Part shown: piece by piece, positions 1 to 64,000 of the stretch | Layout of the letters: each line of letters starts with the position of its first letter | Position numbering within the stretch: position 1 is the stretch's first letter | DNA from: Afipia sp. OHSU_II-C1 | Lineage (GTDB): Bacteria > Pseudomonadota > Alphaproteobacteria > Rhizobiales > Xanthobacteraceae | Length of the DNA stretch: 64,000 nt | Direction of reading: 5' to 3' | Assembly (NCBI RefSeq): GCF_000497575.1 | Contig: NZ_APJI01000005.1 | Span: 124,001 to 188,000, forward strand | Notes under the pieces: model-generated | Seen by the model: only the letters and a program-made list of their open reading frames with translations | What the model was told of the DNA's origin: nothing | Database searches by the model: none | Translations under genes and position numbers: made by a program

Positions 1-2
1 TT

Positions 3-1622
3 GCGAGCCTCGGCGGGCCGGGCTCGGGGGTCGCCTACATTCTTCCGAGTTTGGTCGAGACCCATTTCACTCTGTGGGGCGCAGAAGCGCAGGGCTATGC
101 GGTACCGATCAACTTCCTGCTTCAGCCGCAGAACATCGCGGATCTCGTTCGCGCAGCAGACGCGAAAATTCTCGTGGCGCTTGGGCCGCATCCGCAGCTC
201 GACATCTGGCAGAAGGCCGTTGAGGTCAGCAGGCTGCTGCCGGACGTCAAGCTGGTGCAGGTCTCGCTATCAGACGCGCCGTTGCCTGAGGGTGTGTTCG
301 GCTTTGCGCCCGGTCTAAAGGCGCAGGATGGCAACGCGTTGACCTTCGGGAAGGCGCGGAGCGGCGATGACGTTGCCGCCTATTTCCACACCGGTGGCAC
401 GACCGGCTCGCCGAAGCTCGTCACCCACACCCATCGCATGCAGATTGCAGCGGGGTTTGGCGGCGCTGTGTTGCAGGATCTGAGCGAGACCGATGCCATC
501 ACCAATGGGCTGCCGCTGTTTCACGTGGCCGCGACGATTTCCTGCGGCTTGTCGTTCTTCATTGCGGGGGCGAATGTCATTGTCCTGTCACCGGCGGGGA
601 TGCGCAACCCGGTCATCATCAAGAATTTCTGGAAGATCGTTGAGCGCTATCGCGCAACCGTGATCGGGGGCGTGCCGACGGCGCTGGCTGCGTTGCTCAA
701 TGTGCCGGTCGATGCCGACATTTCGTCGGCGCGTTACAGTATCTCGGGTGCATCGCTGCTGCCGCGCGCCGTTGCCGTGCAGTACCAGAAGATGACCGGG
801 ACGGCGATCCACGAAATTCTCGGCATGACAGAGACTGGTGGGCTGGTGTCCATCGATCCCGCATCGGCGGATCCCGTGCTGGGTTCGGTCGGCATTCGCC
901 TGCCGTACACAAAGGTCGTTGTCCGCAAACTCGCCGCGGACGGTTCGCTCGGGGAGGCCTGCGTACCGCACGAGGTCGGTGTGATGACCGTCTCCGGTCC
1001 AAACGTTACGCCGGGTTACAAGGACCAGAGCCAGAACAGCGGCGCACTGCGCGACGGCTATCTCGACAGCGGCGATCTGGCTTACACCGACGAGCAGGGG
1101 CGGCTGTTCATCGCGGGGCGCTCGAAGGATCTCATCATCCGCAGTGGCCACAACATCGATCCGGTTCTGATCGAGGATGCGCTGCAATCGCATCCCGCGG
1201 TTGCGCTGGCTGCGGCGGTCGGCCAGCCGGACAAATATGCCGGCGAACTGCCGGTGTGCTACGTGGCGCTCAAGCCGGGCGCGCAGGCGACTCCCGATGA
1301 ACTGAAAGCATTCGCCGAGCCGCTGATTGCCGAACGCCCGGCATGGCCGAAGCAGATCATCGTCATCGACGCCATTCCGGTGACCAGCGTTGGCAAGATA
1401 TTCAAGCCTCAGTTGCGGACCGATGCCGTGCAGCGGCTGGTTGCTCAGGTGGTTGCAGAAGCCGCGGGAACGGCCGATGCGGTGATCGACGTGGCCGCCG
1501 GCGGCAAACGCGGCATCGACGTCAAGGTGGTGCTGCCTCGTGCGACGGCTGGGCAGCAGGCTGCGGTTGAGAAGGCGCTGGAGGGCTATTTGTTCGACTA
1601 CAAGGTCGCGCAGGCCGTTTGA
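3..1622 (+). CDS. Acyl-CoA ligase (AMP-dependent synthetase), 5' end missing
   Basis: ANL-superfamily enzyme that activates a carboxylic acid to its acyl-CoA through an acyl-AMP. The frame is open from base 3, so the start lies before the window; 539 residues are visible. The P-loop-like motif FHTGGTTGSPK, the A5-type motif LGMTETGG, the aspartate motif DSGDLAYTDEQG followed by AGRSKDLIIRSG, and the C-terminal lysine motif TSVGKIFKP are all present in order, so the enzyme looks active. About 60 residues follow the lysine motif, somewhat long for the family. The substrate cannot be read from the sequence; a fatty or aromatic acid is likely. It ends 108 bases before ribH and is probably a separate transcription unit. 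Confidence 0.88.
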   Translation, partial: ASLGGPGSGVAYILPSLVETHFTLWGAEAQGYAVPINFLLQPQNIADLVRAADAKILVALGPHPQLDIWQKAVEVSRLLPDVKLVQVSLSDAPLPEGVFGFAPGLKAQDGNALTFGKARSGDDVAAYFHTGGTTGSPKLVTHTHRMQIAAGFGGAVLQDLSETDAITNGLPLFHVAATISCGLSFFIAGANVIVLSPAGMRNPVIIKNFWKIVERYRATVIGGVPTALAALLNVPVDADISSARYSISGASLLPRAVAVQYQKMTGTAIHEILGMTETGGLVSIDPASADPVLGSVGIRLPYTKVVVRKLAADGSLGEACVPHEVGVMTVSGPNVTPGYKDQSQNSGALRDGYLDSGDLAYTDEQGRLFIAGRSKDLIIRSGHNIDPVLIEDALQSHPAVALAAAVGQPDKYAGELPVCYVALKPGAQATPDELKAFAEPLIAERPAWPKQIIVIDAIPVTSVGKIFKPQLRTDAVQRLVAQVVAEAAGTADAVIDVAAGGKRGIDVKVVLPRATAGQQAAVEKALEGYLFDYKVAQAV

Positions 1623-1651
1623 AACGGTTTCCGAGCTGCATCCCTGCTTTG

Positions 1652-1719
1652 AAAGGGGCCCGTTGTACTTGGCTTTGTAGCGCCCAGCGACTACAAACGC
1701 GCAAACACGGAACCCCTTT
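1652..1719. repeat. Nested inverted repeats in the ribH leader
   Basis: Directly upstream of ribH, AAAGGGG (1652-1658) pairs with CCCCTTT (1713-1719), and inside it TTTGTAG (1674-1680) pairs with CTACAAA (1691-1697) across a 10-base loop. Both arms are perfect 7-base matches, so the RNA could fold into a stacked two-stem structure. It does not resemble the FMN riboswitch consensus I know, and no run of T follows it, so it is not an ordinary terminator of the upstream gene. Function unknown; a leader structure controlling ribH is one possibility. Confidence 0.5.
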
Positions 1720-1730
1720 GACTGGATGGA

Positions 1731-2228
1731 ATGATGGCTGAACCGCGGCGCGCAGAACTCAAGGACCAAACCGATATCAGCGGCGCGACCGTCGTCATCA
1801 TCGAAGCCCGCTTTTACGACGATATCCAGGAAGCGCTGCTTCAGGGAGCGATCAAGGAGCTTGAGGCCGCAGGCGTCGGCTACGACGTCATCAGCGTGCC
1901 GGGCGCGCTCGAAATCCCGGCGGCGATTGCGATTGCCATGGACGCATCGAAGAAGAATGGCCGGCAGTACGACGGCGCCATTGCGCTCGGCTGCGTGGTG
2001 CGCGGCGACACCATTCACTTCGAGATCGTGTCGATGGAATCGTCGCGCGCGCTGATGGACCTCGCCGTGGCGCGCAGCCTGCCGCTCGGCAACGGCATCA
2101 TCACAGTGAACACCACGGAACAGGCGTGGGAACGTGCCCGCGCCGACAAGCTGAACAAGGGCGGCGACGCGGCCCGAGCGGCGCTCACCATGATGCGCAT
2201 CAAGAAGCGTTTGGCAAAACCGCTATGA
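1731..2228 (+). CDS. ribH: 6,7-dimethyl-8-ribityllumazine synthase
   Basis: Cytosolic enzyme of riboflavin synthesis; it condenses 5-amino-6-ribitylaminouracil with 3,4-dihydroxybutanone phosphate to give lumazine. The 165-residue length and the motifs VPGALEIP (substrate loop), [14 protein letters not shown] (phosphate-binding region with the catalytic His) and [11 protein letters not shown] are typical. Two adjacent ATG codons (1731 and 1734) could start it; a GGATGGA sequence lies a few bases upstream. It overlaps nusB by an ATGA junction, an arrangement common in alphaproteobacteria, and the two are surely co-transcribed. The region just upstream folds into nested hairpins. Confidence 0.95.
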
Positions 2229-2731
2229 GCGACGCCAAGAAAACCAGCGATAAGGGACCGGGGGACCGAAAGGCCAACCGGCGCGGCGCGGCGCGTCTCG
2301 CGGCCGTACAGGCGCTGTACCAGATGGACATCGCTGGCGCGGGCATCGGTGATATCTTTGCCGAATTTGAAAGCCATTGGCTCGGCAACGAGGTCGAAGG
2401 CGATACTTATCTGCCGGCCGAAGCGGCATTCTTCAAGGACGTGGTGTCCGGCGTGGTCCGCGATCAGAGCAAGCTCGATCCGCTGATCGACAAGGCGCTC
2501 GAAAGCGGCTGGCCGCTCAAGCGCATCGACGCAATCCTGCGTGCGACCCTGCGGGCAGGGGCGTATGAACTCGAACATCGCAAGGATATTCCGGCGCGCG
2601 TTGTTGTATCGGAATATGTCGACGTCGCGCATGCTTTCGTCGACAAGGACGAAACCGGCATGGTGAACGCCGTGCTCGACCAGATCGCGCGGCAGTTCCG
2701 CGCGGGCGAGTTCACGCGGACGGGGCACTGA
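2225..2731 (+). CDS. nusB: Transcription antitermination factor NusB
   Basis: RNA-binding helical protein that joins NusE (S10) at boxA sites and supports antitermination of rRNA operons. 168 residues. A short basic N-terminal extension precedes the NusB core, which begins near [17 protein letters not shown]; the C-terminal half shows [16 protein letters not shown], close to the family's usual EYVEIAKKF-like motif. The start ATG at 2225 overlaps the ribH stop (ATGA), which argues for translational coupling and against the longer in-frame start at 2126. Confidence 0.95.
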
Positions 2732-2733
2732 GC

Positions 2734-3726
2734 ATGACGGCGCCGGGTGCCAAAGCATCGGGCGAGGACGATCTGATCGCACGCTACTTCCGTCCGCTCG
2801 CGACCGATCCCGGGGCGTTCGGCCTGGTCGATGATGCAGCTCTCCTGAAGTCGTCGGGCGATGATCTTGTCGTCACCACCGATGCGATTATCGAAGGCGT
2901 TCATTTCCTCCCCGATGACCCACCGGGCACCGTTGCGCGCAAGGCGTTGCGGGTGAACCTGTCGGATCTGGCCGCCAAGGGCGCCGTTCCCGCAGGCTTT
3001 GTGCTGACCCTTGCGCTGCGCGAGGCGAGGGACGAATGGCTGGCGCCGTTCGCCCGCGCTCTCGGCGAAGACGCCGCAATGTTCAACTGTCCGGTGCTTG
3101 GCGGCGATACGGTCTCGACGCCGGGACCGCTGATGATCTCGGTCACGGCATTTGGCCGCGTTCCGCCAGGCAAGATGGTTCGCCGCACGACTGCGAAGCC
3201 GGGCGACCGGATCGCTGTCACCGGCACCATCGGGGATGCAGCGCTGGGCTTGCGCGTTCTCAAGGGCATCGCAAGCGAGGGGCTCGATACTGCCGCGCGG
3301 GAATTGCTCGTTCAACGCTACCGCGTTCCGCAGCCGCGCAGCGCGCTTGCTCTTGCTGTCCGTGATCACGCGAGTGCTGCGATGGATGTGTCGGACGGAT
3401 TGGCGGGCGATCTCGCCAAGCTCTGCGCCGCGTCTGGCGTTTCGGCTGCAGTTGATCTGGGGGCTGTTCCGCTCTCGGCTCCCGCGCGGGCGTTACTTGC
3501 GAACAGCAGTGCGGACATCGAAACCATGGTGTCTGGTGGTGATGACTACGAGGTCCTGTGCGCTGTCCCGGAGAATCGGTGGGATTCGTTCGTCGCCGCT
3601 GCGGAACAGGCCGGTGTGCAGGTCACTGCCATCGGCAGGATTGAGGCAGGTACGGCAGCGCCCCGGTTCCTAGACACGACAGGCCAGCCGGTAGTGCTGA
3701 AACGCTTGTCCTACAGCCACTTCTGA
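2734..3726 (+). CDS. thiL: Thiamine-monophosphate kinase
   Basis: ATP-dependent kinase that makes thiamine pyrophosphate from thiamine monophosphate, the last step of thiamine synthesis. 330 residues, normal for ThiL. The N-terminus GEDDLIARYFRPL matches the family's GE-F-LI start; further on DDAALL, VTTDAIIEGVHF (metal and nucleotide binding), the central GGDTV and the C-terminal SGGDDYEVLCAVP are all visible. It starts two bases after the nusB stop and closes the ribH-nusB-thiL operon. A region of about 230 bases without a convincing gene follows. Confidence 0.95.
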   Translation: MTAPGAKASGEDDLIARYFRPLATDPGAFGLVDDAALLKSSGDDLVVTTDAIIEGVHFLPDDPPGTVARKALRVNLSDLAAKGAVPAGFVLTLALREARDEWLAPFARALGEDAAMFNCPVLGGDTVSTPGPLMISVTAFGRVPPGKMVRRTTAKPGDRIAVTGTIGDAALGLRVLKGIASEGLDTAARELLVQRYRVPQPRSALALAVRDHASAAMDVSDGLAGDLAKLCAASGVSAAVDLGAVPLSAPARALLANSSADIETMVSGGDDYEVLCAVPENRWDSFVAAAEQAGVQVTAIGRIEAGTAAPRFLDTTGQPVVLKRLSYSHF

Positions 3727-3958
3727 CAATTTCGCACTGCAACCAAAAGATCTTCGGTGGATTTGTTGAAACACCCGAAAAACGGTCACACGGCCGTTGG
3801 TGGCGTTGCGTCAAGGGTATGATTTTGGCATTGTCCGCGCCGAATTGAGGCAGCTTTTCGCCTTCGAAAACGCATGACTTCTTTTTTGCGCGCCCGGCCA
3901 CCCTGTATGGCCAGTGGAGCGTTTCTGGGGAAACAGCAGGGGATCTGAGGCAACATCA

Positions 3959-6079
<2,121 letters not shown>

Positions 6080-6100
6080 TTGTCACAGATCACTGAACGG

Positions 6101-6136
6101 AGAACCCCGCGACTCGCGTCGCGGGGTTCTTCTTTT
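6101..6136 (+). terminator. Rho-independent terminator of hppA
   Basis: A perfect 13-base stem, AGAACCCCGCGAC (6101-6113) with GTCGCGGGGTTCT (6118-6130), closes a 4-base loop and is followed by TCTTTT. It lies 21 bases after the hppA stop. This is the clearest terminator in the window. Confidence 0.93.
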
Positions 6137-6269
6137 GTGCGGATGCCACACGCGATTGTTGCGATTTGATGACAGGTTGAACCGTTATCAACGCCAAATA
6201 TTTCTGGGCTTCGAGGAAACCCGATCAAGATCGTGTGCGTTGCCTCTTGTTGAACAAGGGAGGCTATAC

Positions 6270-6422
6270 ATGGCTGCAGACGATGGCGATCCGTTCGAGC
6301 AGGGGAAACTCGCGCGCTTCAACAACGAGCCGCACGATAATCCCTATCCCGAAAACACCGAGCAGCATCAGCGCTGGGAGGCTGGCTACAGGTTCGTTGA
6401 ACAGGGTTTGATGGCCGTGTGA
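6270..6422 (+). CDS. Small RMF/CrpP-like protein
   Basis: A 50-residue protein preceded by a good ribosome binding site (GGGAGG, 6258-6263). The segment from residue 9 to 44, with FEQGK, NPYPENT and QRWEAGY, follows the layout of ribosome modulation factor and CrpP-like proteins (G-x-x-A/E-x-x-G, then C/N-P-Y, then R/Q-x-W-x-x-G-W/Y). RMF dimerises and silences ribosomes in stationary phase; whether this shorter protein does so is not known. In-frame ATG-type extension back to 6135 would run into the hppA terminator and is rejected. The gene sits alone between two strong terminators, so it must have its own promoter. Confidence is high that it is a gene, moderate for the family. Confidence 0.72.
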   Translation: MAADDGDPFEQGKLARFNNEPHDNPYPENTEQHQRWEAGYRFVEQGLMAV

Positions 6423-6442
6423 CGGATTTTGGTATCAAAGCA

Positions 6443-6474
6443 AAACGGCCGCCCTTGGGGCGGCCGTTTCTTTT
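6443..6474. terminator. Bidirectional terminator between the RMF-like gene and the tctC-like gene
   Basis: AAACGGCCGCCC (6443-6454) pairs perfectly with GGGCGGCCGTTT (6458-6469) around a 3-base loop; CTTTT follows on the plus strand and an A run precedes the stem, giving T-rich DNA on the other strand as well. The two flanking genes converge here, so it can serve both. Confidence 0.9.
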
Positions 6475-6490
6475 GTGAGGGAGCGTGGCG

Positions 6491-7492
6491 TCAATTGACG
6501 TCCATCTTGAGGCCTTCCTTGTTGATGATGCCGGCGAACTTCTTGATCTCGGCATCGATGAAGGCGGTGAATTGCTCGGGCGTTCCGTAGTCGGGAACGG
6601 CACCCATTGCCGCGATGTTCTTCTTGATGTCGTCGCGTTCCAGCATCTTTTTGATTTCAGCGTTGTAGGCATCGATGATGGGCCGTGGCGTTCCAGCTTG
6701 CATGAACATGCCGAACCAGGACGAGACATCGAAGTTGGCGAGTTCCGGCGCGCTCTCACGCATGGTCGGGACGTTGGGCGCCTTGAAGCTGCGCTCCGGC
6801 GTCGTCACCGCAAGCGCGATGAGCTTGCCATCTTCTGTCTGCGGCAGTGAGGGGTAGAGATTGTCGAACAGGATCGCCACGTCGCCGCCAAGCGCGCCCG
6901 TCAGAGCCGGCCCAGCGCCACGGAACGGAATGTGGGTCATCTTCACGCCGGTCAATTGCATGAACCAGACCGCCGTGAGATGCGGGCTTTGTCCAACTCC
7001 CGAGGTCCCGTAGTTCAGCTTGTCCGGATTGGCCTTCAGGTAAGCAATCAGTTCCTTGATGGACTTGATGCCGCTCGAAGGATGCGCCGAGACGATATTG
7101 GGAATCCGGATTGCGTTGCTGACTGGCTGCAATTGATCGGCCTTGTAAGGCAGGGACCGGAAGATGCTGAACGCGACCGCGTTGGGGCCCGGGTTGCCCA
7201 CGAGGATCGTGTTGCCGTCGGGCTTTTGCTGCACGTAGTAAGCGGTGCCGATGGTCCCGCCGCCGCCGGATTTGTTTTCGACGACGGCCGATATGCCCCA
7301 CGCTTGCTGCAAATGCTGTGCGAGATAACGGCCGATCACGTCGGTGCTGCCGCCGGGAGCTGCCGGCACGATAATTCGCACCGTTTCTGTGGGACGCCAC
7401 TCCGCGGCTTTCGCCGGGCGTGGCCAGAGCGGACTTGTGGTAAGCGCCGCAGCGCCTGACAGCACGGCACGGCGGGACAGTGAATGCGTCAT
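6491..7492 (-). CDS. TctC/Bug-family extracytoplasmic solute-binding protein
   Basis: Periplasmic binding protein of the Bug (TctC) family, which captures carboxylates and similar small solutes. 333 residues. A twin-arginine-type leader (SRRAVLSGAAALTT, from residue 6) precedes the mature part beginning near WRPTETVRIIVPAAPGG, the family's typical first strand; KSGGGGTIG and YGTSGVGQSPHL are further hallmarks. The ATG at 7492 has a GGGAGGA site just upstream and is preferred over an in-frame codon 45 bases earlier. No TctA/TctB membrane partners are nearby, which is common for Bug proteins; the ligand is unknown. Confidence 0.88.
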   Translation of the reverse strand: MTHSLSRRAVLSGAAALTTSPLWPRPAKAAEWRPTETVRIIVPAAPGGSTDVIGRYLAQHLQQAWGISAVVENKSGGGGTIGTAYYVQQKPDGNTILVGNPGPNAVAFSIFRSLPYKADQLQPVSNAIRIPNIVSAHPSSGIKSIKELIAYLKANPDKLNYGTSGVGQSPHLTAVWFMQLTGVKMTHIPFRGAGPALTGALGGDVAILFDNLYPSLPQTEDGKLIALAVTTPERSFKAPNVPTMRESAPELANFDVSSWFGMFMQAGTPRPIIDAYNAEIKKMLERDDIKKNIAAMGAVPDYGTPEQFTAFIDAEIKKFAGIINKEGLKMDVN

Positions 7493-7643
7493 CGGTATCC
7501 TCCCAGCTACATCTCTTTGCGAGATTGTTGGGGGCAAGCGTACCGGTGACGTTTTGTGGCGGCAAGTGCGGCCATGAACGCCGCGCTGAAGGGTGTTTCG
7601 CGCAGCAAAATACCGGCGGCCGAGCCGCCGGTGAGCGATGCAA

Positions 7644-8120
7644 TCAGCGCGGGCTGAGGAGCTTGAAGAGCGGGGTCAGGTAACTCATTTCCTGTCCGCT
7701 GGTCGGTGTGGTGCGGCTGATGAAGTCGAAGATCTTGCCGTCCTGGAGTCCGTAATTGGCAACGCGCTGGACCGTCCGGTTCTTGTCGAAATAGATCGCA
7801 ATCACGCGCTGGTCGATGACCTGTTGCTGCATGAACGCGACCTTACGCTCCGAGCGCTGGGAGATGTAATAGAACACTTCGCCGCTCAGGGTCGCGACGG
7901 TGGAGGGCGTGCCCATCACAATCAGGACCTGGTCCTGGCTGGCGCCGATCGGAATTTGTTCAAGCGCGCCGGGAGGGAGGATGTAGCCCTTCTGGAACTG
8001 CTCGCCGGTGCAGGCAGTGAGTGCTGCGCAAACCAGCGCCGTGACGGCGGCCATGCGCAGACGGGTCGAAAAGCGCCGCGCTCCGGCGATCTGGAAACCG
8101 GGCTGTCTGGAAACGGTCAT
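7644..8120 (-). CDS. bamE: BamE/SmpA-OmlA family outer membrane lipoprotein
   Basis: Lipoprotein of the SmpA/OmlA domain family; BamE helps the BAM complex insert outer membrane proteins. 158 residues from the chosen ATG, which has an AAGGAAGG site upstream. The leader ends in a lipobox L-T-A-C, giving Cys37 as the lipidated residue. The domain shows GASQDQVLIVMGTPST and GEVFYYIS, matching the family's G-x-x-x-x-V-x-x-x-x-G-x-P pattern. It is divergent from the downstream chaperone gene. Other SmpA-domain lipoproteins exist, so BamE itself is inferred. Confidence 0.85.
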   Translation of the reverse strand: MTVSRQPGFQIAGARRFSTRLRMAAVTALVCAALTACTGEQFQKGYILPPGALEQIPIGASQDQVLIVMGTPSTVATLSGEVFYYISQRSERKVAFMQQQVIDQRVIAIYFDKNRTVQRVANYGLQDGKIFDFISRTTPTSGQEMSYLTPLFKLLSPR

Positions 8121-8254
8121 GTCTCGCGTGGCCTTCCTTCTTGCCTCTTGCATCAGCCTGAGCGTTGACGTACCGGGCAGGACTTCCGATTTCAACACAC
8201 CAAAGGCCGTCAGGGCGATCAGGGATCGCCGCCGGCTTCGACGCGGAACCGAAA

Positions 8255-8809
8255 ATGCTTTGGCCGTTCAATCGCTTCAGGAACCCCACCGTCCCGCGCG
8301 GCACCATTGAAGCCATCTATGGCATGATCGTGGCGCAAGCGCGAGAACCGGCGTTTTACACGGACCTTGGCGTCCGTGACACGGTTAATGGCCGATTCGA
8401 CATGCTGATCCTGCACCTGTGGCTGGTGTTGCGCCGGTTGCAGCCGGTTGAAGGGGGAAGCGCCCTGTCGCAGGCACTCTTCGACCGCTTCTGCGCGGAC
8501 ATGGACGACAATCTGCGCGAAATGGGGGTCGGAGACCTGACCGTTCCAAAGCGAATGCAGGCGTTTGGTGAGGCGTTCTACGGGCGCTCGGCGGCTTACG
8601 ATATGGCCCTCGAGGCGGGCGAGGCGGAATTGGCGCTCTCGCTGTCCAAGAATGTCTTCAATGGCGAGGGGCTGGAGAATGCGAAGGTGCTGGCGGGTTA
8701 CGTCCGTGATGTCAGCGCCCGTCTGGCGGCCCTGGACGATACGGCGGCCCGCACGGGGGCTTGGGCGTTTCCGAAGGTTGAAGTTGAACTGTTGCGAGCC
8801 AGGCCATGA
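8255..8809 (+). CDS. Ubiquinol-cytochrome c chaperone family protein (CBP3-like)
   Basis: 184-residue protein of the family related to mitochondrial Cbp3, which assists cytochrome b synthesis and bc1 complex assembly. The hallmark run AREPAFYTDLGVRDTVNGR, then FDMLILHLWLVLRRL, and later VPKRMQAFGEAFYGR are visible. The ATG at 8255 begins MLWPFNRF, as in relatives; in-frame codons upstream would overlap the divergent bamE start. Its stop overlaps the yceD start by ATGA, so the two are coupled. Confidence 0.88.
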   Translation: MLWPFNRFRNPTVPRGTIEAIYGMIVAQAREPAFYTDLGVRDTVNGRFDMLILHLWLVLRRLQPVEGGSALSQALFDRFCADMDDNLREMGVGDLTVPKRMQAFGEAFYGRSAAYDMALEAGEAELALSLSKNVFNGEGLENAKVLAGYVRDVSARLAALDDTAARTGAWAFPKVEVELLRARP

Positions 8810-9387
8810 GCAAGGGTCATATGACTGACAGCGATCTTCCCTGGAGCTTTCCGGTGATGGTCGCCCAGCTGCCCGAGACAGGACTGCATCAGGTTCTGGA
8901 AGCTAGTGCGGCCCAGCGCGAACTGATCGCCGCGGCTGCCGGGGTGAATGCGGTGCTGCGCGCTACGGCGTCATTCGACGTGAGGCCCGAGCCAGAAGGC
9001 CACGTGAGCGTTACCGGGCGGGTCAAGGCGCGTGTTGAACAGACTTGCGTGGTTTCGCTCGAGCCTGTCGAGAACGACATTGACGAAGATATTGCGGCTG
9101 TTTTCGCGCCGCCCTCGCAAATCCCTGCTAAAATGGCTCAGAAGGAAGAGGGGGACGACGCCGAGATTCCCGATCCCCCCGAACCGATCATCCATGGCGC
9201 CATTGACCTTGGCCAACTGGCGACGGAATTTCTTGTTTTGGGAATAGATCCCTATCCGCGCAAGCCGGGGGTGACCTTCGTGCCGCCAGAAACCCCTGAA
9301 GACCCTGACGAACACCCGTTTGCGGCCCTTAAGGCGCTCAAGGAGAAGCAGGGCGTGCCTCAAGGCAAAAAACCCAAGGGAAAATGA
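8806..9387 (+). CDS. yceD: YceD family protein (DUF177)
   Basis: 193-residue member of the YceD/DUF177 family, linked to 23S rRNA accumulation and often paired with the L32 gene rpmF. The core shows GRVKARVEQTCVVSLEPV, the usual cysteine-containing segment (only one Cys here), then an acidic middle and DLGQLATEFLVLGIDPYPR, a strong family signature. The C-terminus is a lysine-rich tail. rpmF does not follow; plsX comes 198 bases downstream, an order known from other alphaproteobacteria. Molecular function is not settled for the family. Confidence 0.9.
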   Translation: MSKGHMTDSDLPWSFPVMVAQLPETGLHQVLEASAAQRELIAAAAGVNAVLRATASFDVRPEPEGHVSVTGRVKARVEQTCVVSLEPVENDIDEDIAAVFAPPSQIPAKMAQKEEGDDAEIPDPPEPIIHGAIDLGQLATEFLVLGIDPYPRKPGVTFVPPETPEDPDEHPFAALKALKEKQGVPQGKKPKGK

Positions 9388-9403
9388 CAACGCTGCCGGG
9401 AGC

Positions 9404-9433
9404 GCTTGACCGAACCAGCCGCCTGGGTCAAGC
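9404..9433. repeat. Inverted repeat between yceD and plsX
   Basis: GCTTGACC (9404-9411) and GGTCAAGC (9426-9433) form a perfect 8-base inverted repeat with a 14-base loop, 17 bases after the yceD stop. There is no T run, so it is not a standard terminator; a protein-binding site or processing hairpin is possible. Confidence 0.4.
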
Positions 9434-9585
9434 CGTTGTATCGCACCACAAAAACGCTATTGTCGCTGCCCGGCTGGGGCTGCGCTGTTTTTGGCGAAGA
9501 CCTCCGCCTACCGCTGTCGCAACGATGGCTTTCAGCTCGCGGCCAGTTGCTTCGAGGCCGCAACGATCAGGTTTCCGGGACGCTT

Positions 9586-10647
9586 ATGCCGCAAAAGGTT
9601 CGAATCGCGCTTGACGCCATGGGCGGCGATTTCGGTGCATCGGTGGTAGTCCCAGGGGCGGCGCTCGCCTTGATGCGGCACACTGACGTCGAATTTCTGC
9701 TGTTCGGCAACAGCGCGTTGATTGACGAGCAGCTTGAGTCTCATCCAGCACTGAAAGCCGTCTCAAAGGTCTTTCATGCCGATATCGCCATCAGCATGGA
9801 TGAGAAGCCCAGTCAGGCCCTGCGCCGCGGCCGCAAGTCATCCTCGATGTGGCTGGCGATCGATGCCGTCAAAAAGGGGGAGGCGGACGTCGCCGTCTCT
9901 GCCGGCAACACCGGCGCGCTGATGGCGATGTCGCGGCTGAATCTGCACATGATGCCCGGTATCGACCGTCCGGCCATTGCGGCGGTGTGGCCGACAGTAC
10001 GCGGAGAGTCTGTTGTGCTCGACGTCGGCGCTTCGATCGGCGGCGATGCCCGCCATCTCGCATCGCTGGCGATCATGGGAAGCGCCATGGCGCGCGTCCT
10101 GTTCGATCTCGAACGGCCAACGGTGGGTCTGCTCAACATTGGCGTCGAGGAAGTGAAGGGCGTCGAGGCTGTTCGCGGAGCCGCCGAACTGCTCCGTGCC
10201 ATGAACCTGCCGCAGCTCGACTTCATCGGCTTCGTCGAAGGGGACGGCATCGGCAAAGGTGCTGCCGACGTCATCGTCACCGAAGGCTTTAGCGGCAACA
10301 TTGCCCTGAAGACCGCCGAGGGAACGGCACGGCAGATCGCGGAGTATCTCCGCAGCGCGATGAGCCGGACCTGGCGCTCCAAGCTTGGCTACATTTTTGC
10401 GCGGGGCGCCTTCAATGCGCTGCGCGACAAGATGGACCCTCGCAAGGTCAATGGCGGCGTCTTCCTTGGGTTGAACGGCGTGGTCATCAAGAGCCATGGC
10501 GGCACGGACGCGGAGGGCTTTGCGTCGGCTGTCGATGTTGGTTATGACATGGTCCGCTACGATCTCCTGCCCAAGATCAATCAAACACTCAACCGCGACG
10601 GCCACGCTCTTTCGATCGTGCCGAACGCGCAGGAGGCTGTCTCGTGA
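9586..10647 (+). CDS. plsX: Phosphate acyltransferase PlsX
   Basis: Peripheral membrane enzyme that makes acyl-phosphate from acyl-ACP, the donor for PlsY in phospholipid synthesis. 353 residues. The start [19 protein letters not shown] carries the family's DAMGGD motif; [10 protein letters not shown] and [16 protein letters not shown] are also diagnostic. The ATG at 9586 is chosen because relatives begin a few residues before DAMGGD; the open frame extends upstream to 9406 without similarity. It overlaps fabH by GTGA and the pair forms the usual plsX-fabH unit. Confidence 0.95.
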
Positions 10648-11621
10648 CTGTGATGCGTTCGGTTGTGCTCGGCTACGGCGCTTATTTGCCGGAGCGCATT
10701 TTGACCAACGCCGAACTGGCGAAGATGGTCGACACCTCGGATGAGTGGATCATCCAGCGCACCGGCATCAAGCAGCGTCATATTGCGGCGGAGGGTGAGT
10801 TCACCTCGCATCTCGGTCTCAAGGCCGCACAGGCAGCGATCGCCAATGCCGGGATCGACACGCAGTCGATCGATCTGATCGTGCTGGCGACCTCGACACC
10901 CGACAACACATTCCCGGCGACGGCGGTTGCGATCCAGAACGGTCTGGGAATCAACCACGGCGCCGCGTTCGATTTGCAGGCGGTCTGCTCCGGCTTCATT
11001 TTCGCGCTGGCGACCGCGGACAATTTTCTGAAGACCGGTGCGTTCAAGCGTGCGCTGGTGATCGGGGCGGAAACCTTCTCGCGCATCCTGGACTGGAACG
11101 ACCGTGGAACCTGCGTGCTTTTCGGGGACGGTGCCGGCGCGGTGGTGCTTGAGGCTCAATCGCAGGCCGGAACTTCTGCGGATCGCGGCATCCTGACCAC
11201 ACATCTGCGTTCTGACGGCCGTCACAAGGACAAGCTGTTTGTCGATGGCGGCCCCTCGAGCACCCAGACCGTCGGCCACCTGCGGATGGAAGGCCGTGAA
11301 GTGTTCAAGCACGCCGTCGGCATGATCACCGACGTTATCGTCGACGCATTTGATGCGACGGGGACCACGGCCGACGACATCGACTGGCTGGTTCCGCATC
11401 AAGCCAACAAGCGCATCATCGATGCATCTGCGAAGAAGCTGCATATTGCGCCGCAGAAAGTGGTGCTCACTGTCGACCGTCACGGAAACACCTCGGCGGC
11501 ATCGATTCCCCTCGCGCTTGCGGCTGCGGCCGACGACGGGCGCATCAAGAAAAACGATCTTTTGATGCTGGAAGCGATGGGCGGCGGTTTCACCTGGGGA
11601 TCGGCGCTATTGCGCTGGTGA
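10644..11621 (+). CDS. fabH: 3-oxoacyl-[acyl-carrier-protein] synthase III
   Basis: Starts fatty acid synthesis by condensing acetyl-CoA (or another short acyl-CoA) with malonyl-ACP. 325 residues. The catalytic triad is complete: Cys115 in LQAVCSGF, His252 in PHQANKR, and Asn282 in HGNTSAAS; the C-terminal [13 protein letters not shown] is typical. The GTG start at 10644 overlaps the plsX stop; an ATG nine bases on (10653) is the alternative. ihfA follows after 129 bases. Confidence 0.96.
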
Positions 11622-11750
11622 GTCTTTTGCTAAAGTCTGTCGATAATTGAAAACAATTTCATGCTGTTGCATCGATGAGCAAGGTTGACCCTCGGTCGCT
11701 AAGCTCATAATTTCAGAACATAAATTTTTTCGCCGTGAGCGGGGCAGGCG

Positions 11751-12086
11751 ATGACCGGAACCGGGAAGACAGTCACACGCGTTGATCTGTGCGAAGCCGT
11801 CTACCAAAAGGTAGGGCTGTCGCGCACGGAGTCGTCTGCGTTCGTTGAACTGGTGTTGAAAGAGATTACCGACTGCCTCGAGAAGGGCGAGACGGTGAAA
11901 CTGTCGTCATTCGGTTCCTTCATGGTGCGCAAAAAGGGCCAGCGTATCGGCCGCAATCCAAAGACCGGAACGGAAGTGCCGATTTCTCCGCGACGGGTTA
12001 TGGTGTTCAAGCCGTCAGCGATTCTCAAGCAGCGTATCAACGGCAATGGCAGTGGTGGCGGTAGCGCCGATAGCGCCGACGACTGA
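11751..12086 (+). CDS. ihfA: Integration host factor subunit alpha
   Basis: Histone-like DNA-bending subunit that pairs with IHF-beta. 111 residues; the DNABII signature [24 protein letters not shown] is split across the beta arm, and the intercalating proline lies in RNPKTGTEV. The N-terminus [19 protein letters not shown] matches alphaproteobacterial IHF-alpha rather than HU. A glycine/serine-rich tail follows. The 129-base upstream gap is AT-rich and includes AATTG-AAAA-CAATT (11645-11658), a possible regulatory palindrome. The MerR-type gene downstream is its usual neighbour. Confidence 0.95.
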
Positions 12087-12142
12087 CTGACTTAGGACAA
12101 AGACGGACCTAGGACGGCGGCTTTCAACGGGGAGCCAGCATT

Positions 12143-12805
12143 TTGGACAAAGCGCCGGATGCGTTTCGGACAATCAGCGAGGTCGCTGATGACCTTGATG
12201 TGCCGCAGCACGTCCTGAGGTTCTGGGAAACGCGCTTCAACCAGATCAAGCCGATGAAGCGGAGCGGGGGACGCCGCTACTATCGCCCCGATGATGTCAG
12301 CCTGTTGCGTGGCATCCGCCGGCTGCTTTACGGCGAGGGCTACACCATCCGCGGTGTCCAGCGCATTCTGCGCGAGCATGGCGTGAAATCGGTCCAGAGC
12401 CTCACCGACGGGTCCGCCGATCATGCTACCGCGCTGTTCGATGGACCCTCGTTCGGGCCGGAAAAGGGCGAACACGCCCCACACCTGGCAGCCGACGAAG
12501 TGGAGATCGACACCGAGGACGAACTCGCCGCCGCCGACGAACCTGATGCCCACGAAGAGGAGTATCCCTCCACGCTGTCGCTGCGCGATCTCGGACCGCC
12601 GCTTACGGAGATCTCAGCGCCCAAAGCGGTGGTGCAGAAGCCGGTGCAGCCGGCTCCGCTGAACGGCCCATCCGGCGCCGAGGCCTATGCCCCGCCGAAT
12701 ATCCGGAAAGGCGCGCGGCCGATGGATCGCGGCAAGCTTCAGGCGGCGCTGGACGATCTGATCGGCGCGAGAGCGCTGATCGATCAGGTCCTGAAGGAAG
12801 GCTAA
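12143..12805 (+). CDS. MerR family transcriptional regulator
   Basis: 220-residue protein with an N-terminal MerR winged-helix domain (residues about 8-80: [20 protein letters not shown], then [17 protein letters not shown]). No metal-binding cysteines are seen, so it is not a classical metal sensor. The middle is acidic and low in complexity, and the C-terminus ends in a conserved helical segment ([17 protein letters not shown]). The TTG start at 12143 fits the domain and has GGGGAG upstream. It is the normal gene downstream of ihfA in this group; its targets are unknown. Confidence 0.85.
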
Positions 12806-12821
12806 CCCGTTGCTGTTTTGG

Positions 12822-12846
12822 CCGCAGGGCGCTGGTCCTGCGGGGT
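12822..12846 (+). terminator. Possible terminator hairpin after merR
   Basis: CCGCAGG (12822-12828) pairs with CCTGCGG (12837-12843) around an 8-base loop, 17 bases after the MerR stop. Only a short GGTTT follows, so it is weak as an intrinsic terminator. Confidence 0.4.
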
Positions 12847-12958
12847 TTGCCAGGCTAGTCGACCTAAAGCTTGGAATCAGGGCATTCCCCCGGGGGGCAG
12901 CCCCTTCTTGCACCATGGCGCGAACGGGGCTACAGGATCGGTGCCTCATGGCACGGTT

Positions 12959-13036
12959 CGGAGCGTAGCGCAGCCCGGTTAGCGCACTAGTCTGGGGGAC
13001 TAGGGGTCGGAGGTTCGAATCCTCTCGCTCCGACCA
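12959..13036 (+). tRNA. tRNA-Pro (anticodon GGG)
   Basis: A cloverleaf can be drawn by eye: acceptor CGGAGCG (12959-12965) with CGCTCCG (13026-13032), then A and an encoded CCA end (13034-13036). The anticodon stem CTAGT/ACTAG encloses the 7-base loop CTGGGGG, giving anticodon GGG. The T arm has GGTTCGAATCC. The length is 78 bases with CCA. It marks the change from conserved housekeeping genes to the polysaccharide locus. Confidence 0.95.
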
Positions 13037-13210
13037 AACTCTCTCCTTCGGGGGTATCTCCACTCCGCAGCGGCCTCAAACCAACTCGCCGCGAGATCAC
13101 AGGCGGCCGGTTGTGCAGGACTGGCCTGATTTTCAGCGCGTCCGCAGATTGGGATATCCGCTCCACGCCGGCTTTGATACCTTGAGAGATCGATTGTGGT
13201 CGGGGGGTGT

Positions 13211-14380
13211 ATGCGGCGTCCTGATATTGATCTGCTCCGAATTCTGCTCTGTGGCACAATTATTCTCGTTCATGCGCTTGCGATTTTCTCTTCCGAGCCT
13301 CACTACCACCTCAAGAGCGCAACATCGTCGGCGGCAGCTACCCTTTTGTTCGACTTCCTGCGCGCTGCGGCGATCTCATCATGGTTCGTCGTGGCTGGCT
13401 GGTCAGCGGTCACATCGCTGAGGGCACGAAGCCCCGGCCGCTTCGTAAAAGAGAGAGTGACGCGGCTGCTGGTGCCGCTGGCTTTCGGCATCGTGATATT
13501 CGGATCCATCATCAAATATATCGAGCTTAACGACGGGCGCGACATGGGCTTCCACGGCTTGCGCGAGGCCGAATGGATGCAAGGGATTTTGCAGATCGAT
13601 CCGCCGATCCATTACTTCAATTTCTTCCCTTACAATCTCACGCGCCTCCCCTTGATGTCGTGGTCGCACCTCTGGTTTCTGGCTTACCTGTTTCTCATAT
13701 CGATCGCGCTTCTGCCGCTGCTGGTGCGTCTCGCGCGTCGCGTGCCGCGTGCCGAGATGCCTTCAGCTTTCTGGGTCTATCTCCCGATACTGCCCATGGC
13801 CGCGCTGCTCACGGTGTTTCACGGATATTGGCCATACTTCCCGAACCTCATCGCGGACTGGACCAACTTTTCCTACTTTGCGCTCTGCTTTGTGCTGGGT
13901 GCGGGGGGTGCTGCTTGGCCGGGCTTCGAGGCCAGGATTCGGACCGAGGCTCCGCGGTTGCTGACGCTGATGCTGATGGGTTTTGTCGGTCTTGTGCTGT
14001 TTGGTGAATCGACACCGGGCCGCGCCTGCATTGCCCTGGTTGCGTGGGGCGGCGTGGGGGCAGGTTTTGGTTTCATGTCCCGTTTGAAGCCAGCCCACAC
14101 GCGGACAACTGCATATCTCAGCGAAGCAACGCTACCCGTGTATATTGTCCACCACGTGCCGCTATTGATGATTGGCATAATGCTGCTGCCGCTTGCGATA
14201 CCGGTCTGGCTCAAGATCTTGACGATATGGCTGGCGACAATGGCGGTTTCGCTTGCAGCCTATCACTTTCTCATCAGGCCATGGGCACCGGCTCGCTGGA
14301 TCATGGGGATGGCTGCAATCTCGCCGCGAGCAGGTCCGACGACGCAAGCAGAGCCTGATGCCGTTCCGGAGACGACCTAA
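13211..14380 (+). CDS. Acyltransferase 3 family membrane protein
   Basis: Integral membrane acyltransferase of the type that O-acetylates or succinylates extracellular sugars. 389 residues with about ten hydrophobic segments. The N-terminus RRPDIDLLRILLCGTIILVH matches the family's R-x-x-x-I-D-x-L-R start in the first helix, WFVVAGWSA corresponds to the F-F-x-x-S-G-F/W region, and RFVKERVTRLLVPL is the conserved R-R-x-x-R-L-x-P segment. The ATG at 13211 is preferred to a GTG 15 bases upstream. As the first gene of the glycan region it could decorate the polymer, but its substrate is not shown. Confidence 0.82.
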   Translation: MRRPDIDLLRILLCGTIILVHALAIFSSEPHYHLKSATSSAAATLLFDFLRAAAISSWFVVAGWSAVTSLRARSPGRFVKERVTRLLVPLAFGIVIFGSIIKYIELNDGRDMGFHGLREAEWMQGILQIDPPIHYFNFFPYNLTRLPLMSWSHLWFLAYLFLISIALLPLLVRLARRVPRAEMPSAFWVYLPILPMAALLTVFHGYWPYFPNLIADWTNFSYFALCFVLGAGGAAWPGFEARIRTEAPRLLTLMLMGFVGLVLFGESTPGRACIALVAWGGVGAGFGFMSRLKPAHTRTTAYLSEATLPVYIVHHVPLLMIGIMLLPLAIPVWLKILTIWLATMAVSLAAYHFLIRPWAPARWIMGMAAISPRAGPTTQAEPDAVPETT

Positions 14381-14422
14381 GGAAGGTATCCTTTCCCGGA
14401 AAGTCCGAGTTCCGGCTGTTTT

Positions 14423-15619
14423 CTATCGCAAGTGCCCGAGCCAGCGGCGAATAAGTTTTGCCAGCCGCACCGCGCCTGAGCGCTCCGCTCGGGCGATGTC
14501 CGCCACAAGCCCTTCGATCGTGGCCTTGTTGCGCTCCATCTCGTGAGCAAAGCGCACATGAAGTGCCGCCAGTTCATTCCTGAGTTGCGTTTGGTCGAGA
14601 AGCCGTGGTCCGGCTGGTTTCATGTGCATGAGCCAGGAACTGTAGAATTCTATCTGCGCTCGCCGGAATGCTTCGGAATCGATCGCCGGATTCTGGACCA
14701 TCTCGTCGATCACCGACTGGTAGATGCCTTCAAGGCGCGTGACCGTAAGATCGAGATCGGCTTCCCGTCTCACGCGCTGGCTTACGGACGCGGCATCCCG
14801 TGCATCGTATAAGCCGATCGCCTCGATCAATCCGCTCAGGGTTGTTTCCCGCGTGAGCATTCCGACGCCGAAGTTGAGGCTCCGGCCCTGTTCGTAGGCT
14901 GCCGAGGTCACGAGACCGCCGAACCCGCGAGCATCAACGAGAACAACAGCCGCGCCGGCAGCCATGGCCTCCAGCGCCGTTCGCGCCGTGGCAAATACGA
15001 TATCGGCGCTTGCCGCGAGGCGCTCGATATCATCGACCGGCCGGCCAACCCCGTGACCGTAGGCTTGAAACGTCAGCCCGCAGCGATCGCACGCCTCCTG
15101 GAGAAGGGTGGTGAGGCCGGCATGTTTTACAAGGGAAACAGCGCCGCCGGGTTTAGCCGGAAGCATGTCTCCGCGCTCAACGAAACGGCACAGATCGACG
15201 GCATTCGGCAGAATGCCAACCTGTTCGGGGGGCACGCCATGTGACGCGACAAGGTTCGCGCGGCAGGTTTCATCCACGGCGAACAGCCGTCGGACCTGCG
15301 GAAAACGCGGAGGCTGATCGAACCAGGGATTTGTGCCGTGGCAAAGCGATACCACGGGGGCGCGTGGAAAGGCGAGTATTGCTTCAGCCGTGACCGGCAT
15401 GTGTTGGCCATGGATGACGTCGGGCGGACGATCAATCTTCAGAAGGTTATCGACAACAGGAATTCCCCGGTCCGTCAGTTCCTTGGCGCGTTCTCCGATG
15501 GAGGGAGAATACACGGCGACTTCGTGCCCCCGTTCCGACAAGCGCAGTGCGAAGTCCCTGACAACGATCTCCGTACCGGTGCGCATCCCTAACTGAATGT
15601 TTGTGAAGAGAATGCGCAA
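14423..15619 (-). CDS. GT4-type glycosyltransferase
   Basis: 398-residue GT-B fold enzyme. The N-terminal domain opens with MRILFTNIQLGMRTGTEIVV, the usual first strand and glycine loop of acceptor domains, and carries RRLFAVDETCRANLVASHGV. The donor domain is less typical; the usual E-x7-E motif is replaced by a weaker TARTALEAMAAGAAVVLVD, where one Glu remains. The C-terminal 70 residues are helical and end with a Leu/Arg-rich tail. It lies 11 bases after the PIG-L-like gene on the same strand, so the two form an operon. Sugar and linkage unknown. Confidence 0.78.
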   Translation of the reverse strand: MRILFTNIQLGMRTGTEIVVRDFALRLSERGHEVAVYSPSIGERAKELTDRGIPVVDNLLKIDRPPDVIHGQHMPVTAEAILAFPRAPVVSLCHGTNPWFDQPPRFPQVRRLFAVDETCRANLVASHGVPPEQVGILPNAVDLCRFVERGDMLPAKPGGAVSLVKHAGLTTLLQEACDRCGLTFQAYGHGVGRPVDDIERLAASADIVFATARTALEAMAAGAAVVLVDARGFGGLVTSAAYEQGRSLNFGVGMLTRETTLSGLIEAIGLYDARDAASVSQRVRREADLDLTVTRLEGIYQSVIDEMVQNPAIDSEAFRRAQIEFYSSWLMHMKPAGPRLLDQTQLRNELAALHVRFAHEMERNKATIEGLVADIARAERSGAVRLAKLIRRWLGHLR

Positions 15620-15630
15620 CAGGAGGCCTC

Positions 15631-16443
15631 TTACGGGAGCGCGCGCTGTGAGGCGACGAGGTGGTGGATGATCTTTTCAACGTGATGCCAGCGGATAACG
15701 TCCTGATAAATTCCGTCCGCCAGCCGAGCCTCTCCGTAGGATTCGTATTTTGGCTTCGTTGAGGGAGGCCGGATAACATCCGCGATTGGAGGGGGCACAA
15801 AAAAGCGCTCCGTTCGCGCGTGACCTTCTTCCTCGATCTGCCTGATCTCGATCAATTCGAATTCGATGCCGGGATAGCTGTCGATCGCGGCAAGCTTTGC
15901 TTTCAGTTCGTCGTCAGAAAGGTTGAGCTCAAATGCAGGTTTGCCGCTGTCGCTGCATTCGGCTAACAGCGCCGGAACGACTTCATACTGCAGAACTTCA
16001 ACCTTGTATCCCAGTGCACGGGACGCCCGTTCGGCAGCGAGCCGGCCAATGATATGGGTCAGATCATGGCTCACCGAATAGAGCTGCCATCCATCGACAA
16101 CCAGTTGCTCGGTCCGGCTGGTGACCAGTATGTCGGCAAGCTTCTCCGTCCACCTTCGGAATGGCGTCGCGTCTCCCGCAAGAATCATTCCGTAGAGGTC
16201 GCGGTCAAGGACAGCCCCGAATAGCCTGGAGCATTGTCCGCCGGCACTTTCGACGATCCGTGCGGAAGCCTGCAGCCGGTCACGGTCGGTGCCGGATCTG
16301 GATCCGGTGGTCAGGATCGTGCAAACCGGTTTTGCGCGAGATAACCAGCCATGCAGCCGCAACTCATGACCCGGATGCGCGACAAAAGCCGCGGAGCGGC
16401 GGTCGGGATTGTAGTTCTCAATCATAGGACCCTGTATAACCAT
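15631..16443 (-). CDS. PIG-L/LmbE-like protein with altered metal motif
   Basis: 270 residues. The N-terminal FVAHPGHELRLHGWL sits where PIG-L/LmbE deacetylases have A-H-P-D-D-E; here the two aspartates are Gly25 and His26. The strand that follows (VCTILTTGSRSGTDRDR) also resembles that fold (V-L-T-x-G). Deacetylases of this family remove acetyl groups from amino sugars, but with the base Asp absent this one may be inactive or act differently. A second ATG at 16425 (residue 7) is an equally good start. It is co-transcribed with the GT4 gene downstream and divergent from the sulfotransferase gene. Family call is tentative. Confidence 0.5.
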   Translation of the reverse strand: MVIQGPMIENYNPDRRSAAFVAHPGHELRLHGWLSRAKPVCTILTTGSRSGTDRDRLQASARIVESAGGQCSRLFGAVLDRDLYGMILAGDATPFRRWTEKLADILVTSRTEQLVVDGWQLYSVSHDLTHIIGRLAAERASRALGYKVEVLQYEVVPALLAECSDSGKPAFELNLSDDELKAKLAAIDSYPGIEFELIEIRQIEEEGHARTERFFVPPPIADVIRPPSTKPKYESYGEARLADGIYQDVIRWHHVEKIIHHLVASQRALP

Positions 16444-16562
16444 CGCACCGAAGGATCAAGTAACGCGTAAGGCAAAATGACGGAACAGAACGAAGCTCGA
16501 AGCGAGGCCGCAAACTGAATGTCGCGGATTGTTCAAATCGTCCGGCAATTGCGAGGGCAGGA

Positions 16563-17282
16563 ATGAAGGCCGCCGGTACATCTGATGCGCTGGCTCATAC
16601 GGGCTACGCGATCTGCACGATCCCGCGCTCGGGTAGCAATTTCCTGGGGCAACTGCTTGCGAGCACCGGATGCCTGGGGCGGCCGCTGGAATATTTCAAT
16701 GGACCTGCAAGGCGGGTCCTTGATGATCCGACCTTTCCCGATGATCCATCTGAGCAGATGCTCAGGATCCGGACTTTGGGTGCGACGCCGAATGGCGTTT
16801 ACGCGCTCAAGTTGTTTCCAAGCCAGCACGACCTTGTTCGTCCGCATGTGTCATGGACCGAGGCATTGCCAGATCTCCATTTCATTTATCTCGAAAGGCG
16901 TGACGTGCTCGGTCAGGCGATTTCCTGGGCGCGCGCTCAGCAAACCGGTCAGTACCGATCGACGCAGCCGCTACAGGCCGCTGCAACGTACGATTTGCAG
17001 CTGATACATGCCCGGCTACGGGATATCGCTCGGGAACAAGCGCGATGGACGGCGTTTTTTGCCAGGACGGGAATCAAACCGACGACATTGATCTATGAAA
17101 AGTTGATGGAGGACCCGCAAGAGGGTGTTCGCCGGATCGCGGATCTCTTTGGATACGCTGAAACAGCGGTAATTGATCCTTCCAAGATCAATCTCAAAAT
17201 CCAGCGTGATGAGGTGGTCGAGGATTGGCGCAAGCGGTTTGTGTCCGAAGCCGGAGATTCATCCTACATCGACTCATTCTGA
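16563..17282 (+). CDS. Stf0-type sulfotransferase
   Basis: 239-residue cytosolic enzyme predicted to transfer sulfate from PAPS to a carbohydrate. The N-terminal TIPRSGSNFLGQLLASTG is the 5'-phosphosulfate-binding loop of the Stf0 family (trehalose 2-sulfotransferase of mycobacteria), LEYFN follows as in that family, and YLERRDVLGQAISWARAQQTG is the 3'-phosphate-binding region. Length is normal. Its place inside the glycan locus suggests that sugar residues, not trehalose, are sulfated; this is inference. Confidence 0.82.
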   Translation: MKAAGTSDALAHTGYAICTIPRSGSNFLGQLLASTGCLGRPLEYFNGPARRVLDDPTFPDDPSEQMLRIRTLGATPNGVYALKLFPSQHDLVRPHVSWTEALPDLHFIYLERRDVLGQAISWARAQQTGQYRSTQPLQAAATYDLQLIHARLRDIAREQARWTAFFARTGIKPTTLIYEKLMEDPQEGVRRIADLFGYAETAVIDPSKINLKIQRDEVVEDWRKRFVSEAGDSSYIDSF

Positions 17283-17393
17283 TCTCGTTGCGATGCGATC
17301 GTCGTTCCGGGGCAGGTGCGTTTGTTATTTCGCGGACTCGCGGCCTGACAAGCGAATGAGCTAGAATCCCGGGACGATTCGCCGGGAGCTTTC

Positions 17394-17678
17394 ATGAACG
17401 AGAACTTGATTTCCGTCTGCCAGATGTTCCTTATCCCGGCGACAATTCTGTTCGCAGCTGTTGGCGTAGCCAACAGTTCAGGTCTGAAACTGCTTGCCTG
17501 TTTCCTTGGTGTCGCCACAGCCGGACTGTGGATTTATCGCGTCTGGTACTGGGCGGGCTTGTCGCTGATGGATCGGAGAACAGCGTTGGGACTGGCCGGT
17601 CTCTATACGCTCGCGTGGGTGTTTACATTTCTGGTTCAACTCAAGAACATGTTCTCACGCGGATATGGCGGACGCTGA
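17394..17678 (+). CDS. Small hydrophobic membrane protein, unknown function
   Basis: 94 residues with three probable membrane helices: about 8-28 (CQMFLIPATILFAAVGVA), 33-53 (LLACFLGVATAGLWIYRVWY) and 65-85 (GLAGLYTLAWVFTFLVQL), followed by a short basic tail. No family recognised. Start ATG 17394 has GGGAGCT upstream. It converges with the GT61 gene, leaving 7 bases between stops; GGCGGA-N6-TCCGCC (17667-17684) spans its end and could fold. Its place suggests a role in the envelope, but nothing more can be said. Confidence 0.6.
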   Translation: MNENLISVCQMFLIPATILFAAVGVANSSGLKLLACFLGVATAGLWIYRVWYWAGLSLMDRRTALGLAGLYTLAWVFTFLVQLKNMFSRGYGGR

Positions 17679-17685
17679 TCCGCCG

Positions 17686-18849
17686 TTACGCGGGATACTG
17701 AAAAGCCATTGCAGCATCGACGGCGCGTGTCAGCAGATCGAGGTCGACTGTTGAGACGATCGGTTTTCCCGCGCGTTTGGTCGGCGCCTCCGGTGTATGA
17801 GACTGGCAAAAAACCAGAAAGTAGTTGAGCTGGAAAAGGGTGCTCAGATTGAGCGCCCAGCGCTCTGATCCGGGATAATAGTTGATGTACTTGGTAGCCA
17901 TGAGATCGATCAGGGTCGATCCGGGTCTGGCAAAGGGCAGGTTTCCATACGCGGAGCCGTGCGCCGCGACAATAATATCCGCGCCATGGAGCAGGCTTAC
18001 CTGATCCTCGAACGCGAGGTTGCCGGGTTCGACGATCGCGAATCCGATTCGCGTAAGTGCGCGAACCACCTCGTCTTCGTTGGCGATTGTCCGGTCCGAA
18101 TAGGTGACCTGGTTCCGCCGCGTCAGATAAATCATCTTCTCAGACGAGGGGCGGATGGCCTGCAGAGGGCGGGCCAGCAACGGGCGAACTTCCGGAACAG
18201 GGCGAAAGCAATTTCGCGAGTCGATGGCCGTTGACAAAATCACCTCGCGGCAGACTGCGACGTCCTTCTTTATGATCTCCACATGCGATTTGATGTCGAA
18301 TCCCGCAGCCGCGAGAATGCGCGGCCCCCAGGCCGGGAAAAACGATGGAAGCAATATCTTCGCCCGTCCCGACAGGATAACATCCCGCCATATCAACAGG
18401 GGGGCGAGGCAGTCGAAGATGAAATGACCATATGCGGGACTAGCGCGATGGAAGCAGTGAATGACGGGTTCCTCGACGATCTGCCTCGACGCCTGCAACG
18501 ATAGTACGCGCGCAGTTTGAAGGCCCGGGTCGATGGCTTCGGCGATCGAGGCGGTTTCTTTCAGGACTCGCCCGGCCTTGTCGACGCAGACGCTCAGCTG
18601 GTCGTCGATGGACAAGTTGCTTATGCGGGCGAACTTCACGTCAGCGGATAGGTAGTTTCTGTCACCGAATATCCTCAGAACCTCGGAAGGGGAGGGCTCG
18701 TCGGTGCTTTGGAAAGTATCGAATGGGGTTGATCGCTGAACCTGACGGGGCACAAAAGAATAATGTCCGAGCTTCGAGGTCCAAAAGACTTCATCCCGGG
18801 TTAGCGGCTGCCCCGCCCATTCATCGACCGAGATGCTCGAGTAGCTCAT
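17686..18849 (-). CDS. GT61-family glycosyltransferase
   Basis: 387 residues. Family features are in order: SPAYGHFIFDCLAPLL (the G-H-F/W-x-x-D-x-x region), IYLTRRNQVTYSDRTIANED (the R-R-x-x-x-R and N-E-x-E region), and VSLLHGADIIVAAHGSAYGN followed by ARPGSTLIDL (the G-A-H-G-A/S block and E/D strand). GT61 enzymes include xylosyl- and other glycosyltransferases. The ATG at 18849 overlaps the stop of the upstream methyltransferase-WbsX gene (ATGA), which fixes the start and shows co-translation; the open frame upstream of it is not used. Confidence 0.85.
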   Translation of the reverse strand: MSYSSISVDEWAGQPLTRDEVFWTSKLGHYSFVPRQVQRSTPFDTFQSTDEPSPSEVLRIFGDRNYLSADVKFARISNLSIDDQLSVCVDKAGRVLKETASIAEAIDPGLQTARVLSLQASRQIVEEPVIHCFHRASPAYGHFIFDCLAPLLIWRDVILSGRAKILLPSFFPAWGPRILAAAGFDIKSHVEIIKKDVAVCREVILSTAIDSRNCFRPVPEVRPLLARPLQAIRPSSEKMIYLTRRNQVTYSDRTIANEDEVVRALTRIGFAIVEPGNLAFEDQVSLLHGADIIVAAHGSAYGNLPFARPGSTLIDLMATKYINYYPGSERWALNLSTLFQLNYFLVFCQSHTPEAPTKRAGKPIVSTVDLDLLTRAVDAAMAFQYPA

Positions 18850-20798
18850 CGAAATGGTTTCATGAGGGTGCGATAGACGGATCGTGCAACGGCGAATGCC
18901 ACGGGATGTCCGCGCAAGCTCCGGTGCCCCCACAGCCTCAGACTTTCCATGCGGTCGTTTCGCTTCTTGCGTTTCTTGAGCCGGGTGTTGCTTGTGAATC
19001 CATCACTCGGATTAGGTCGTCCGCGCTTGGCGCGATAGGTCGCATCCAGAAAGCCATAGCCGTACTTGATGTCTGGTTCGAGGTGGCAGCCTTCGGCCCA
19101 TTCGTTCCATGCATTGATGAAAACGAGGCGGTCGTCGGGATCTCGCTCCGCCACTGTCTTCTCGCTGGCCTCGTTCAACCAGCGCTCGTAATTGTCGGGG
19201 GTGCCGTCCAGAACGATCAGTGGATTTTTTTTCCTGCGCGCAGTGTTGTCCCATGACGGGAAGAGGCCGCGGTAAACGCGCCGCTTGCGGTAGTCGTGGC
19301 TGAGATATTGCGTGGCGATGTCGTTGAACTTGAGTGCGATGGCTTCCGTCGTGCTTTCGATGCCGGGCAGGTCGCCGGCGTAGTTCTTCACCAGACAGTT
19401 GTGGGGCGGAAACTCGACGCCGGCATCGAAGCCGAAATGCTCAAAGCTGGTGTTGCCATGGGTGAGGGCCGCGACCAGATGAATCTCGCCGATCCCGTGT
19501 GCCCGGCAGAATTCCCGCCAGCGCCGGACCGTTGCGGCGGGATCTGGAATTTGCTGCGGCCGATAGACCACCAGCAGAGGTTTTCCATCGACCCGCAGAT
19601 AACGCCGATCCCGGAAGAACGGCAACAAGCTCTCGATAAAGTCGATATCGTTCTTGGGCGAATAGGTTTGCTCGATCAAAATCTGATGTTCGGATGCGTC
19701 CCACGCCCGCGTCCAGTTTTCATTCGCCCAGCAAAGGCAGAATTCGATATCGGCTTTCTTGTCGGCGAGAAACTCGTCGACCGGCCGCTCCAGCAGGCGG
19801 CGTCCGCCAAACCAGTAGTAGTGAAAACAGAACGCGTCGACGCCGTGGGCTTTGGCCTCGCGGATCTGCTGATGTTGAACGCTCCGGTCCCGCAGATCGT
19901 AAAATCCGTTACTGGGCTGGTGAGGCTGGTAATGTCCCTCAAACAGCGGCCGGGCCTTGGTGGCGTTGGTCCATTCGGTAAACCCCTTACCCCACCACGC
20001 GTCGTTTTCAGGGATTGGATGGAATTGCGGAAGATAGAACGCGATGTACTTCAGCTTGTTTGCCTGACCGGCTACTTGTTCGGTCAGGACGATTCCTTTT
20101 CTCTCCGGATTTCGATCAATCGGTTCTGCGCGCACAACAACCTGATACACGTGCGCGTACTCGGTTGATTCGAATGCGTCCCGTTTCGATTGCGGTGTCC
20201 GTTCCCATCGCTCGGCGAACTCCGATTCCTCTGGGCGAACGACGACGAAGGCGACTTCCGTTATCTTGAACCGCGCCTGCTCGAAGAGGCTCTGTATGTT
20301 CTTGATGCCGAAGAAACGAATGTGAGTCCGATCAAGCAGCCCCCAGTCCTGATACGCGAAATCGTTGTCGGCCAGGCAGGCTATTATGGCCGCATGGCCC
20401 ACATGAGGTATTGATACAATCAGGCTGCCGGTGTCGTTGAGAAAATCGGCGGCCGATTTGAGTGTTGTCCAAGGATCGTAAAGATGTTCGAGGACATCCG
20501 CGATCACGATGGCATCGAATTTCGTGGCGCCGAGGGCAGCAGACCAGTTGGATTCATCAAGATTTGCGTGGATCACTTCCTTGCAGAAGCCTCGAAGTAT
20601 TTCCACGCACTGGGAATCGCGTTCGATCGCTGTGACCTCGCAGCCGTTGCTCTCGGTCATCACACGCGAAATCGAGCCAGGCCCCGCGCCGATTTCAAGT
20701 ACCTTTTTGTTGCTGCCAACAAAGCGCAGCACGTTCGCGGGTGCGGTGTTGCTGCCTTTGTCGATTTCGTAGCTATAAATATCGGCCGCCGAACTCAT
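18846..20798 (-). CDS. Fusion of SAM methyltransferase and WbsX-type (GH99-like) glycan domain
   Basis: 650 residues with two domains. Residues about 15-225 are a class I methyltransferase: VLEIGAGPGSISRVM (SAM motif I), DAIVIADVLEHLYDP (post-II) and GSLIVSIPHVGHA. Residues about 250-610 form a WbsX/GH99-like domain: IAFYLPQFHPIPENDAWWG, GFTEWTNATKARPLFEGHYQ, CLCWANENWTRAWD and FINAWNEWAEGCHLEPD are its standard blocks. WbsX domains occur in O-antigen loci with a suspected glycosyltransferase or hydrolase role. The fusion suggests a sugar-processing enzyme that also methylates. It is translationally coupled to the GT61 gene downstream. Confidence 0.85.
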   Translation of the reverse strand: MSSAADIYSYEIDKGSNTAPANVLRFVGSNKKVLEIGAGPGSISRVMTESNGCEVTAIERDSQCVEILRGFCKEVIHANLDESNWSAALGATKFDAIVIADVLEHLYDPWTTLKSAADFLNDTGSLIVSIPHVGHAAIIACLADNDFAYQDWGLLDRTHIRFFGIKNIQSLFEQARFKITEVAFVVVRPEESEFAERWERTPQSKRDAFESTEYAHVYQVVVRAEPIDRNPERKGIVLTEQVAGQANKLKYIAFYLPQFHPIPENDAWWGKGFTEWTNATKARPLFEGHYQPHQPSNGFYDLRDRSVQHQQIREAKAHGVDAFCFHYYWFGGRRLLERPVDEFLADKKADIEFCLCWANENWTRAWDASEHQILIEQTYSPKNDIDFIESLLPFFRDRRYLRVDGKPLLVVYRPQQIPDPAATVRRWREFCRAHGIGEIHLVAALTHGNTSFEHFGFDAGVEFPPHNCLVKNYAGDLPGIESTTEAIALKFNDIATQYLSHDYRKRRVYRGLFPSWDNTARRKKNPLIVLDGTPDNYERWLNEASEKTVAERDPDDRLVFINAWNEWAEGCHLEPDIKYGYGFLDATYRAKRGRPNPSDGFTSNTRLKKRKKRNDRMESLRLWGHRSLRGHPVAFAVARSVYRTLMKPFR

Positions 20799-21214
20799 GC
20801 AGTTTCTCTTTCGAAGAGACTTCTAAAATCGCGCAGTTGTCGGGTCTGCACAAATAGGGGGCTGTTCGCCGCGTTTGCGCAAATTGAGACGTCTCTGAAT
20901 TCGGCTGTTCGCCAAATACTGCCCGAAAAATCCCCTGCCTTCAAAAAACACAACATCGCTTTTTTGGTTCTCAAAAAACAAATAAAGCGCCTATCTACGT
21001 AATTTGGGCAGAATAGCAAAAGAATTTCATGAAAACGATACTGATGTGGGGCGCCCCGGAAGCTGATGGGTGAACTAACCTTAATGAGATGCGTCTCGCC
21101 CATGGCTTTGCCCCTGCGCGAGATATACATGACCGGCGTGGTCTGTTAGTTTGGCGTCCATAATCCGGGTTCTACTGTTTACGTTTCAGCGTATTTTTTA
21201 AGAATAGCCGCGCT
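20799..21214. other. Divergent intergenic region, no gene seen
   Basis: 416 bases between the divergent methyltransferase-WbsX and GT2 genes. It is more AT-rich than its surroundings and must hold both promoters. TCAAAAAACA occurs twice (20941 and 20971). A minus-strand open frame of 111 codons covers most of it but has no recognisable similarity and odd composition, so I do not call it. Confidence 0.6.
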
Positions 21215-22141
21215 ATGCCGATCGCGTCGAAACATGTTTGTATTCTGATGGGAGTGAAAAACGGGGAGAGGTTTCTCGGCGAGCAACTCCGGTCGATTCA
21301 GGAGCAAACCCATCGGGATTGGTCCATGGTCGCGTCTGACGACGGCTCATCGGATCGGTCCATCGAAGTCTTGCAAACGTTCGCCCGTGGCTGCACATCG
21401 TCGGTCGTTGTATTTTCGGGGCCGAGGGAAGGGTTCGCAGAGAACTTTATGTCGCTTGCGCGAAACAAGGAGTTGCGCGCAGACTATTTTGCATTCAGCG
21501 ATCAGGACGACATCTGGTCCGCGGACAAGCTCGAGCGTTCCCTTCGCTGGCTTGAATCGATATCTCCGGAGATTCCCGCGATATACTGCTCGCGAGCGGA
21601 ATTGGTGGATCGGGAGGGACGCCATATTGGATTTTCGCCGTTGTTCAAAAGGCCCCCGTCCTTTCGGCATGCTTTGGTGCAGAACATCGCGAGCGGCAAC
21701 ACGATGGTGTTTAACAGGAGCGCAAAGCATCTGCTGGAGACAACGCCGAGCCTCAAGGTCAATTCTCATGACTGGTGGGGGTATCAGATCGTGACCGGTG
21801 CGGGAGGCGTTGTGTTCTATGATCCGGTGCCGACGATAAAGTACCGCCAGCATGGCGACAACGCCGTCGGACTGGAAACGACGCTGCGGTCCCGGTGGGG
21901 GCGCATCAGGGCAATTTTCTCGGGAGGTCTCAGCGCATTGACCGATTCAAACATTCAGGCGCTGCAGGCGTCGAGATCGCATCTGACGAATGCAAGTCAG
22001 AAGGTCCTTGACGATTTTTCTGCGGCCCGGAACGCGTGGTTCGCTTCCCGCCTTTATGGTCTTTGGAAGTCCGGTGTGTACCGTCAGACACTGCCTGCGA
22101 CGTGCACGCTTTGGTTCGCAGCAATTGCGCGAAAACTTTAG
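21215..22141 (+). CDS. GT2-family glycosyltransferase (rhamnosyltransferase-like)
   Basis: 308 residues with a GT-A fold. The N-terminal strand CILMGVKNGERFLGEQLRSI, then VASDDGSSDRSIEVL (nucleotide binding) and FAFSDQDDIWSADKLERS with the DxD-type metal motif are clear. The sequence after DQDD-W resembles rhamnosyltransferases of the WbbL/RfbF type. It directly precedes rfbB (stop and start are adjacent), which places it at the head of a dTDP-rhamnose operon and supports rhamnose as donor. The ATG at 21215 follows an AT-rich leader. Confidence 0.85.
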   Translation: MPIASKHVCILMGVKNGERFLGEQLRSIQEQTHRDWSMVASDDGSSDRSIEVLQTFARGCTSSVVVFSGPREGFAENFMSLARNKELRADYFAFSDQDDIWSADKLERSLRWLESISPEIPAIYCSRAELVDREGRHIGFSPLFKRPPSFRHALVQNIASGNTMVFNRSAKHLLETTPSLKVNSHDWWGYQIVTGAGGVVFYDPVPTIKYRQHGDNAVGLETTLRSRWGRIRAIFSGGLSALTDSNIQALQASRSHLTNASQKVLDDFSAARNAWFASRLYGLWKSGVYRQTLPATCTLWFAAIARKL

Positions 22142-23242
22142 ATGACGGTGTCGTCGATCATTTCCCAGGACAAAGTGCGCCCGATCCTGGTGACCGGGGG
22201 CGCCGGATTTATCGGGACCAATTTTATTCTCGATTGGCTGAAGGCCGAGAAGGCGCCGATCATCAATCTGGACAAGCTCACCTATGCCGGGAACCTCGAT
22301 AATTTCAAAACGATCTCTTCGGATTCGAATCTTGAATTCGTTCATGGCGATATCGGTGACGCTGAACTGGTCAAAGCAATCCTGGAGCGCAACAAGCCGC
22401 AGGCGATCCTGAATTTCGCAGCGGAGTCCCATGTCGATCGTTCGATACATGGCCCGGGCGATTTCATCGATACGAATGTTGTTGGTACATTCAGGCTGCT
22501 GGAATGTGCGAGAGATTACTGGGAGCGGTTAAGGGGCGAAGAGGGACGGGAGTTCCGCTTCCTTCAGATATCGACGGACGAGGTATATGGATCGCTGCAG
22601 CCGTCACAGGACGCGTTCACGGAAGGAAATGCGTTCGTGCCGAACAGTCCCTACGCGGCTTCCAAGGCGGCTGCCGATCATCTCGTGCGGGCCTGGCATC
22701 GAACCTATGGACTTCCGGTCCTGACCACTAACTGCTCGAACAATTACGGACCGTATCAATTCCCGGAAAAGCTCATTCCGCTGATGATCAGCCACGCTTT
22801 GGGCGGTAAGCAGCTGCCGATCTATGGTGACGGACTGCACAGCCGCGACTGGCTTTACGTTGCCGATCACTGCTCTGCGGTGAAGACGGTATTGCGGGGG
22901 GGCCGTGTCGGAGAAGTCTACAACATTGGAGGCCGGAACGAGAAAACCAACAAGGAAGTGGTTCTGGCGATTTGCGGCGTGCTCGATGCCGAGATCCCGC
23001 GCGCAGACGGGAAATCGTACGGCGAGCAGATCGCTTCGGTTCCGGACCGCCCGGGGCATGATCGCCGGTATGCGATGGATGCATCAAAGATCGTCAGCGA
23101 GTTGGGATGGGCGCCACAGGAGACCTTTGAAACGGGTCTGCGCAAGACTGTGCGCTGGTATCTTTCCAATCATGACTGGCTGGCGGGGATCATGTCAGGC
23201 TCGTACCGCGACTGGATACAAAAGAACTACGGGGTTCGATGA
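22142..23242 (+). CDS. rfbB: dTDP-glucose 4,6-dehydratase
   Basis: Second step of dTDP-L-rhamnose synthesis, making dTDP-4-keto-6-deoxyglucose. 366 residues, extended SDR fold. VTGGAGFIGTNFILDWL binds NAD, LQISTDEVYGSL carries the catalytic Thr-Asp-Glu, and SPYAASKAAADHLVRAW holds the Tyr-x3-Lys pair; NNYGPYQFPEKLIP is diagnostic of RmlB. Its ATG follows the GT2 stop directly and its own stop overlaps rfbD (ATGA), so the genes are coupled. Confidence 0.96.
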   Translation: MTVSSIISQDKVRPILVTGGAGFIGTNFILDWLKAEKAPIINLDKLTYAGNLDNFKTISSDSNLEFVHGDIGDAELVKAILERNKPQAILNFAAESHVDRSIHGPGDFIDTNVVGTFRLLECARDYWERLRGEEGREFRFLQISTDEVYGSLQPSQDAFTEGNAFVPNSPYAASKAAADHLVRAWHRTYGLPVLTTNCSNNYGPYQFPEKLIPLMISHALGGKQLPIYGDGLHSRDWLYVADHCSAVKTVLRGGRVGEVYNIGGRNEKTNKEVVLAICGVLDAEIPRADGKSYGEQIASVPDRPGHDRRYAMDASKIVSELGWAPQETFETGLRKTVRWYLSNHDWLAGIMSGSYRDWIQKNYGVR

Positions 23243-24135
23243 AGACGATCCTGCTGTTCGGGAAAAATGGCCAGATCGGATCGGCGCTCCAAACGGTGTT
23301 GAGGACGCGCGGGGCTGTTGTCGCTCTTGATCGAACCACCTGTGATTTGTCCGACGTCGATCAGCTTCGGTCGGTTATCGGTTCAGTCAAGCCCGACATC
23401 ATTGTCAATGCGGCGGCATATACTGCGGTTGACCGCGCTGAAAGTGACAAGGATCTCTGCTTTCGCGTGAACTCGCTTGCGCCCGCGGTGATGGCGGAGG
23501 CGGCAAGCAGGCTCAACGCAGTTCTTGTGCATTACTCGACGGACTATGTCTTCAGCGGCGATAAGCCCTCGGCGTATCTGGAAGACGACCGGCCCGACCC
23601 GCTAAATGCATACGGCCGATCCAAGCTTGATGGTGATCAGGCAGTCCTGGCGTCGGGCTGCCGTAGTATCATTTTGCGCGTCGGCTGGGTTTACAGCGCG
23701 GCGGGGCAAAACTTCGCCAATACGATTTTGCAGCTCGCACGCAAGCAGGACAGGATCACCGTGGTCGCGGACCAATTTGGCGCACCGACTTCGGCTAGAT
23801 TCATCGCGGATACGACCGCGAACCTGATTGATCAGATCAATCTAGACAAGCCCCAGCGTTTCGGTGTGTTTCACCTGGCCGCGGCTGGCCGTGCGTCCTG
23901 GCACGGCTATGCGACGGAGCTGCTGCGCGAAGCCCGTCGGCTGAACTTCGGACTGGGAGCTGGTCCGGATGACGTCGTTCCGATTTCGTCTACCGAATAC
24001 GCGACGGTCGCGCCCCGGCCGAGAAACAGTATGCTGGATACCGGAAAGATCCAGAGAGTTTTTTCTGTCCGGATGCCGGACTGGCAAGTGGGTGTACGGC
24101 AACTGGTTCAAGAGTTGAGTAAAGAGCTGACATGA
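23239..24135 (+). CDS. rfbD: dTDP-4-dehydrorhamnose reductase
   Basis: Final NAD(P)H-dependent step to dTDP-L-rhamnose. 298 residues. [13 protein letters not shown] is the RmlD-type glycine motif, [27 protein letters not shown] and [12 protein letters not shown] (Tyr-x3-Lys) are all characteristic. Start and stop both overlap neighbours by ATGA, so it sits in the middle of a tightly coupled B-D-A-C operon. Confidence 0.95.
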
Positions 24136-25022
24136 CCAAGACACGAAAGGGCATCATCCTGGCAGGGGGGACAGGCACGCGATTGCACCCTGCCACGATC
24201 GCTGTCAGCAAGCAGCTGTTGCCTGTTTTCGACAAGCCGATGATCTATCATCCGCTGTCCGTTCTGATGCTGTCGAATATCCGTGAGGTGCTGATCATTT
24301 CGACGCCTCAGGACCTGCCGCGGTTCGTGCAACTGCTCGATACCGGCGAGCAGTGGGGGATGAATTTCCAGTATGCTGTTCAGGAGAATCCAGACGGCCT
24401 GGCTCAGGCGATAACGATCGGCGCGTCGTTCATCGGAGAGGACGATGTTACCCTTATTCTTGGCGATAACATCTTCCATGGTCATGGTTTGCCCGAACTA
24501 CTTACTCAGGCGTGCGCCCGGCAGAACTGCGCCACGGTGTTCGCATGTCACGTACCGGATCCGCAGCGTTACGGCGTTGTTGAATTCGATGCCGGCCGCC
24601 GTGCGGTTTCCCTGGAGGAAAAGCCGCTGTCGTCCCGGTCGAATTTTGCCGTAACAGGTCTCTACTTTTACGACAACGAGGTGATCAAGTTCGCGCGATC
24701 ACTCACGCCGTCAGCGCGGGGCGAACTGGAAATTACCGATCTCAACCGGCTTTATCTTGAGCGAGGACGCTTGCATGTCGAGATCATCGGCCGGGGATTT
24801 GCGTGGTTCGATGCGGGGACTCATGAAACGCTCCTTCAGGCGGGGCAGTTTGTGGCGACTCTCGAGCAGCGTCAGGGTATGAAGATCGCCTGTCCCGAGG
24901 AGATCGCCTTCTCGAAGGGCTGGATCAACGCCGAAAAACTTGATCAGTTAGCGGATGCACTAGGAAAGACAGGATACGGTCAGTATCTCAAGGGGCTTCT
25001 CGCCGACAGGTTCAGATTGTGA
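24132..25022 (+). CDS. rfbA: Glucose-1-phosphate thymidylyltransferase
   Basis: First step of the dTDP-rhamnose pathway: joins dTTP and glucose-1-phosphate. 296 residues, normal for RmlA. The nucleotide-binding [16 protein letters not shown] with [18 protein letters not shown] and the ILGDNIFHG metal site are intact; the later [20 protein letters not shown] is the RmlA C-terminal signature. The gene starts within the rfbD stop and its own stop is overlapped by the GTG of rfbC. Confidence 0.96.
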
Positions 25023-25561
25023 AGATTACGCCGACGCAAATTCCCGACGTGTTTGTTCTCGAGCCACAGATATACGAGGACGACCGGGGGTTTCTGTTTG
25101 AAAGCTTCAACAGCCAGCATTTTGCGAAATTGTTCGGGGCCGGAATATCGTTCGTTCAGGATAATCAGTCGTCGTCACGGCAGGGTGTTGTGCGCGGATT
25201 GCATTATCAGATAGCGCCGAAGGCCCAGGGCAAGCTCGTGCGGGTCGTGCAGGGGGAGATTTTCGACGTGGCCGTCGATATGCGGAAGGATTCCCCCTCT
25301 TTCGGACAATGGGTTGGGGATGTCCTGAGCGCCGCAAACCGGAAGCAGATATGGATCCCCGAGGGTTTTGCGCACGGATTCCAGGTCCTGAGCGCGACAG
25401 CCGATGTGCTTTACAAGATCACCAACTACTGGTCTCCCGACTGCGAACGAAGCGTCAGATGGGACGACCCTGTTCTCAACGTGAACTGGCCCGCGGCCAT
25501 CACTGCTGTTTCGGAAAGAGACCGGACGGCGCGCAGCTTCGCTGACGCTGACTATTTTTAG
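25019..25561 (+). CDS. rfbC: dTDP-4-dehydrorhamnose 3,5-epimerase
   Basis: Cupin-fold epimerase, third step to dTDP-L-rhamnose. 180 residues. [17 protein letters not shown], the catalytic-His block RGLHYQ, and [14 protein letters not shown] (with the second-shell His and Tyr region YKITNYW) are standard. The GTG start at 25019 overlaps the rfbA stop. Its TAG stop overlaps the TAA stop of the convergent GT4 gene by four bases, so no terminator fits between them. Confidence 0.95.
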
Positions 25562-26772
25562 GCCGGAGAGGAAATGAGGCCGTCGAAAACGGCCAGTACC
25601 TTGTCTTTTCCAGCATCGTGAGAGAACTGCCGGATGAATGCGTCCTGTCCATTCGACGAGAGCTTTTGCCATAGAACCGGATCGCTGCAGGCAGCAATAA
25701 TCTGGTCGGCCATATCATTTGGAGAGTCGGCGATGAGGATGGTTTCGTTGTGTACGAGCTGCATTCCCTCCGCCGCAATCGTGGTTGCAACCACAGGAAC
25801 GCCATAGCTCAGACTCGTCACGATCTTCCCCTTGATCCCGCCTCCGAAGCGGAGCGGGGCGATGCTCAACCGGCATTCCGCAAACAGCGGCTGGAGATCC
25901 TCGACATAGCCACGCACATCGATATTGTCGCCAGCCAGATCCGATATCTCGCCGGGGATTTTTGAGCCGACGATCACGAAGCGCTCCTTGAAACCTTTCG
26001 CGAGCAGGTGTGGCCAGACTTCGCGCACGAACCAAAGTACGGCATCAGCATTCGGGGTGTGCCCGAAGCCTCCAATAAAAAGGATGTCTTTTCGATCATT
26101 GAAACCACTGGACGGACGGAGCGTCGATTGCTGTTTGCCGCTCCGCCGCTTCGTCCATTTATCCTTGATCCATTCCATGATGTTGTTTGCCGCTGGCGCA
26201 GCGGGAATCTCGCGAAGGATCGGAATTTGATGGAGGGGAGCGTCTGGCAAGAGCGATTTTAGCAAGTCTTTCTCGTAGGTGCTCACAACGATCGTGGCGT
26301 CTGCCCGCTGGATGAGGCTGAGTTCGGTGGTGCGCATTTCGTCGGCCGAACGGATCTGGGAAGGATCGCCGCTCAACGCGGCTTCGCGCTGCATTCGTAA
26401 GAAATGCAGATCGACGGGATGGAACACGATTCGGGTTTTTGGCGCGGTCTTGCGGGCGAGGTCGAACAGATGCATCGCGACATGGGCGCGATAAAACAGG
26501 ATGATGTCGTGACGGGGACCAAGAGTCTCGATGACGTTGAAGATCGACGGCCACTTGCGGGACGAAAGCGTATCAATTCCAAGCCGGCGGAGCGCTTTTG
26601 TATAGCGTCCGGCTTTCCGGAGATCGAATGGAGCGAAGGTGACCTTGTACCCCGATCGGGCCAGAATCTGGAGATAGGAGAAGGTGCTCGCCGATCCGCT
26701 GTCCTGATCGGGCGTTGGTGTTGAATGATCGACGATCAGAATTCTTCCGCGCACGTTGCTAAAGCCGGTCAA
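25558..26772 (-). CDS. GT4-type glycosyltransferase
   Basis: 404-residue GT-B enzyme. The acceptor domain starts RGRILIVDHSTPTPDQDSG and holds DIILFYRAHVAMHLFDLARK; a donor domain follows from about residue 225 with DILFIGGFGHTPNADAVLWF, and LSIAPLRFGGGIKGKIVTSL followed by GVPVVATTIAAEGMQL, the pattern of the GT4 group in which the E-x7-E motif is replaced by a G-G-G-x-K-x-K block. Its start overlaps the end of the upstream sugar-nucleotide dehydrogenase gene by 14 bases. Donor and acceptor unknown. Confidence 0.85.
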   Translation of the reverse strand: MTGFSNVRGRILIVDHSTPTPDQDSGSASTFSYLQILARSGYKVTFAPFDLRKAGRYTKALRRLGIDTLSSRKWPSIFNVIETLGPRHDIILFYRAHVAMHLFDLARKTAPKTRIVFHPVDLHFLRMQREAALSGDPSQIRSADEMRTTELSLIQRADATIVVSTYEKDLLKSLLPDAPLHQIPILREIPAAPAANNIMEWIKDKWTKRRSGKQQSTLRPSSGFNDRKDILFIGGFGHTPNADAVLWFVREVWPHLLAKGFKERFVIVGSKIPGEISDLAGDNIDVRGYVEDLQPLFAECRLSIAPLRFGGGIKGKIVTSLSYGVPVVATTIAAEGMQLVHNETILIADSPNDMADQIIAACSDPVLWQKLSSNGQDAFIRQFSHDAGKDKVLAVFDGLISSPA

Positions 26773-28012
26773 TATTGAACAGCGGAATGGAGCTGTTCAG
26801 CACCTTGATTGCGTCGGGTTGATTTTTTCCGATCACCGCGAGATCCCATGTATCGTCCGAGTGAATTTTCTGGACGGCGATCTTCGCCAGCCAGGGCGCA
26901 AGCCGGGACTTTCCGTCTCCTGTTGCAACAAGATCTGAATCATAGACAGCCAGATCGTATCCGTCAGTCAGTAACTGTTGAGCGAGGTCAGCCAGCGGAC
27001 TTTGCCGGATATCGTCTGTATTGGCCTTGAAACTCAAGCCAACAAGCAGAATGCGCGAGCGGGGCGGCGGGGCGCGTCTCTTGATCTCGGCGATCAGGAA
27101 GTCAGTGTGAGCTTGATTGCTCGCAACAATATGATCGATAACAGGCGCGCTAATTCCCGACACCTTCATATGGTGAGCAAGCGCCTGAATGTCCTTCGAC
27201 AGGCAGGGGCCGCCGAATGCGCCGCCGGGCCGCAGATACGCGGCTGAAAGATTCAGCTTTGTGTCCATGCAGAAAAGCTGGAACAGCTCCGATGGGCTGA
27301 TGCCGGAGCTGGCGGCGAGGCGGCCCACTTCATTGGCGAAGCAGACCTTCAAGGCATGAAAACTGTTGTCGGCGAATTTAATCAGTTCCGCGGTCTCAAG
27401 AGACGTTGCGACGATGGGAGCATCAATGCCCGCGTACAACTCCTTGAGCTTGTCGGCAGTTCCGGGGCTCTGTTCGCCGATGACAATTCTCGCCGGCGCG
27501 AAATAATCCGCCAGAGCGCACCCCTCGCGCATGAATTCGGGATGGTAGGCAACGTGGTAACGCCGGCCCGGTGGCTCGCCGATAGCTGCAAGGAGCGCAG
27601 GCATGAGCGTCGTCGTCATTGTGCCCGGCAGCATTGTGCTTCGGAACACCAGCAAAATTGGCTGTAAATCTGGCGCCCTCAGCCGAATGGCTTCACCCAG
27701 GGTCTGGGACGCGGTGCGCAGGTCCGCAAGATCCAGACTGCCGTCGGGCAATCCGCCGGTGCCGACACAGATGAAGGCAACGTCGGCTTCTGCGATATCG
27801 TTCAAACCTGCTGCTATGGACAGCCGGCCTTCTGCGTGGCCCACGGCAATAATCTCACCAATGTCCGGCTCCCGAAATGGGGCGAGGCCGCGCCCGAGAA
27901 CATCGCAGACGGCGGCATTGTTATCCACTCCAATCACGGTGTGGCCTTCCCGTAAAAGGGCCGCCGCAGTCACAACGCCGACATGCCCAAGACCGCAAAC
28001 CACAATACGCAT
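26759..28012 (-). CDS. GDP-mannose/UDP-glucose-type 6-dehydrogenase
   Basis: Oxidises a nucleotide hexose to the uronic acid with two NAD+. 417 residues. N-terminal CGLGHVGVVTAAALLREGH is the NAD loop (G-x-G-x-x-G), FRSTMLPGT and EFMREGCALADY follow, FADNSFHALKVCFANEVGR is the central helix, and GGAFGGPCLSKDIQAL holds the catalytic Cys. Several blocks (ADN-HALKV-FANE, G-FGG-CLSKD) are closer to GDP-mannose dehydrogenase (AlgD) than to UDP-glucose dehydrogenase, but this is not decisive. It begins a two-gene minus-strand operon with the GT4 gene downstream. Confidence 0.85.
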   Translation of the reverse strand: MRIVVCGLGHVGVVTAAALLREGHTVIGVDNNAAVCDVLGRGLAPFREPDIGEIIAVGHAEGRLSIAAGLNDIAEADVAFICVGTGGLPDGSLDLADLRTASQTLGEAIRLRAPDLQPILLVFRSTMLPGTMTTTLMPALLAAIGEPPGRRYHVAYHPEFMREGCALADYFAPARIVIGEQSPGTADKLKELYAGIDAPIVATSLETAELIKFADNSFHALKVCFANEVGRLAASSGISPSELFQLFCMDTKLNLSAAYLRPGGAFGGPCLSKDIQALAHHMKVSGISAPVIDHIVASNQAHTDFLIAEIKRRAPPPRSRILLVGLSFKANTDDIRQSPLADLAQQLLTDGYDLAVYDSDLVATGDGKSRLAPWLAKIAVQKIHSDDTWDLAVIGKNQPDAIKVLNSSIPLFNIDRL

Positions 28013-28534
28013 CAGTTGCCTTCGTACGAATTATTCATTGGGAATCTTTTCAAGTGCCGACGATGTTGTCGGGTCGGGAAAATTGTGTTCGTATTTTTTA
28101 GTGATTTGAGCTCTGCCCAATAAGCGTTCTCCTGATCGGATCAGCGCCGCGCAGATGCAGATTGACTATTAAATCGAAGCCGATTGGCTTCTTTGGAGCA
28201 CCTGCAATTATCGCTGCGAATATTGCTTTTCTCACCGGAAATTCATGGCGATAAATTGAGAACATTCGTCACCGTACAGGAGCGGCAGCAGGCTTCGATT
28301 CAACAGGATATCGGTGGCTTCTCCATATGACGGGTGGCGAGCCCGGTATCTATCCACAGTTCGTAGAGCTTTGCGAGGCCCTGACCGAGCGTCATTTTTA
28401 CTTCGGTCAATTGCGATGAGGATTTTTCCGGACGCGCAACCCTCGCGCACCGGCAGTTATTTGAAGCCGGGCGCTCGTTCTTTGCTCTGAGGGCGGATTT
28501 CAGCCGGCTTGCGGTTCGGAGGGCGACGGGATCG
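28013..28534. other. Gene-free stretch, possibly holding a gene remnant
   Basis: 522 bases between two minus-strand genes, AT-richer in the part near the dehydrogenase start (28013-28280), where its promoter must lie. On the minus strand at about 28300-28440 one frame reads QLTEVKMTLGQGLAKLYELW before stopping, which recalls the C-terminal end of NAD-dependent sugar epimerases (a helix ending in a W-rich segment). There is no start codon or NAD motif, so if real it is a decayed fragment. No intact gene seen. Confidence 0.3.
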
Positions 28535-29614
28535 CTATCGCAACTTGCCCCGCGCGGCGACGGGAAGAATACCCACGATCTCGTCGCCCCGAACCATCAC
28601 GACCTCATCCGCCATATTGACCACCACACAGACGTGATTCGGGACAATGCGAACGACGTCGCCCACAGCCGGACGCGTATTGCTCTTTGTCAGGTCGAGA
28701 AAGCCGTGCTCCTCCGCGAAGCGGGCGATCCTGGCTTCCGGGTGCTCCAGGATCAGGCCATAGCCATCGAGGCCGCCTGTGTCGGCGGTCAGGGTTTTCG
28801 AACCAGCATCGAAAATGCCGCGATCCGGCCCTGCGCGGCTGACAACGGTGGAATAGACGTGCAGGGCACAGTCGTCCCACGTGGCAACGCCTGCCGCGAC
28901 CTGCATGCGGTCATTGTAGATGTACGTTCCCGGCCGGTGCTCGGTGGCGCCCCTTAACTGCCCGACGTTCTTGAGATTAGGTGATCCGCCGGTCGACACA
29001 ATGGCCGGATCGAGGCCCAGTTGGCGCAGGCCGCTCAGGGCTTCGTCGTAGAATCGCTGCGCCTCGCTCCAACCTGTCTCGGTTGGATACATCAGGAGGC
29101 CCGCAAACGACACACCCGGGGTATTCTGGATCTGGTCAGCGAGAACGATGGCTTCTGCCGGTGTCTCGACACCGGCGCGCTTGCGGCCGGTGTCGCACTC
29201 GATCACGACTGGCAGGGCGCGTCCCGCGGCCGCCGCAGCAGCCGGTAAACCGGCGATGACGACCGGGTTGTCTGCCGCGACGGTGACACTGGTCTTCGCC
29301 AGGAGGGCGCCAAGGCGCGCCATCTTTTCATCGCCGATCAGGTTGTAGCTGATGAGGATGTCGTCGATCCCGCCCTCGGCCATCACTTCGGCTTCGCCTA
29401 GCTTCTGGCAGGTAATGCCTTTTGCGCCGGCCTTGATCTGAAGGTGGGCGAGCATTGGACTTTTATGAGTCTTGATGTGCGGCCTGTTAGCGACGCCTGC
29501 ATCGTCGCAGATTTTCTGAATACGCGCGATGTTGCGCTCCACGCGATCCATATCGATGACAAGTGCTGGCGTTCCGTATTCGCGGGCGATTTTTGCGGCA
29601 AGCGGGCTGGTCAA
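28535..29614 (-). CDS. D-threonine aldolase/D-serine dehydratase-like PLP enzyme
   Basis: 359 residues of the alanine-racemase-like (fold III) PLP family, DSD1/D-threonine aldolase branch. The PLP lysine lies in RPHIKTHKSP, the N-terminus YGTPALVIDMDRVERNIAR is typical, and TGGSPN binds the phosphate. The C-terminal VRIVPNHVCVVVN contains the His and Cys that bind the divalent metal. Such enzymes cleave D-threonine-type beta-hydroxy-D-amino acids or deaminate D-serine. It stands apart from sugar genes by function and may be a moved-in catabolic gene. The divergent spacer to the next gene is 247 bases. Confidence 0.85.
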   Translation of the reverse strand: MTSPLAAKIAREYGTPALVIDMDRVERNIARIQKICDDAGVANRPHIKTHKSPMLAHLQIKAGAKGITCQKLGEAEVMAEGGIDDILISYNLIGDEKMARLGALLAKTSVTVAADNPVVIAGLPAAAAAAGRALPVVIECDTGRKRAGVETPAEAIVLADQIQNTPGVSFAGLLMYPTETGWSEAQRFYDEALSGLRQLGLDPAIVSTGGSPNLKNVGQLRGATEHRPGTYIYNDRMQVAAGVATWDDCALHVYSTVVSRAGPDRGIFDAGSKTLTADTGGLDGYGLILEHPEARIARFAEEHGFLDLTKSNTRPAVGDVVRIVPNHVCVVVNMADEVVMVRGDEIVGILPVAARGKLR

Positions 29615-29861
29615 CGGGCTTTCCTTCCTGGCGGTGCGTGAAATCCGGTGGTCTCATCGAAATCACGCTGATTTCAACTTTGCCCGTATAAGAGGCCGTT
29701 TCACAAGAGATTGATCCGGTCAGGAAACCTTGCTTGTCCAAATTCACCCTTATTCCGGTCCGATGATATGGAACCGTTGTTGCTCCTGCGAAGTTAGGCA
29801 GGCGTTCCGGATTTTCGCTCCCGTTCACTTCCGGGACGGATCTGTCCAAATGTGAGGTGCA

Positions 29862-30359
29862 ATGTTTTTGTTTGAATCAATCAGCCGGCGACTGGCCGTG
29901 GCCGCTGTTTTGGGACTGTCATTTGTCTCCGTGGAAACGATGGCGCAATCGGCGCAACCATTCGCCGGCATGTCCGGTGTGTGGTCGGGGAAGGGCTCCA
30001 TATCCCTCGAAGGCGGGGCGAAGGAGGCTATCCGATGCCGGGCGACCTATGCCGTGAGAAGCGACGGCAATGCCCTCCAGCAGACGCTGCGTTGTGCCAG
30101 CGACAGCTACAAGATCGAACTCACCAGCAATGTCGTGTCCGATGGCGGCAGGCTGACCGGCACCTGGAGTGAATCAACCCGCAATGTCAGCGGTGACGTC
30201 CAGGGCACGACGTCCGGCGGGCGATTTCAGGTCGTGGTGAGCGCGGGCACGTTTTCGGCAGACCTCGTGCTGACCACCCGCGGAAACTCCCAATCGGTTG
30301 TCATCCGTTCGGCGGGCGGGGAATTCAAGGGCGCCAACATCACGCTCACACGTACCTAA
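29862..30359 (+). CDS. Secreted protein of unknown function
   Basis: 165 residues with a clear Sec signal peptide (hydrophobic LAVAAVLGLSFVSV, probable cleavage after Ala28 in T-M-A-Q). The mature part begins PFAGMSGVWSGKGSISLEGG and is rich in beta-strand patterns with Ser/Gly/Thr; it has two cysteines (in IRCRATY and TLRCASD) that could form a disulfide. The form suggests a lipocalin-like or small beta-barrel periplasmic protein. I do not recognise a named family with confidence. Stops convergently 30 bases from the next gene. Confidence 0.7.
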   Translation: MFLFESISRRLAVAAVLGLSFVSVETMAQSAQPFAGMSGVWSGKGSISLEGGAKEAIRCRATYAVRSDGNALQQTLRCASDSYKIELTSNVVSDGGRLTGTWSESTRNVSGDVQGTTSGGRFQVVVSAGTFSADLVLTTRGNSQSVVIRSAGGEFKGANITLTRT

Positions 30360-30389
30360 GCGGGCGTGTTGGCATAGGCGAAGGTGGCG

Positions 30390-30995
30390 TCAGAACCAGA
30401 TCGGCCTGCCTCTGAAGAAGACGTGGCGTTTGACTAATGCCGCCATTCGAATATCGCCCGTCGCCGGAAATCGATCTGCATTCGGCAGGATGGTCGCAGA
30501 CTTCGATTTGTCGATGATCGAATTGCACCCATAGATGTTGGTGTCGATCTTTTCGCAGTCGGGTGCTTCCGAATAATAGTCGTCGAAGACGACGACCTTT
30601 GAGTGCTTCACGGCATTGTAGTCGAGCGCAATGGTCTGGACGCGGTGGTCGCCATCGATAAAGACGAATTCTGCGCGGACGTCGTGGGAGTGGAGTGTTT
30701 CAGCGGTCGTTCCCTGAAGGAGCCGGTATTGAAAACCGGGGTATTGTGAATTGATTTCGTCGAAGCGCGCGGCAACGCGTTCTTTTGCGAATGCTCCCTT
30801 CCCATTGAATACTTGCTTGTGAAATTCGGCATCCTTGGTGTCAAACACGTCATAACCCGTATAGGCAACAACGGGGTTATGGCGAAGCGCTTCTCTGCAC
30901 AGCAGCACGCCCCGATCACCCTGATTTGTTCCGATCTCTACAATTGAGCGGGGCTTGTAGAGGGCAACGAGACTTAGAAGCTGGTCGTAGCGCAT
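30390..30995 (-). CDS. Class I SAM-dependent methyltransferase (Methyltransf_24-like)
   Basis: 201 residues. SIVEIGTNQGDRGVLLC is SAM motif I, FVFIDGDHRVQTIALDYNAV is the D-G-D-H-x-Y/T block typical of the sugar/CmcI-like Methyltransf_24 group, and VVVFDDYYSEAPD is the next acidic metal-binding site. A C-terminal GNSI-like end (INTNIYGCNSIID-type) continues the fold. The enzyme probably methylates a sugar or glycan. It lies 60 bases downstream of the O-antigen ligase gene on the same strand and may share its transcript. Confidence 0.78.
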   Translation of the reverse strand: MRYDQLLSLVALYKPRSIVEIGTNQGDRGVLLCREALRHNPVVAYTGYDVFDTKDAEFHKQVFNGKGAFAKERVAARFDEINSQYPGFQYRLLQGTTAETLHSHDVRAEFVFIDGDHRVQTIALDYNAVKHSKVVVFDDYYSEAPDCEKIDTNIYGCNSIIDKSKSATILPNADRFPATGDIRMAALVKRHVFFRGRPIWF

Positions 30996-31055
30996 TGTAA
31001 CTTACTTCTTCAGCATTCGAGTTCTGTGTCCGGGATAGGAAAGATGGCTGGCAAT

Positions 31056-32342
31056 CTACTGATGCTTCATATCCGGTCTCGGCGGCAGGATCATACCCGC
31101 GGCGATGCCCACAGCCAGTACATAGAGCCAACCCTGATAAAAATCGGTGAGATGCGAGTTGAACACTGAACTCAGCACATTTTGCACGACTGCGGTGAGA
31201 CCGGTCCATGCGATGGCGCCGCTGCCGCGAAATGTCAGCAGATGCAGGATCCACATGGCGTAAAGCGCGATGGCTCCCAGAAGGCCCCACTGAATCGCAA
31301 ACAGAAGTGTTTGATTGTGCGGGTTGCCAATTGCAGGCGCGCCGGCCTGCTTTGGAGCATCGCGGGTCAGCAGGACTTTGGCTGATCCTGTCCCGTGACC
31401 GATTATCGGTGCGGTTTTGAAGAGTTCGATTGACTTGCTCCACAACTCCAACCGCTGTCCAACTGATGTCGTTCCTTGTTCCTTCTGAGCAACGCGATAC
31501 TCGCTGAATGCGGCAGATACCTTGTGCTGGAGGTTTGGAGAGATCGACCAAAGTCCGGCGATGGCAACGAGCAGAGCAGGGCATGCGATCCAGAAGTGGC
31601 TTGGCTTCAGGTAGCGATATGCAAACAGGACAGCGAGGATGGGAGAATAGACCAGCGCGGTTCGCGATACGTTGACAAAGGCAAGATTGGTCAAGAGTGC
31701 GATAGCGATGATTGCTGCCAAAGCGGCGATCACCCGCTGTCCGCGGCGAAACGATTCAATTGCAATGGCGGCGAGTGCGAATGCGCAAAATGCGAAGCCT
31801 TGGCTCTGGTCGATGTAATTCTTGACCGGAACGCCAGGCTGGTCCGACTTGTAGTGAATAGACAGTCCCGGCCAGTACAGCGCTATCCACGAGTACAGCA
31901 TGAGAACGGTGCACGATGCGACAAAGGCGTAGAAGACATATCTGCCGCGATCGGACTGGCTGAAGCAGTAGATCAGTATCGGTATGCCCAGGAGTTTCGC
32001 CATGGGGGTCAGCCCGCGAAACCTGTCGGGCCAGGAAAGATCATCTGCCCAAAAGACGCCAAGCACCGCAATAAGGCACAGAGCCAGCGCGGCCGCGCTC
32101 GCGGGGTGCTTCAGGGACTGAAGGAATGCCGCCGGTCTTACCGTGCTGAGAAAACCCAGCAGAAAGATCAGCCCACAGATCGACGCGAGAGATGTTGACC
32201 AGGGCAATCCGGCGGCCGCAATAATTGCGAAATTTTCCGTACCTTTCCGCCGAGCAGCCTGTGCGGCTGGCCGATTGGGTCCGATCCAAATGAAGAAGCC
32301 GTTCCAGACATCGGCCAATTCTCGCTTTATTGCGGCGTACAT
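31056..32342 (-). CDS. O-antigen ligase/polymerase family protein (WaaL/Wzy_C)
   Basis: 428 residues with about ten membrane helices. The large periplasmic loop lies near residues 240-340, with QRLELWSKSIELFKTAPIIGHGTGS and NPHNQTLLFAIQWGLLG, the conserved R-x-x-x-W and G-x-G and H-N blocks of Wzy_C-domain ligases. In Gram-negatives such proteins join finished O-antigen to lipid A-core at the periplasmic face. In the presence of a Wzm/Wzt exporter a WaaL role is more likely than a Wzy polymerase. Divergent from the lptF-like gene. Confidence 0.85.
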   Translation of the reverse strand: MYAAIKRELADVWNGFFIWIGPNRPAAQAARRKGTENFAIIAAAGLPWSTSLASICGLIFLLGFLSTVRPAAFLQSLKHPASAAALALCLIAVLGVFWADDLSWPDRFRGLTPMAKLLGIPILIYCFSQSDRGRYVFYAFVASCTVLMLYSWIALYWPGLSIHYKSDQPGVPVKNYIDQSQGFAFCAFALAAIAIESFRRGQRVIAALAAIIAIALLTNLAFVNVSRTALVYSPILAVLFAYRYLKPSHFWIACPALLVAIAGLWSISPNLQHKVSAAFSEYRVAQKEQGTTSVGQRLELWSKSIELFKTAPIIGHGTGSAKVLLTRDAPKQAGAPAIGNPHNQTLLFAIQWGLLGAIALYAMWILHLLTFRGSGAIAWTGLTAVVQNVLSSVFNSHLTDFYQGWLYVLAVGIAAGMILPPRPDMKHQ

Positions 32343-32461
32343 TACCCCTCGACGGCGCTGTTTTTTGGTGCGGACGGCGGAAAATATGCGATATAGCTCA
32401 AGATGATAACCCCATCAGGCGGCAGCTGCCGCTTTCGAATCGGACTGTACCCGGAAGTTGG

Positions 32462-33616
32462 ATGAGCGCAATCGACGGCTATATCGTGCGAACGACGTTG
32501 CTGGCGTTCCTGTTGATTCTCGTCTCCCTGACGGGCGTCATCTGGATCACCCAGGCGTTGCGCGGCATCGATTTGATGACCGGGCAGGGCCAGTCGATAC
32601 TGGTCTTTCTCGGCGTGACAGGCTTGGCTATTCCGCTCCTGGCGATGATCATCGCGCCCATCGCCCTGCTGATTGCGGTGATGCATACGCTCAACAGGCT
32701 CGCGACCGACTCGGAAATCATCGTGATGAACGCAGCCGGTCTTTCGCCCGGAAGGCTGCTGCGGCCGTTCCTGTACGCGACGTGTGTGGTCAGTCTGCTG
32801 GTCGCCTTTCTGTCGATTTATTTTGCGCCGGAATGCTTGCGAGCCTTGCGGCGATGGCAGACCGAGATCGGCGCCGACGTCCTCACCAATATTCTGCGGC
32901 CTGGTGAATTTCAGAGGCTCGGCCCGCTGACGATCCGCATTCAGGGGCGGCAGCCGGGAGGACTTCTGGTCGGGATTTTCATCGACGACCAGCGCAATCC
33001 GGCAGAACGCATCGATATTCTTGCGGACCGGGGCACGGTTCAGAAGAACGAGCGAGGCTCCTTCCTGATCCTTCAGGACGGCAACCTGCAACGATTTGAG
33101 ACAGGCAAGAAGGATCCGGCGCTCGTTGCGTTCAACAGCTATGCCTTCGACCTGTCGCAGTTTTCCAATGTCGTTCAGAACGTGACTTATGGTCCGCGCG
33201 AGAGGTCGATCGGAGACCTGATATCGCCACCGCCTGACGATCCGATCTTCAAGCGGGTCCCCGGCGAATTCCGGGCCGAACTGCATGACCGGATTTTCGC
33301 GCCAATCTATCCGTTTGTCTTCATCCTGATGGCGTTCGCCATCCTTGGCGCCCCGCGCACCACGCGGCAAAATCGCAACTTCGCCATAGCAGTTCTTGTG
33401 GTCGGAATTCTGGTGCTGCGTATCGCGGGGTTCGGGCTCTCGACGGTGTCCACATCGAAGCCGCTCGCTATTCCAGCTCAGTACCTCTTGCTGGCAATCG
33501 TCAGTGCGGGAAGTCTCTGGATGATTTTGCGGGGCGTGATCATTGATGCGCCGGCAAACCTGCTGGGTGTGGTTAACAATCTTTTCAACCGGGTCGCGGC
33601 ATTGCGGACGAGATGA
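32462..33616 (+). CDS. lptF: LptF-type LPS export ABC permease
   Basis: 384-residue permease of the YjgP/YjgQ (LptF/LptG) family, which with LptB pulls LPS from the inner membrane toward the LptA bridge. MSAIDGYIVRTTLLAFLLIL, the helix VFLGVTGLAIPLLAMIIAPI and MNAAGLSPGRLLRPFL are family blocks; a periplasmic jellyroll part (about 140-270) follows, with the last three helices at the end. The ATG at 32462 is chosen, 132 bases inside the open frame. Only one such permease gene is here; its LptG partner and LptB lie elsewhere. Adjacent to galE. Confidence 0.85.
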   Translation: MSAIDGYIVRTTLLAFLLILVSLTGVIWITQALRGIDLMTGQGQSILVFLGVTGLAIPLLAMIIAPIALLIAVMHTLNRLATDSEIIVMNAAGLSPGRLLRPFLYATCVVSLLVAFLSIYFAPECLRALRRWQTEIGADVLTNILRPGEFQRLGPLTIRIQGRQPGGLLVGIFIDDQRNPAERIDILADRGTVQKNERGSFLILQDGNLQRFETGKKDPALVAFNSYAFDLSQFSNVVQNVTYGPRERSIGDLISPPPDDPIFKRVPGEFRAELHDRIFAPIYPFVFILMAFAILGAPRTTRQNRNFAIAVLVVGILVLRIAGFGLSTVSTSKPLAIPAQYLLLAIVSAGSLWMILRGVIIDAPANLLGVVNNLFNRVAALRTR

Positions 33617-33654
33617 CTCCGGCGCTTCGGCGGGCGATTGAACTTGGGTGAGGC

Positions 33655-34635
33655 ATGGCAATTCTGGTTACCGGTGGCGCTGGTTACATCGGAAGTCACA
33701 TGGTGCGTGAGCTTTGCGACAACGGCGAAAATGTTGTCGTGCTCGATAATCTCTCGACGGGTTTTCGAAACGCTATTCCTGAAGCCGTTCCTTTTGTTTT
33801 AGGGGATGTCGCGGACAGTGCGCTCGTCAACCGGATACTGACGGACCACTCTGTTTCGACAGTTATTCATTTTGCCGGGTCGGCGGTTGTCACGGACTCG
33901 GTGACCGATCCCCTGGGTTATTACGCCAACAACACCTGCGCCTCTCGTTCGCTGATCGAGGCGGCTGTCAGGAACAACGTCCGTCATTTTATCTTTTCAT
34001 CCACTGCAGCCATCTACGGAGGAGCCGGCGGTTACAGCATTTCGGAAGATGTTCCGACATCGCCAATTACGCCATACGGCTGGTCAAAGCTGATGACGGA
34101 AATCATGCTTCAGGATGCTGGCGCCGCACATGGACTGAAGTACGCGATCCTCAGGTATTTCAACGTGGCCGGGGCAGATCCGCTTATGCGGACCGGTCAG
34201 TCGACCCCCGGCGCAACCCACCTCATTAAGGTCGCGGTTCAGGCTGCTCTCGGCATCAGACCTCGGTTGGAGGTTTTTGGAACGCAGTTTCCGACGAGCG
34301 ACGGCTCGTGCATTCGCGATTATATCCACGTCACCGATCTGGTCCGGGCTCATTCCGATGCGGTCGCTTATCTGCGCGGCGGCGGGGAGTCAGCAATCCT
34401 GAATTGCGGATATGGGCGAGGATTTTCCGTGTTTGATGTGGTTCGCACAGTCCAGGCCGTCTCGAAGTCGACATTTCCCGTTGTTCACGCGGCCCCACGC
34501 AAGGGTGACCCGATCGTGGTGGTGGCTGCGTCCGAAAAGATAAGGAATGTTCTGGGATGGTCGCCGCGATTTGATGATCTGGAGACGATCGTCGCCCATT
34601 CGTACGCCTGGGAACGAAAGCTGACGGGGCGATGA
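33655..34635 (+). CDS. galE: UDP-glucose 4-epimerase
   Basis: Interconverts UDP-glucose and UDP-galactose. 326 residues. LVTGGAGYIGSHMVREL binds NAD, IFSSTAAIYGG holds the catalytic Ser/Thr and PYGWSKLMTEIML the Tyr-x3-Lys; RYFNVAGADP and IRDYIHVTDLVRAH are standard GalE blocks. The gene starts 38 bases after the lptF stop and likely shares its transcript. It supplies galactose for the glycan or the core. Confidence 0.94.
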   Translation: MAILVTGGAGYIGSHMVRELCDNGENVVVLDNLSTGFRNAIPEAVPFVLGDVADSALVNRILTDHSVSTVIHFAGSAVVTDSVTDPLGYYANNTCASRSLIEAAVRNNVRHFIFSSTAAIYGGAGGYSISEDVPTSPITPYGWSKLMTEIMLQDAGAAHGLKYAILRYFNVAGADPLMRTGQSTPGATHLIKVAVQAALGIRPRLEVFGTQFPTSDGSCIRDYIHVTDLVRAHSDAVAYLRGGGESAILNCGYGRGFSVFDVVRTVQAVSKSTFPVVHAAPRKGDPIVVVAASEKIRNVLGWSPRFDDLETIVAHSYAWERKLTGR

Positions 34636-34664
34636 ATCGTGAGGGTGCCATGCGCCCTGCGGCG

Positions 34665-35030
34665 CTAGTCGCGTAACGTGGCTGGGCGATTTGTCTCGGT
34701 ATGGGCCGGGGCGTTGTCCTGAACCGAAGAGAGAGCGATCAAGCGCACGATCTCGGTGTTCTGTTCAGACATCGCGCGAATTCGCAGATGAAGATTTAGC
34801 ACAGCTACCAGCGTCACGACGATAAAGCAGTACAGGATGAGGTCGGCACCGCGTCCGACGCCGACGGCATGCGCCGCGATGTTCGTGAGGTCCGGAAGAA
34901 GCACCATCACAATTCCGGCGACTGCAATTGTCGTAATAACGCCCCCAACCAAGCGGGAGCGCCGCCACTGTGAAAGCGAATACGCGAATATTCCCAAAAA
35001 GCAGAGAACCAGAATTCCCTGAAAAATCAC
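34665..35030 (-). CDS. DUF2304 family membrane protein
   Basis: 121 residues with three hydrophobic helices: IFQGILVLCFLGIFAYSL, RLVGGVITTIAVAGIVMVLL and ADLILYCFIVVTLVAVLNLH. The C-terminal half holds the family's short helical segment with NTEIVRLIALSSVQ. DUF2304 proteins usually sit next to a polyprenyl-phosphate-type GT2 gene, as here. A GTG start at 35030 overlaps the stop of the GT2 gene upstream by GTGA, so translation is coupled. Role unknown, likely a helper of the adjacent GT2. Confidence 0.75.
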   Translation of the reverse strand: MIFQGILVLCFLGIFAYSLSQWRRSRLVGGVITTIAVAGIVMVLLPDLTNIAAHAVGVGRGADLILYCFIVVTLVAVLNLHLRIRAMSEQNTEIVRLIALSSVQDNAPAHTETNRPATLRD

Positions 35031-35706
35031 CTGTACATCCTCCGAACGAGTAAATCTTTCAGGATGCTGACGGCTCCGACCATGCGCTGGCCTTTGGCCA
35101 TGGAATAGTCGGTGTAGATGATGGTGCAGGGCGCTTCGGTGTAGCGGAGGCCCAACTTGCTGATCAATTCCAGAATTTCCGAAGCGTGCGCCATACGGTT
35201 CTGGCGGATGCGGATTTTTCTGGCGGCATTCGCACTAAAGACGCGCAGGCCGTTATGGGTGTCGCTGATTTCGAGGCCGGTTGTTACCCGCGTGTAAAGC
35301 GTTGCCAGTTTTAGAAGCAGCCGCTTGCTCAATTGCATTCCGACCGTATGCCCAAGGAACCGGGACGCCAGGACGACGTCGAAGCGTCCGCTATCAAGGA
35401 TCTTGACCATGTCGGCCGCATCGATCGGCCGGTGTTGACCGTCGGCATCGAACGTTACGATATGATCGGCTCCCCGAGACAGCGCGTAGTCGATGCCGGT
35501 CTGAAGAGCCGCGCCTTGTCCGAGATTCACCGGATGCCGGCAGACGGTCGCACCGGCATTTCTGGCGTTGATTGAGTCTTGTCCGATGAACAATCGTCGA
35601 CAACGATGATGTTCGAAAAATACTGACGCGCCGCCGCAACGGTATCGCCGACAACAGCTTCCTCGTTGAATGCGGGAACGACGAGCCACGTGGTGTCGAA
35701 GGTCAC
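35027..35706 (-). pseudogene. GT2 glycosyltransferase interrupted by a frameshift
   Basis: A polyprenyl-phosphate-mannosyltransferase-like GT2 gene split into two frames. From a GTG near 35706 one frame reads TWLVVPAFNEEAVVGDTV and IIVVDDCSSDKT, the N-terminal half of the nucleotide-binding domain. It then runs off, and the -1/+1 frame continues with INARNAGATVCRHPVNLGQG, FDADGQHRPIDAADM and DTHNGLRVF to the stop at 35027. The switch lies near 35570-35578 (ACTCAAT on the minus strand); one lost base would repair it. No slippery run is present. It may be a true loss of function or a sequencing error. The DUF2304 gene follows at once. Confidence 0.8.
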
Positions 35707-35833
35707 CGTGAGTAATCCGCTGGCTGAAATTTCGGTCGAGGTCGAGGCGAGAATACAAACCCTGCAACTGCAAATACGTTTCCGCCGGACCGATGTCAAA
35801 TGAGACCGTGAGGAGCGGGCCCCTGCGGGACTA

Positions 35834-38218
35834 TCAGGAACCGAGCAGCCGTCGGCAACGCTGAACGATGGTGTTCAATCCTCGAAGTGGGGCGGTTATG
35901 CGCCACGAAAAGCTGGCGAGGATTTTCCCGTTCAGGTCGGCCAGACGCCCGATTTCCGACCGCAGCACGGTTCTTTCGGAACTGTGTTCTGCGTTCAGGA
36001 TGGCGATTTGCTCCTCCATCGTGGCGTTCTGCCGTCCAAGGAGTTCATTATGTGCGACTGCGTCCGAGATATCCTGCTTCAGCCCGGCAATGGTGGCCTC
36101 CTGCTCCTGCGTTTGTAAGGCCAGAACGCCGGCATGTTGATCGATTTGCCAGGCTTGCAGTTCAGCGGCTTCGCGCTTCAGGCGCTCATCGAGCAACAGT
36201 GAGTCGACCAGTGCCGCATCGATCGGGAAGCGCCCGCTCATGCTCCTGGGCTTTGTGATGCAGTCAGAGTAGGCGTGCAGGGTATCGCGGACATGGTCTG
36301 ACCAGGCTGGAATGCCGGCAGCTTCCCGGGACGATTGCCTGTGCCGGCCAAATGCATTGGCTATCTTCTGGCCGATGTCATTGATGTCGTGAGGATCACA
36401 GTAGTCGACCGCGTCGCCAAAGTGCTCCCTGACGTTCGGCTGGTTGCTCAGAATGACATTTTTTCCCGCCGCAAGAGCTTCCAGCCCCGAGAGTGGCGTT
36501 CCTTCGGCCCAGCTCGGTAACGCAACGACAGATGCCGCAGAGAGTGCTGATGAGAGGAGGCCGGACTCGTTCGAGACCCGGCCGAGGAAGTGAACGTCCG
36601 GTCCGCCGAATTTTCTGATGAGGTCTGCGTATTTTTCATCAGTGATATCCCCGGCAAGCACGAGGGATAGTCCGTGTTTGCGTGCTGCGACCGCCAGCAT
36701 CAGTTGATTTTTCCGGGTTTCGATACGTCCGATGCAGAGAACGAACTGTTCCGGAACTGCCGGGAAGGTGCTTCGGAACAGTGAGGAGTCAACCTGACCG
36801 GCTGCCGAAGGTATGGCTGCGTTCCGAACGAGCGACCCGTTTACGGGCTTTCCCGCAATGACTTCCAGGTTCGCCTTTTCTTCTTCGCTCAGGAAGGCGA
36901 TGTGATCGGCGAGGCCGAGCATAACGCGCACCTGATCATAAAAACCTGAAACAGGCTCGGGCCGCTCCGAGAATGGAATTTTCAGGAAAGAATCGTACTC
37001 GTCTTTGAATGAGAGCAACTCTGCATCCGGTGGAACTGGGTCCATCGCGTTTTCAAAAATCGCGATCAGCTTCTGATTCCATAAGTGGCGGGCGGACAGA
37101 TCAATGAAGATGGGAGAAAACAGAATACGTGCTCCGCGCGTTCGGAGCGATCGGAGTGTTGCGATCGCTTCGGTCGGCTCCCAGACGTTGAAAACGTGAG
37201 CGATCTCCGATCTGCCGACGTCGTCAGGCGTTGCCATGCGGGCGTCAAGGCCTTGCTCGCGCAGCGTCTTCGCCAGCTCCGGAACACGCGTTGAGGGGCC
37301 GCCGGCGAAATAGCTCTCGGCTTGATGAAGAATGAGGGCGACCTTGCCAAGGTCGTAAGGTTGCGATGCTGGTTTTGCGCGCGCCTTTTTAGGCGTGACG
37401 ATCTTGCCCGGAAATTTATCGGCAATCAGTTTTCGGAAGGCGGTGTCATGCTCGTTGGCAAAGCGGTCCCAGGTCTGACCCAGAACCGGGAGGCGCGCCG
37501 CTACCTTCGCTGCAACAAGGTCGGTGAGAACGCGTCGGAGGTCAGTTGAACTGCCTGTGGCAAAGGGGATGTGAGGATAGTCGGGTATCCAGCCGACATC
37601 CGGTGCGATAATCGGCGTGCCGCACGCAAGCGCCTCGATCGCGCTCATCGGTCCGCCTTCATAAAGCGAGGGGACCAGAATGTAATCCATGTTGCGGTAG
37701 AACTCCGGCATCTCGCCTGGCGCAAGCTCGAGGCCGGGGCGGGGCCATCCGGAGCTGGTGAAGTACCACTCGATTTCAGGGATATCGAGCACGTCGGCTA
37801 CGATATGCTCGCCTTTTCTCTGCGTATGATACGTCCTTCCAACGACACCGATCCGAAGTTTTGGTGAAAACTCGGCGAGATCGACGCCGGGTTTGATGAC
37901 GACCGAGTTGGTGAAACCTTTTGCCTCCAGCAGCGCATGATATCGCTTCGACATGCAGACGTTCAGGTCGACGGAGTGCGCAGTGTGAAAGAACAGCTCC
38001 CGGGCGTCGGCGTGCTCTTCGAGGTGAGTGAGAAACGCAACCTCCAGTTTTGAAACTCGATCCTTCCGGGCGCCATATGTCATGTAGTACTGGATGGTGG
38101 CGAGGGGATTTTCGTCAAGATCGTAGGTAACGTAATCAAGCCGCTCGGCGAGCTGCCGTGCGCACTGTTCCAGTATCCAGCCCTTGTCCGAAAGTTTGAT
38201 GTGAACCGAGAGCATCAT
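35834..38218 (-). CDS. Double GT4 glycosyltransferase with C-terminal coiled coil
   Basis: 794 residues. The first GT-B domain spans about 1-280: KLRIGVVGRTYHTQRKGEHI, then SLYEGGPMSAIEALACGTPI with an E-x7-E motif. The second spans about 290-690: LILHQAESYFAGGPSTRV, then FVLCIGRIETRKNQLMLAVA and WAEGTPLSGLEALAAGKNVI, again E-x7-E. Residues about 700-770 are a coiled coil, ending in FSWRITAPLRGLN (771-782), a motif seen in multidomain polysaccharide GTs. The protein probably adds two sugars. The next gene upstream encodes a related double GT with the same motif at its other end. Confidence 0.85.
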   Translation of the reverse strand: MMLSVHIKLSDKGWILEQCARQLAERLDYVTYDLDENPLATIQYYMTYGARKDRVSKLEVAFLTHLEEHADARELFFHTAHSVDLNVCMSKRYHALLEAKGFTNSVVIKPGVDLAEFSPKLRIGVVGRTYHTQRKGEHIVADVLDIPEIEWYFTSSGWPRPGLELAPGEMPEFYRNMDYILVPSLYEGGPMSAIEALACGTPIIAPDVGWIPDYPHIPFATGSSTDLRRVLTDLVAAKVAARLPVLGQTWDRFANEHDTAFRKLIADKFPGKIVTPKKARAKPASQPYDLGKVALILHQAESYFAGGPSTRVPELAKTLREQGLDARMATPDDVGRSEIAHVFNVWEPTEAIATLRSLRTRGARILFSPIFIDLSARHLWNQKLIAIFENAMDPVPPDAELLSFKDEYDSFLKIPFSERPEPVSGFYDQVRVMLGLADHIAFLSEEEKANLEVIAGKPVNGSLVRNAAIPSAAGQVDSSLFRSTFPAVPEQFVLCIGRIETRKNQLMLAVAARKHGLSLVLAGDITDEKYADLIRKFGGPDVHFLGRVSNESGLLSSALSAASVVALPSWAEGTPLSGLEALAAGKNVILSNQPNVREHFGDAVDYCDPHDINDIGQKIANAFGRHRQSSREAAGIPAWSDHVRDTLHAYSDCITKPRSMSGRFPIDAALVDSLLLDERLKREAAELQAWQIDQHAGVLALQTQEQEATIAGLKQDISDAVAHNELLGRQNATMEEQIAILNAEHSSERTVLRSEIGRLADLNGKILASFSWRITAPLRGLNTIVQRCRRLLGS

Positions 38219-38341
38219 ATCCGTTATTCTTGCTAGCCACCGTTAGCCGTAGGAATTTTCTGGCAGCATGGCGGGGATATATGGAGGATCCGGCGGCCCA
38301 GCCGAATGCCTGGCAATCAGACCAGCGGCGCGAGTCGCCTG

Positions 38342-40879
38342 TCAGTGACGTTCGTTATTGAGCAGGCCAACCATCATTCCGTGCATTCTTCGCGCAAGCG
38401 TCGACCATGAATGATCCCGCAGCCACGTATCGGACGCGTTGATCACTTTCATTCGCGATGCCGGATTTTGAAGGAAATCGATCACCCCGTCAGCGATGCT
38501 TGCTGCATCGTTGCCGCGAAGCCGATGGACTGCGTTACCCAGATCTTCGAAAATCCGCACAGGCGTCACTACAACGGGGCGTCTGCTCGAAAGGGCGGTG
38601 CGAGCGGCTGCGCTCGATGCTTCTGTTGTCTCCTGGTACGGCAGCACGACGATATCGCAGTCGGCCAGGAGCCGGACCGATGTTTCCTGAGGCTGAAACT
38701 CCGTATGCCATTCGATCGATGCCGCGATTCCAAGATTCTTCGCAATTTTTCGGCACCGCTCGATTTCCTGGGCCGAGACCGGGTCCGGATACTCCGCCAT
38801 GACAAGGCGAAGAATTGCGTCTGGCCAGACGTTTAGAATCTCCGGCATTGCCTCGATAAGCAGGCTCGTTCCCTTGTGAGGAAAGAAAAATCCATAGCTC
38901 CCGATCAGTGGCTTCTCGAGCTTGCTTCGCATGGCCCTGGGCTCGATGCCCTCCAGGAGTTCCACGCCTTGAGGAAACAGCGTGACATTCTCGGTCAGGC
39001 CCGCGGCCTTCAGCAGGTTCAGATCGTATATAGTATGAACCAGAACGCGATCGGCCGACTTCAGGATGCTTGAGGCGTCCTGAAGATAAGTCCCCCCGGA
39101 ATGCGCGATGTGCTTCACGTTATGCAGCGTCACGACCCGCCGCAGGTTTTTCAGCGCCGGATCTGCAAAGATTTTCTCGACTACGGCCATCGGAACGAAG
39201 GCTGGATGCCACTGGAATACGACGGTATTGGCGCCGGACACCGCGATCTGATCGATGATCCCTTTCGCCGCTCCGAGGTCGCCCAGCTTCCAGGCTGGAA
39301 TGACAGGCTCGCCGTTCCTGGTTTTGCCAGGGGCCGACCGTTCATCGCAGATAATCGTGATCTTGTCGGTATGCTCGCCAAGCGCCTTGACGAGATGCCG
39401 GGAATATTCGGCAATGCCGCATTGAACATCAAAGGTTGAAATCCACGCGATCCTTGTTTCAGAATGAGCTTCGTAACCAAGAAGCTGGCTTGCTATGGTC
39501 TCCAGTCGGCTTGAAAATGATGAGGGATCGAACCAGGGCGAAACCGTTGCCCATTTGTCGGCCTCGTGGCCGTTGCCAGTTTTCCGTCGATTCCTGATTT
39601 CGTTGAACGCTTCACGCAGTTTTCGCCGCAAGTCTGCTGTATTTGGTTCGATCCATGTTGATCCGTTGGTTGCCAGGTGGCTTTCCGATTGGGAAAAACG
39701 ATAGTCGATCAGGCTGGCGTTGGCTTCGTTGATGAAATCCATGTGGCCGCCGTGTCCCGTTACGATGAGCCGCAGCCCCCCAGCCAGAGCTTCCGCAGCC
39801 GGCAGGTTCAAGCCTTCTCCGCGGGTAGGAAGCACGACCACGTCGGCTTGCCCGTAAAGCGCGAGCAGTTCGTCTTCGCTGAGATCGGTGTTGATGAACG
39901 TGATTGGTGCGTCCCGCACCGGTGTCTGGGCTCGCTCCGACAGGATGTTTTCCACCTCGTTGTGAGGATTTGGAAACCCCTTGATCACCAGCCGAACCGG
40001 ATCGGTTGAATCAAATTCCTTTGTGTAGGCGTCAATAAGAATATCGACACCTTTACGCGGGAAGCATGAAGAGACGTGGAGAAAGACAACTTCCAGTTTG
40101 AAATTGTCGACGGATCCAGCGGCCTTTCGTTCGGCAATTTTCCGGAAACGGTCAAATTTTGAAGGATGCTGTACGACGCGGACTGGCAACCTGACGCCCG
40201 AATCGATCAAGGCCTTTTCAACCGTTTTCGTCGGCGCGAGAACGGCGTCATATCCTGCGTTAATCGCCTGAACCATCTCATCCGGAAACAGGCCTTCTTC
40301 CCAAAAGATCAACAGTGCCTTGAGGTCGTATTCTTCTTTCGGGACGAACAGAGGGTAGTGCTGCACGATGGCGACGCGCTGTGTACCCTGTGGAATTTTC
40401 TGTTCGGATGGTTGTGCGGAAAATACCCCGTTGAATTGTCCAACGGTGATCAAGCGAGCGGCGGCACGGCTATGGTCGCTCAAGCTGCGATAGATCGCCC
40501 GGTTGACCTCTGAAAGGCTGTAATTGCCTATTGTATGGCCAATTACATCAAACGTGATGTTCAGCTCCGGGGTAGGGAGGACAGCTGCAACCGGAGCTGC
40601 TTGCGACGGACGGAGTTGAATGCGGACGTTCGACGCCTTTCGTTTGATCCGGCGCAGGGTGGTGTTCAGGAAGCGCAGGGGGCTCGTGATCTTCCAGGAC
40701 AGGCTGCTTTTGAGACGCAGGTTCTCTGCGTAGTACGTATGAGCGAGTTGCTCCCAGAGTCTTGCTACGGTGGCGCGATCTTCAGCTTCTTCGATCTTGA
40801 TGCGAAGCTGGCGCGAAGCAGCTTCCATTTCCTCGATCTGGCGCCGCAGACGCTCCGCTTCAGAACCGCGAATGGACAT
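38342..40879 (-). CDS. Double GT4 glycosyltransferase with N-terminal coiled coil
   Basis: 845 residues. The first 60 form a charged coiled coil followed by the motif SLSWKITSPLRFLN (from 60). A first GT-B domain (about 100-470) has VVFLHVSSCFPRKGVDILID and LPTRGEGLNLPAAEALAGGL with E-x7-E. A second (about 480-840) opens TRIAWISTFDVQCGIAEYSR and includes PLIGSYGFFFPHKGTSLLIE and LPYQETTEASSAAARTALSS, a less typical acidic pair. The gene is likely the first of a minus-strand operon of three GT genes and DUF2304. The region upstream (420 bases) carries its promoter. Confidence 0.85.
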   Translation of the reverse strand: MSIRGSEAERLRRQIEEMEAASRQLRIKIEEAEDRATVARLWEQLAHTYYAENLRLKSSLSWKITSPLRFLNTTLRRIKRKASNVRIQLRPSQAAPVAAVLPTPELNITFDVIGHTIGNYSLSEVNRAIYRSLSDHSRAAARLITVGQFNGVFSAQPSEQKIPQGTQRVAIVQHYPLFVPKEEYDLKALLIFWEEGLFPDEMVQAINAGYDAVLAPTKTVEKALIDSGVRLPVRVVQHPSKFDRFRKIAERKAAGSVDNFKLEVVFLHVSSCFPRKGVDILIDAYTKEFDSTDPVRLVIKGFPNPHNEVENILSERAQTPVRDAPITFINTDLSEDELLALYGQADVVVLPTRGEGLNLPAAEALAGGLRLIVTGHGGHMDFINEANASLIDYRFSQSESHLATNGSTWIEPNTADLRRKLREAFNEIRNRRKTGNGHEADKWATVSPWFDPSSFSSRLETIASQLLGYEAHSETRIAWISTFDVQCGIAEYSRHLVKALGEHTDKITIICDERSAPGKTRNGEPVIPAWKLGDLGAAKGIIDQIAVSGANTVVFQWHPAFVPMAVVEKIFADPALKNLRRVVTLHNVKHIAHSGGTYLQDASSILKSADRVLVHTIYDLNLLKAAGLTENVTLFPQGVELLEGIEPRAMRSKLEKPLIGSYGFFFPHKGTSLLIEAMPEILNVWPDAILRLVMAEYPDPVSAQEIERCRKIAKNLGIAASIEWHTEFQPQETSVRLLADCDIVVLPYQETTEASSAAARTALSSRRPVVVTPVRIFEDLGNAVHRLRGNDAASIADGVIDFLQNPASRMKVINASDTWLRDHSWSTLARRMHGMMVGLLNNERH

Positions 40880-41299
40880 TTTTCCCCAAAACGTAATCGT
40901 CTTTACGAAGCTTCCTTGAACTCTTGAATAGGCGAAAGCGGGGTTGAATTAAACCTCCCTCCGTCCGGGAAATTCTTCATATTGTGACGGTTTGAAACCC
41001 ATGAATTTAATGAGCTGGCCCGCGCAGCCGGACCGCAAGGTGCTCTTTCAGCGCGATTTGCGGAATGCCGTTTGATTCGAGAAGAATTCTCTATTTTCTG
41101 GCTATGAGCGGTGCCGGACGGACGCATTGCCCACTCAACCGTAAACGCGCAAAAGTACTGATCTTCGCGGGGAGATTGTTTATACAGGGGGAGTCGTTTG
41201 GGGTAGCCTTAGGGGCTTCTAAAATTGTTAGCGTTTTCAATGGGTTTTACCCATTTGGAAGTGTGATGAACGTGTTGAACTGAGTGAAAGTCGAACTTG
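40880..41299. other. Divergent intergenic region with a palindrome
   Basis: 420 bases between the double-GT gene and gmd, AT-rich and without a supported gene. AATGGG (41239-41244) and CCCATT (41250-41255) form a perfect 6-base inverted repeat with a 5-base spacer, 45 bases before gmd; it could be an operator for either operon. No clear -35/-10 pair could be fixed by eye. Confidence 0.4.
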
Positions 41300-42388
41300 A
41301 TGAAAAAGACGGCACTAATAACCGGCGTTACCGGCCAGGACGGGGCCTACCTTGCGGAGCTGCTGTTATCCAAGGGTTATTCGGTGCACGGTATCAAGCG
41401 GCGCACGTCGCTCTTCAACACTGATCGTATTGATCATCTATACCATGATCCGCACGACAAGGGTTACGACCTGACCCTCCATCATGGTGACCTGACCGAC
41501 TCATCAAGCCTCATTCGTATCGTTCAGGAGGTTCAGCCCGACGAGATCTACAATCTCGCAGCGCAGAGCCACGTTGCGGTATCTTTCGAGGAGCCGGAAT
41601 ACACAGCGAATTCCGATGCTCTAGGCCCGCTTCGCATTCTGGAGGCGATCCGCATTCTCGGGCTTGAGAAGAAGACGCGGTTTTATCAGGCGTCGACCTC
41701 AGAACTGTATGGGCTTGTTCAGGAAATCCCGCAGAAAGAAAGCACACCCTTCTATCCACGGTCGCCCTATGCGGTCGCAAAGTTGTATGCTTACTGGATT
41801 ACGGTGAATTATCGCGAGGCCTACGGGTTGTTTGCGTGCAACGGCATTCTGTTCAATCACGAATCGCCAATCCGCGGCGAAACATTCGTTACGCGGAAAA
41901 TCACGCGCGCGCTGGCGCGTATCAAACTCGGTCTTCAGGAGAAGGTTTATCTAGGAAACCTGAACGCCCTTCGAGATTGGGGGCATGCGCGTGATTATGT
42001 GGAGATGCAGTGGCTGATGTTGCAACAAGACGTGCCGGAGGATTACGTCATAGCAACGGGCGAGCAGCATTCAGTTCGTGAGTTCCTCGAAATCGCGGCG
42101 AAGGAGGTTGGCATCACGGTCCGCTGGGAAGGAGAGGGCGTCGACGAAAAAGGATACGATACGTCCACCGGACGATGTATCGTTGAAGTCGATCCGCGTT
42201 ACTTTCGGCCCGCTGAGGTGGAGACGTTGTTGGGAGATCCTGCAAAGGCGTACCGCCAACTCGGATGGTCACCAAAGACATCCTTCGTCGAATTAGTGAC
42301 GGAGATGATGAGAGAAGATTTGAAGGTTGCTCAGCGAGATGAGCTCGTGAAGCAGCATGGCTTTAAACATTTTAATTATAACGAATAG
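41300..42388 (+). CDS. gmd: GDP-mannose 4,6-dehydratase
   Basis: Converts GDP-D-mannose to GDP-4-keto-6-deoxymannose, the precursor of GDP-D-rhamnose, GDP-fucose and GDP-perosamine. 362 residues. [19 protein letters not shown] binds [21 protein letters not shown] carries the catalytic Thr and Glu, [20 protein letters not shown] the Tyr-x3-Lys, and [16 protein letters not shown] and [18 protein letters not shown] are typical. The ATG at 41300 is preferred to a TTG directly upstream. It leads a plus-strand operon containing a second Gmd-like gene, a GT4 gene and the ABC exporter. Confidence 0.95.
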
Positions 42389-42489
42389 GAAATGCATCGC
42401 CAGCCGCTGCTCCATGCGCAGATCTCTCAAAGAAGAACTTCTTGGGTCGGAAGATTTTCTTATGTTTTGATTGAGGTTGCTGCCGCTAT

Positions 42490-43560
42490 ATGTCGGTCTG
42501 GAATATGGGGATGCCGTTGAGAAGAAAAGTACTAGTGACCGGGGCATCCGGTCAGGACGGTTATTACCTCATCGATTTGCTCCAGAAGCAGGGGTGCATC
42601 GTTCATGCCCAGTCGCGCCGTCAGACACATCCGAACAGCCATCTGAGTGGAACGTACTGGCACGTCGGCGATCCTACGGACGGCGACTTTCTCGACTCGC
42701 TGATTGCAGGCGTTATGCCTGACGAGATCTACAATCTCGCGGCGATCTCCCGGCCGGTCTTGAGTTGGGGATTGCCGCGGGAGACGGCCGAGGTGAATGC
42801 ATTTTTGCCTCAGCAGATTTGCGAACTGCTGCTCAAGCACAAACCTGGCTGTCGGTTCTTCCAGGCTTCGTCATCCGAGATTTTTGGAGACAGTGCCGAT
42901 CGTGTTCAAAACGAGCAGACGCCGTGCGTTCCGAAATCTCCATACGGCGCTGCAAAGCTCTATGCCCATCGCATCATTGGGGCCTATCGGACGCAGTACG
43001 GTCTTCACGCGTCGACGGGAATCCTGTTCAACCACGAAAGCCCGCAGCGTCCTCTTTCGTTCGTGTCGCAGAAGATTGCCTATGCGGCGGCTGCGATCTC
43101 TCTCGGTTTGTCCCATACACCCGAAACCGACGAGCGTGGTCGGCCGATATTGCGCGACGGGAAAATTGCGTTGGGCGATCTGAGCGTTCGGCGCGATTTC
43201 GGCTTTGCGGGTGACTATGTGGAAGCGATGCGGTTGATCGTCCAGCATCATGCGGCGGATGACTACGTTATCGGCACCGGTGAAGACCATTCGATTGAGG
43301 AATTTTGCAACGAAGCGTTCAACCTGGTCGGCCGCAAATGGACGGACCATGTCAACGTCGATCCAGGTTTGCTTCGAAAGGTCGACAGCCACTATACGCG
43401 CGCAAACGCCGCCAAGATCCGTTCTGTGCTGAACTGGCAGCCAAAAGTCGGCTTTCGTGAACTCGTTTCCATAATGGTCAAGGCGCAGATCGATTCCATT
43501 CAGAGCAACGTACCATTGAGCGGAGAGCCCGATAACGGCCGCCGTAGCGTGGAATGTTGA
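42490..43560 (+). CDS. Second GDP-mannose 4,6-dehydratase-like protein
   Basis: 356 residues, clearly homologous to Gmd: VLVTGASGQDGYYLIDLLQ, FFQASSSEIFGD, SPYGAAKLYAHRIIGAYRTQ, NHESPQRPLSFVSQKIA and DLSVRRDFGFAGDYVEAM. The Ser-Ser-Glu and Tyr-x3-Lys groups are kept, so it could be a dehydratase, yet it could also be a 4-reductase (giving GDP-D-rhamnose) or a bifunctional form. Several ATG codons (42490, 42505, 42511) could start it. It lies 101 bases after gmd and ends overlapping the GT4 gene, so all are in one operon. Confidence 0.78.
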   Translation: MSVWNMGMPLRRKVLVTGASGQDGYYLIDLLQKQGCIVHAQSRRQTHPNSHLSGTYWHVGDPTDGDFLDSLIAGVMPDEIYNLAAISRPVLSWGLPRETAEVNAFLPQQICELLLKHKPGCRFFQASSSEIFGDSADRVQNEQTPCVPKSPYGAAKLYAHRIIGAYRTQYGLHASTGILFNHESPQRPLSFVSQKIAYAAAAISLGLSHTPETDERGRPILRDGKIALGDLSVRRDFGFAGDYVEAMRLIVQHHAADDYVIGTGEDHSIEEFCNEAFNLVGRKWTDHVNVDPGLLRKVDSHYTRANAAKIRSVLNWQPKVGFRELVSIMVKAQIDSIQSNVPLSGEPDNGRRSVEC

Positions 43561-44693
43561 TGCGGGTTTTACACGCTTACAAAGTTTATCTTCCGGGCGT
43601 TTATGGCGGGATTCCCTCTGTCATAGCGATGCTGGCAAGACTATCGCAGTCGGGATTTGCGACGGAAATCCTTGTTGCGCGCGAATGCGGCTTCGCAAGC
43701 AGATACAATTTTGAAGGTGTTGACGTCGAGGCTGTCTCATCCATCGGGATGGCGATGTCGACCCCGCTTGCACCCGCTTTCCCGTTCAGATTCGCGAGGC
43801 GGGCGAGGGCCTCCGACATTGTCGTTCATCACGCTCCCTTTCCGTTGACGGATCTGGGGATATTGCTGATGCCGAAAGAGCCGGCTCTTATCGTTCATTG
43901 GCATGCGGAGGTGATCGGTCGTCTTCGGCTGATGCGATTGCTGACGCCGTTCATCCGGAACTCGCTCAAGCGCGCGGACGTGATTGTTGTTTCCGATCAG
44001 GCCATCGTCGAAAAATCTCCCTTCCTGAAGGATTTTGCCGACAAGTGCGTCGTTGTTCCTTATGGATGCGATGTGACGTACTGGGGCGAGCTCAGTTCAT
44101 CGCAGCGCGAAGCCGTCGACAATTTGCAGAAGCAGCATCCGAGACTTGTGGTCGCGGTCGGCAGGCTTGTCAGTTACAAGGGATATGAAGTCTTTCTGCG
44201 GGCCATGCAGGATGTCGATGCCTACGCGGTTATTATTGGAGAGGGGCAGCTCAAGGCCGAGCTCAACAATCTTGCCGCGGAACTTGGTATCCTTGACCGG
44301 GTCAAATTCGTGGGCGTTCTGGAGCCCCATGAAGTGAAGCAATACATCCATGCCGCCAAAGTGCTGGCGTTCCCGTCGGTCACGGAAGCGGAAGCTTTTG
44401 GGATTGTTCAACTGGAAGCGATGTCGGCCGGCAAGCCTGTTGTGAACACGGATCTTGCGACGGCGGTGCCGAATGTGGCTCGGGACGGCAAGGAGGGGCT
44501 GACAGTTCCACCCAGTCAACCGGTCGAATTCGCGGGAGCGCTCCGCCGGTTGCTGGATCAGCCTGATTTCGCCGCCAGACTGGGCGCCGCGGGTAAGGAG
44601 CGCGCCTATGCTGAATTCAGCCAGCCGCTGTTTTTGTCTCGGATGCAAGACGTCTATAAAAAGGCCGTGCAACGGCGCCGATCGACTCGGTGA
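43554..44693 (+). CDS. GT4-type glycosyltransferase (mannosyl/rhamnosyl-type)
   Basis: 379 residues, GT-B fold. The N-terminus RVLHAYKVYLPGVYGGIPSV is the G-G acceptor loop; KCVVVPYGCDVTYW, LVVAVGRLVSYKGYEVFLRA and TEAEAFGIVQLEAMSAGKPV (E-x7-E region) form the donor domain. It resembles WbdC/WbaZ-like enzymes that start mannan or rhamnan chains, which fits a GDP-sugar donor made by the two upstream genes. The start may be the ATG at 43554 or that at 43560 (TGATG junction with the preceding stop). Confidence 0.85.
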   Translation: MLMRVLHAYKVYLPGVYGGIPSVIAMLARLSQSGFATEILVARECGFASRYNFEGVDVEAVSSIGMAMSTPLAPAFPFRFARRARASDIVVHHAPFPLTDLGILLMPKEPALIVHWHAEVIGRLRLMRLLTPFIRNSLKRADVIVVSDQAIVEKSPFLKDFADKCVVVPYGCDVTYWGELSSSQREAVDNLQKQHPRLVVAVGRLVSYKGYEVFLRAMQDVDAYAVIIGEGQLKAELNNLAAELGILDRVKFVGVLEPHEVKQYIHAAKVLAFPSVTEAEAFGIVQLEAMSAGKPVVNTDLATAVPNVARDGKEGLTVPPSQPVEFAGALRRLLDQPDFAARLGAAGKERAYAEFSQPLFLSRMQDVYKKAVQRRRSTR

Positions 44694-44696
44694 GCA

Positions 44697-45548
44697 ATGG
44701 CTGATGGCGTTCCAGGAACGAGTGAATATCCGATGCTGATGGCTGGGCGGAGACAGATGCGCAACCAGGCGCAAATGGCGCTGCAGGACGCCATTGATGG
44801 CCTGTCTCTGTGGGCTCTCTGGGGCAAGCTCGGCTGGAACGATATCCTGCAGCGCTATCGTCGTTCGCTGCTTGGGCCGCTTTGGCTCACCGCAAGCATG
44901 GCGATCATGGTCATATCTCTGGGACTGGTTTATTCGAAGATATTCAAGACGGAACTGCGTGACTTTATGCCATTCCTCTGCGTCGGGTTGCTGATCTGGG
45001 GGTACATCAGCGCAATCCTGTCCGCTGCCGGGACACTGTTCACGGGGGCGGAATCTTACATCAAGCAGATCCGTTTGCCGTACTCGGTCTATGTGCTCCG
45101 CTTCATGTGGAGCAACGTCATCATCTTCGCGCATAATTTTGTCATCTACTTCGGAATCCTCATCTACTTCCAGATTTGGCCCGGTAGTGTGGCGCTCTAC
45201 GCGATTCCAGGCTTTCTGCTGGTGACGCTCAATGGTGCGCTTGCAAGTATGTATCTCGGCATGATGTCGGCGCGCTTCCGCGACATCCCCCAGATTATTG
45301 CAAGCTTCATCCAGATCGCTTTCTTCGTGACGCCGATCATGTGGAAGCCGGAGTTGCTCGGCGAACATGCCAGCATTATGGATTTCAACCCGTTCTTTCA
45401 CCTTATCGAGATTACGCGCGGACCATTGCTGGGACAAATGCCGTCGGTAGTAAATTATCTCGCGGTGGCCGTTATCACACTGTTGAACGCAATTTTCGCG
45501 ATTGCGTTTTTCATTCGCTTCCGCGCTCGTATTTCGTACTGGGTGTAG
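44697..45548 (+). CDS. wzm: Polysaccharide ABC transporter permease (Wzm-type)
   Basis: Membrane half of an ABC-2 polysaccharide exporter. 283 residues with six membrane segments: LWLTASMAIMVISLGLVY, FLCVGLLIWGYISAILSA, LRFMWSNVIIFAHNFVIYFG, IPGFLLVTLNGALASMYLGM, IQIAFFVTPIMWKP and YLAVAVITLLNAIFAIAFFI. The cytoplasmic WNDILQRYRRSLLGPLWLTA start and RFRDIPQIIASFIQIAFFVT are standard. Three bases separate it from the GT4 gene and it is followed by its ATPase. Confidence 0.88.
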   Translation: MADGVPGTSEYPMLMAGRRQMRNQAQMALQDAIDGLSLWALWGKLGWNDILQRYRRSLLGPLWLTASMAIMVISLGLVYSKIFKTELRDFMPFLCVGLLIWGYISAILSAAGTLFTGAESYIKQIRLPYSVYVLRFMWSNVIIFAHNFVIYFGILIYFQIWPGSVALYAIPGFLLVTLNGALASMYLGMMSARFRDIPQIIASFIQIAFFVTPIMWKPELLGEHASIMDFNPFFHLIEITRGPLLGQMPSVVNYLAVAVITLLNAIFAIAFFIRFRARISYWV

Positions 45549-45551
45549 GCG

Positions 45552-46331
45552 ATGTTGCAATCACACGATATCGGCGGCCCGCAGACGCTCCTTCGTCTCG
45601 ACAACGTGAATGTATCGTTCCCCGTGTATCACGGCGGATCGCGCTCACTGAAAAAGGCGATCCTCTCACGCAGTTCGGCCGGGCGCATTGCCCGCGATGC
45701 GAACGACCGGATCACCATCGACGCATTGCGTGATGTATCTCTGTCATTGGACAAGGGCGACCGGCTCGCCCTGATCGGTGCGAACGGGGCAGGAAAGACA
45801 ACGCTGTTGCGGGTCATGGCGGGAATCTACGAGCCGTTTGCGGGCACCGTGCAAATCCATGGTCGGATTTCGCCGATGTTCGATATCGGACTTGGTATCG
45901 ATAGCGATCTCAGCGGTTATGACAACATCCGGATTCGTGGCCTCTTGCTCGGCCTATCGGCGAAGCAGATTGATCGCATACTGCCTGAGATCGTCGAATT
46001 TACCGAACTTGGCGACTATCTCGATATGCCTGTGCGAACCTATTCGTCGGGTATGATCCTGCGACTGACGTTTGCGGTGGCAACGTGCTACGAGCCGGAA
46101 ATCCTTTTGATGGACGAATGGATTTCAGCGGGCGACGCTCATTTCATGACGAAGGCTCGGGATCGCATCGATTCCTTCGTCAAGAAGGCGAGTGTTCTGG
46201 TGCTTGCGTCGCATAATCTGGATGTCTGTCGCCGGTGGTGCAACAAGGGGGTCTGGATGGACAGGGGGAGCGTGAGAGCGTTCGGTCCGGTCGAGGAGGT
46301 TGTCGCGCAGTATCACGCCCATGAATACTGA
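45552..46331 (+). CDS. wzt: Polysaccharide ABC transporter ATP-binding protein (Wzt-type, short form)
   Basis: ATPase that drives the Wzm exporter. 259 residues. Walker A GANGAGKTT at 76-84, the polysaccharide-transporter sequence FDIGLGIDSDLSGYDNIRIR, the signature YSSGMILRL, Walker B ILLMDEWISAGD and the switch His in LVLASHNLD are present. It ends right after the nucleotide-binding domain, so it has no C-terminal carbohydrate-binding domain such as those of E. coli O8/O9a Wzt; export should not need recognition of a modified chain end. Confidence 0.9.
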   Translation: MLQSHDIGGPQTLLRLDNVNVSFPVYHGGSRSLKKAILSRSSAGRIARDANDRITIDALRDVSLSLDKGDRLALIGANGAGKTTLLRVMAGIYEPFAGTVQIHGRISPMFDIGLGIDSDLSGYDNIRIRGLLLGLSAKQIDRILPEIVEFTELGDYLDMPVRTYSSGMILRLTFAVATCYEPEILLMDEWISAGDAHFMTKARDRIDSFVKKASVLVLASHNLDVCRRWCNKGVWMDRGSVRAFGPVEEVVAQYHAHEY

Positions 46332-46414
46332 TTGTGAATGGATCGCGGCCGAATCACGGACACGCAGTAAACGCACGGAAGCCGATACTATGCTGAATAA
46401 CCCCCAATGATCGC

Positions 46415-47632
46415 GTGAGACCAGTCTCCGAAATGCTCGTCGGTTTTGAATCCAGCATCCTGAGTGGCCCGATGACCGGGGTTGCGAACTATACGTTCAA
46501 TATCGTGCGCTGCGCATTGGAGCTGGATCCCGAAGTTGGCTTTTCAGGATTCCAGGGGCGGGATTGGCGCAGATTCGATCTTGGAGCCGCCCAGGAGATC
46601 GCTCAACGCAAGCAAACTGATTCCGATGGGCGCTTGAGCGCATACGCGCGCGTCAGGCGCCGCATGCGCGACCGTGCCGCACAGATTCCTGGTCTGCGCG
46701 GAGCCGCGGCGATTTATCGCGAGACACGGCGAAAGAAATTCGTGTCCTCGGTCCACAGCCAGTCGCTCGATCTGTTTCATGCTTTCAATTTCCGGCCGTT
46801 GACCGATCCGGGCATTCCCGTTCTGCCGGTAATTTATGATCTCTCGACGTTTCGGCATCCGGAATTTCATCCGGGAGACCGCGTGAGGTGGCTGGAGCCG
46901 CTGCGGCAGACGATCGAGCGCGCACCTTTGGTGCAGACCATTTCGGATTTCAGCCGACGGGAAATTGCCAGCCTGTTCGGCTATCCGATGGCGCAGATAC
47001 TTGTCGTGCCGCCGGCCGCGGCCCCGTTGTTTGCGCCGCTCGGTGAAACAACAACCCAGCCGGGACTTGATGCGTTGGGTCTTAAGTACGGCCAATTCTT
47101 TCTTGTTGTTGGGACGCACGAGCCGCGCAAAAACATTCGGACTGTGATTCAGGCCTATTCGCGGTTGACTCCGTCGGAGCGCGCGCGGTGTCCGCTTGTG
47201 CTCGCGGGTGGACGAGGCTGGGGCAATCTCGATCTGCCTGAACAAACGGAGACGCTGGTCAGAGATGGATCGGTCCGGTTCGTGCACGATGTGACCGATC
47301 CACAATTGCGAAATCTCTACGAGGGCGCGCGCTTGCTGCTCGCGCCGTCACTCTATGAGGGTTTCGGAATGCCTGTCGTCGAAGCGCTGGCGTGTGGAAC
47401 GCCTGTCGCGTACAGCGCCGACACGGCGATGGAAGAAATCTCAGGAGATACCGGCTCGCGGGTTGGCGCACTCGATGTCGATGGATGGACCGGCGTGCTC
47501 AGGAATGCGCTCAACAGCACCGATCATGCTGATCCTGCGCGCCGCACTGAGCGGATTGCTCGCGCGCAAGAGTTTGACTGGCGGCGGAGTGCCGGACTGG
47601 TTCTCGATGCCTATCGGCGCATTTTGAACTGA
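46415..47632 (+). CDS. GT4-type glycosyltransferase
   Basis: 405 residues. The start of the acceptor domain GFESSILSGPMTGVANYTFN and VLPVIYDLSTFRHPEFH resemble mannosyltransferases WbdA/WbdB and related enzymes; FLVVGTHEPRKNIRTVIQAY is the donor-domain entry and LYEGFGMPVVEALACGTPVA holds the E-x7-E motif. The predicted start is GTG 46415; an ATG at 46433 is possible. It is last in the gmd-wzm-wzt transcript, after an 83-base gap, and converges with the GT39 gene. Confidence 0.85.
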   Translation: MRPVSEMLVGFESSILSGPMTGVANYTFNIVRCALELDPEVGFSGFQGRDWRRFDLGAAQEIAQRKQTDSDGRLSAYARVRRRMRDRAAQIPGLRGAAAIYRETRRKKFVSSVHSQSLDLFHAFNFRPLTDPGIPVLPVIYDLSTFRHPEFHPGDRVRWLEPLRQTIERAPLVQTISDFSRREIASLFGYPMAQILVVPPAAAPLFAPLGETTTQPGLDALGLKYGQFFLVVGTHEPRKNIRTVIQAYSRLTPSERARCPLVLAGGRGWGNLDLPEQTETLVRDGSVRFVHDVTDPQLRNLYEGARLLLAPSLYEGFGMPVVEALACGTPVAYSADTAMEEISGDTGSRVGALDVDGWTGVLRNALNSTDHADPARRTERIARAQEFDWRRSAGLVLDAYRRILN

Positions 47633-47661
47633 TTTCTCGGTTCGGCGACAATCAGCCAGAG

Positions 47662-49152
47662 TTAACGCGAGCATCCCTGCGGTGCGATGAAATGATAAGG
47701 GAAGGTGAATTGTTTTCCAGTCCGTGTGCGCCGGAGCGAAAGGATGATTTCACGCTCCGCTGAGTAGGCTTTCCCGGGCAGGAATTTTGCCATTCGTTCC
47801 TTGAACTCAGGATCTGTATCCATCACAACGGCGCCGCCTTTGCGGAGCTTGTCGTCATTGTACCAGGTTGCTCCGGCGATTTCGCGATAGGCGAGCGCGG
47901 TCACGTTGCGTTTGGCTTCGATCCCGACGCCGTAGGTGGCTTGTCGGCCGCCGACGAAATAGGCAGGGCCGCAAGTATATTTGCTGTCCCAATCCTGGAG
48001 GATCAGCCGCGCGGCCTCCGCGGTTGGCTCCTGCATCGCGCTGTGGCTTGCGAATACCGTAAACACGACAGCCGCTATGATCCCGGCAACGAGGTAAAGC
48101 CCCGCGATCAGGGGGACCACACGGCGCTCAACCCAGCCCTTGCAGGATTGGCTCCATTCCATGAATGGCGCGACGGCGAGGAATGTCAGCATGATGTAGG
48201 GCGCGGCGAAACGCGCCAGGAAACTCAGCCCGGTAATCATGACAAGGACGATGAGGGCGGCGTGGGCGAACACCGCGGTAAAAAGCAGAAATCGGGACGT
48301 AGTAGACTGGTCGGATTTCCGGGGGCGGAATTCAAGAAACCTCTTCCACACGCCGATTGCGACAATCGCATATCCAGGTGCTCCGAAGGCGAGATATCCT
48401 GCGAACAGTTCGGCGATGCCGGTCAGGCGTTGCGAGAGCGAACTCTGAAAATCGAAGTGGTCGAGCCCATACTCGAATGCAGCGCTATGTCTGAGCACAG
48501 CGACGACATGAGGTAGGATCAACGCCATGCCTGTTGTGATCGCGGCGTAAAAGCCGGGTCGTTTCAATATCTGCCGGTAGCAGGGCAAAAAAAGAATGCT
48601 GCCTGCCATTCCGAAGAACAGAACTACGGCATTGTACTTTGTCAGCGCAGCCACGGCAGACCAGAATCCGAAGGCGATCCAGTCGCGCATGCGATCGGAT
48701 TGGGCCGCCCGGAGAAAATGAAAGACGACGGCGGGCCACGATGTGAGCTGCAGGATGTCGGCGTTGAGCGCAAAGGAGAGAGGCGCGAAGATCGTATAGG
48801 ACGATGTGCCGTACAGGAACGTGAAGAGCAGGGCATTGTCGCGCGTGGTGGCCAGCCGGAGCGTGCGATAGACATAAATCAGTCCGATCGCGATGAGGAA
48901 CTGTCCAGTCAGGATCATGACAGCGGCGGATGTGCCGAAGAGCTTGTCAACGATCCCGCCAATCCAGACCATCATCGGCGGATGGAACGGCGTGACGATC
49001 GGAAATTCACGTCCCCACGCGATCAATTCGCGGGTGTCGTACATCGCGGTTGGAAACACGGCGACAGCGAGTAGCACCGGAAGCAGCAAGGCAAGTCCAA
49101 GAACGGCAAGCGCGGGGCCGCGCCGCAGGCTGGAGTGATCCTCATTGGGCAT
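47662..49152 (-). CDS. GT39/PMT-type membrane glycosyltransferase
   Basis: 496 residues with about eleven membrane helices and a soluble C-terminal part of about 110. The first periplasmic loop has MYDTRELIAWGREFP and then FHPPMMVWIGGIVDKLFG, the acidic and H-P-P pattern of lipid-linked sugar transferases (ArnT/PMT superfamily). These enzymes use undecaprenyl-phosphate sugars on the periplasmic side. Closely resembles the next gene in layout. Divergent from it across 193 bases. Substrate unknown. Confidence 0.8.
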   Translation of the reverse strand: MPNEDHSSLRRGPALAVLGLALLLPVLLAVAVFPTAMYDTRELIAWGREFPIVTPFHPPMMVWIGGIVDKLFGTSAAVMILTGQFLIAIGLIYVYRTLRLATTRDNALLFTFLYGTSSYTIFAPLSFALNADILQLTSWPAVVFHFLRAAQSDRMRDWIAFGFWSAVAALTKYNAVVLFFGMAGSILFLPCYRQILKRPGFYAAITTGMALILPHVVAVLRHSAAFEYGLDHFDFQSSLSQRLTGIAELFAGYLAFGAPGYAIVAIGVWKRFLEFRPRKSDQSTTSRFLLFTAVFAHAALIVLVMITGLSFLARFAAPYIMLTFLAVAPFMEWSQSCKGWVERRVVPLIAGLYLVAGIIAAVVFTVFASHSAMQEPTAEAARLILQDWDSKYTCGPAYFVGGRQATYGVGIEAKRNVTALAYREIAGATWYNDDKLRKGGAVVMDTDPEFKERMAKFLPGKAYSAEREIILSLRRTRTGKQFTFPYHFIAPQGCSR

Positions 49153-49345
49153 GACGATGATGTGCCTCGATGCCTTGTAGATTCGCGTGTCTTTGCAGAG
49201 ATAAATATAGCAATCGAGGCCGCGTGTCGGGTGTTGCGGGCGCAGGCGGCGCGGAAGCCCTCCCCATATTGACCCTGCTGGGATTAGTCAGATACGGCTA
49301 GGGACCGCGGCTGAAAGCCGCCGCAGCAGGTGAGATGACGCCGCC

Positions 49346-50857
49346 ATGGCCTCGTTTCTCGATACGTGGCTCGACGGTGTCGATGAGGGCTGGGGAATTC
49401 CGGCGTTCCTCGCGCTCTTCATCCTTTTGTGGACGGTCTTTCTTGGTATTGCGTACCTGAACGCGGATCTGCATCCGGACGTTATCGAGGCCTGGGCGAT
49501 CGGGCGAACGCCGGACTGGGGCGGGGCCAAGCATCCGCCGTTGATGGGCTGGGTTACCCACGCGTGGACGACGGTTTTTCCGGCCCGTGATTGGTCGTTT
49601 CACCTGCTGGCGATGACGAATTCCGCCGCGGCGCTCTGGATTATCGACCTGATGACACGGCGGTTTGCAAGAGGCGACAAGCGCGCGATCGTGCTGCTGC
49701 TGTTGCTGCTGCTGCCGGTCTATCAATTCCAGGCCCAGCGCTTCAATGCGAACTCGGTATTGTTCGCGGTCTGGCCGCTGGCGATCTATTGCTTCCTGCA
49801 GTCCTTTGAGACGAGGCATGCCGGGTGGGCCGTGGCGGCGGGACTGGCCGGGGCGCTTGCGATCCTCGGCAAGTACTATTCCGCATTTCTGATCTTCGGC
49901 TTCGTTTTCGCGGCCATCTGGCATCCCGTGCGCCGGGCCTATTTTGCGTCGGCGGCGCCCTGGATTTCAGCCGTCGCAGGCCTGCTTCTACTGGCGCCTC
50001 ACATTCACTGGATGCTCGGTTCGGGGACCAGTCCCTTCGGCTACGCGTTGGCAACCCATGGCGGCCTTACAGCGGGGCGTGCCTTCCTGTCCGGCCTGAC
50101 CTTCCTGTTAGGGATCGCAGCTACCCTGGCGCTGCCAGGGCTTGTCTGGGCCGTCATGATCCGCACAAGAGCGGGAGACTACCTGAAAGGGCTGGCGCCG
50201 CTCGATCCAGGTCTGTTGCTGATCCTTCTCGTGGCCGTTGGTGCGATCCTTGCCCCGCCTGCGGTCAGCCTGATGCTTGGAAATTCGCTCAGCGCGGTCT
50301 GGGCCTCGCCGGGGCTGTTTGCCTTCGTACTGGTCGCGGTCTGCACCGCAAGGTTTCCCGTCAGCCGGACGGAAACCCGAAGGCTGGCCGCAGGTGTGCT
50401 TGCGCTCACGCTGATCGCGGTGGTTCTGCTTGCACCTGCTCATGCCTATTACCGGAACCGGCATCCGTTCAGCGAGGGGCGGAACTACTACAGTCCCGCG
50501 GCTGCTGAAGTGATGAAGCGCTGGCGTCAGATATCGTCAGTACCGTTGAAAACGGTCAGCGGTGACAAGCTCGCGATGGCGCTGGCCTTCTACTCACCGG
50601 ACCATCCGGCTTACGTCATACCCTTCAATCAGCAATACGTCTGGCAGACGCCGTCCGACGCGGCGTTGCGAGAAGGCTGGGCGACGATATGCCTGCCGGA
50701 TGAGGAAACCTGCCAAGTCTGGCTGAAGCACCAGGTTGCACCGGTAGCGCCGGGTGCCATCAGTCTTGATTTTGTGGTGCAGCCGCAATGGTGGGGCTCG
50801 GCAGGCATCCCGGCGCGGATCACCGGGCTCCTCGTTCCGCCGCGCGCAGCGCGCTGA
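49346..50857 (+). CDS. GT39/PMT-type membrane glycosyltransferase
   Basis: 503 residues, about eleven membrane helices. The first loop reads NADLHPDVIEAWAIGRTPDW and then GAKHPPLMGWVTHAWTT, again with the H-P-P motif; AMTNSAAALWIIDLMTRRF and NANSVLFAVWPLAIYCFLQ follow the pattern of the neighbouring gene. The start ATG 49346 is preceded by AGCAGGTGAG and by a small hairpin GCGGCT-GAA-AGCCGC (49307-49321). Its C-terminal soluble part holds two Cys (TICLPDEETCQVW). One base separates its stop from the next gene's start. Confidence 0.82.
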   Translation: MASFLDTWLDGVDEGWGIPAFLALFILLWTVFLGIAYLNADLHPDVIEAWAIGRTPDWGGAKHPPLMGWVTHAWTTVFPARDWSFHLLAMTNSAAALWIIDLMTRRFARGDKRAIVLLLLLLLPVYQFQAQRFNANSVLFAVWPLAIYCFLQSFETRHAGWAVAAGLAGALAILGKYYSAFLIFGFVFAAIWHPVRRAYFASAAPWISAVAGLLLLAPHIHWMLGSGTSPFGYALATHGGLTAGRAFLSGLTFLLGIAATLALPGLVWAVMIRTRAGDYLKGLAPLDPGLLLILLVAVGAILAPPAVSLMLGNSLSAVWASPGLFAFVLVAVCTARFPVSRTETRRLAAGVLALTLIAVVLLAPAHAYYRNRHPFSEGRNYYSPAAAEVMKRWRQISSVPLKTVSGDKLAMALAFYSPDHPAYVIPFNQQYVWQTPSDAALREGWATICLPDEETCQVWLKHQVAPVAPGAISLDFVVQPQWWGSAGIPARITGLLVPPRAAR

Positions 50858-50858
50858 G

Positions 50859-52280
50859 ATGAGAACCGTGGCCGCCCGACTGTCTTGGTTGATGACCAGG
50901 CGAGGGGCTGTTCCGCTGCTGATCATCTGCCTCTGGGCGGTAGCGGCGTTTCCCAATCTCTCTGTGCGCTCATTCATCTGGGAGGAAGGGACGAACGCCG
51001 AGATCGCGCGGGACATTCTGTCCAATGGCAACCTGCTTCAGCCGGAGGTTTATGGACTTCGCTGGAACGAGAAGCCGTCGCTGCTGCCGTGGTTGATCGC
51101 CGGAGTTGCGAAGGTCACGGGCGAGGTCAACGAATTTTCCGCGCGGTTGCCTGCGATGATCGCGGTGGTGCTGACGGCGCTGCTGGTTCAGTCGCTGACG
51201 CGGCGCTACGCCAGCCTGAATGCATCGCTGCTCGCAGCGTTACTGTTCATGTTTTCCCCGATGCTGTTGCAGAAGCTCGCGATCGCCGAGCCGGATACGT
51301 TGGTGACGCTGTTTTCGTTTGCCGCCTTTGTTGTCTGGTGGAACGGCGTTGAGGCCGGCCGCGTCGGCTGGTGGCGCTGGATCGGATGCGGGTTACTGCT
51401 CGCGATCCTCGCCATGGCGAAAGGACCCCAGCCGGTGGGCTACTTTGTACTCGGCGTTTCGGCCTATCTCGCCGTAACGAACCGATGGCGCGATATTCCC
51501 GGGCTCCTGGTCAGTTTGTTGATCCCGGCCACCGCAACAGTTGCATGGGCAGCCGCAGTTTACCGGCCGGGCGACGAGGCGACCTGGATCAGCTACGCGC
51601 GATTAGGCTCAGCTCCGAACATCGGCAACTACATCGTCCAGAACGCGCGCGTTTTCTTCAGCCTTACTGTAGAGCTGATGCCAGCCATCCTGCTAGCGCC
51701 GTTCCTTTGGTACGCAAAAAACGACGGCAGGGCTGTTCCACATGTGGCGCTGCCGCTCGCGCTCTATGCTGCCTTGTGTACGATCGTTGTGGTGTTGTGG
51801 CCGGGTTCGAACAGCCGCTACGCCATGCCGTGCGTTCCAGCGATTGCAGTGCTTGCCGGGTTGGCTTGGGATGTAACGACAGAAGCGAAATACGGATGGT
51901 TGCGGCGTATAGCCGTGGCAATCGTCTCTGTGCTCATCGTCTTTCAGATGATGTTCACGAATGCGGTTGTCCCTCTATTCGCTGACAAATTTGGCGGATC
52001 GCGGATCGCGGGGCAGGGCATTGAGCGAGCCATCCGGGCCAATCCCGCTCCCGTGTTTTGCACCAGTCTTGCGACCAATCAGCTTTTTTATATGAGGGCG
52101 GGGCCGGTCCGTTGCGTTGATCCGGCCGGCCTTGGTTCGATTCTCGCGCCCGCATGGCTGATTATTCCGCGCGAACATGCACCGCTTTTGGCACAATTGA
52201 ATTCTGGTCTCGGGGCGCGGTTGGCGGTGGAAACTGACACGGGACCCCACCTGTCGCTTATGCGGCTCGACAGGCGTTGA
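50859..52280 (+). CDS. ArnT-like GT39 membrane glycosyltransferase
   Basis: 473 residues, about eleven membrane helices. The first loop IWEEGTNAEIARDILSNGN has the E-x(5)-E/A-E pattern of ArnT, and RWNEKPSLLPWLIAGVAKVT matches ArnT's E-K-P-P/S-L-x-W block. ArnT moves 4-amino-arabinose from undecaprenyl-phosphate to lipid A; related enzymes use galacturonic acid or mannose. The ATG at 50859 is chosen, directly after the preceding stop; the longer frame would overlap that gene by 100 bases. The last of three GT39 genes, closing the glycan locus. Confidence 0.82.
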   Translation: MRTVAARLSWLMTRRGAVPLLIICLWAVAAFPNLSVRSFIWEEGTNAEIARDILSNGNLLQPEVYGLRWNEKPSLLPWLIAGVAKVTGEVNEFSARLPAMIAVVLTALLVQSLTRRYASLNASLLAALLFMFSPMLLQKLAIAEPDTLVTLFSFAAFVVWWNGVEAGRVGWWRWIGCGLLLAILAMAKGPQPVGYFVLGVSAYLAVTNRWRDIPGLLVSLLIPATATVAWAAAVYRPGDEATWISYARLGSAPNIGNYIVQNARVFFSLTVELMPAILLAPFLWYAKNDGRAVPHVALPLALYAALCTIVVVLWPGSNSRYAMPCVPAIAVLAGLAWDVTTEAKYGWLRRIAVAIVSVLIVFQMMFTNAVVPLFADKFGGSRIAGQGIERAIRANPAPVFCTSLATNQLFYMRAGPVRCVDPAGLGSILAPAWLIIPREHAPLLAQLNSGLGARLAVETDTGPHLSLMRLDRR

Positions 52281-52307
52281 GCGGCCGTCCAACCAGTCGT
52301 CTACCAT

Positions 52308-52324
52308 AGTTCAAAAATTGAATT
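52308..52324. promoter_or_regulatory. Imperfect copy of the AGTTC-N7-GAACT operator
   Basis: AGTTC-AAAAATT-GAATT has the same 5-7-5 layout as the operators of the catabolic promoters, with one mismatch in the right arm (GAATT for GAACT). It lies 28 bases after the ArnT-like stop and 128 bases upstream of the perfect site at 52458. It may be a second weak binding site. Confidence 0.35.
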
Positions 52325-52451
52325 ATTGGCCAATCTGGCTCGCGAGCCCGCGGTCGGATGCTTTTGCGTCCGCGCAGTAAATGCCAAAGTTCCCCTAGAT
52401 TAGCGGGTTTTCCAAGACGAGGGGCGCCTTCCTCATCGCGCGCCATGGCGC

Positions 52452-52481
52452 TTGACTAGTTCTAAAAAAGAACTGTAACTT
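52452..52481 (+). promoter_or_regulatory. Promoter with operator for the LivK-type gene
   Basis: TTGACT (52452-52457) is a -35 element; TAACTT (52476-52481) is a plausible -10, 18 bases on. The spacer is filled by a perfect palindrome AGTTCT-AAAAA-AGAACT (52458-52474). The same arrangement recurs at 56242 and 59893. The gene starts about 100 bases downstream at 52580. A regulator bound here would block RNA polymerase. Confidence 0.65.
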
Positions 52482-52579
52482 CGCGATCAATAAAAGAAGC
52501 CGAAAACGGCAGCAATTGAAACGAGCCCGCCCGGCTTGAGTTGCGGGGCACGGGACATGTTCACAGGGGAGGAGAGACG

Positions 52580-53779
52580 ATGATCAAGGGTTTGAAGCTC
52601 GCGTCAGCGTTGGTGGTTGCGCTGTCCGGTTCGGCCTTCGCCGCCGATACACCCGGTGTTACCGCAACTGAAGTGAAGGTCGGAGGCGTGTTCCCGTTCA
52701 GCGGGCCCGCGTCATCTATCGGTCTCGTGGGCAGGGGCGTTCTCGCTTACGTCCAATCGGTCAATGATCGCGGCGGTATCAACGGCCGCAAGATCAATTA
52801 CATCGCCTATGACGATGCCTACAGCCCGCCGAAAGCGGTCGAGCATGTCCGCAAACTGGTCGAGAGCGATGAAGTTGCCTTCATGTTCGGCCAGCTTGGC
52901 ACGCCCGGTAATACGGCAACGGCGAAGTATCTGACGAGCAAGAAAGTCCCGGCGCTCGGCATTGTGAGCGGCTCGAACAAATTCACGAACGTGAAGGATT
53001 TCCCGATCACGACGACCAGTCTCGTCAGCTTCGATACCGAAGGAAAAATTTACGCAAAGTATTTGAACAAAACGCTTCCCGGCAAGAAATACGCGATCCT
53101 TTATCAGAACGACGATCTCGGGAAAGACTACGTCAATGCCTTCAAAGAGCTGATGAAGGGCGAGTTCGACAAGCGTGTCGTCACCGCGGCCTATGAGATC
53201 GCGGACCCGACGGTCGATTCCCAAATCGTGAATCTGAAGAGTTCGGGCGCGGACGCCTTGCTGGTTGCAGGAACGCCGAAATTTGCCGCCCAGGCGATCC
53301 GCAAGGCATCGGAGATTGGGTGGAAACCGACGTTGTTGCTGAACTATCCGTCGGGTTCGGTCGGAGCGACCTTGAAACCTGCGGGCTTGGACAAGTCCAT
53401 CGGCGTGATTGTCGGAACCATGACGAAGGATCCGACTGATACAAAGTGGAACAACGACAAGGGTATGAAGGACTATCGGGCCTTCATCGACAAATACATG
53501 CCTGGCGTCGATATCTCCGATACCAACTACATCTTCGGGTACACCCAGGGGATGATTCTCGAGCAGATCATCAAGCAGTGTGGTGACGATCTGTCTCGCG
53601 AGAACATTCTCAAGCAGGCAAAGAACCTGAAGGACATTGCTCTTCCAACGGTGCTGCCGGGCGTTCTTGTCAACACGAGCGAGAGCGTGAACCAGGATTT
53701 CACCCAGATGCGCCTGCAGCGCTGGACGGGTGAGAGCTGGGATCAATTCAGCGACGTGCTGGACGCGAAGTCCGAATAG
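52580..53779 (+). CDS. Branched-chain amino acid-type ABC substrate-binding protein
   Basis: Periplasmic binding protein of the LivK family. 399 residues with a Sec signal peptide (LKLASALVVALSGSAFA, cleavage after Ala21). TEVKVGGVFPFSGPASSIG, YVQSVNDRGGINGRKINYIA and DDAYSPPKAVEHVRKLVE are the standard first-domain blocks. In Bradyrhizobium-like genomes many such proteins bind aromatic or other carboxylic acids. No permease or ATPase genes lie near, so it must share a transporter. The start has a GGGGAGGAG site 9 bases upstream and follows an operator-bearing promoter. Confidence 0.9.
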   Translation: MIKGLKLASALVVALSGSAFAADTPGVTATEVKVGGVFPFSGPASSIGLVGRGVLAYVQSVNDRGGINGRKINYIAYDDAYSPPKAVEHVRKLVESDEVAFMFGQLGTPGNTATAKYLTSKKVPALGIVSGSNKFTNVKDFPITTTSLVSFDTEGKIYAKYLNKTLPGKKYAILYQNDDLGKDYVNAFKELMKGEFDKRVVTAAYEIADPTVDSQIVNLKSSGADALLVAGTPKFAAQAIRKASEIGWKPTLLLNYPSGSVGATLKPAGLDKSIGVIVGTMTKDPTDTKWNNDKGMKDYRAFIDKYMPGVDISDTNYIFGYTQGMILEQIIKQCGDDLSRENILKQAKNLKDIALPTVLPGVLVNTSESVNQDFTQMRLQRWTGESWDQFSDVLDAKSE

Positions 53780-53795
53780 CCCGTGAGATGAATCG

Positions 53796-53829
53796 AGGCC
53801 GGCACTCTTGCGAGATGCCGGCCTTTTTT
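53796..53829 (+). terminator. Terminator after the LivK-type gene
   Basis: AGGCCGGCA (53796-53804) pairs with TGCCGGCCT (53816-53824), with an inner CTC/GAG pair and a single bulged A, followed by TTTTTT. Lies 17 bases after the stop, so the acyl-CoA ligase that follows is probably transcribed separately or by readthrough. Confidence 0.9.
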
Positions 53830-53872
53830 GATTTGTTGTCCAGTTTTCTGGAATTCTAGAGAGGAGAGGGCC

Positions 53873-55504
53873 GTGAAGGGCTTAATGCAAAATCAGCCGC
53901 TGCTTCTGTCGTCATTGTTGCGGTATGCGGACCGGTTCCATGCGGGCACGGAAATCGTGTCGCGCACTGTCGAAGGCCCAATTCATCGTTATACCTATCG
54001 CGACGCTGCACGACGCACCCGGCAACTGGCCAGCGCGTTGCATCGCTGGGGTGTCAGGTTCAGCGACCGGGTCGCGACCATGGCCTGGAATAACTATCGC
54101 CATTTCGAGCTGGAGCATGGTGTAACCGGTATGGGCGCCATCTGGCATGCGATCAACCCGCGATTGATCCCGGCGCAGATCTCCTACATTGCCAACCACG
54201 CAGAAGATAAGGTTCTGTTTTTCGAGAGTTCATTCCTGCCGCTGGTTGAAAAGCTCGCACCCGACCTGAAGACCGTCCGGTTGTTCGTCTTGATGGTCGA
54301 CAGCGCTTCAATGCCGTCTGCGACGACGATACCCAACCTGCAATGCTACGAAGATTTCATCAAAACCGGCGACGAAGATTTTGTCTGGCCCGAGTTTGAC
54401 GAGCTATCGGCGTCTTCGTTGTTCTACACTTCAGGAACCACGGGCAACCCCAAGGGCGTGCTCTACTCCCATCGGTCCGATTTGTTGCACGTTCTGACGG
54501 AAAGCGGAGCGCATAGCTTCGGCTTTACCGCGCTGGACACGGTTTTGCCAATGACGCCGATGTTTCACGCCAACGGCGCCTGGGGGTTTACCTACGCCCC
54601 GCCGATGGTGGGCGCCAAGCTCGTCCTGCCGGGACCGAAACTCGATGCCGCAAGCATCGCCGAATTGATCGAGGCCGAGGGGGTAACGCTAACCGCCGGT
54701 GTGCCGACGCTCTACACAAAACTTCTGCAGCATTTCACGGAGCAGGGCCGTGGCGTCGGAACGTTGAAGCGGATCGCGGTTGCGGGATCTGCGCCGGCAC
54801 CAAGCATGATGGAAGCCTTCGAACGCCTCGGTGTTTCGGTCAATCACATCTGGGGAATGACGGAAACGAGCCCCACCGGCACCACGCCACAGCCTTCACG
54901 GAAAGTCGCAAAATCGTCGGCGCAGGAGCAGCTTCACCGCAAGACCATGCAGGGGCAGCCGCTCTTTGGTGTCGATGTGAAGATCGCGGACGAAAATGGA
55001 AACGAGATGCCCCGCGACGGCAAATCCAGCGGCCGCCTGATGGTTCGCGGTCCCTGGGTTCTCAGCGGCTACTACCGCGAAGAAAAGCCTTTGCTGGAAG
55101 ACGGGTGGTTCAACACGGGCGATCTCGCCGTGATGGATGATGACAACTACATCCAGCTTACCGATCGAGCCAAGGACGTCATCAAGTCCGGTGGTGAGTG
55201 GATCAGCTCGATCGATGTCGAGAACCTGGCGATCGGTTGCCCCGGCGTGGCCGAGGCGGCTGTCATCGGCATTCCCCATCCACAATGGGAGGAGCGTCCA
55301 CTGCTCGTTGTGGTGCCATCTGCATCGGAACCGGCGACCGCAAAGTCGATCATCGCATTTCTGGAAGGGAAGATCGCCAAGTGGTGGATGCCGGATGATG
55401 TTATTTTCATCGACGCTCTGACCTACGGCGCGACCGGCAAGGTGCAGAAGATGGAGTTGCGCCAGCGCTTCGCTGGGCACTACACCGCGCAGAAAAGCGC
55501 GTAA
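53873..55504 (+). CDS. Acyl-CoA ligase (DmdB/medium-chain type)
   Basis: 543 residues. The N-terminus KGLMQNQPLLLSSLLRYADR matches the group annotated as 3-(methylthio)propionyl-CoA ligase or fatty-acyl-CoA ligase. YTSGTTGNPKGVLYSHRS (P-loop), HIWGMTETSPTGT, FNTGDLAVMDDDNY with TDRAKDVIKSGGEWISS, and ATGKVQKMELR (catalytic Lys) are intact. The GTG start at 53873 has a GAGGAGAG site upstream; the ATG 12 bases on is the alternative, and earlier in-frame codons lie before the ribosome site. A palindrome TCCAG-TTTT-CTGGA (53839-53852) lies just before it. Substrate not proven. Confidence 0.88.
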   Translation: MKGLMQNQPLLLSSLLRYADRFHAGTEIVSRTVEGPIHRYTYRDAARRTRQLASALHRWGVRFSDRVATMAWNNYRHFELEHGVTGMGAIWHAINPRLIPAQISYIANHAEDKVLFFESSFLPLVEKLAPDLKTVRLFVLMVDSASMPSATTIPNLQCYEDFIKTGDEDFVWPEFDELSASSLFYTSGTTGNPKGVLYSHRSDLLHVLTESGAHSFGFTALDTVLPMTPMFHANGAWGFTYAPPMVGAKLVLPGPKLDAASIAELIEAEGVTLTAGVPTLYTKLLQHFTEQGRGVGTLKRIAVAGSAPAPSMMEAFERLGVSVNHIWGMTETSPTGTTPQPSRKVAKSSAQEQLHRKTMQGQPLFGVDVKIADENGNEMPRDGKSSGRLMVRGPWVLSGYYREEKPLLEDGWFNTGDLAVMDDDNYIQLTDRAKDVIKSGGEWISSIDVENLAIGCPGVAEAAVIGIPHPQWEERPLLVVVPSASEPATAKSIIAFLEGKIAKWWMPDDVIFIDALTYGATGKVQKMELRQRFAGHYTAQKSA

Positions 55505-55508
55505 CGGA

Positions 55509-55536
55509 AAAGGCGCCAGAAAATCTGGCGCCTTTG
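55509..55536. terminator. Hairpin between ligase and hxlR-type gene
   Basis: AAAGGCGCCAGA (55509-55520) pairs perfectly with TCTGGCGCCTTT (55524-55535) around AAA. It lies between convergent genes and can end both transcripts, though the T run outside the stem is short. Confidence 0.75.
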
Positions 55537-55572
55537 TCAATAGATCGAACTGATCGTCTGGAACGTTGCTGT

Positions 55573-56097
55573 TTAAGCCGCCCGAGCCTTTGCTCGCGGG
55601 GTTTTGGCCTTGGCCACCCTCGCAGGCTTCGGCGGGATAGTCTTCGGGCGTGCACCAGGACCGGGATGGACGTGAACTTCCTTCGCCAGCAATGGCTCGC
55701 CGCATTCAGAGCAGATCATGACCGGGTTGAACTGGTGGCCGCATTTCTGATGTTCGTGCAGCAGCGGACGGCCGCGCTCATCGACCATATGGATATCGCC
55801 CCAGTGAACGATCGCCATCATGATCGGGTAAAGGTCGAGGCCCTTCTGGGTGAGAATGTATTCGTGCCGCTTGGGCGATTCCTGATAGGCGACTCGCCGC
55901 AGGACGCCGAGACGGACCAGCTTCTTGAGGCGCTCGGCCAGAAGATGCCGGGTGATCCCGAGAGCGGACTGAAATGCCTCAAACCGGCGGGTCCGCAGGA
56001 AGCATTCGCGCAGGATCAGGAGGCTCCATCGGTCGCCGATTACGCCGATGGTACGGGCCATGGAACAGGGTTCTTCTTCTAGTTCATCCCATCTCAT
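55573..56097 (-). CDS. HxlR family winged-helix regulator with zinc-ribbon-like tail
   Basis: 174 residues. Residues about 10-105 are the HxlR domain: CSMARTIGVIGDRWSLLILRE, RFEAFQSALGITRHLLAERL (recognition helix) and YILTQKGLDLYPIMMAIVHW. A C-terminal part has HQKCGHQFNPVMICSECGEP, a Cys/His cluster that could bind zinc, then a Lys/Pro/Ala-rich basic tail. HxlR proteins respond to aldehydes, thiols or aromatic compounds and often repress neighbouring genes. Its divergent spacer holds one of the three AGTTC-N7-GAACT operators, so it is the best candidate regulator for them. Confidence 0.88.
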   Translation of the reverse strand: MRWDELEEEPCSMARTIGVIGDRWSLLILRECFLRTRRFEAFQSALGITRHLLAERLKKLVRLGVLRRVAYQESPKRHEYILTQKGLDLYPIMMAIVHWGDIHMVDERGRPLLHEHQKCGHQFNPVMICSECGEPLLAKEVHVHPGPGARPKTIPPKPARVAKAKTPRAKARAA

Positions 56098-56166
56098 CGT
56101 GGTCTCCGGTTCGTGCGCAAGGCTGATCGTCGGTTCATGTTATATAGCCTGCATACGTACCATTCT

Positions 56167-56199
56167 AAATAGGCACTGAGTTGGACAAAAGTCCTATTT
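56167..56199. repeat. Nested palindromes upstream of the hxlR-type gene
   Basis: AAATAGG (56167-56173) is the inverse of CCTATTT (56193-56199), and inside them GGAC-AAAA-GTCC (56183-56194) forms a second palindrome. The block lies in the divergent hxlR/isomerase spacer, closer to hxlR, and may be a binding site for its own control. Confidence 0.35.
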
Positions 56200-56241
56200 T
56201 GGGCTGGGTGGCGTAAAATCTGCCCGGAAGGCCAGATCGAA

Positions 56242-56270
56242 TTGACAGTTCAATTTTAGAACTCTATGAA
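56242..56270 (+). promoter_or_regulatory. Promoter with operator for the isomerase-CoA-transferase unit
   Basis: TTGACA (56242-56247), a consensus -35, and TATGAA (56265-56270), a -10, are 17 bases apart. The spacer carries the perfect palindrome AGTTC-AATTTTA-GAACT (56247-56263), the same arms and spacing as at 52458 and 59899 although the centre differs. It lies about 80 bases before the isomerase-like gene. Confidence 0.7.
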
Positions 56271-56349
56271 TGACCCACGCTCCGGGCAAGGGCGGTAAAA
56301 TATCAAAAGACACGTCGGACGACGTGTGACGGAGGAGGAGGAGAAGCGC

Positions 56350-56988
56350 GTGACCAGTCCCTTGAAGGTCGAGTTTCAGTTCGATTTCGGTAGCCCGAAT
56401 GCCTATCTGGCAGAATATGCGATTCCGGGCATCGAAAAGCGTACCGGCGTCAAGTTTGACTATGTCCCGGTGCTGCTTGGTGGCATCTACAAGGCGACCA
56501 ATAACATGTCGCCGTCCGACTCGCTGCGTGGCATCAAGAACAAGCCGGAGTTCAATGCGCTCGAGACCGAGCGTTTTCTCCGCAAGTACGGCATCACCAA
56601 ATTCAAGCAGAACCCGTTCTTCCCGGTCAACACGCTGACGCTGATGCGCGTCGGCACGGCGGCCCAGTTTGAAAACATGTTCGAGCCCTATTTCCGGGCC
56701 GCCTATCATCACATGTGGGAAGAGCCGAAGAAGATGGACGATCCGGAGGTGTTCCGGAATGCATTCCTGTCGTCGGGTATCGACATCGACCGGCTTTATG
56801 CGCGTGCGCAGCAGGATGATGTCAAGAAGCGCCTGATCGAGGTCACCACCGATGCGGTGAATCGCGGCGCATTCGGCTCGCCGACCTTCTTCGTCGGCAA
56901 GGAAATGTTCTTCGGCAAGGATCAGGTGCGCGACGTGGAAGAGTCCATTGTCGAACAGCTCGGCGCGGCGAAGGCCAAGTCCGCCTGA
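56350..56988 (+). CDS. DsbA-like 2-hydroxychromene-2-carboxylate isomerase family protein
   Basis: 212 residues, thioredoxin fold of the GST-kappa/HCCA isomerase group. VEFQFDFGSPNAYLAEYAIP has the Ser-Pro in place of the C-x-x-C of DsbA, as expected of isomerases; RGAFGSPTFFVGKEMFFGKD is the cis-Pro block that ends the domain. Such enzymes isomerise ring-cleavage products (naphthalene pathway) or act on other thiol conjugates. The GTG start at 56350 is preceded by an exceptionally strong GGAGGAGGAGGAG; the frame's earlier codon at 56326 lies before that site. Followed 82 bases later by a CoA-transferase gene. Confidence 0.82.
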   Translation: MTSPLKVEFQFDFGSPNAYLAEYAIPGIEKRTGVKFDYVPVLLGGIYKATNNMSPSDSLRGIKNKPEFNALETERFLRKYGITKFKQNPFFPVNTLTLMRVGTAAQFENMFEPYFRAAYHHMWEEPKKMDDPEVFRNAFLSSGIDIDRLYARAQQDDVKKRLIEVTTDAVNRGAFGSPTFFVGKEMFFGKDQVRDVEESIVEQLGAAKAKSA

Positions 56989-57070
56989 TCGCGGCTTAAG
57001 GTTCTCGCCATCACGCCTTTGCTCGGGTAAGGCCGACAGGCCGTCCCGCCAGGAAATCAGGAAGAAGCAG

Positions 57071-58270
57071 ATGTCCGGTCCCCTTCATGGTGTGCGCGTT
57101 CTGGATCTGACCGCGGTGGTGTCGGGACCGTATGCGACGATGTTCCTGGCGGACCAGGGCGCGGATGTGCTGAAGGTCGAGCCAACTACCGGAGATGGCA
57201 CTCGCCGGAGCCGGAATCTGATCGATGCAGCTGGCGAATTCTCCGCGCTGTTCGTGTCGTGCAACCGCGGCAAGCGCTCGCTTTCGATCGATATAAAAAG
57301 CAACGCCGGCCGCGAAGTGCTGGCCAAGCTCGCTGCGCAGGCGGACGTGTTGGTGCAGAACTTCCGTCCGGGCACGATGGAGCGCCTCGGGCTCGGTCAT
57401 GAGGAATTGCGCAAGAAGTACCCGCGGCTGATTTACGTCTCGATTAGCGGGGTGGGCGACAGCGGGCCTTACGTCAAAAAGCGCGTCTATGATCCGATCG
57501 TCCAGGCGCTGTCTGGTTTTGCCGACATCCAGTCGCAGCCGGGGACCAACCGGCCGCAGATGATCCGCACCATCGTCTGCGACAAGACGACGTCGGTGTT
57601 CACGGCGCAGGCGGTGTCGTCGGCTCTGTACGCACGCGAGAAGACGGGCAAGGGCGACCACATCCAGGTGGCGATGCTGGACGCCATGATCTCGTATTTG
57701 TGGCCGGAAGGCATGATGCAATACACCGTTGTGGGCAAGGAGACGGCGGTCGGCGATCCGAACGATCGGCCTGATCTCGTATTCCAGACGCTCGACGGTT
57801 ACATTACCGCCGGCACCATCTCGGATTCCGAGTGGCTGGGCTTCTGCAACGCGACCGGCGACCCAGCACTGGCCAAGGACGAGCGTTTCGCCACGCCGAG
57901 CGCGCGGTTCATCAACGCCACGGCCCGTATCAACACCATGCAGACGTATATCGGCAAATACACCACGGCTGAATGGCTGAAGCGGCTGGACGAGAACGAT
58001 GTGCCGTGTTCGCCGATCCTGCGGCGCGGCGAAATCATCGACAATGAGCAGGTTGTGGCGCGGGGTCTGATCGAGGAATTCGAGCAGCCGACAGTTGGCC
58101 GTGTGCGGCAGCCAAAGCCCGCGGCGATCTTCGAAGTCAACAAGGCTGCCATAGGAGGTCCGGCGCCGCGGGTCGGCGAGCACTCCCGCGCGGTGCTGCG
58201 CGACCTCGGCTACAGCGATAGCGCCATCGACGCCATGATCGCAAACAAGGCTGTTAGGGCGGCGGGGTAA
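57071..58270 (+). CDS. Class III CoA-transferase (CaiB/BaiF family)
   Basis: Moves CoA between carboxylic acids. 399 residues. GVRVLDLTAVVSGPYATMFLA and DQGADVLKVEP are the N-terminal signature, NRGKRSLSIDIKSNAGREVL and QNFRPGTMERLGLG follow, and DHIQVAMLDAMISYLW is the later conserved block; the catalytic Asp is expected in the GTSG/D-P/D region (VYDPIVQALSGFADIQSQ). The ATG at 57071 has an AGGAAGAAG site. It shares the operator-bearing promoter with the isomerase gene and ends at a bidirectional terminator. Confidence 0.9.
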   Translation: MSGPLHGVRVLDLTAVVSGPYATMFLADQGADVLKVEPTTGDGTRRSRNLIDAAGEFSALFVSCNRGKRSLSIDIKSNAGREVLAKLAAQADVLVQNFRPGTMERLGLGHEELRKKYPRLIYVSISGVGDSGPYVKKRVYDPIVQALSGFADIQSQPGTNRPQMIRTIVCDKTTSVFTAQAVSSALYAREKTGKGDHIQVAMLDAMISYLWPEGMMQYTVVGKETAVGDPNDRPDLVFQTLDGYITAGTISDSEWLGFCNATGDPALAKDERFATPSARFINATARINTMQTYIGKYTTAEWLKRLDENDVPCSPILRRGEIIDNEQVVARGLIEEFEQPTVGRVRQPKPAAIFEVNKAAIGGPAPRVGEHSRAVLRDLGYSDSAIDAMIANKAVRAAG

Positions 58271-58297
58271 AAAACCGCGATGCTCACCGCATCGCGG
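58269..58297 (-). terminator. Terminator of the GST-SDR unit
   Basis: CCGCGATGC (58275-58283) pairs perfectly with GCATCGCGG (58289-58297), five-base loop. Read on the minus strand the stem is followed by TTTTTT, so it ends the minus-strand transcript; it also lies directly after the CoA-transferase stop. Confidence 0.85.
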
Positions 58298-58314
58298 GTA
58301 CTTTCATCGGAAAA

Positions 58315-58995
58315 TCAAGCTTGCTTTTTGACAGGAGCACTGGGCGGCGTCGGCGTCATATTCGCTGCCATTCCGCTGCGATATCCCGGCCGCGCCTGGA
58401 TGCGTTCGAGATAGGGGTGGGCGTTGTCGCAAATGCCGACACCGTAAGCGATCGCCCAATCGAGACATGTCGTGAGTAGAATGTCCGCGCTGGTAAACTG
58501 ATCGCCCATCAAGAACGTTCGCCCATCGGCGAGAGCCACTTCGACGTGCCGCAACTGCTCGCGAAAATACTCGCCGGCTTTGGCGACGACATCGGGGGCA
58601 ATGCCGTAGATCGGCCCAAGCGCGTCAGCGCTGTGGCGGCGCATCACGTAGAGGCTTGTTGAATCAAGCTCGGTCACAATGAAAAAGCACCATTCCAGCC
58701 ACTTGGCATACTGCGCTTTGTCTTCTGGAATGAGCGATCTGCCTGGCCCGCCGTAGGTGCGCGACAGATACGCGACAATGGCGGCGCTCTCACCGATTGC
58801 GAAATCGCCGTCCTGCAGCAACGGCACTTTTTGGCGCGGGTTGAGCTTGGTGTATTCGGCGGTCTTGGTCTCGCCGGTGCGAGGGCCGATGGCGCGGGTT
58901 TCGTAGGTCAGGCCAAGTTCGGCCATCGCCCAGTGCGGGCGGACCGTACGGCTGGTTCCGACGCCCCACAGGGTGAGGTGCGGTGCGGTCGCCAT
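58315..58995 (-). CDS. Glutathione S-transferase family protein
   Basis: 226 residues. N-terminal thioredoxin domain LTLWGVGTSRTVRPHWAMAE with the Ser/Arg active-site region, then NPRQKVPLLQDGDFAIGESA (cis-Pro and the E-S pair that binds glutathione) and AAIVAYLSRTYG. The C-terminal all-helical domain has FLMGDQFTSADILLTTCLDW (N-capping box, S-x-A-D). The ATG at 58995 lies one base after the stop of the SDR gene upstream, so the genes are co-transcribed and the longer upstream frame is not used. May handle reactive intermediates of the catabolic route. Confidence 0.88.
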   Translation of the reverse strand: MATAPHLTLWGVGTSRTVRPHWAMAELGLTYETRAIGPRTGETKTAEYTKLNPRQKVPLLQDGDFAIGESAAIVAYLSRTYGGPGRSLIPEDKAQYAKWLEWCFFIVTELDSTSLYVMRRHSADALGPIYGIAPDVVAKAGEYFREQLRHVEVALADGRTFLMGDQFTSADILLTTCLDWAIAYGVGICDNAHPYLERIQARPGYRSGMAANMTPTPPSAPVKKQA

Positions 58996-58996
58996 G

Positions 58997-59755
58997 TCAC
59001 CAGGTCTCCACAGAGGGACGCAGATCGAGTTCGTGAGTCCAACCGTCGCGCTTCTGGTGATGTGTGAACCAGTACGCGTCTGCAATCGAGTCTGTCTTGG
59101 TCAGGCTGTCGGCCGGGATGTCGCTAGCTTCAATACCCTTAGCGGCCTTCATGCGCAGATGAATCGCCTCGCTGTCCACGGCCGCGTCGATCAGCAGATG
59201 GACAACATGAATATTCTTGGGGCCCAGTTCGCGCGCCATCGCTTGGGCCACGGCACGGAGGCCGAACTTGGCAGATGAGAACGCGGCAAAACCTTTCCCG
59301 CCGCGCACACTCGCTGTTGCGCCGGTGAACAGGATGGTGCCCCGGCCGCGCGGGAGCATGTTCTTGGCGGCTTCGCGGCCGACAAGAAATCCGCCATAGC
59401 AGGCGAGTTCCCATGCCTTGAAGAACAGCTTCTCGGTGGTCTCCAGCAGCGGCTTGTTGACGTTGGACCCCGCGTTGTAGAGGCAAACCTCGATCGGCCC
59501 GATTTCCTTTTCGATGCGCGCAAACATGGCCTGCACATCGGCTTCCTGGCGGGCATCGACGCTGATGGCGTGGACTTCACATCCTTCCGCCTTCAATTCA
59601 TCGACAAGCGATTGAGATTTCGCTGCGTCGCGGCGGGCCACGCATACCTTGTATCCACCCTTGGCGAATCGGCGGGCGACCGCCGCACCGATAGCGTCAC
59701 CCGCGCCGACCAGCAAAACCACGCCGTTGCCCTGAGCCAAGATCGTTTCTCCCAT
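58997..59755 (-). CDS. Tyr-less short-chain dehydrogenase (SDR_c10-like)
   Basis: 252 residues with a Rossmann SDR fold. The glycine motif is VGAGDAIGAAVARRF, not the canonical T-G-x3-G-x-G, and NAGSNVNK is the N-A-G block. At the active site LFTGATASVRGG is followed by FAAFSSAKFGLR: Phe159 replaces the catalytic Tyr and Lys163 is kept. This is the pattern of the SDR_c10 group. Catalysis of a normal alcohol oxidation is doubtful. It is first of a two-gene unit with the GST and is divergent from the ligase operon; its paralogue lies at 61599. Confidence 0.85.
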   Translation of the reverse strand: MGETILAQGNGVVLLVGAGDAIGAAVARRFAKGGYKVCVARRDAAKSQSLVDELKAEGCEVHAISVDARQEADVQAMFARIEKEIGPIEVCLYNAGSNVNKPLLETTEKLFFKAWELACYGGFLVGREAAKNMLPRGRGTILFTGATASVRGGKGFAAFSSAKFGLRAVAQAMARELGPKNIHVVHLLIDAAVDSEAIHLRMKAAKGIEASDIPADSLTKTDSIADAYWFTHHQKRDGWTHELDLRPSVETW

Positions 59756-59892
59756 TAAGTTCTTATTTGATACTTTCTTTCATAGCGGCCATACCGATCC
59801 TTGTAAACGAATATCGTCGCAATCTGCACCGACCTGTGGCCTATGGGTGGGCTGAGGCCGGAACCAAGATCTATCGCGCCGCATCATTCAGA

Positions 59893-59922
59893 TTGACTAG
59901 TTCTAAAAAAGAACGCTAACGT
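59893..59922 (+). promoter_or_regulatory. Promoter with operator for the ligase-SDR-ACAD operon
   Basis: TTGACT (59893-59898) and a weak -10 TAACGT (59917-59922) are 18 bases apart; the spacer holds AGTTC-TAAAAAA-GAAC-G (59899-59915), identical to the site at 52458 except for the last base. Because the -10 overlaps a GTG at 59921, translation must start further downstream, at the TTG of 59978. Confidence 0.65.
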
Positions 59923-59977
59923 GCGTCCACGTCAAGACCGCCGCCGAAGCGGTCGAAGAATATTGCCGGAGGATAAA

Positions 59978-61534
59978 TTGGCTAGCGCTCAACCCGAATT
60001 CGATGTTTCCGATATTCTGGATGGATTGCCAGAGCGGCTACACGACACGATGGCACGCGCCGTCGCGGAAACCCCGGATCATCCGGCCCTGATCGAGGAT
60101 GGCCGAGCCTGGTCTTATCGGCAACTGGCCAACAATGTTGACCAAACCGCTGCATCACTGACCGCATTGGGCATTCGTCCGGGCGACCGGATGATGATTG
60201 TCAGCGAGAATAGCATCGCGCTGGTGGCGCTTCTGCTGGCTGCCAGCAAGATCAACGCCTGGGCCATTGTTGTGAATCCGCGGCTATCGCCACGCGAGTT
60301 GGATCAGATTCGCGATCACAGCGGCTCGCGCCGCATGTTCTTCACGGCTGATGTCTCCGGCGAGGCTGCGAGCCATGCGCAGCGCGTGGGCACGGAAATC
60401 GCGAAGGTCGGTCCGCTCGACAATATCGGCGTCAGTGCGTTGAACGAGACGACGACGCCGGAGCCTGTGCAAACCAGTCCGGCGAAGCAGGTGGCTGTCC
60501 TGATCTATACGTCCGGGACCACAGGGACGCCAAAAGGCGTCATGCTGACTCACGAGAATCTGCTGTTTAGCGCCAGGACCACGGCGCTGCTCAGGCGGAT
60601 GGACAATCGGGACAAGCTCTACGTCGTTCTTCCCATCTCTCATATCGTCGGTGTTTCGCTGACTTTGATGACGCTGATGACAGGCGGCACCGTCCGGCTG
60701 GTCAGCAAGTACGATCCCGCAGCGCTTGCAAAAGCCATCGCGGAAGAGGGGATCACCATCCTCAATGGTGTGCCGGCAACCTATCAGCGCCTGCTTGAGT
60801 ACAAGACGCTTTCCGGCGTCCCGAAACTGAACAAGGGTTCGCTGAGATATATTGGCGTTGCTGGCGCGCCGCTCGATCCAGATTTGAAGTCCCGTGTCGA
60901 AGCAGAGCTTGGTCTGCCTCTGCTGAATGGATACGGCATTACCGAATGCGCGCCGGGGATTTCTGGCGTTCGGATCGAAGCGCCACGCCCTGACAGTGCG
61001 GTCGGCCAGATTGTGCCGGGCGTGGAAGGGCGCATCATCGATCGCGACGGCAAGCTGGCAGCGAACGGAGCTGTGGGCGAACTTCATGTTCGCGGAAAGA
61101 ACGTGATGCTCGGATACTACCGCGCGCCTGATTTGACAGAGAAGGTCATCGATCGCGATGGATGGTTCAATACAGGCGATCTAGCGTACCTTGACGGCGA
61201 CTGCATGTTCATCGTCGGGCGCACCAAGGAAATGATCATTCGTTCGGGATTCAACGTCTATCCCGCCGAAGTGGAAGCCGTGCTGAGTTCGCATGACGCA
61301 GTCGTGCAATCCGCTGTCGTCGGACGTAGTGCCGACGGCAACGAAGAAGTGGTGGCGTTCGTTCAGCTGCTGAAGGGCTCTAACGTGACGCCCTCCGAAC
61401 TGATGGCGTTCGCCGGCAAACAGCTCACATCTTACAAGCGTCCATCGCAGATCATCGTGCTCGATGCATTGCCGGCGACATCGACGGGCAAGATTCTCAA
61501 ACACAAGTTGGCTGAATCGTTGCGAGGCACCTGA
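59978..61534 (+). CDS. Acyl-CoA ligase (AMP-dependent synthetase)
   Basis: 518 residues from a TTG start that has GGAGGA eight bases upstream; the frame's GTG at 59921 lies within the promoter. YTSGTTGTPKGVMLTHEN, NGYGITECAPGISG, FNTGDLAYLDGDCMFIVG with RTKEMIIRSGFNVYPAEVE and TSTGKILKHKL (Lys) are all present. The best matches are the dicarboxylate/long-chain and aromatic acid ligases of this superfamily, but the substrate is open. It leads an operon with an SDR and two acyl-CoA dehydrogenases, which suggests that the acid is activated and then beta-oxidised. Confidence 0.9.
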   Translation: MASAQPEFDVSDILDGLPERLHDTMARAVAETPDHPALIEDGRAWSYRQLANNVDQTAASLTALGIRPGDRMMIVSENSIALVALLLAASKINAWAIVVNPRLSPRELDQIRDHSGSRRMFFTADVSGEAASHAQRVGTEIAKVGPLDNIGVSALNETTTPEPVQTSPAKQVAVLIYTSGTTGTPKGVMLTHENLLFSARTTALLRRMDNRDKLYVVLPISHIVGVSLTLMTLMTGGTVRLVSKYDPAALAKAIAEEGITILNGVPATYQRLLEYKTLSGVPKLNKGSLRYIGVAGAPLDPDLKSRVEAELGLPLLNGYGITECAPGISGVRIEAPRPDSAVGQIVPGVEGRIIDRDGKLAANGAVGELHVRGKNVMLGYYRAPDLTEKVIDRDGWFNTGDLAYLDGDCMFIVGRTKEMIIRSGFNVYPAEVEAVLSSHDAVVQSAVVGRSADGNEEVVAFVQLLKGSNVTPSELMAFAGKQLTSYKRPSQIIVLDALPATSTGKILKHKLAESLRGT

Positions 61535-61598
61535 CGTCTCGTTGAGACGCCGCCTTCGCTGATGAACTTTGAAAATTCCTCTTTCTAGGAGAAAGATC

Positions 61599-62342
61599 TT
61601 GCAGAAACGTAACGCGACCGTGGCGGTGATCGGCGCCGGAGATTTCATCGGCGGCGAAATCGCCAAGAAATTCGCAGCCGAAGGTTTCACGGTCTTTGTG
61701 GGGCGCCGTCAGGGCGAGAAACTCGAGCCTCTGATGAAAGAGATCAGAGATGCAGGCGGAACGGTATTTGGCCGTTCGCTCGATGCGCGCAAGGAAGAGG
61801 AGATGATTTCCTTCATTTCCGACGCCGACAAGCATGCTCCGCTGGAAGTCTGCATTTTCAACATCGGCGCCAACGTCAATTTCCCGATCCTCGAAACCAC
61901 CGAACGGGTCTTCCGCAAGGTTTGGGAAATGGCCTGCTACTCCGGCTTCCTTGCGGGACGTGAAGCAGCCCGGGTGATGCTGCCGCGCGGCAAAGGTGCG
62001 ATCTTCTTCACCGGTGCGACCGCGAGCTTGCGCGGCGGTTCGGGGTTTGCGGCTTTCGCCAGCGCCAAGTTCGGTCTTCGCGCCGTCGCGCAGGCGATCG
62101 CGCGGGAGCTTGGACCGAAGAACATCCACGTTTCTCACCTCATCATCGATTCCAGCGTCGATACGGAGTGGGTGCGGCAACTGATCGCCAATCGCGAGGG
62201 CAAAGAGGCGATCGAGAATCTCGATCCGAACCGCCTGATGCGCCCGGCTGCGGTCGCAGAGACTTATTGGCAGCTTTATCAGCAGCCGCGCGATGCCTGG
62301 ACGTTCGAGACCGAAATCCGCCCGTTCGGCGAGAAGTGGTAA
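61599..62342 (+). CDS. Tyr-less short-chain dehydrogenase (SDR_c10-like), paralogue
   Basis: 247 residues from a TTG with AGGAG eight bases upstream; another TTG at 61569 lies before that site. The sequence VAVIGAGDFIGGEIAKKFA is the altered glycine loop and ATASLRGGSGFAAFASAKFG carries Phe153 and Lys157 where Tyr-x3-Lys is expected. It is closely related to the SDR at 58997 (shared blocks GFAAF-SAKFGLRAVAQA and RELGPKNIHV) but on the other strand and in another operon. Function unknown; the two may form a heteromer or be successive duplicates. Confidence 0.85.
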   Translation: MQKRNATVAVIGAGDFIGGEIAKKFAAEGFTVFVGRRQGEKLEPLMKEIRDAGGTVFGRSLDARKEEEMISFISDADKHAPLEVCIFNIGANVNFPILETTERVFRKVWEMACYSGFLAGREAARVMLPRGKGAIFFTGATASLRGGSGFAAFASAKFGLRAVAQAIARELGPKNIHVSHLIIDSSVDTEWVRQLIANREGKEAIENLDPNRLMRPAAVAETYWQLYQQPRDAWTFETEIRPFGEKW

Positions 62343-62354
62343 CGGAGCCTTCCG

Positions 62355-63536
62355 ATGGAGCTGAAGCTTTCCAGTGAAGATGCGGCGTTTCGGGATGAGG
62401 TAAGGGCCTTCATCGCGGACAACTATCCGCAGGAAATGCGCGTGCCGAATCCGGAAACGGATCTGACCAAGGAGCAGTCGATGCTCTGGCACAAGATCCT
62501 GCACAAGAAGGGATGGATCGCACCGCTGTGGCCGAAGGAATACGGCGGGCCCGGCTGGTCGATCACACAGCGCTTTATCTGGGAGCAGGAAACCACGCGC
62601 GCCGGAACGCTGCCGCCTCTGGCGTTCAGCGTCACGATGGTTGGGCCTGTTATCTATACGTACGGCAACGACGCGCAAAAGAAGAAGTTTTTGCCGCGGA
62701 TTCTGTCGGGCGAGGACTGGTGGTGCCAAGGTTACTCGGAGCCTGGCTCAGGATCGGATCTTGCGTCGGTTCGCACCAAGGCAGTGCGTGAGGGCGACCA
62801 TTACATCGTCAATGGCCACAAGACCTGGACCACGCTGGCCCAGCACGCAGACTGGATTTTCTGTCTGGTGCGTACGGACCCGACAGCGAAGGCGCAGTCG
62901 GGCATTTCCTTCCTGCTCATCGATATGAAGAGTCCGGGTGTAACGGTTCGGCCGATTATCACGATCGACGGGTCGCATGAAGTCAACGATGTCTTCCTGG
63001 AGAACGTCCGCGTTCCCGCCGAAAATCTGATCGGTGAGGAGAACAAGGGTTGGACTTACGCGAAATTCCTGCTTGGCAACGAGCGGACCAGCATGGCGGG
63101 CATCGGGCGCTCGACACGCTATCTGAACAAGCTGAAGAAGATCGTGAAGGCCGAGATTGCCGAGGACGATCCTGCTTTCAATGAGTTCACCAAGGACATT
63201 GCCCGCGTCGAACTCGATGTGCTGGCGCTGGAAGCCACCGAGCTTCGCGTTGTTGCGCAGATGGCGCGGGGGATCGATCCGGGACCTGCGGCCTCGCTGT
63301 TCAAGATCCGGGGCACCGAAATCTTCCAGCGCATCACCGATCTGACGCACCGGGCCATTGGCAACTACGGTCTGGCGCTACGCGAGCATCCGGCCAGCGC
63401 AAACACCTTCATGCCGGGGCCGGCCGATGGTCACACCGCGCCAGAGAAGTATCTGAACGCGCGCAAGCTCAGCATTTACGGCGGATCGAACGAGATCCAG
63501 CGCAACATCATCGCGAAAGCGGTGCTCGGTCTTTAA
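62355..63536 (+). CDS. Acyl-CoA dehydrogenase, large-subunit type (PimC-like)
   Basis: FAD enzyme that makes the alpha-beta double bond in acyl-CoA. 393 residues. KKGWIAPLWPKEYGGPGWS, the GYSEPGSGSDLASVRTKAVR (FAD-binding, YSEPGxGSD) and YIVNGHKTWTT blocks, then NERTSMAGIGRSTRYLNKL, and the end YGGSNEIQRNIIAKAVLGL are typical. Length and sequence resemble PimC of the pimeloyl-CoA pathway. Such proteins pair with a second, smaller acyl-CoA dehydrogenase, and one follows after 21 bases. Confidence 0.9.
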   Translation: MELKLSSEDAAFRDEVRAFIADNYPQEMRVPNPETDLTKEQSMLWHKILHKKGWIAPLWPKEYGGPGWSITQRFIWEQETTRAGTLPPLAFSVTMVGPVIYTYGNDAQKKKFLPRILSGEDWWCQGYSEPGSGSDLASVRTKAVREGDHYIVNGHKTWTTLAQHADWIFCLVRTDPTAKAQSGISFLLIDMKSPGVTVRPIITIDGSHEVNDVFLENVRVPAENLIGEENKGWTYAKFLLGNERTSMAGIGRSTRYLNKLKKIVKAEIAEDDPAFNEFTKDIARVELDVLALEATELRVVAQMARGIDPGPAASLFKIRGTEIFQRITDLTHRAIGNYGLALREHPASANTFMPGPADGHTAPEKYLNARKLSIYGGSNEIQRNIIAKAVLGL

Positions 63537-63557
63537 TCGCGTCGCACGAGGCATCCG

Positions 63558-64000
63558 GTGGATATTCAGTTTACGGAAGAACAGGAACTCCTGCGTAGCA
63601 GCATTCAGAAACTGCTACGCGACCAGTACGATTTCGATACGCGTCGTAAAATCGTCGCGACGGAAGAAGGGTGGAGCAAGAAGCACTGGAGCGCTTTCGC
63701 GGAGCTTGGCCTGCTGGCCGCCCCCTTTGCCGAGTCCTCTGGCGGGCTTGGCGGCGGACCGCTGGCGACGATGATCGTGATGCAGGAATTCGGCCGCCAT
63801 CTCGTGGTGGAGCCCTTCTTCGAGACCGTCGTGCTGGCGGGTGGTCTGATCGAGGATGTCGGCACCGACGCACAACGTGAAGAATTTCTGCCACCGATCA
63901 TGGCGGGTGAAGCTGTCTGGGCGCTGGCATGGACCGAGGGCCGGTCGCGGTATGACCCCAATAATGTAGCAACAACTGCCAAGCGCAGTGGCGACAACTA
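63558..64000 (+). CDS. Acyl-CoA dehydrogenase, small-subunit type (PimD-like), 3' end missing
   Basis: Open frame from GTG 63558 to the window edge, 147 residues. DIQFTEEQELLRSSIQKLLR, DQYDFDTRRKIVATEEGWSK, then GLLAAPFAESSGGLGGGPLA and VVEPFFETVVLAGGLIE match the PimD-like partner type, which often lacks an active-site Glu of its own. GTG is favoured because the preceding stop is 21 bases upstream and no ATG starts the domain. The rest lies outside the window. Confidence 0.85.
   Translation, partial: MDIQFTEEQELLRSSIQKLLRDQYDFDTRRKIVATEEGWSKKHWSAFAELGLLAAPFAESSGGLGGGPLATMIVMQEFGRHLVVEPFFETVVLAGGLIEDVGTDAQREEFLPPIMAGEAVWALAWTEGRSRYDPNNVATTAKRSGDN

Follow-up and report, generated by a model that had tools for sequence, protein, structure and literature searches.

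The palindrome AGTTC-N7-GAACT is very probably the operator of an autoregulated HxlR-family repressor (gene at 55573-56097) that controls several loci; we put the probability of this reading at roughly 0.8. The regulon that best explains the data comprises several LivK genes, CoA ligases, a CoA-transferase, an isomerase, short-chain dehydrogenases (SDRs) and acyl-CoA dehydrogenases, and an ABC operon beside pim genes most plausibly joins it in part of the genus only. Binding by HxlR, repression and autoregulation are all predicted here from sequence. The palindromes were noticed in a stretch of 64,000 nucleotides from Afipia sp. OHSU_II-C1 (the window), for which a preliminary description had left the regulator unnamed, although the hxlR gene sits within the very interval described. 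The features of this region are as follows (positions in the window).

52308..52324, plus strand: auxiliary operator AGTTC-AAAAATT-GAATT, without TTGAC, preceding the LivK operator by 150 bp
52452..52457, plus strand: livK -35 box TTGACT
52458..52474, plus strand: predicted livK operator AGTTCTAAAAAAGAACT, in the promoter spacer
52475-52480: weak -10-like GTAACT of livK (17 bp spacer)
52581..53779, plus strand: LivK-type substrate-binding protein (Peripla_BP_6, 172 bits); ORF called from 52541, ATG with ribosome-binding site at 52581
53828..55504, plus strand: acyl-CoA ligase 1 (AMP-binding); its best NCBIfam match, 3-(methylthio)propionyl-CoA ligase, scores under the cut-off
55573..56097, minus strand: HxlR-family regulator (PF01638), proposed to act as a repressor at the sites and on its own gene
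56161..56177, minus strand: second, imperfect operator AGTGCCTATTTAGAATG, over the hxlR -10-like TAGAAT
56242..56247, plus strand: -35 box TTGACA of the isomerase/CoA-transferase unit
56247..56263, plus strand: primary predicted operator AGTTCAATTTTAGAACT, between the divergent hxlR and isomerase genes
56265-56270: -10-like TATGAA of the isomerase/CoA-transferase unit (17 bp spacer)
56350..56988, plus strand: protein like DsbA-fold/2-hydroxychromene-2-carboxylate isomerase (kappa GST); ORF called from 56326
57071..58270, plus strand: family III CoA-transferase (PF02515, 361 bits); ORF called from 56948
58315..58995, minus strand: glutathione S-transferase (GST); ORF called to 59085, ATG at 58995 likelier
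58997..59755, minus strand: short-chain dehydrogenase a
59758..59774, minus strand: operator-like site AGTATCAAATAAGAACT, immediately upstream of SDR a
59893..59898, plus strand: -35 box TTGACT of the ligase 2 operon
59899..59915, plus strand: predicted operator of the ligase 2 operon, AGTTCTAAAAAAGAACG, one mismatch
59978..61534, plus strand: acyl-CoA ligase 2; ORF called from 59921, with a ribosome-binding site preceding the TTG at 59978
61569..62342, plus strand: short-chain dehydrogenase b, a frequent HxlR neighbour in relatives
62355..63536, plus strand: PimC-like acyl-CoA dehydrogenase; the operon extends past the end of the window, where a thiolase and another acyl-CoA dehydrogenase belong to it

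The same 5-7-5 palindrome had been reported at three promoters. Two of the copies (52458-52474 and 56247-56263) are indeed exact, both with an all-A/T centre, whereas the third (59899-59915) carries one arm mismatch. The TTGAC -35 described directly before each copy is present in all three cases, as TTGACT, TTGACA and TTGACT, respectively; at 56247 the final A of the -35 box doubles as the first A of the palindrome arm. The downstream units, i.e., a LivK-type gene, an isomerase/CoA-transferase pair and a ligase-SDR-dehydrogenase operon, were also correctly named. Additional sites, absent from that description, are found at 52308 (one mismatch), 59758 (two mismatches) and 56161-56177 (degenerate). 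The 59758 site commonly has the related form AGTACCAAATAAGAACT in relatives, and the form seen at 59899 is repeated there as CGTTCTTTTTTAGAACT on the opposite strand.

The palindromes are genuine and much too frequent to be explained by chance. Four sites in the window combine an all-A/T centre with no more than one arm mismatch, where a first-order Markov model of its sequence predicts 0.0026, and the genome contains six exact AGTTC-W7-GAACT sites against 0.006 expected (window model scaled to 5.08 Mb) and none for the reversed-control motif. The A/T centre matters for distinguishing sites from chance: with any centre, eight exact sites are present genome-wide versus 2.8 expected, and in the window 33 matches with up to two mismatches compare to a mean of 19.8 in shuffles. 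Because of this any-centre count, the two exact sites with G/C-containing centres (C1:19262 and C15:152056) may be due to chance and were set aside as such. TTGACTAGTTC alone was dropped as a search key, as its control motif is more frequent. Three further sites from the genome scan (C13:3022, C12:68921 and C13:346798) were left out of the regulon membership count. The scan proposed in the preliminary description thus yielded few A/T-centred copies, and those followed up adjoin uptake and CoA-catabolic genes.

The palindromes could in principle be A/T-rich promoter or terminator elements or chance occurrences. Their centres are A/T-rich and two terminator-like hits fall at 59911-59935 on the minus strand (terminator-like hits overall are close to the shuffle mean, 10 versus 8.2). 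Yet in relatives the arms are conserved while the centres vary, the six exact sites far exceed the 0.006 expected, and the palindrome is missing from 199 genomes of the family that have no close HxlR; this explanation is extremely improbable.

The product of 55573-56097, encoded divergently from the 56247 operator, contains the HxlR winged-helix domain (PF01638, 79.1 bits, cut-off 20.8). Its predicted structure is confident only for approximately residues 21-90 (best of five models with a mean pLDDT of 66, the others 41-49), and the fold is matched in Foldseek by HypR, HxlR, YodB and QsrR (4a5n, 7bzg and 5hs7 at probability 1.00). A second HxlR, 71% identical and encoded elsewhere in the genome, also adjoins an exact palindrome. 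Among the 16 HxlR-family genes of the genome, an exact site lies near these two alone; a third gene has a site with one mismatch, and the remaining 13 have none.

The site is retained in relatives: 75 of 77 loci have it, with at most one mismatch, within the 400 bp preceding HxlR, and in 65 of them it is exact. TTGAC abuts 69 of the 75 HxlR-upstream, 51 of the 71 ligase-side and 37 of the 53 LivK-side sites of relatives; 16 of these 53 are auxiliary-type sites like that at 52308. A relative of SDR b (at least 70% identity) is present in 68 of the 77 loci. The comparison of orthologous promoters therefore agrees with the genome scan in supporting one operator and one regulon, as had been supposed. 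Among 291 genomes of the family, the exact palindrome is present in 72 of the 92 that encode a close HxlR and in none of the 199 that do not; the 20 HxlR-positive genomes without the palindrome were scored for its exact form. Within the genus of the strain, the figures are 16/16 and 0/7. Note that these counts partly restate the site at the hxlR locus itself and that the genomes are not independent; furthermore, the seven HxlR-less genomes of the genus also have no close LivK and no iclR-locus matches. In a sample of the order, the exact palindrome is present in 4 of the 211 genomes that lack a close HxlR; the reversed control, present in 8 of 219, is no rarer.

That an unlinked transcription factor binds the palindrome, hxlR being merely one of its targets, is very unlikely. 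The scattering of the sites over the genome would fit such a factor, and HxlR binding is a prediction, but it would have to account for the co-occurrence in the family, for the palindromes of both close HxlR paralogues, and for the same site geometry at distant HxlR orthologues of another family (L162 and L163, two AGTTY-N7-RAACT sites each). The IclR regulator encoded at a target locus on contig C6 was rejected as the binder. It was found in 33 of 34 tested genomes, including 19 of 20 HxlR-less ones, yet all these 20 have no exact palindrome; the 14 HxlR-positive genomes had been chosen among carriers of the palindrome, which leaves the negatives as the only informative part of this set.

In an alignment of the window with 19 chosen loci, operator 1 with its -35 box and operator 2 (56161-56177) are near-constant, whereas the remainder diverges. 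Operator 2 is found with up to two mismatches in 66 of the 77 relatives' loci. The spacing between the operators is 74-78 or 85-88 bp in 58 of the 61 loci (out of the 77) in which both are clear. Its standard deviation exceeds that of the distance from operator 2 to the ATG (14.4 versus 6.1), owing to the bimodality and to outliers (66, 112 and 181). Helical phasing of the two hxlR operators is only suggested by these data, and no such clustering is seen for pairs of LivK sites (n = 23, 110-250 bp apart).

In the proposed mechanism, an HxlR dimer would contact the two half-sites, AGTTC and GAACT, in neighbouring major grooves. From this position in the spacer, right after the -35 box, it would block RNA polymerase at the livK, isomerase/CoA-transferase and ligase-SDR-dehydrogenase units, and the weaker second site on the hxlR -10 would provide autoregulation. 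An inducer, perhaps a CoA thioester or an electrophile derived from the substrate, would release HxlR and jointly switch on genes for uptake and CoA-dependent breakdown at several chromosomal places; the preliminary description had suggested an acyl-CoA or aromatic compound in this role. Alternatively, HxlR could act mainly as an activator, or repress some promoters and activate others. Indeed, HxlR of Bacillus subtilis is described as a positive regulator (PMC9069715), the sites at 52308 and on C6, C14 and C15 have no abutting TTGAC -35, and a consensus scan of 52000-60200 found no sigma-70-like promoter. However, the conserved place of the site is directly after the -35, a position from which a dimer would mask the promoter, and the -10 boxes, themselves putative, give a normal spacer length where readable, so that DNA distortion should not be needed. 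We regard activation, alone or mixed with repression, as unlikely.

The system resembles the MarR-like HxlR/DUF24 regulators YodB, CatR, QsrR, HypR and HxlR, which share the PF01638 winged helix. YodB prefers TACT[7]AGTA (PMC8063818), i.e., it also has 7 bp between half-sites; YodB and CatR both control catDE negatively (PMC6212828). The system differs from this set in its half-site AGTTC, in its apparent link to acid/CoA catabolism rather than quinone stress, in the several unlinked promoters, and in a C-terminal extension with invariant C119, C129 and C132. At the N-terminus, C11 is conserved in 78 of 79 HxlR sequences; it may or may not correspond to Cys6/Cys7, named for the conserved sensing cysteine of the YodB/CatR type (PMC6798810). 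In the open-access literature searched, no HxlR protein of this group had a described operator or regulon: an HxlR-type gene of Bradyrhizobium japonicum is genistein-induced (PMC9069715) and HxlR is listed among iron-modulated families (PMC9368920), with no operator given in the parts concerned.

Isoprene-type gene sets combine a family III CoA-transferase, an SDR and glutathione enzymes. The window resembles this general description in having all of these together; no monooxygenase was detected among ten window proteins scanned. Comparison of the GST, isomerase and LivK with solved structures and NCBIfam named no substrate, and the window dehydrogenase scores below the PimC equivalog cut-off (482.6 bits, cut-off 623.85). 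The operator provides an entry point to uncharacterised genes for uptake and CoA catabolism in widespread soil bacteria, links stand-alone binding proteins to a candidate permease, and makes substrate discovery testable, as the HxlR inducer should be the substrate or an intermediate.

The target locus on C6 encodes PimA (1083.7, cut-off 705.6) and PimC (726.1, cut-off 623.85; NCBIfam), adjoining the IclR gene and a Liv ABC operon, an arrangement similar to the pim operon and neighbouring Liv ABC cluster in Rhodopseudomonas palustris; there, fatty and dicarboxylic acids are ligands of the binding proteins encoded alongside, RPA3723 and RPA3724 (PMC3223731). Of 15 genomes tested in the genus, 9 have an AGTTC site pair at this locus, whereas in the family's other genera no site with up to one mismatch was found at 30 such loci (11 of them HxlR-positive). 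It is possible, though doubtful, that in the Bradyrhizobium/Afipia regulon scattered binding proteins share the Liv permease beside pim under one sensor, and that the near-constant, roughly helix-phased hxlR operator pair forms a looped or cooperative autoregulatory switch.

Sites also accompany unlinked genes in relatives. They are found at five C10-type loci that encode LivK and/or SDR but no neighbouring HxlR, and at a flavin reductase in L220, whose relative in L127 is divergent from HxlR. LivK relatives of at least 57% identity have the site in 27 of 27 cases (one gene being truncated), distributed over 14 genomes.

The preliminary description had the palindrome AGTTC-N7-GAACT in common to three promoters, each with TTGAC directly 5' of it. 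That abutment is confirmed for all three; the palindrome itself is exact at two of them, whereas the third carries one mismatch, and further sites are present in the window:

52308, further site
52458, exact palindrome
55573-56097, minus strand, HxlR-family gene between livK/ligase 1 and the isomerase gene, divergent from the 56247 operator
56161-56177, further site, degenerate
56247, exact palindrome
59758, further site
59899, palindrome with one mismatch

The window has four A/T-centred sites whose arms show no more than one mismatch, against 0.0026 expected under its first-order Markov model. The ligase 2 operon extends beyond the window, where it also encodes another acyl-CoA dehydrogenase and a thiolase. 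In the whole genome (5.08 Mb, with the window at C5:124001-188000), six exact A/T-centred sites stand against 0.006 expected, and this small number speaks against the random scatter for which a genome scan had been suggested. The places outside the window (C, contigs of the same genome) include:

C10:201333, between a second HxlR gene (product 71% identical to the window HxlR) and a LivK-SDR unit
C14:106854, 5' of a LivK gene
C6:554938 (L044:8939), inside iclR at the 3' end of its reading frame, distal site of the Liv operon, with counterparts in relatives
C6:555187, between iclR and the Liv ABC operon
C15:28758, 5' of a TctC gene
C7:131320 and C14:120160, two mismatches, each 5' of a flavin-reductase-domain gene

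Three of the 14 genomic places in the site scan (C12:68921, C13:3022 and C13:346798) were left out as members. The last (L049:9299-9315) reads AGTTCATTTAACGAACA, lies near an IclR-like gene within a different gene set and probably belongs to another regulator.

Conservation at orthologous promoters, also raised in the preliminary description, was found in a set of 77 loci, mostly of Afipia and Bradyrhizobium, from a scan with both HxlR proteins: 75 carry the palindrome (at most one mismatch) no more than 400 bp upstream of HxlR, and in 65 of these it is exact. Among named relatives, those of Afipia match best. The two exceptions are L135, whose one-mismatch site lies at -407, and L144, which matches HxlR only in part and lacks a site. 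When the window was aligned with 19 chosen loci, two near-invariant islands stood out from diverged flanking sequence, namely the operator plus its TTGACA, and AGTRCCTATYTAGAATG, which overlies the -10-like TAGAAT of hxlR and recurs with at most two mismatches in 66 of the 77 loci. Counting sites with at most one mismatch and at least six A/T in the centre, TTGAC abuts 69/75 HxlR-upstream, 51/71 ligase-side and 37/53 LivK-side sites. Those lacking it are two second and four primary sites upstream of HxlR, 16 LivK-side auxiliary sites located upstream and, on the ligase side, nearly always the SDR-start site, as judged by position and sequence (n = 20).

Exact palindromes occur in 72 of 92 genomes of the family sample (n = 291) with a close HxlR against 0 of 199 without, the latter including four with only distant matches (E 1e-44 to 5.5e-41), and in 16/16 against 0/7 genomes of the genus, counts that are limited by shared ancestry and by the site at the hxlR locus itself. 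The reversed control was found in 1 of the 291 genomes. A further limit is that neither the C14 LivK (at 1e-120) nor the C6 iclR (at 1e-80) is matched in the seven HxlR-less genomes of the genus. In the order sample, 11 of 219 genomes have the exact palindrome, including seven of the eight with a close HxlR (E below 1e-80); the 4/211 without one show no excess over the reversed control (8 genomes of 219).

The site is also kept away from HxlR. C10-type loci (LivK, SDR or both) retain it where no HxlR is adjacent (L223, L224, L228, L232, L237), as do all 27 fetched loci of LivK relatives at 57% identity or more, which come from 14 genomes and include one truncated gene; for relatives with at most 50% identity (13 rows), 0 of 3 fetched loci have it. 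The iclR-Liv target is lineage-specific, because within the genus 9 of 15 genomes have two sites there, and none (at most one mismatch) is present in the 30 examined of 33 loci from other genera of the family. In locus L220 a flavin reductase gene carries the site, and a relative of this gene is divergent from HxlR in L127.

HxlR is the predicted binder of the palindrome. Independent support comes from HxlR orthologues in another bacterial family (L162, L163), each with two AGTTY-N7-RAACT sites 36-65 bp before the start codon, and from YodB of the same protein family, which prefers TACT[7]AGTA according to an excerpt of PMC8063818. The structure model of HxlR (mean pLDDT 66; other four models 41-49) is confident over the winged helix only and matches PA1374, PA1607, HypR, HxlR and YodB. 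Exact sites lie near two of the 16 HxlR-family genes of the genome and a one-mismatch site near a third, and the other 13 have none. For the one-mismatch case, on C16, the upstream sequence is AGTTCGATATTGCAACT (L066:1393-1409), a variant form of the 5-7-5 layout.

HxlR would repress from sites directly after the promoter -35, and its own gene from the site on the hxlR -10; sites placed in this way are those of a repressor that also controls its own gene. Of 61 loci, 58 have the two hxlR operators 74-78 or 85-88 bp apart, a spacing that would suit helix-phased cooperation, though few evolutionary events lie behind it. Against the repressor reading count a consensus promoter scan of 52000-60200 in the window, in which no promoter was found, and HxlR of B. 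subtilis, an activator according to an excerpt of PMC9069715.

As for the signal sensed by the putative repressor, the conservation of C11 (78 of 79 sequences) and of C119, C129 and C132 would allow for sensing that depends on a thiol or a metal; C119, C129 and C132, together with H114 and H116, are invariant (79/79). This C-terminus resembles a zinc ribbon and lies outside the HxlR Pfam match. A CoA thioester or an aromatic/dicarboxylic acid is an equally open candidate. A pim-type operon, whose PimA and PimC exceed the cut-off, lies on the opposite side of iclR on C6, and the pim neighbourhood favours acids (excerpt of PMC3223731); glutathione enzymes favour an electrophile.

The proposed regulon adds to an already known kind of regulator system; searches of open-access literature, judged by title or abstract start, showed no HxlR regulon for this bacterial group. 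Relatives of SDR b (61569-62342) and of the isomerase, with at least 70% identity, are present in 68 and 60 of the 77 loci, respectively, and neither in L092, L115 and L127. This frequent linkage to HxlR could point to the function of SDR b, which is very close in sequence (E 1e-117) to 3h7a, a solved structure whose name says no more than "short chain dehydrogenase". In two Bradyrhizobium loci (L082:6539-8341, L110:6625-8445), a PRK12582-type acyl-CoA synthetase takes the place of ligase 1 between HxlR and LivK.
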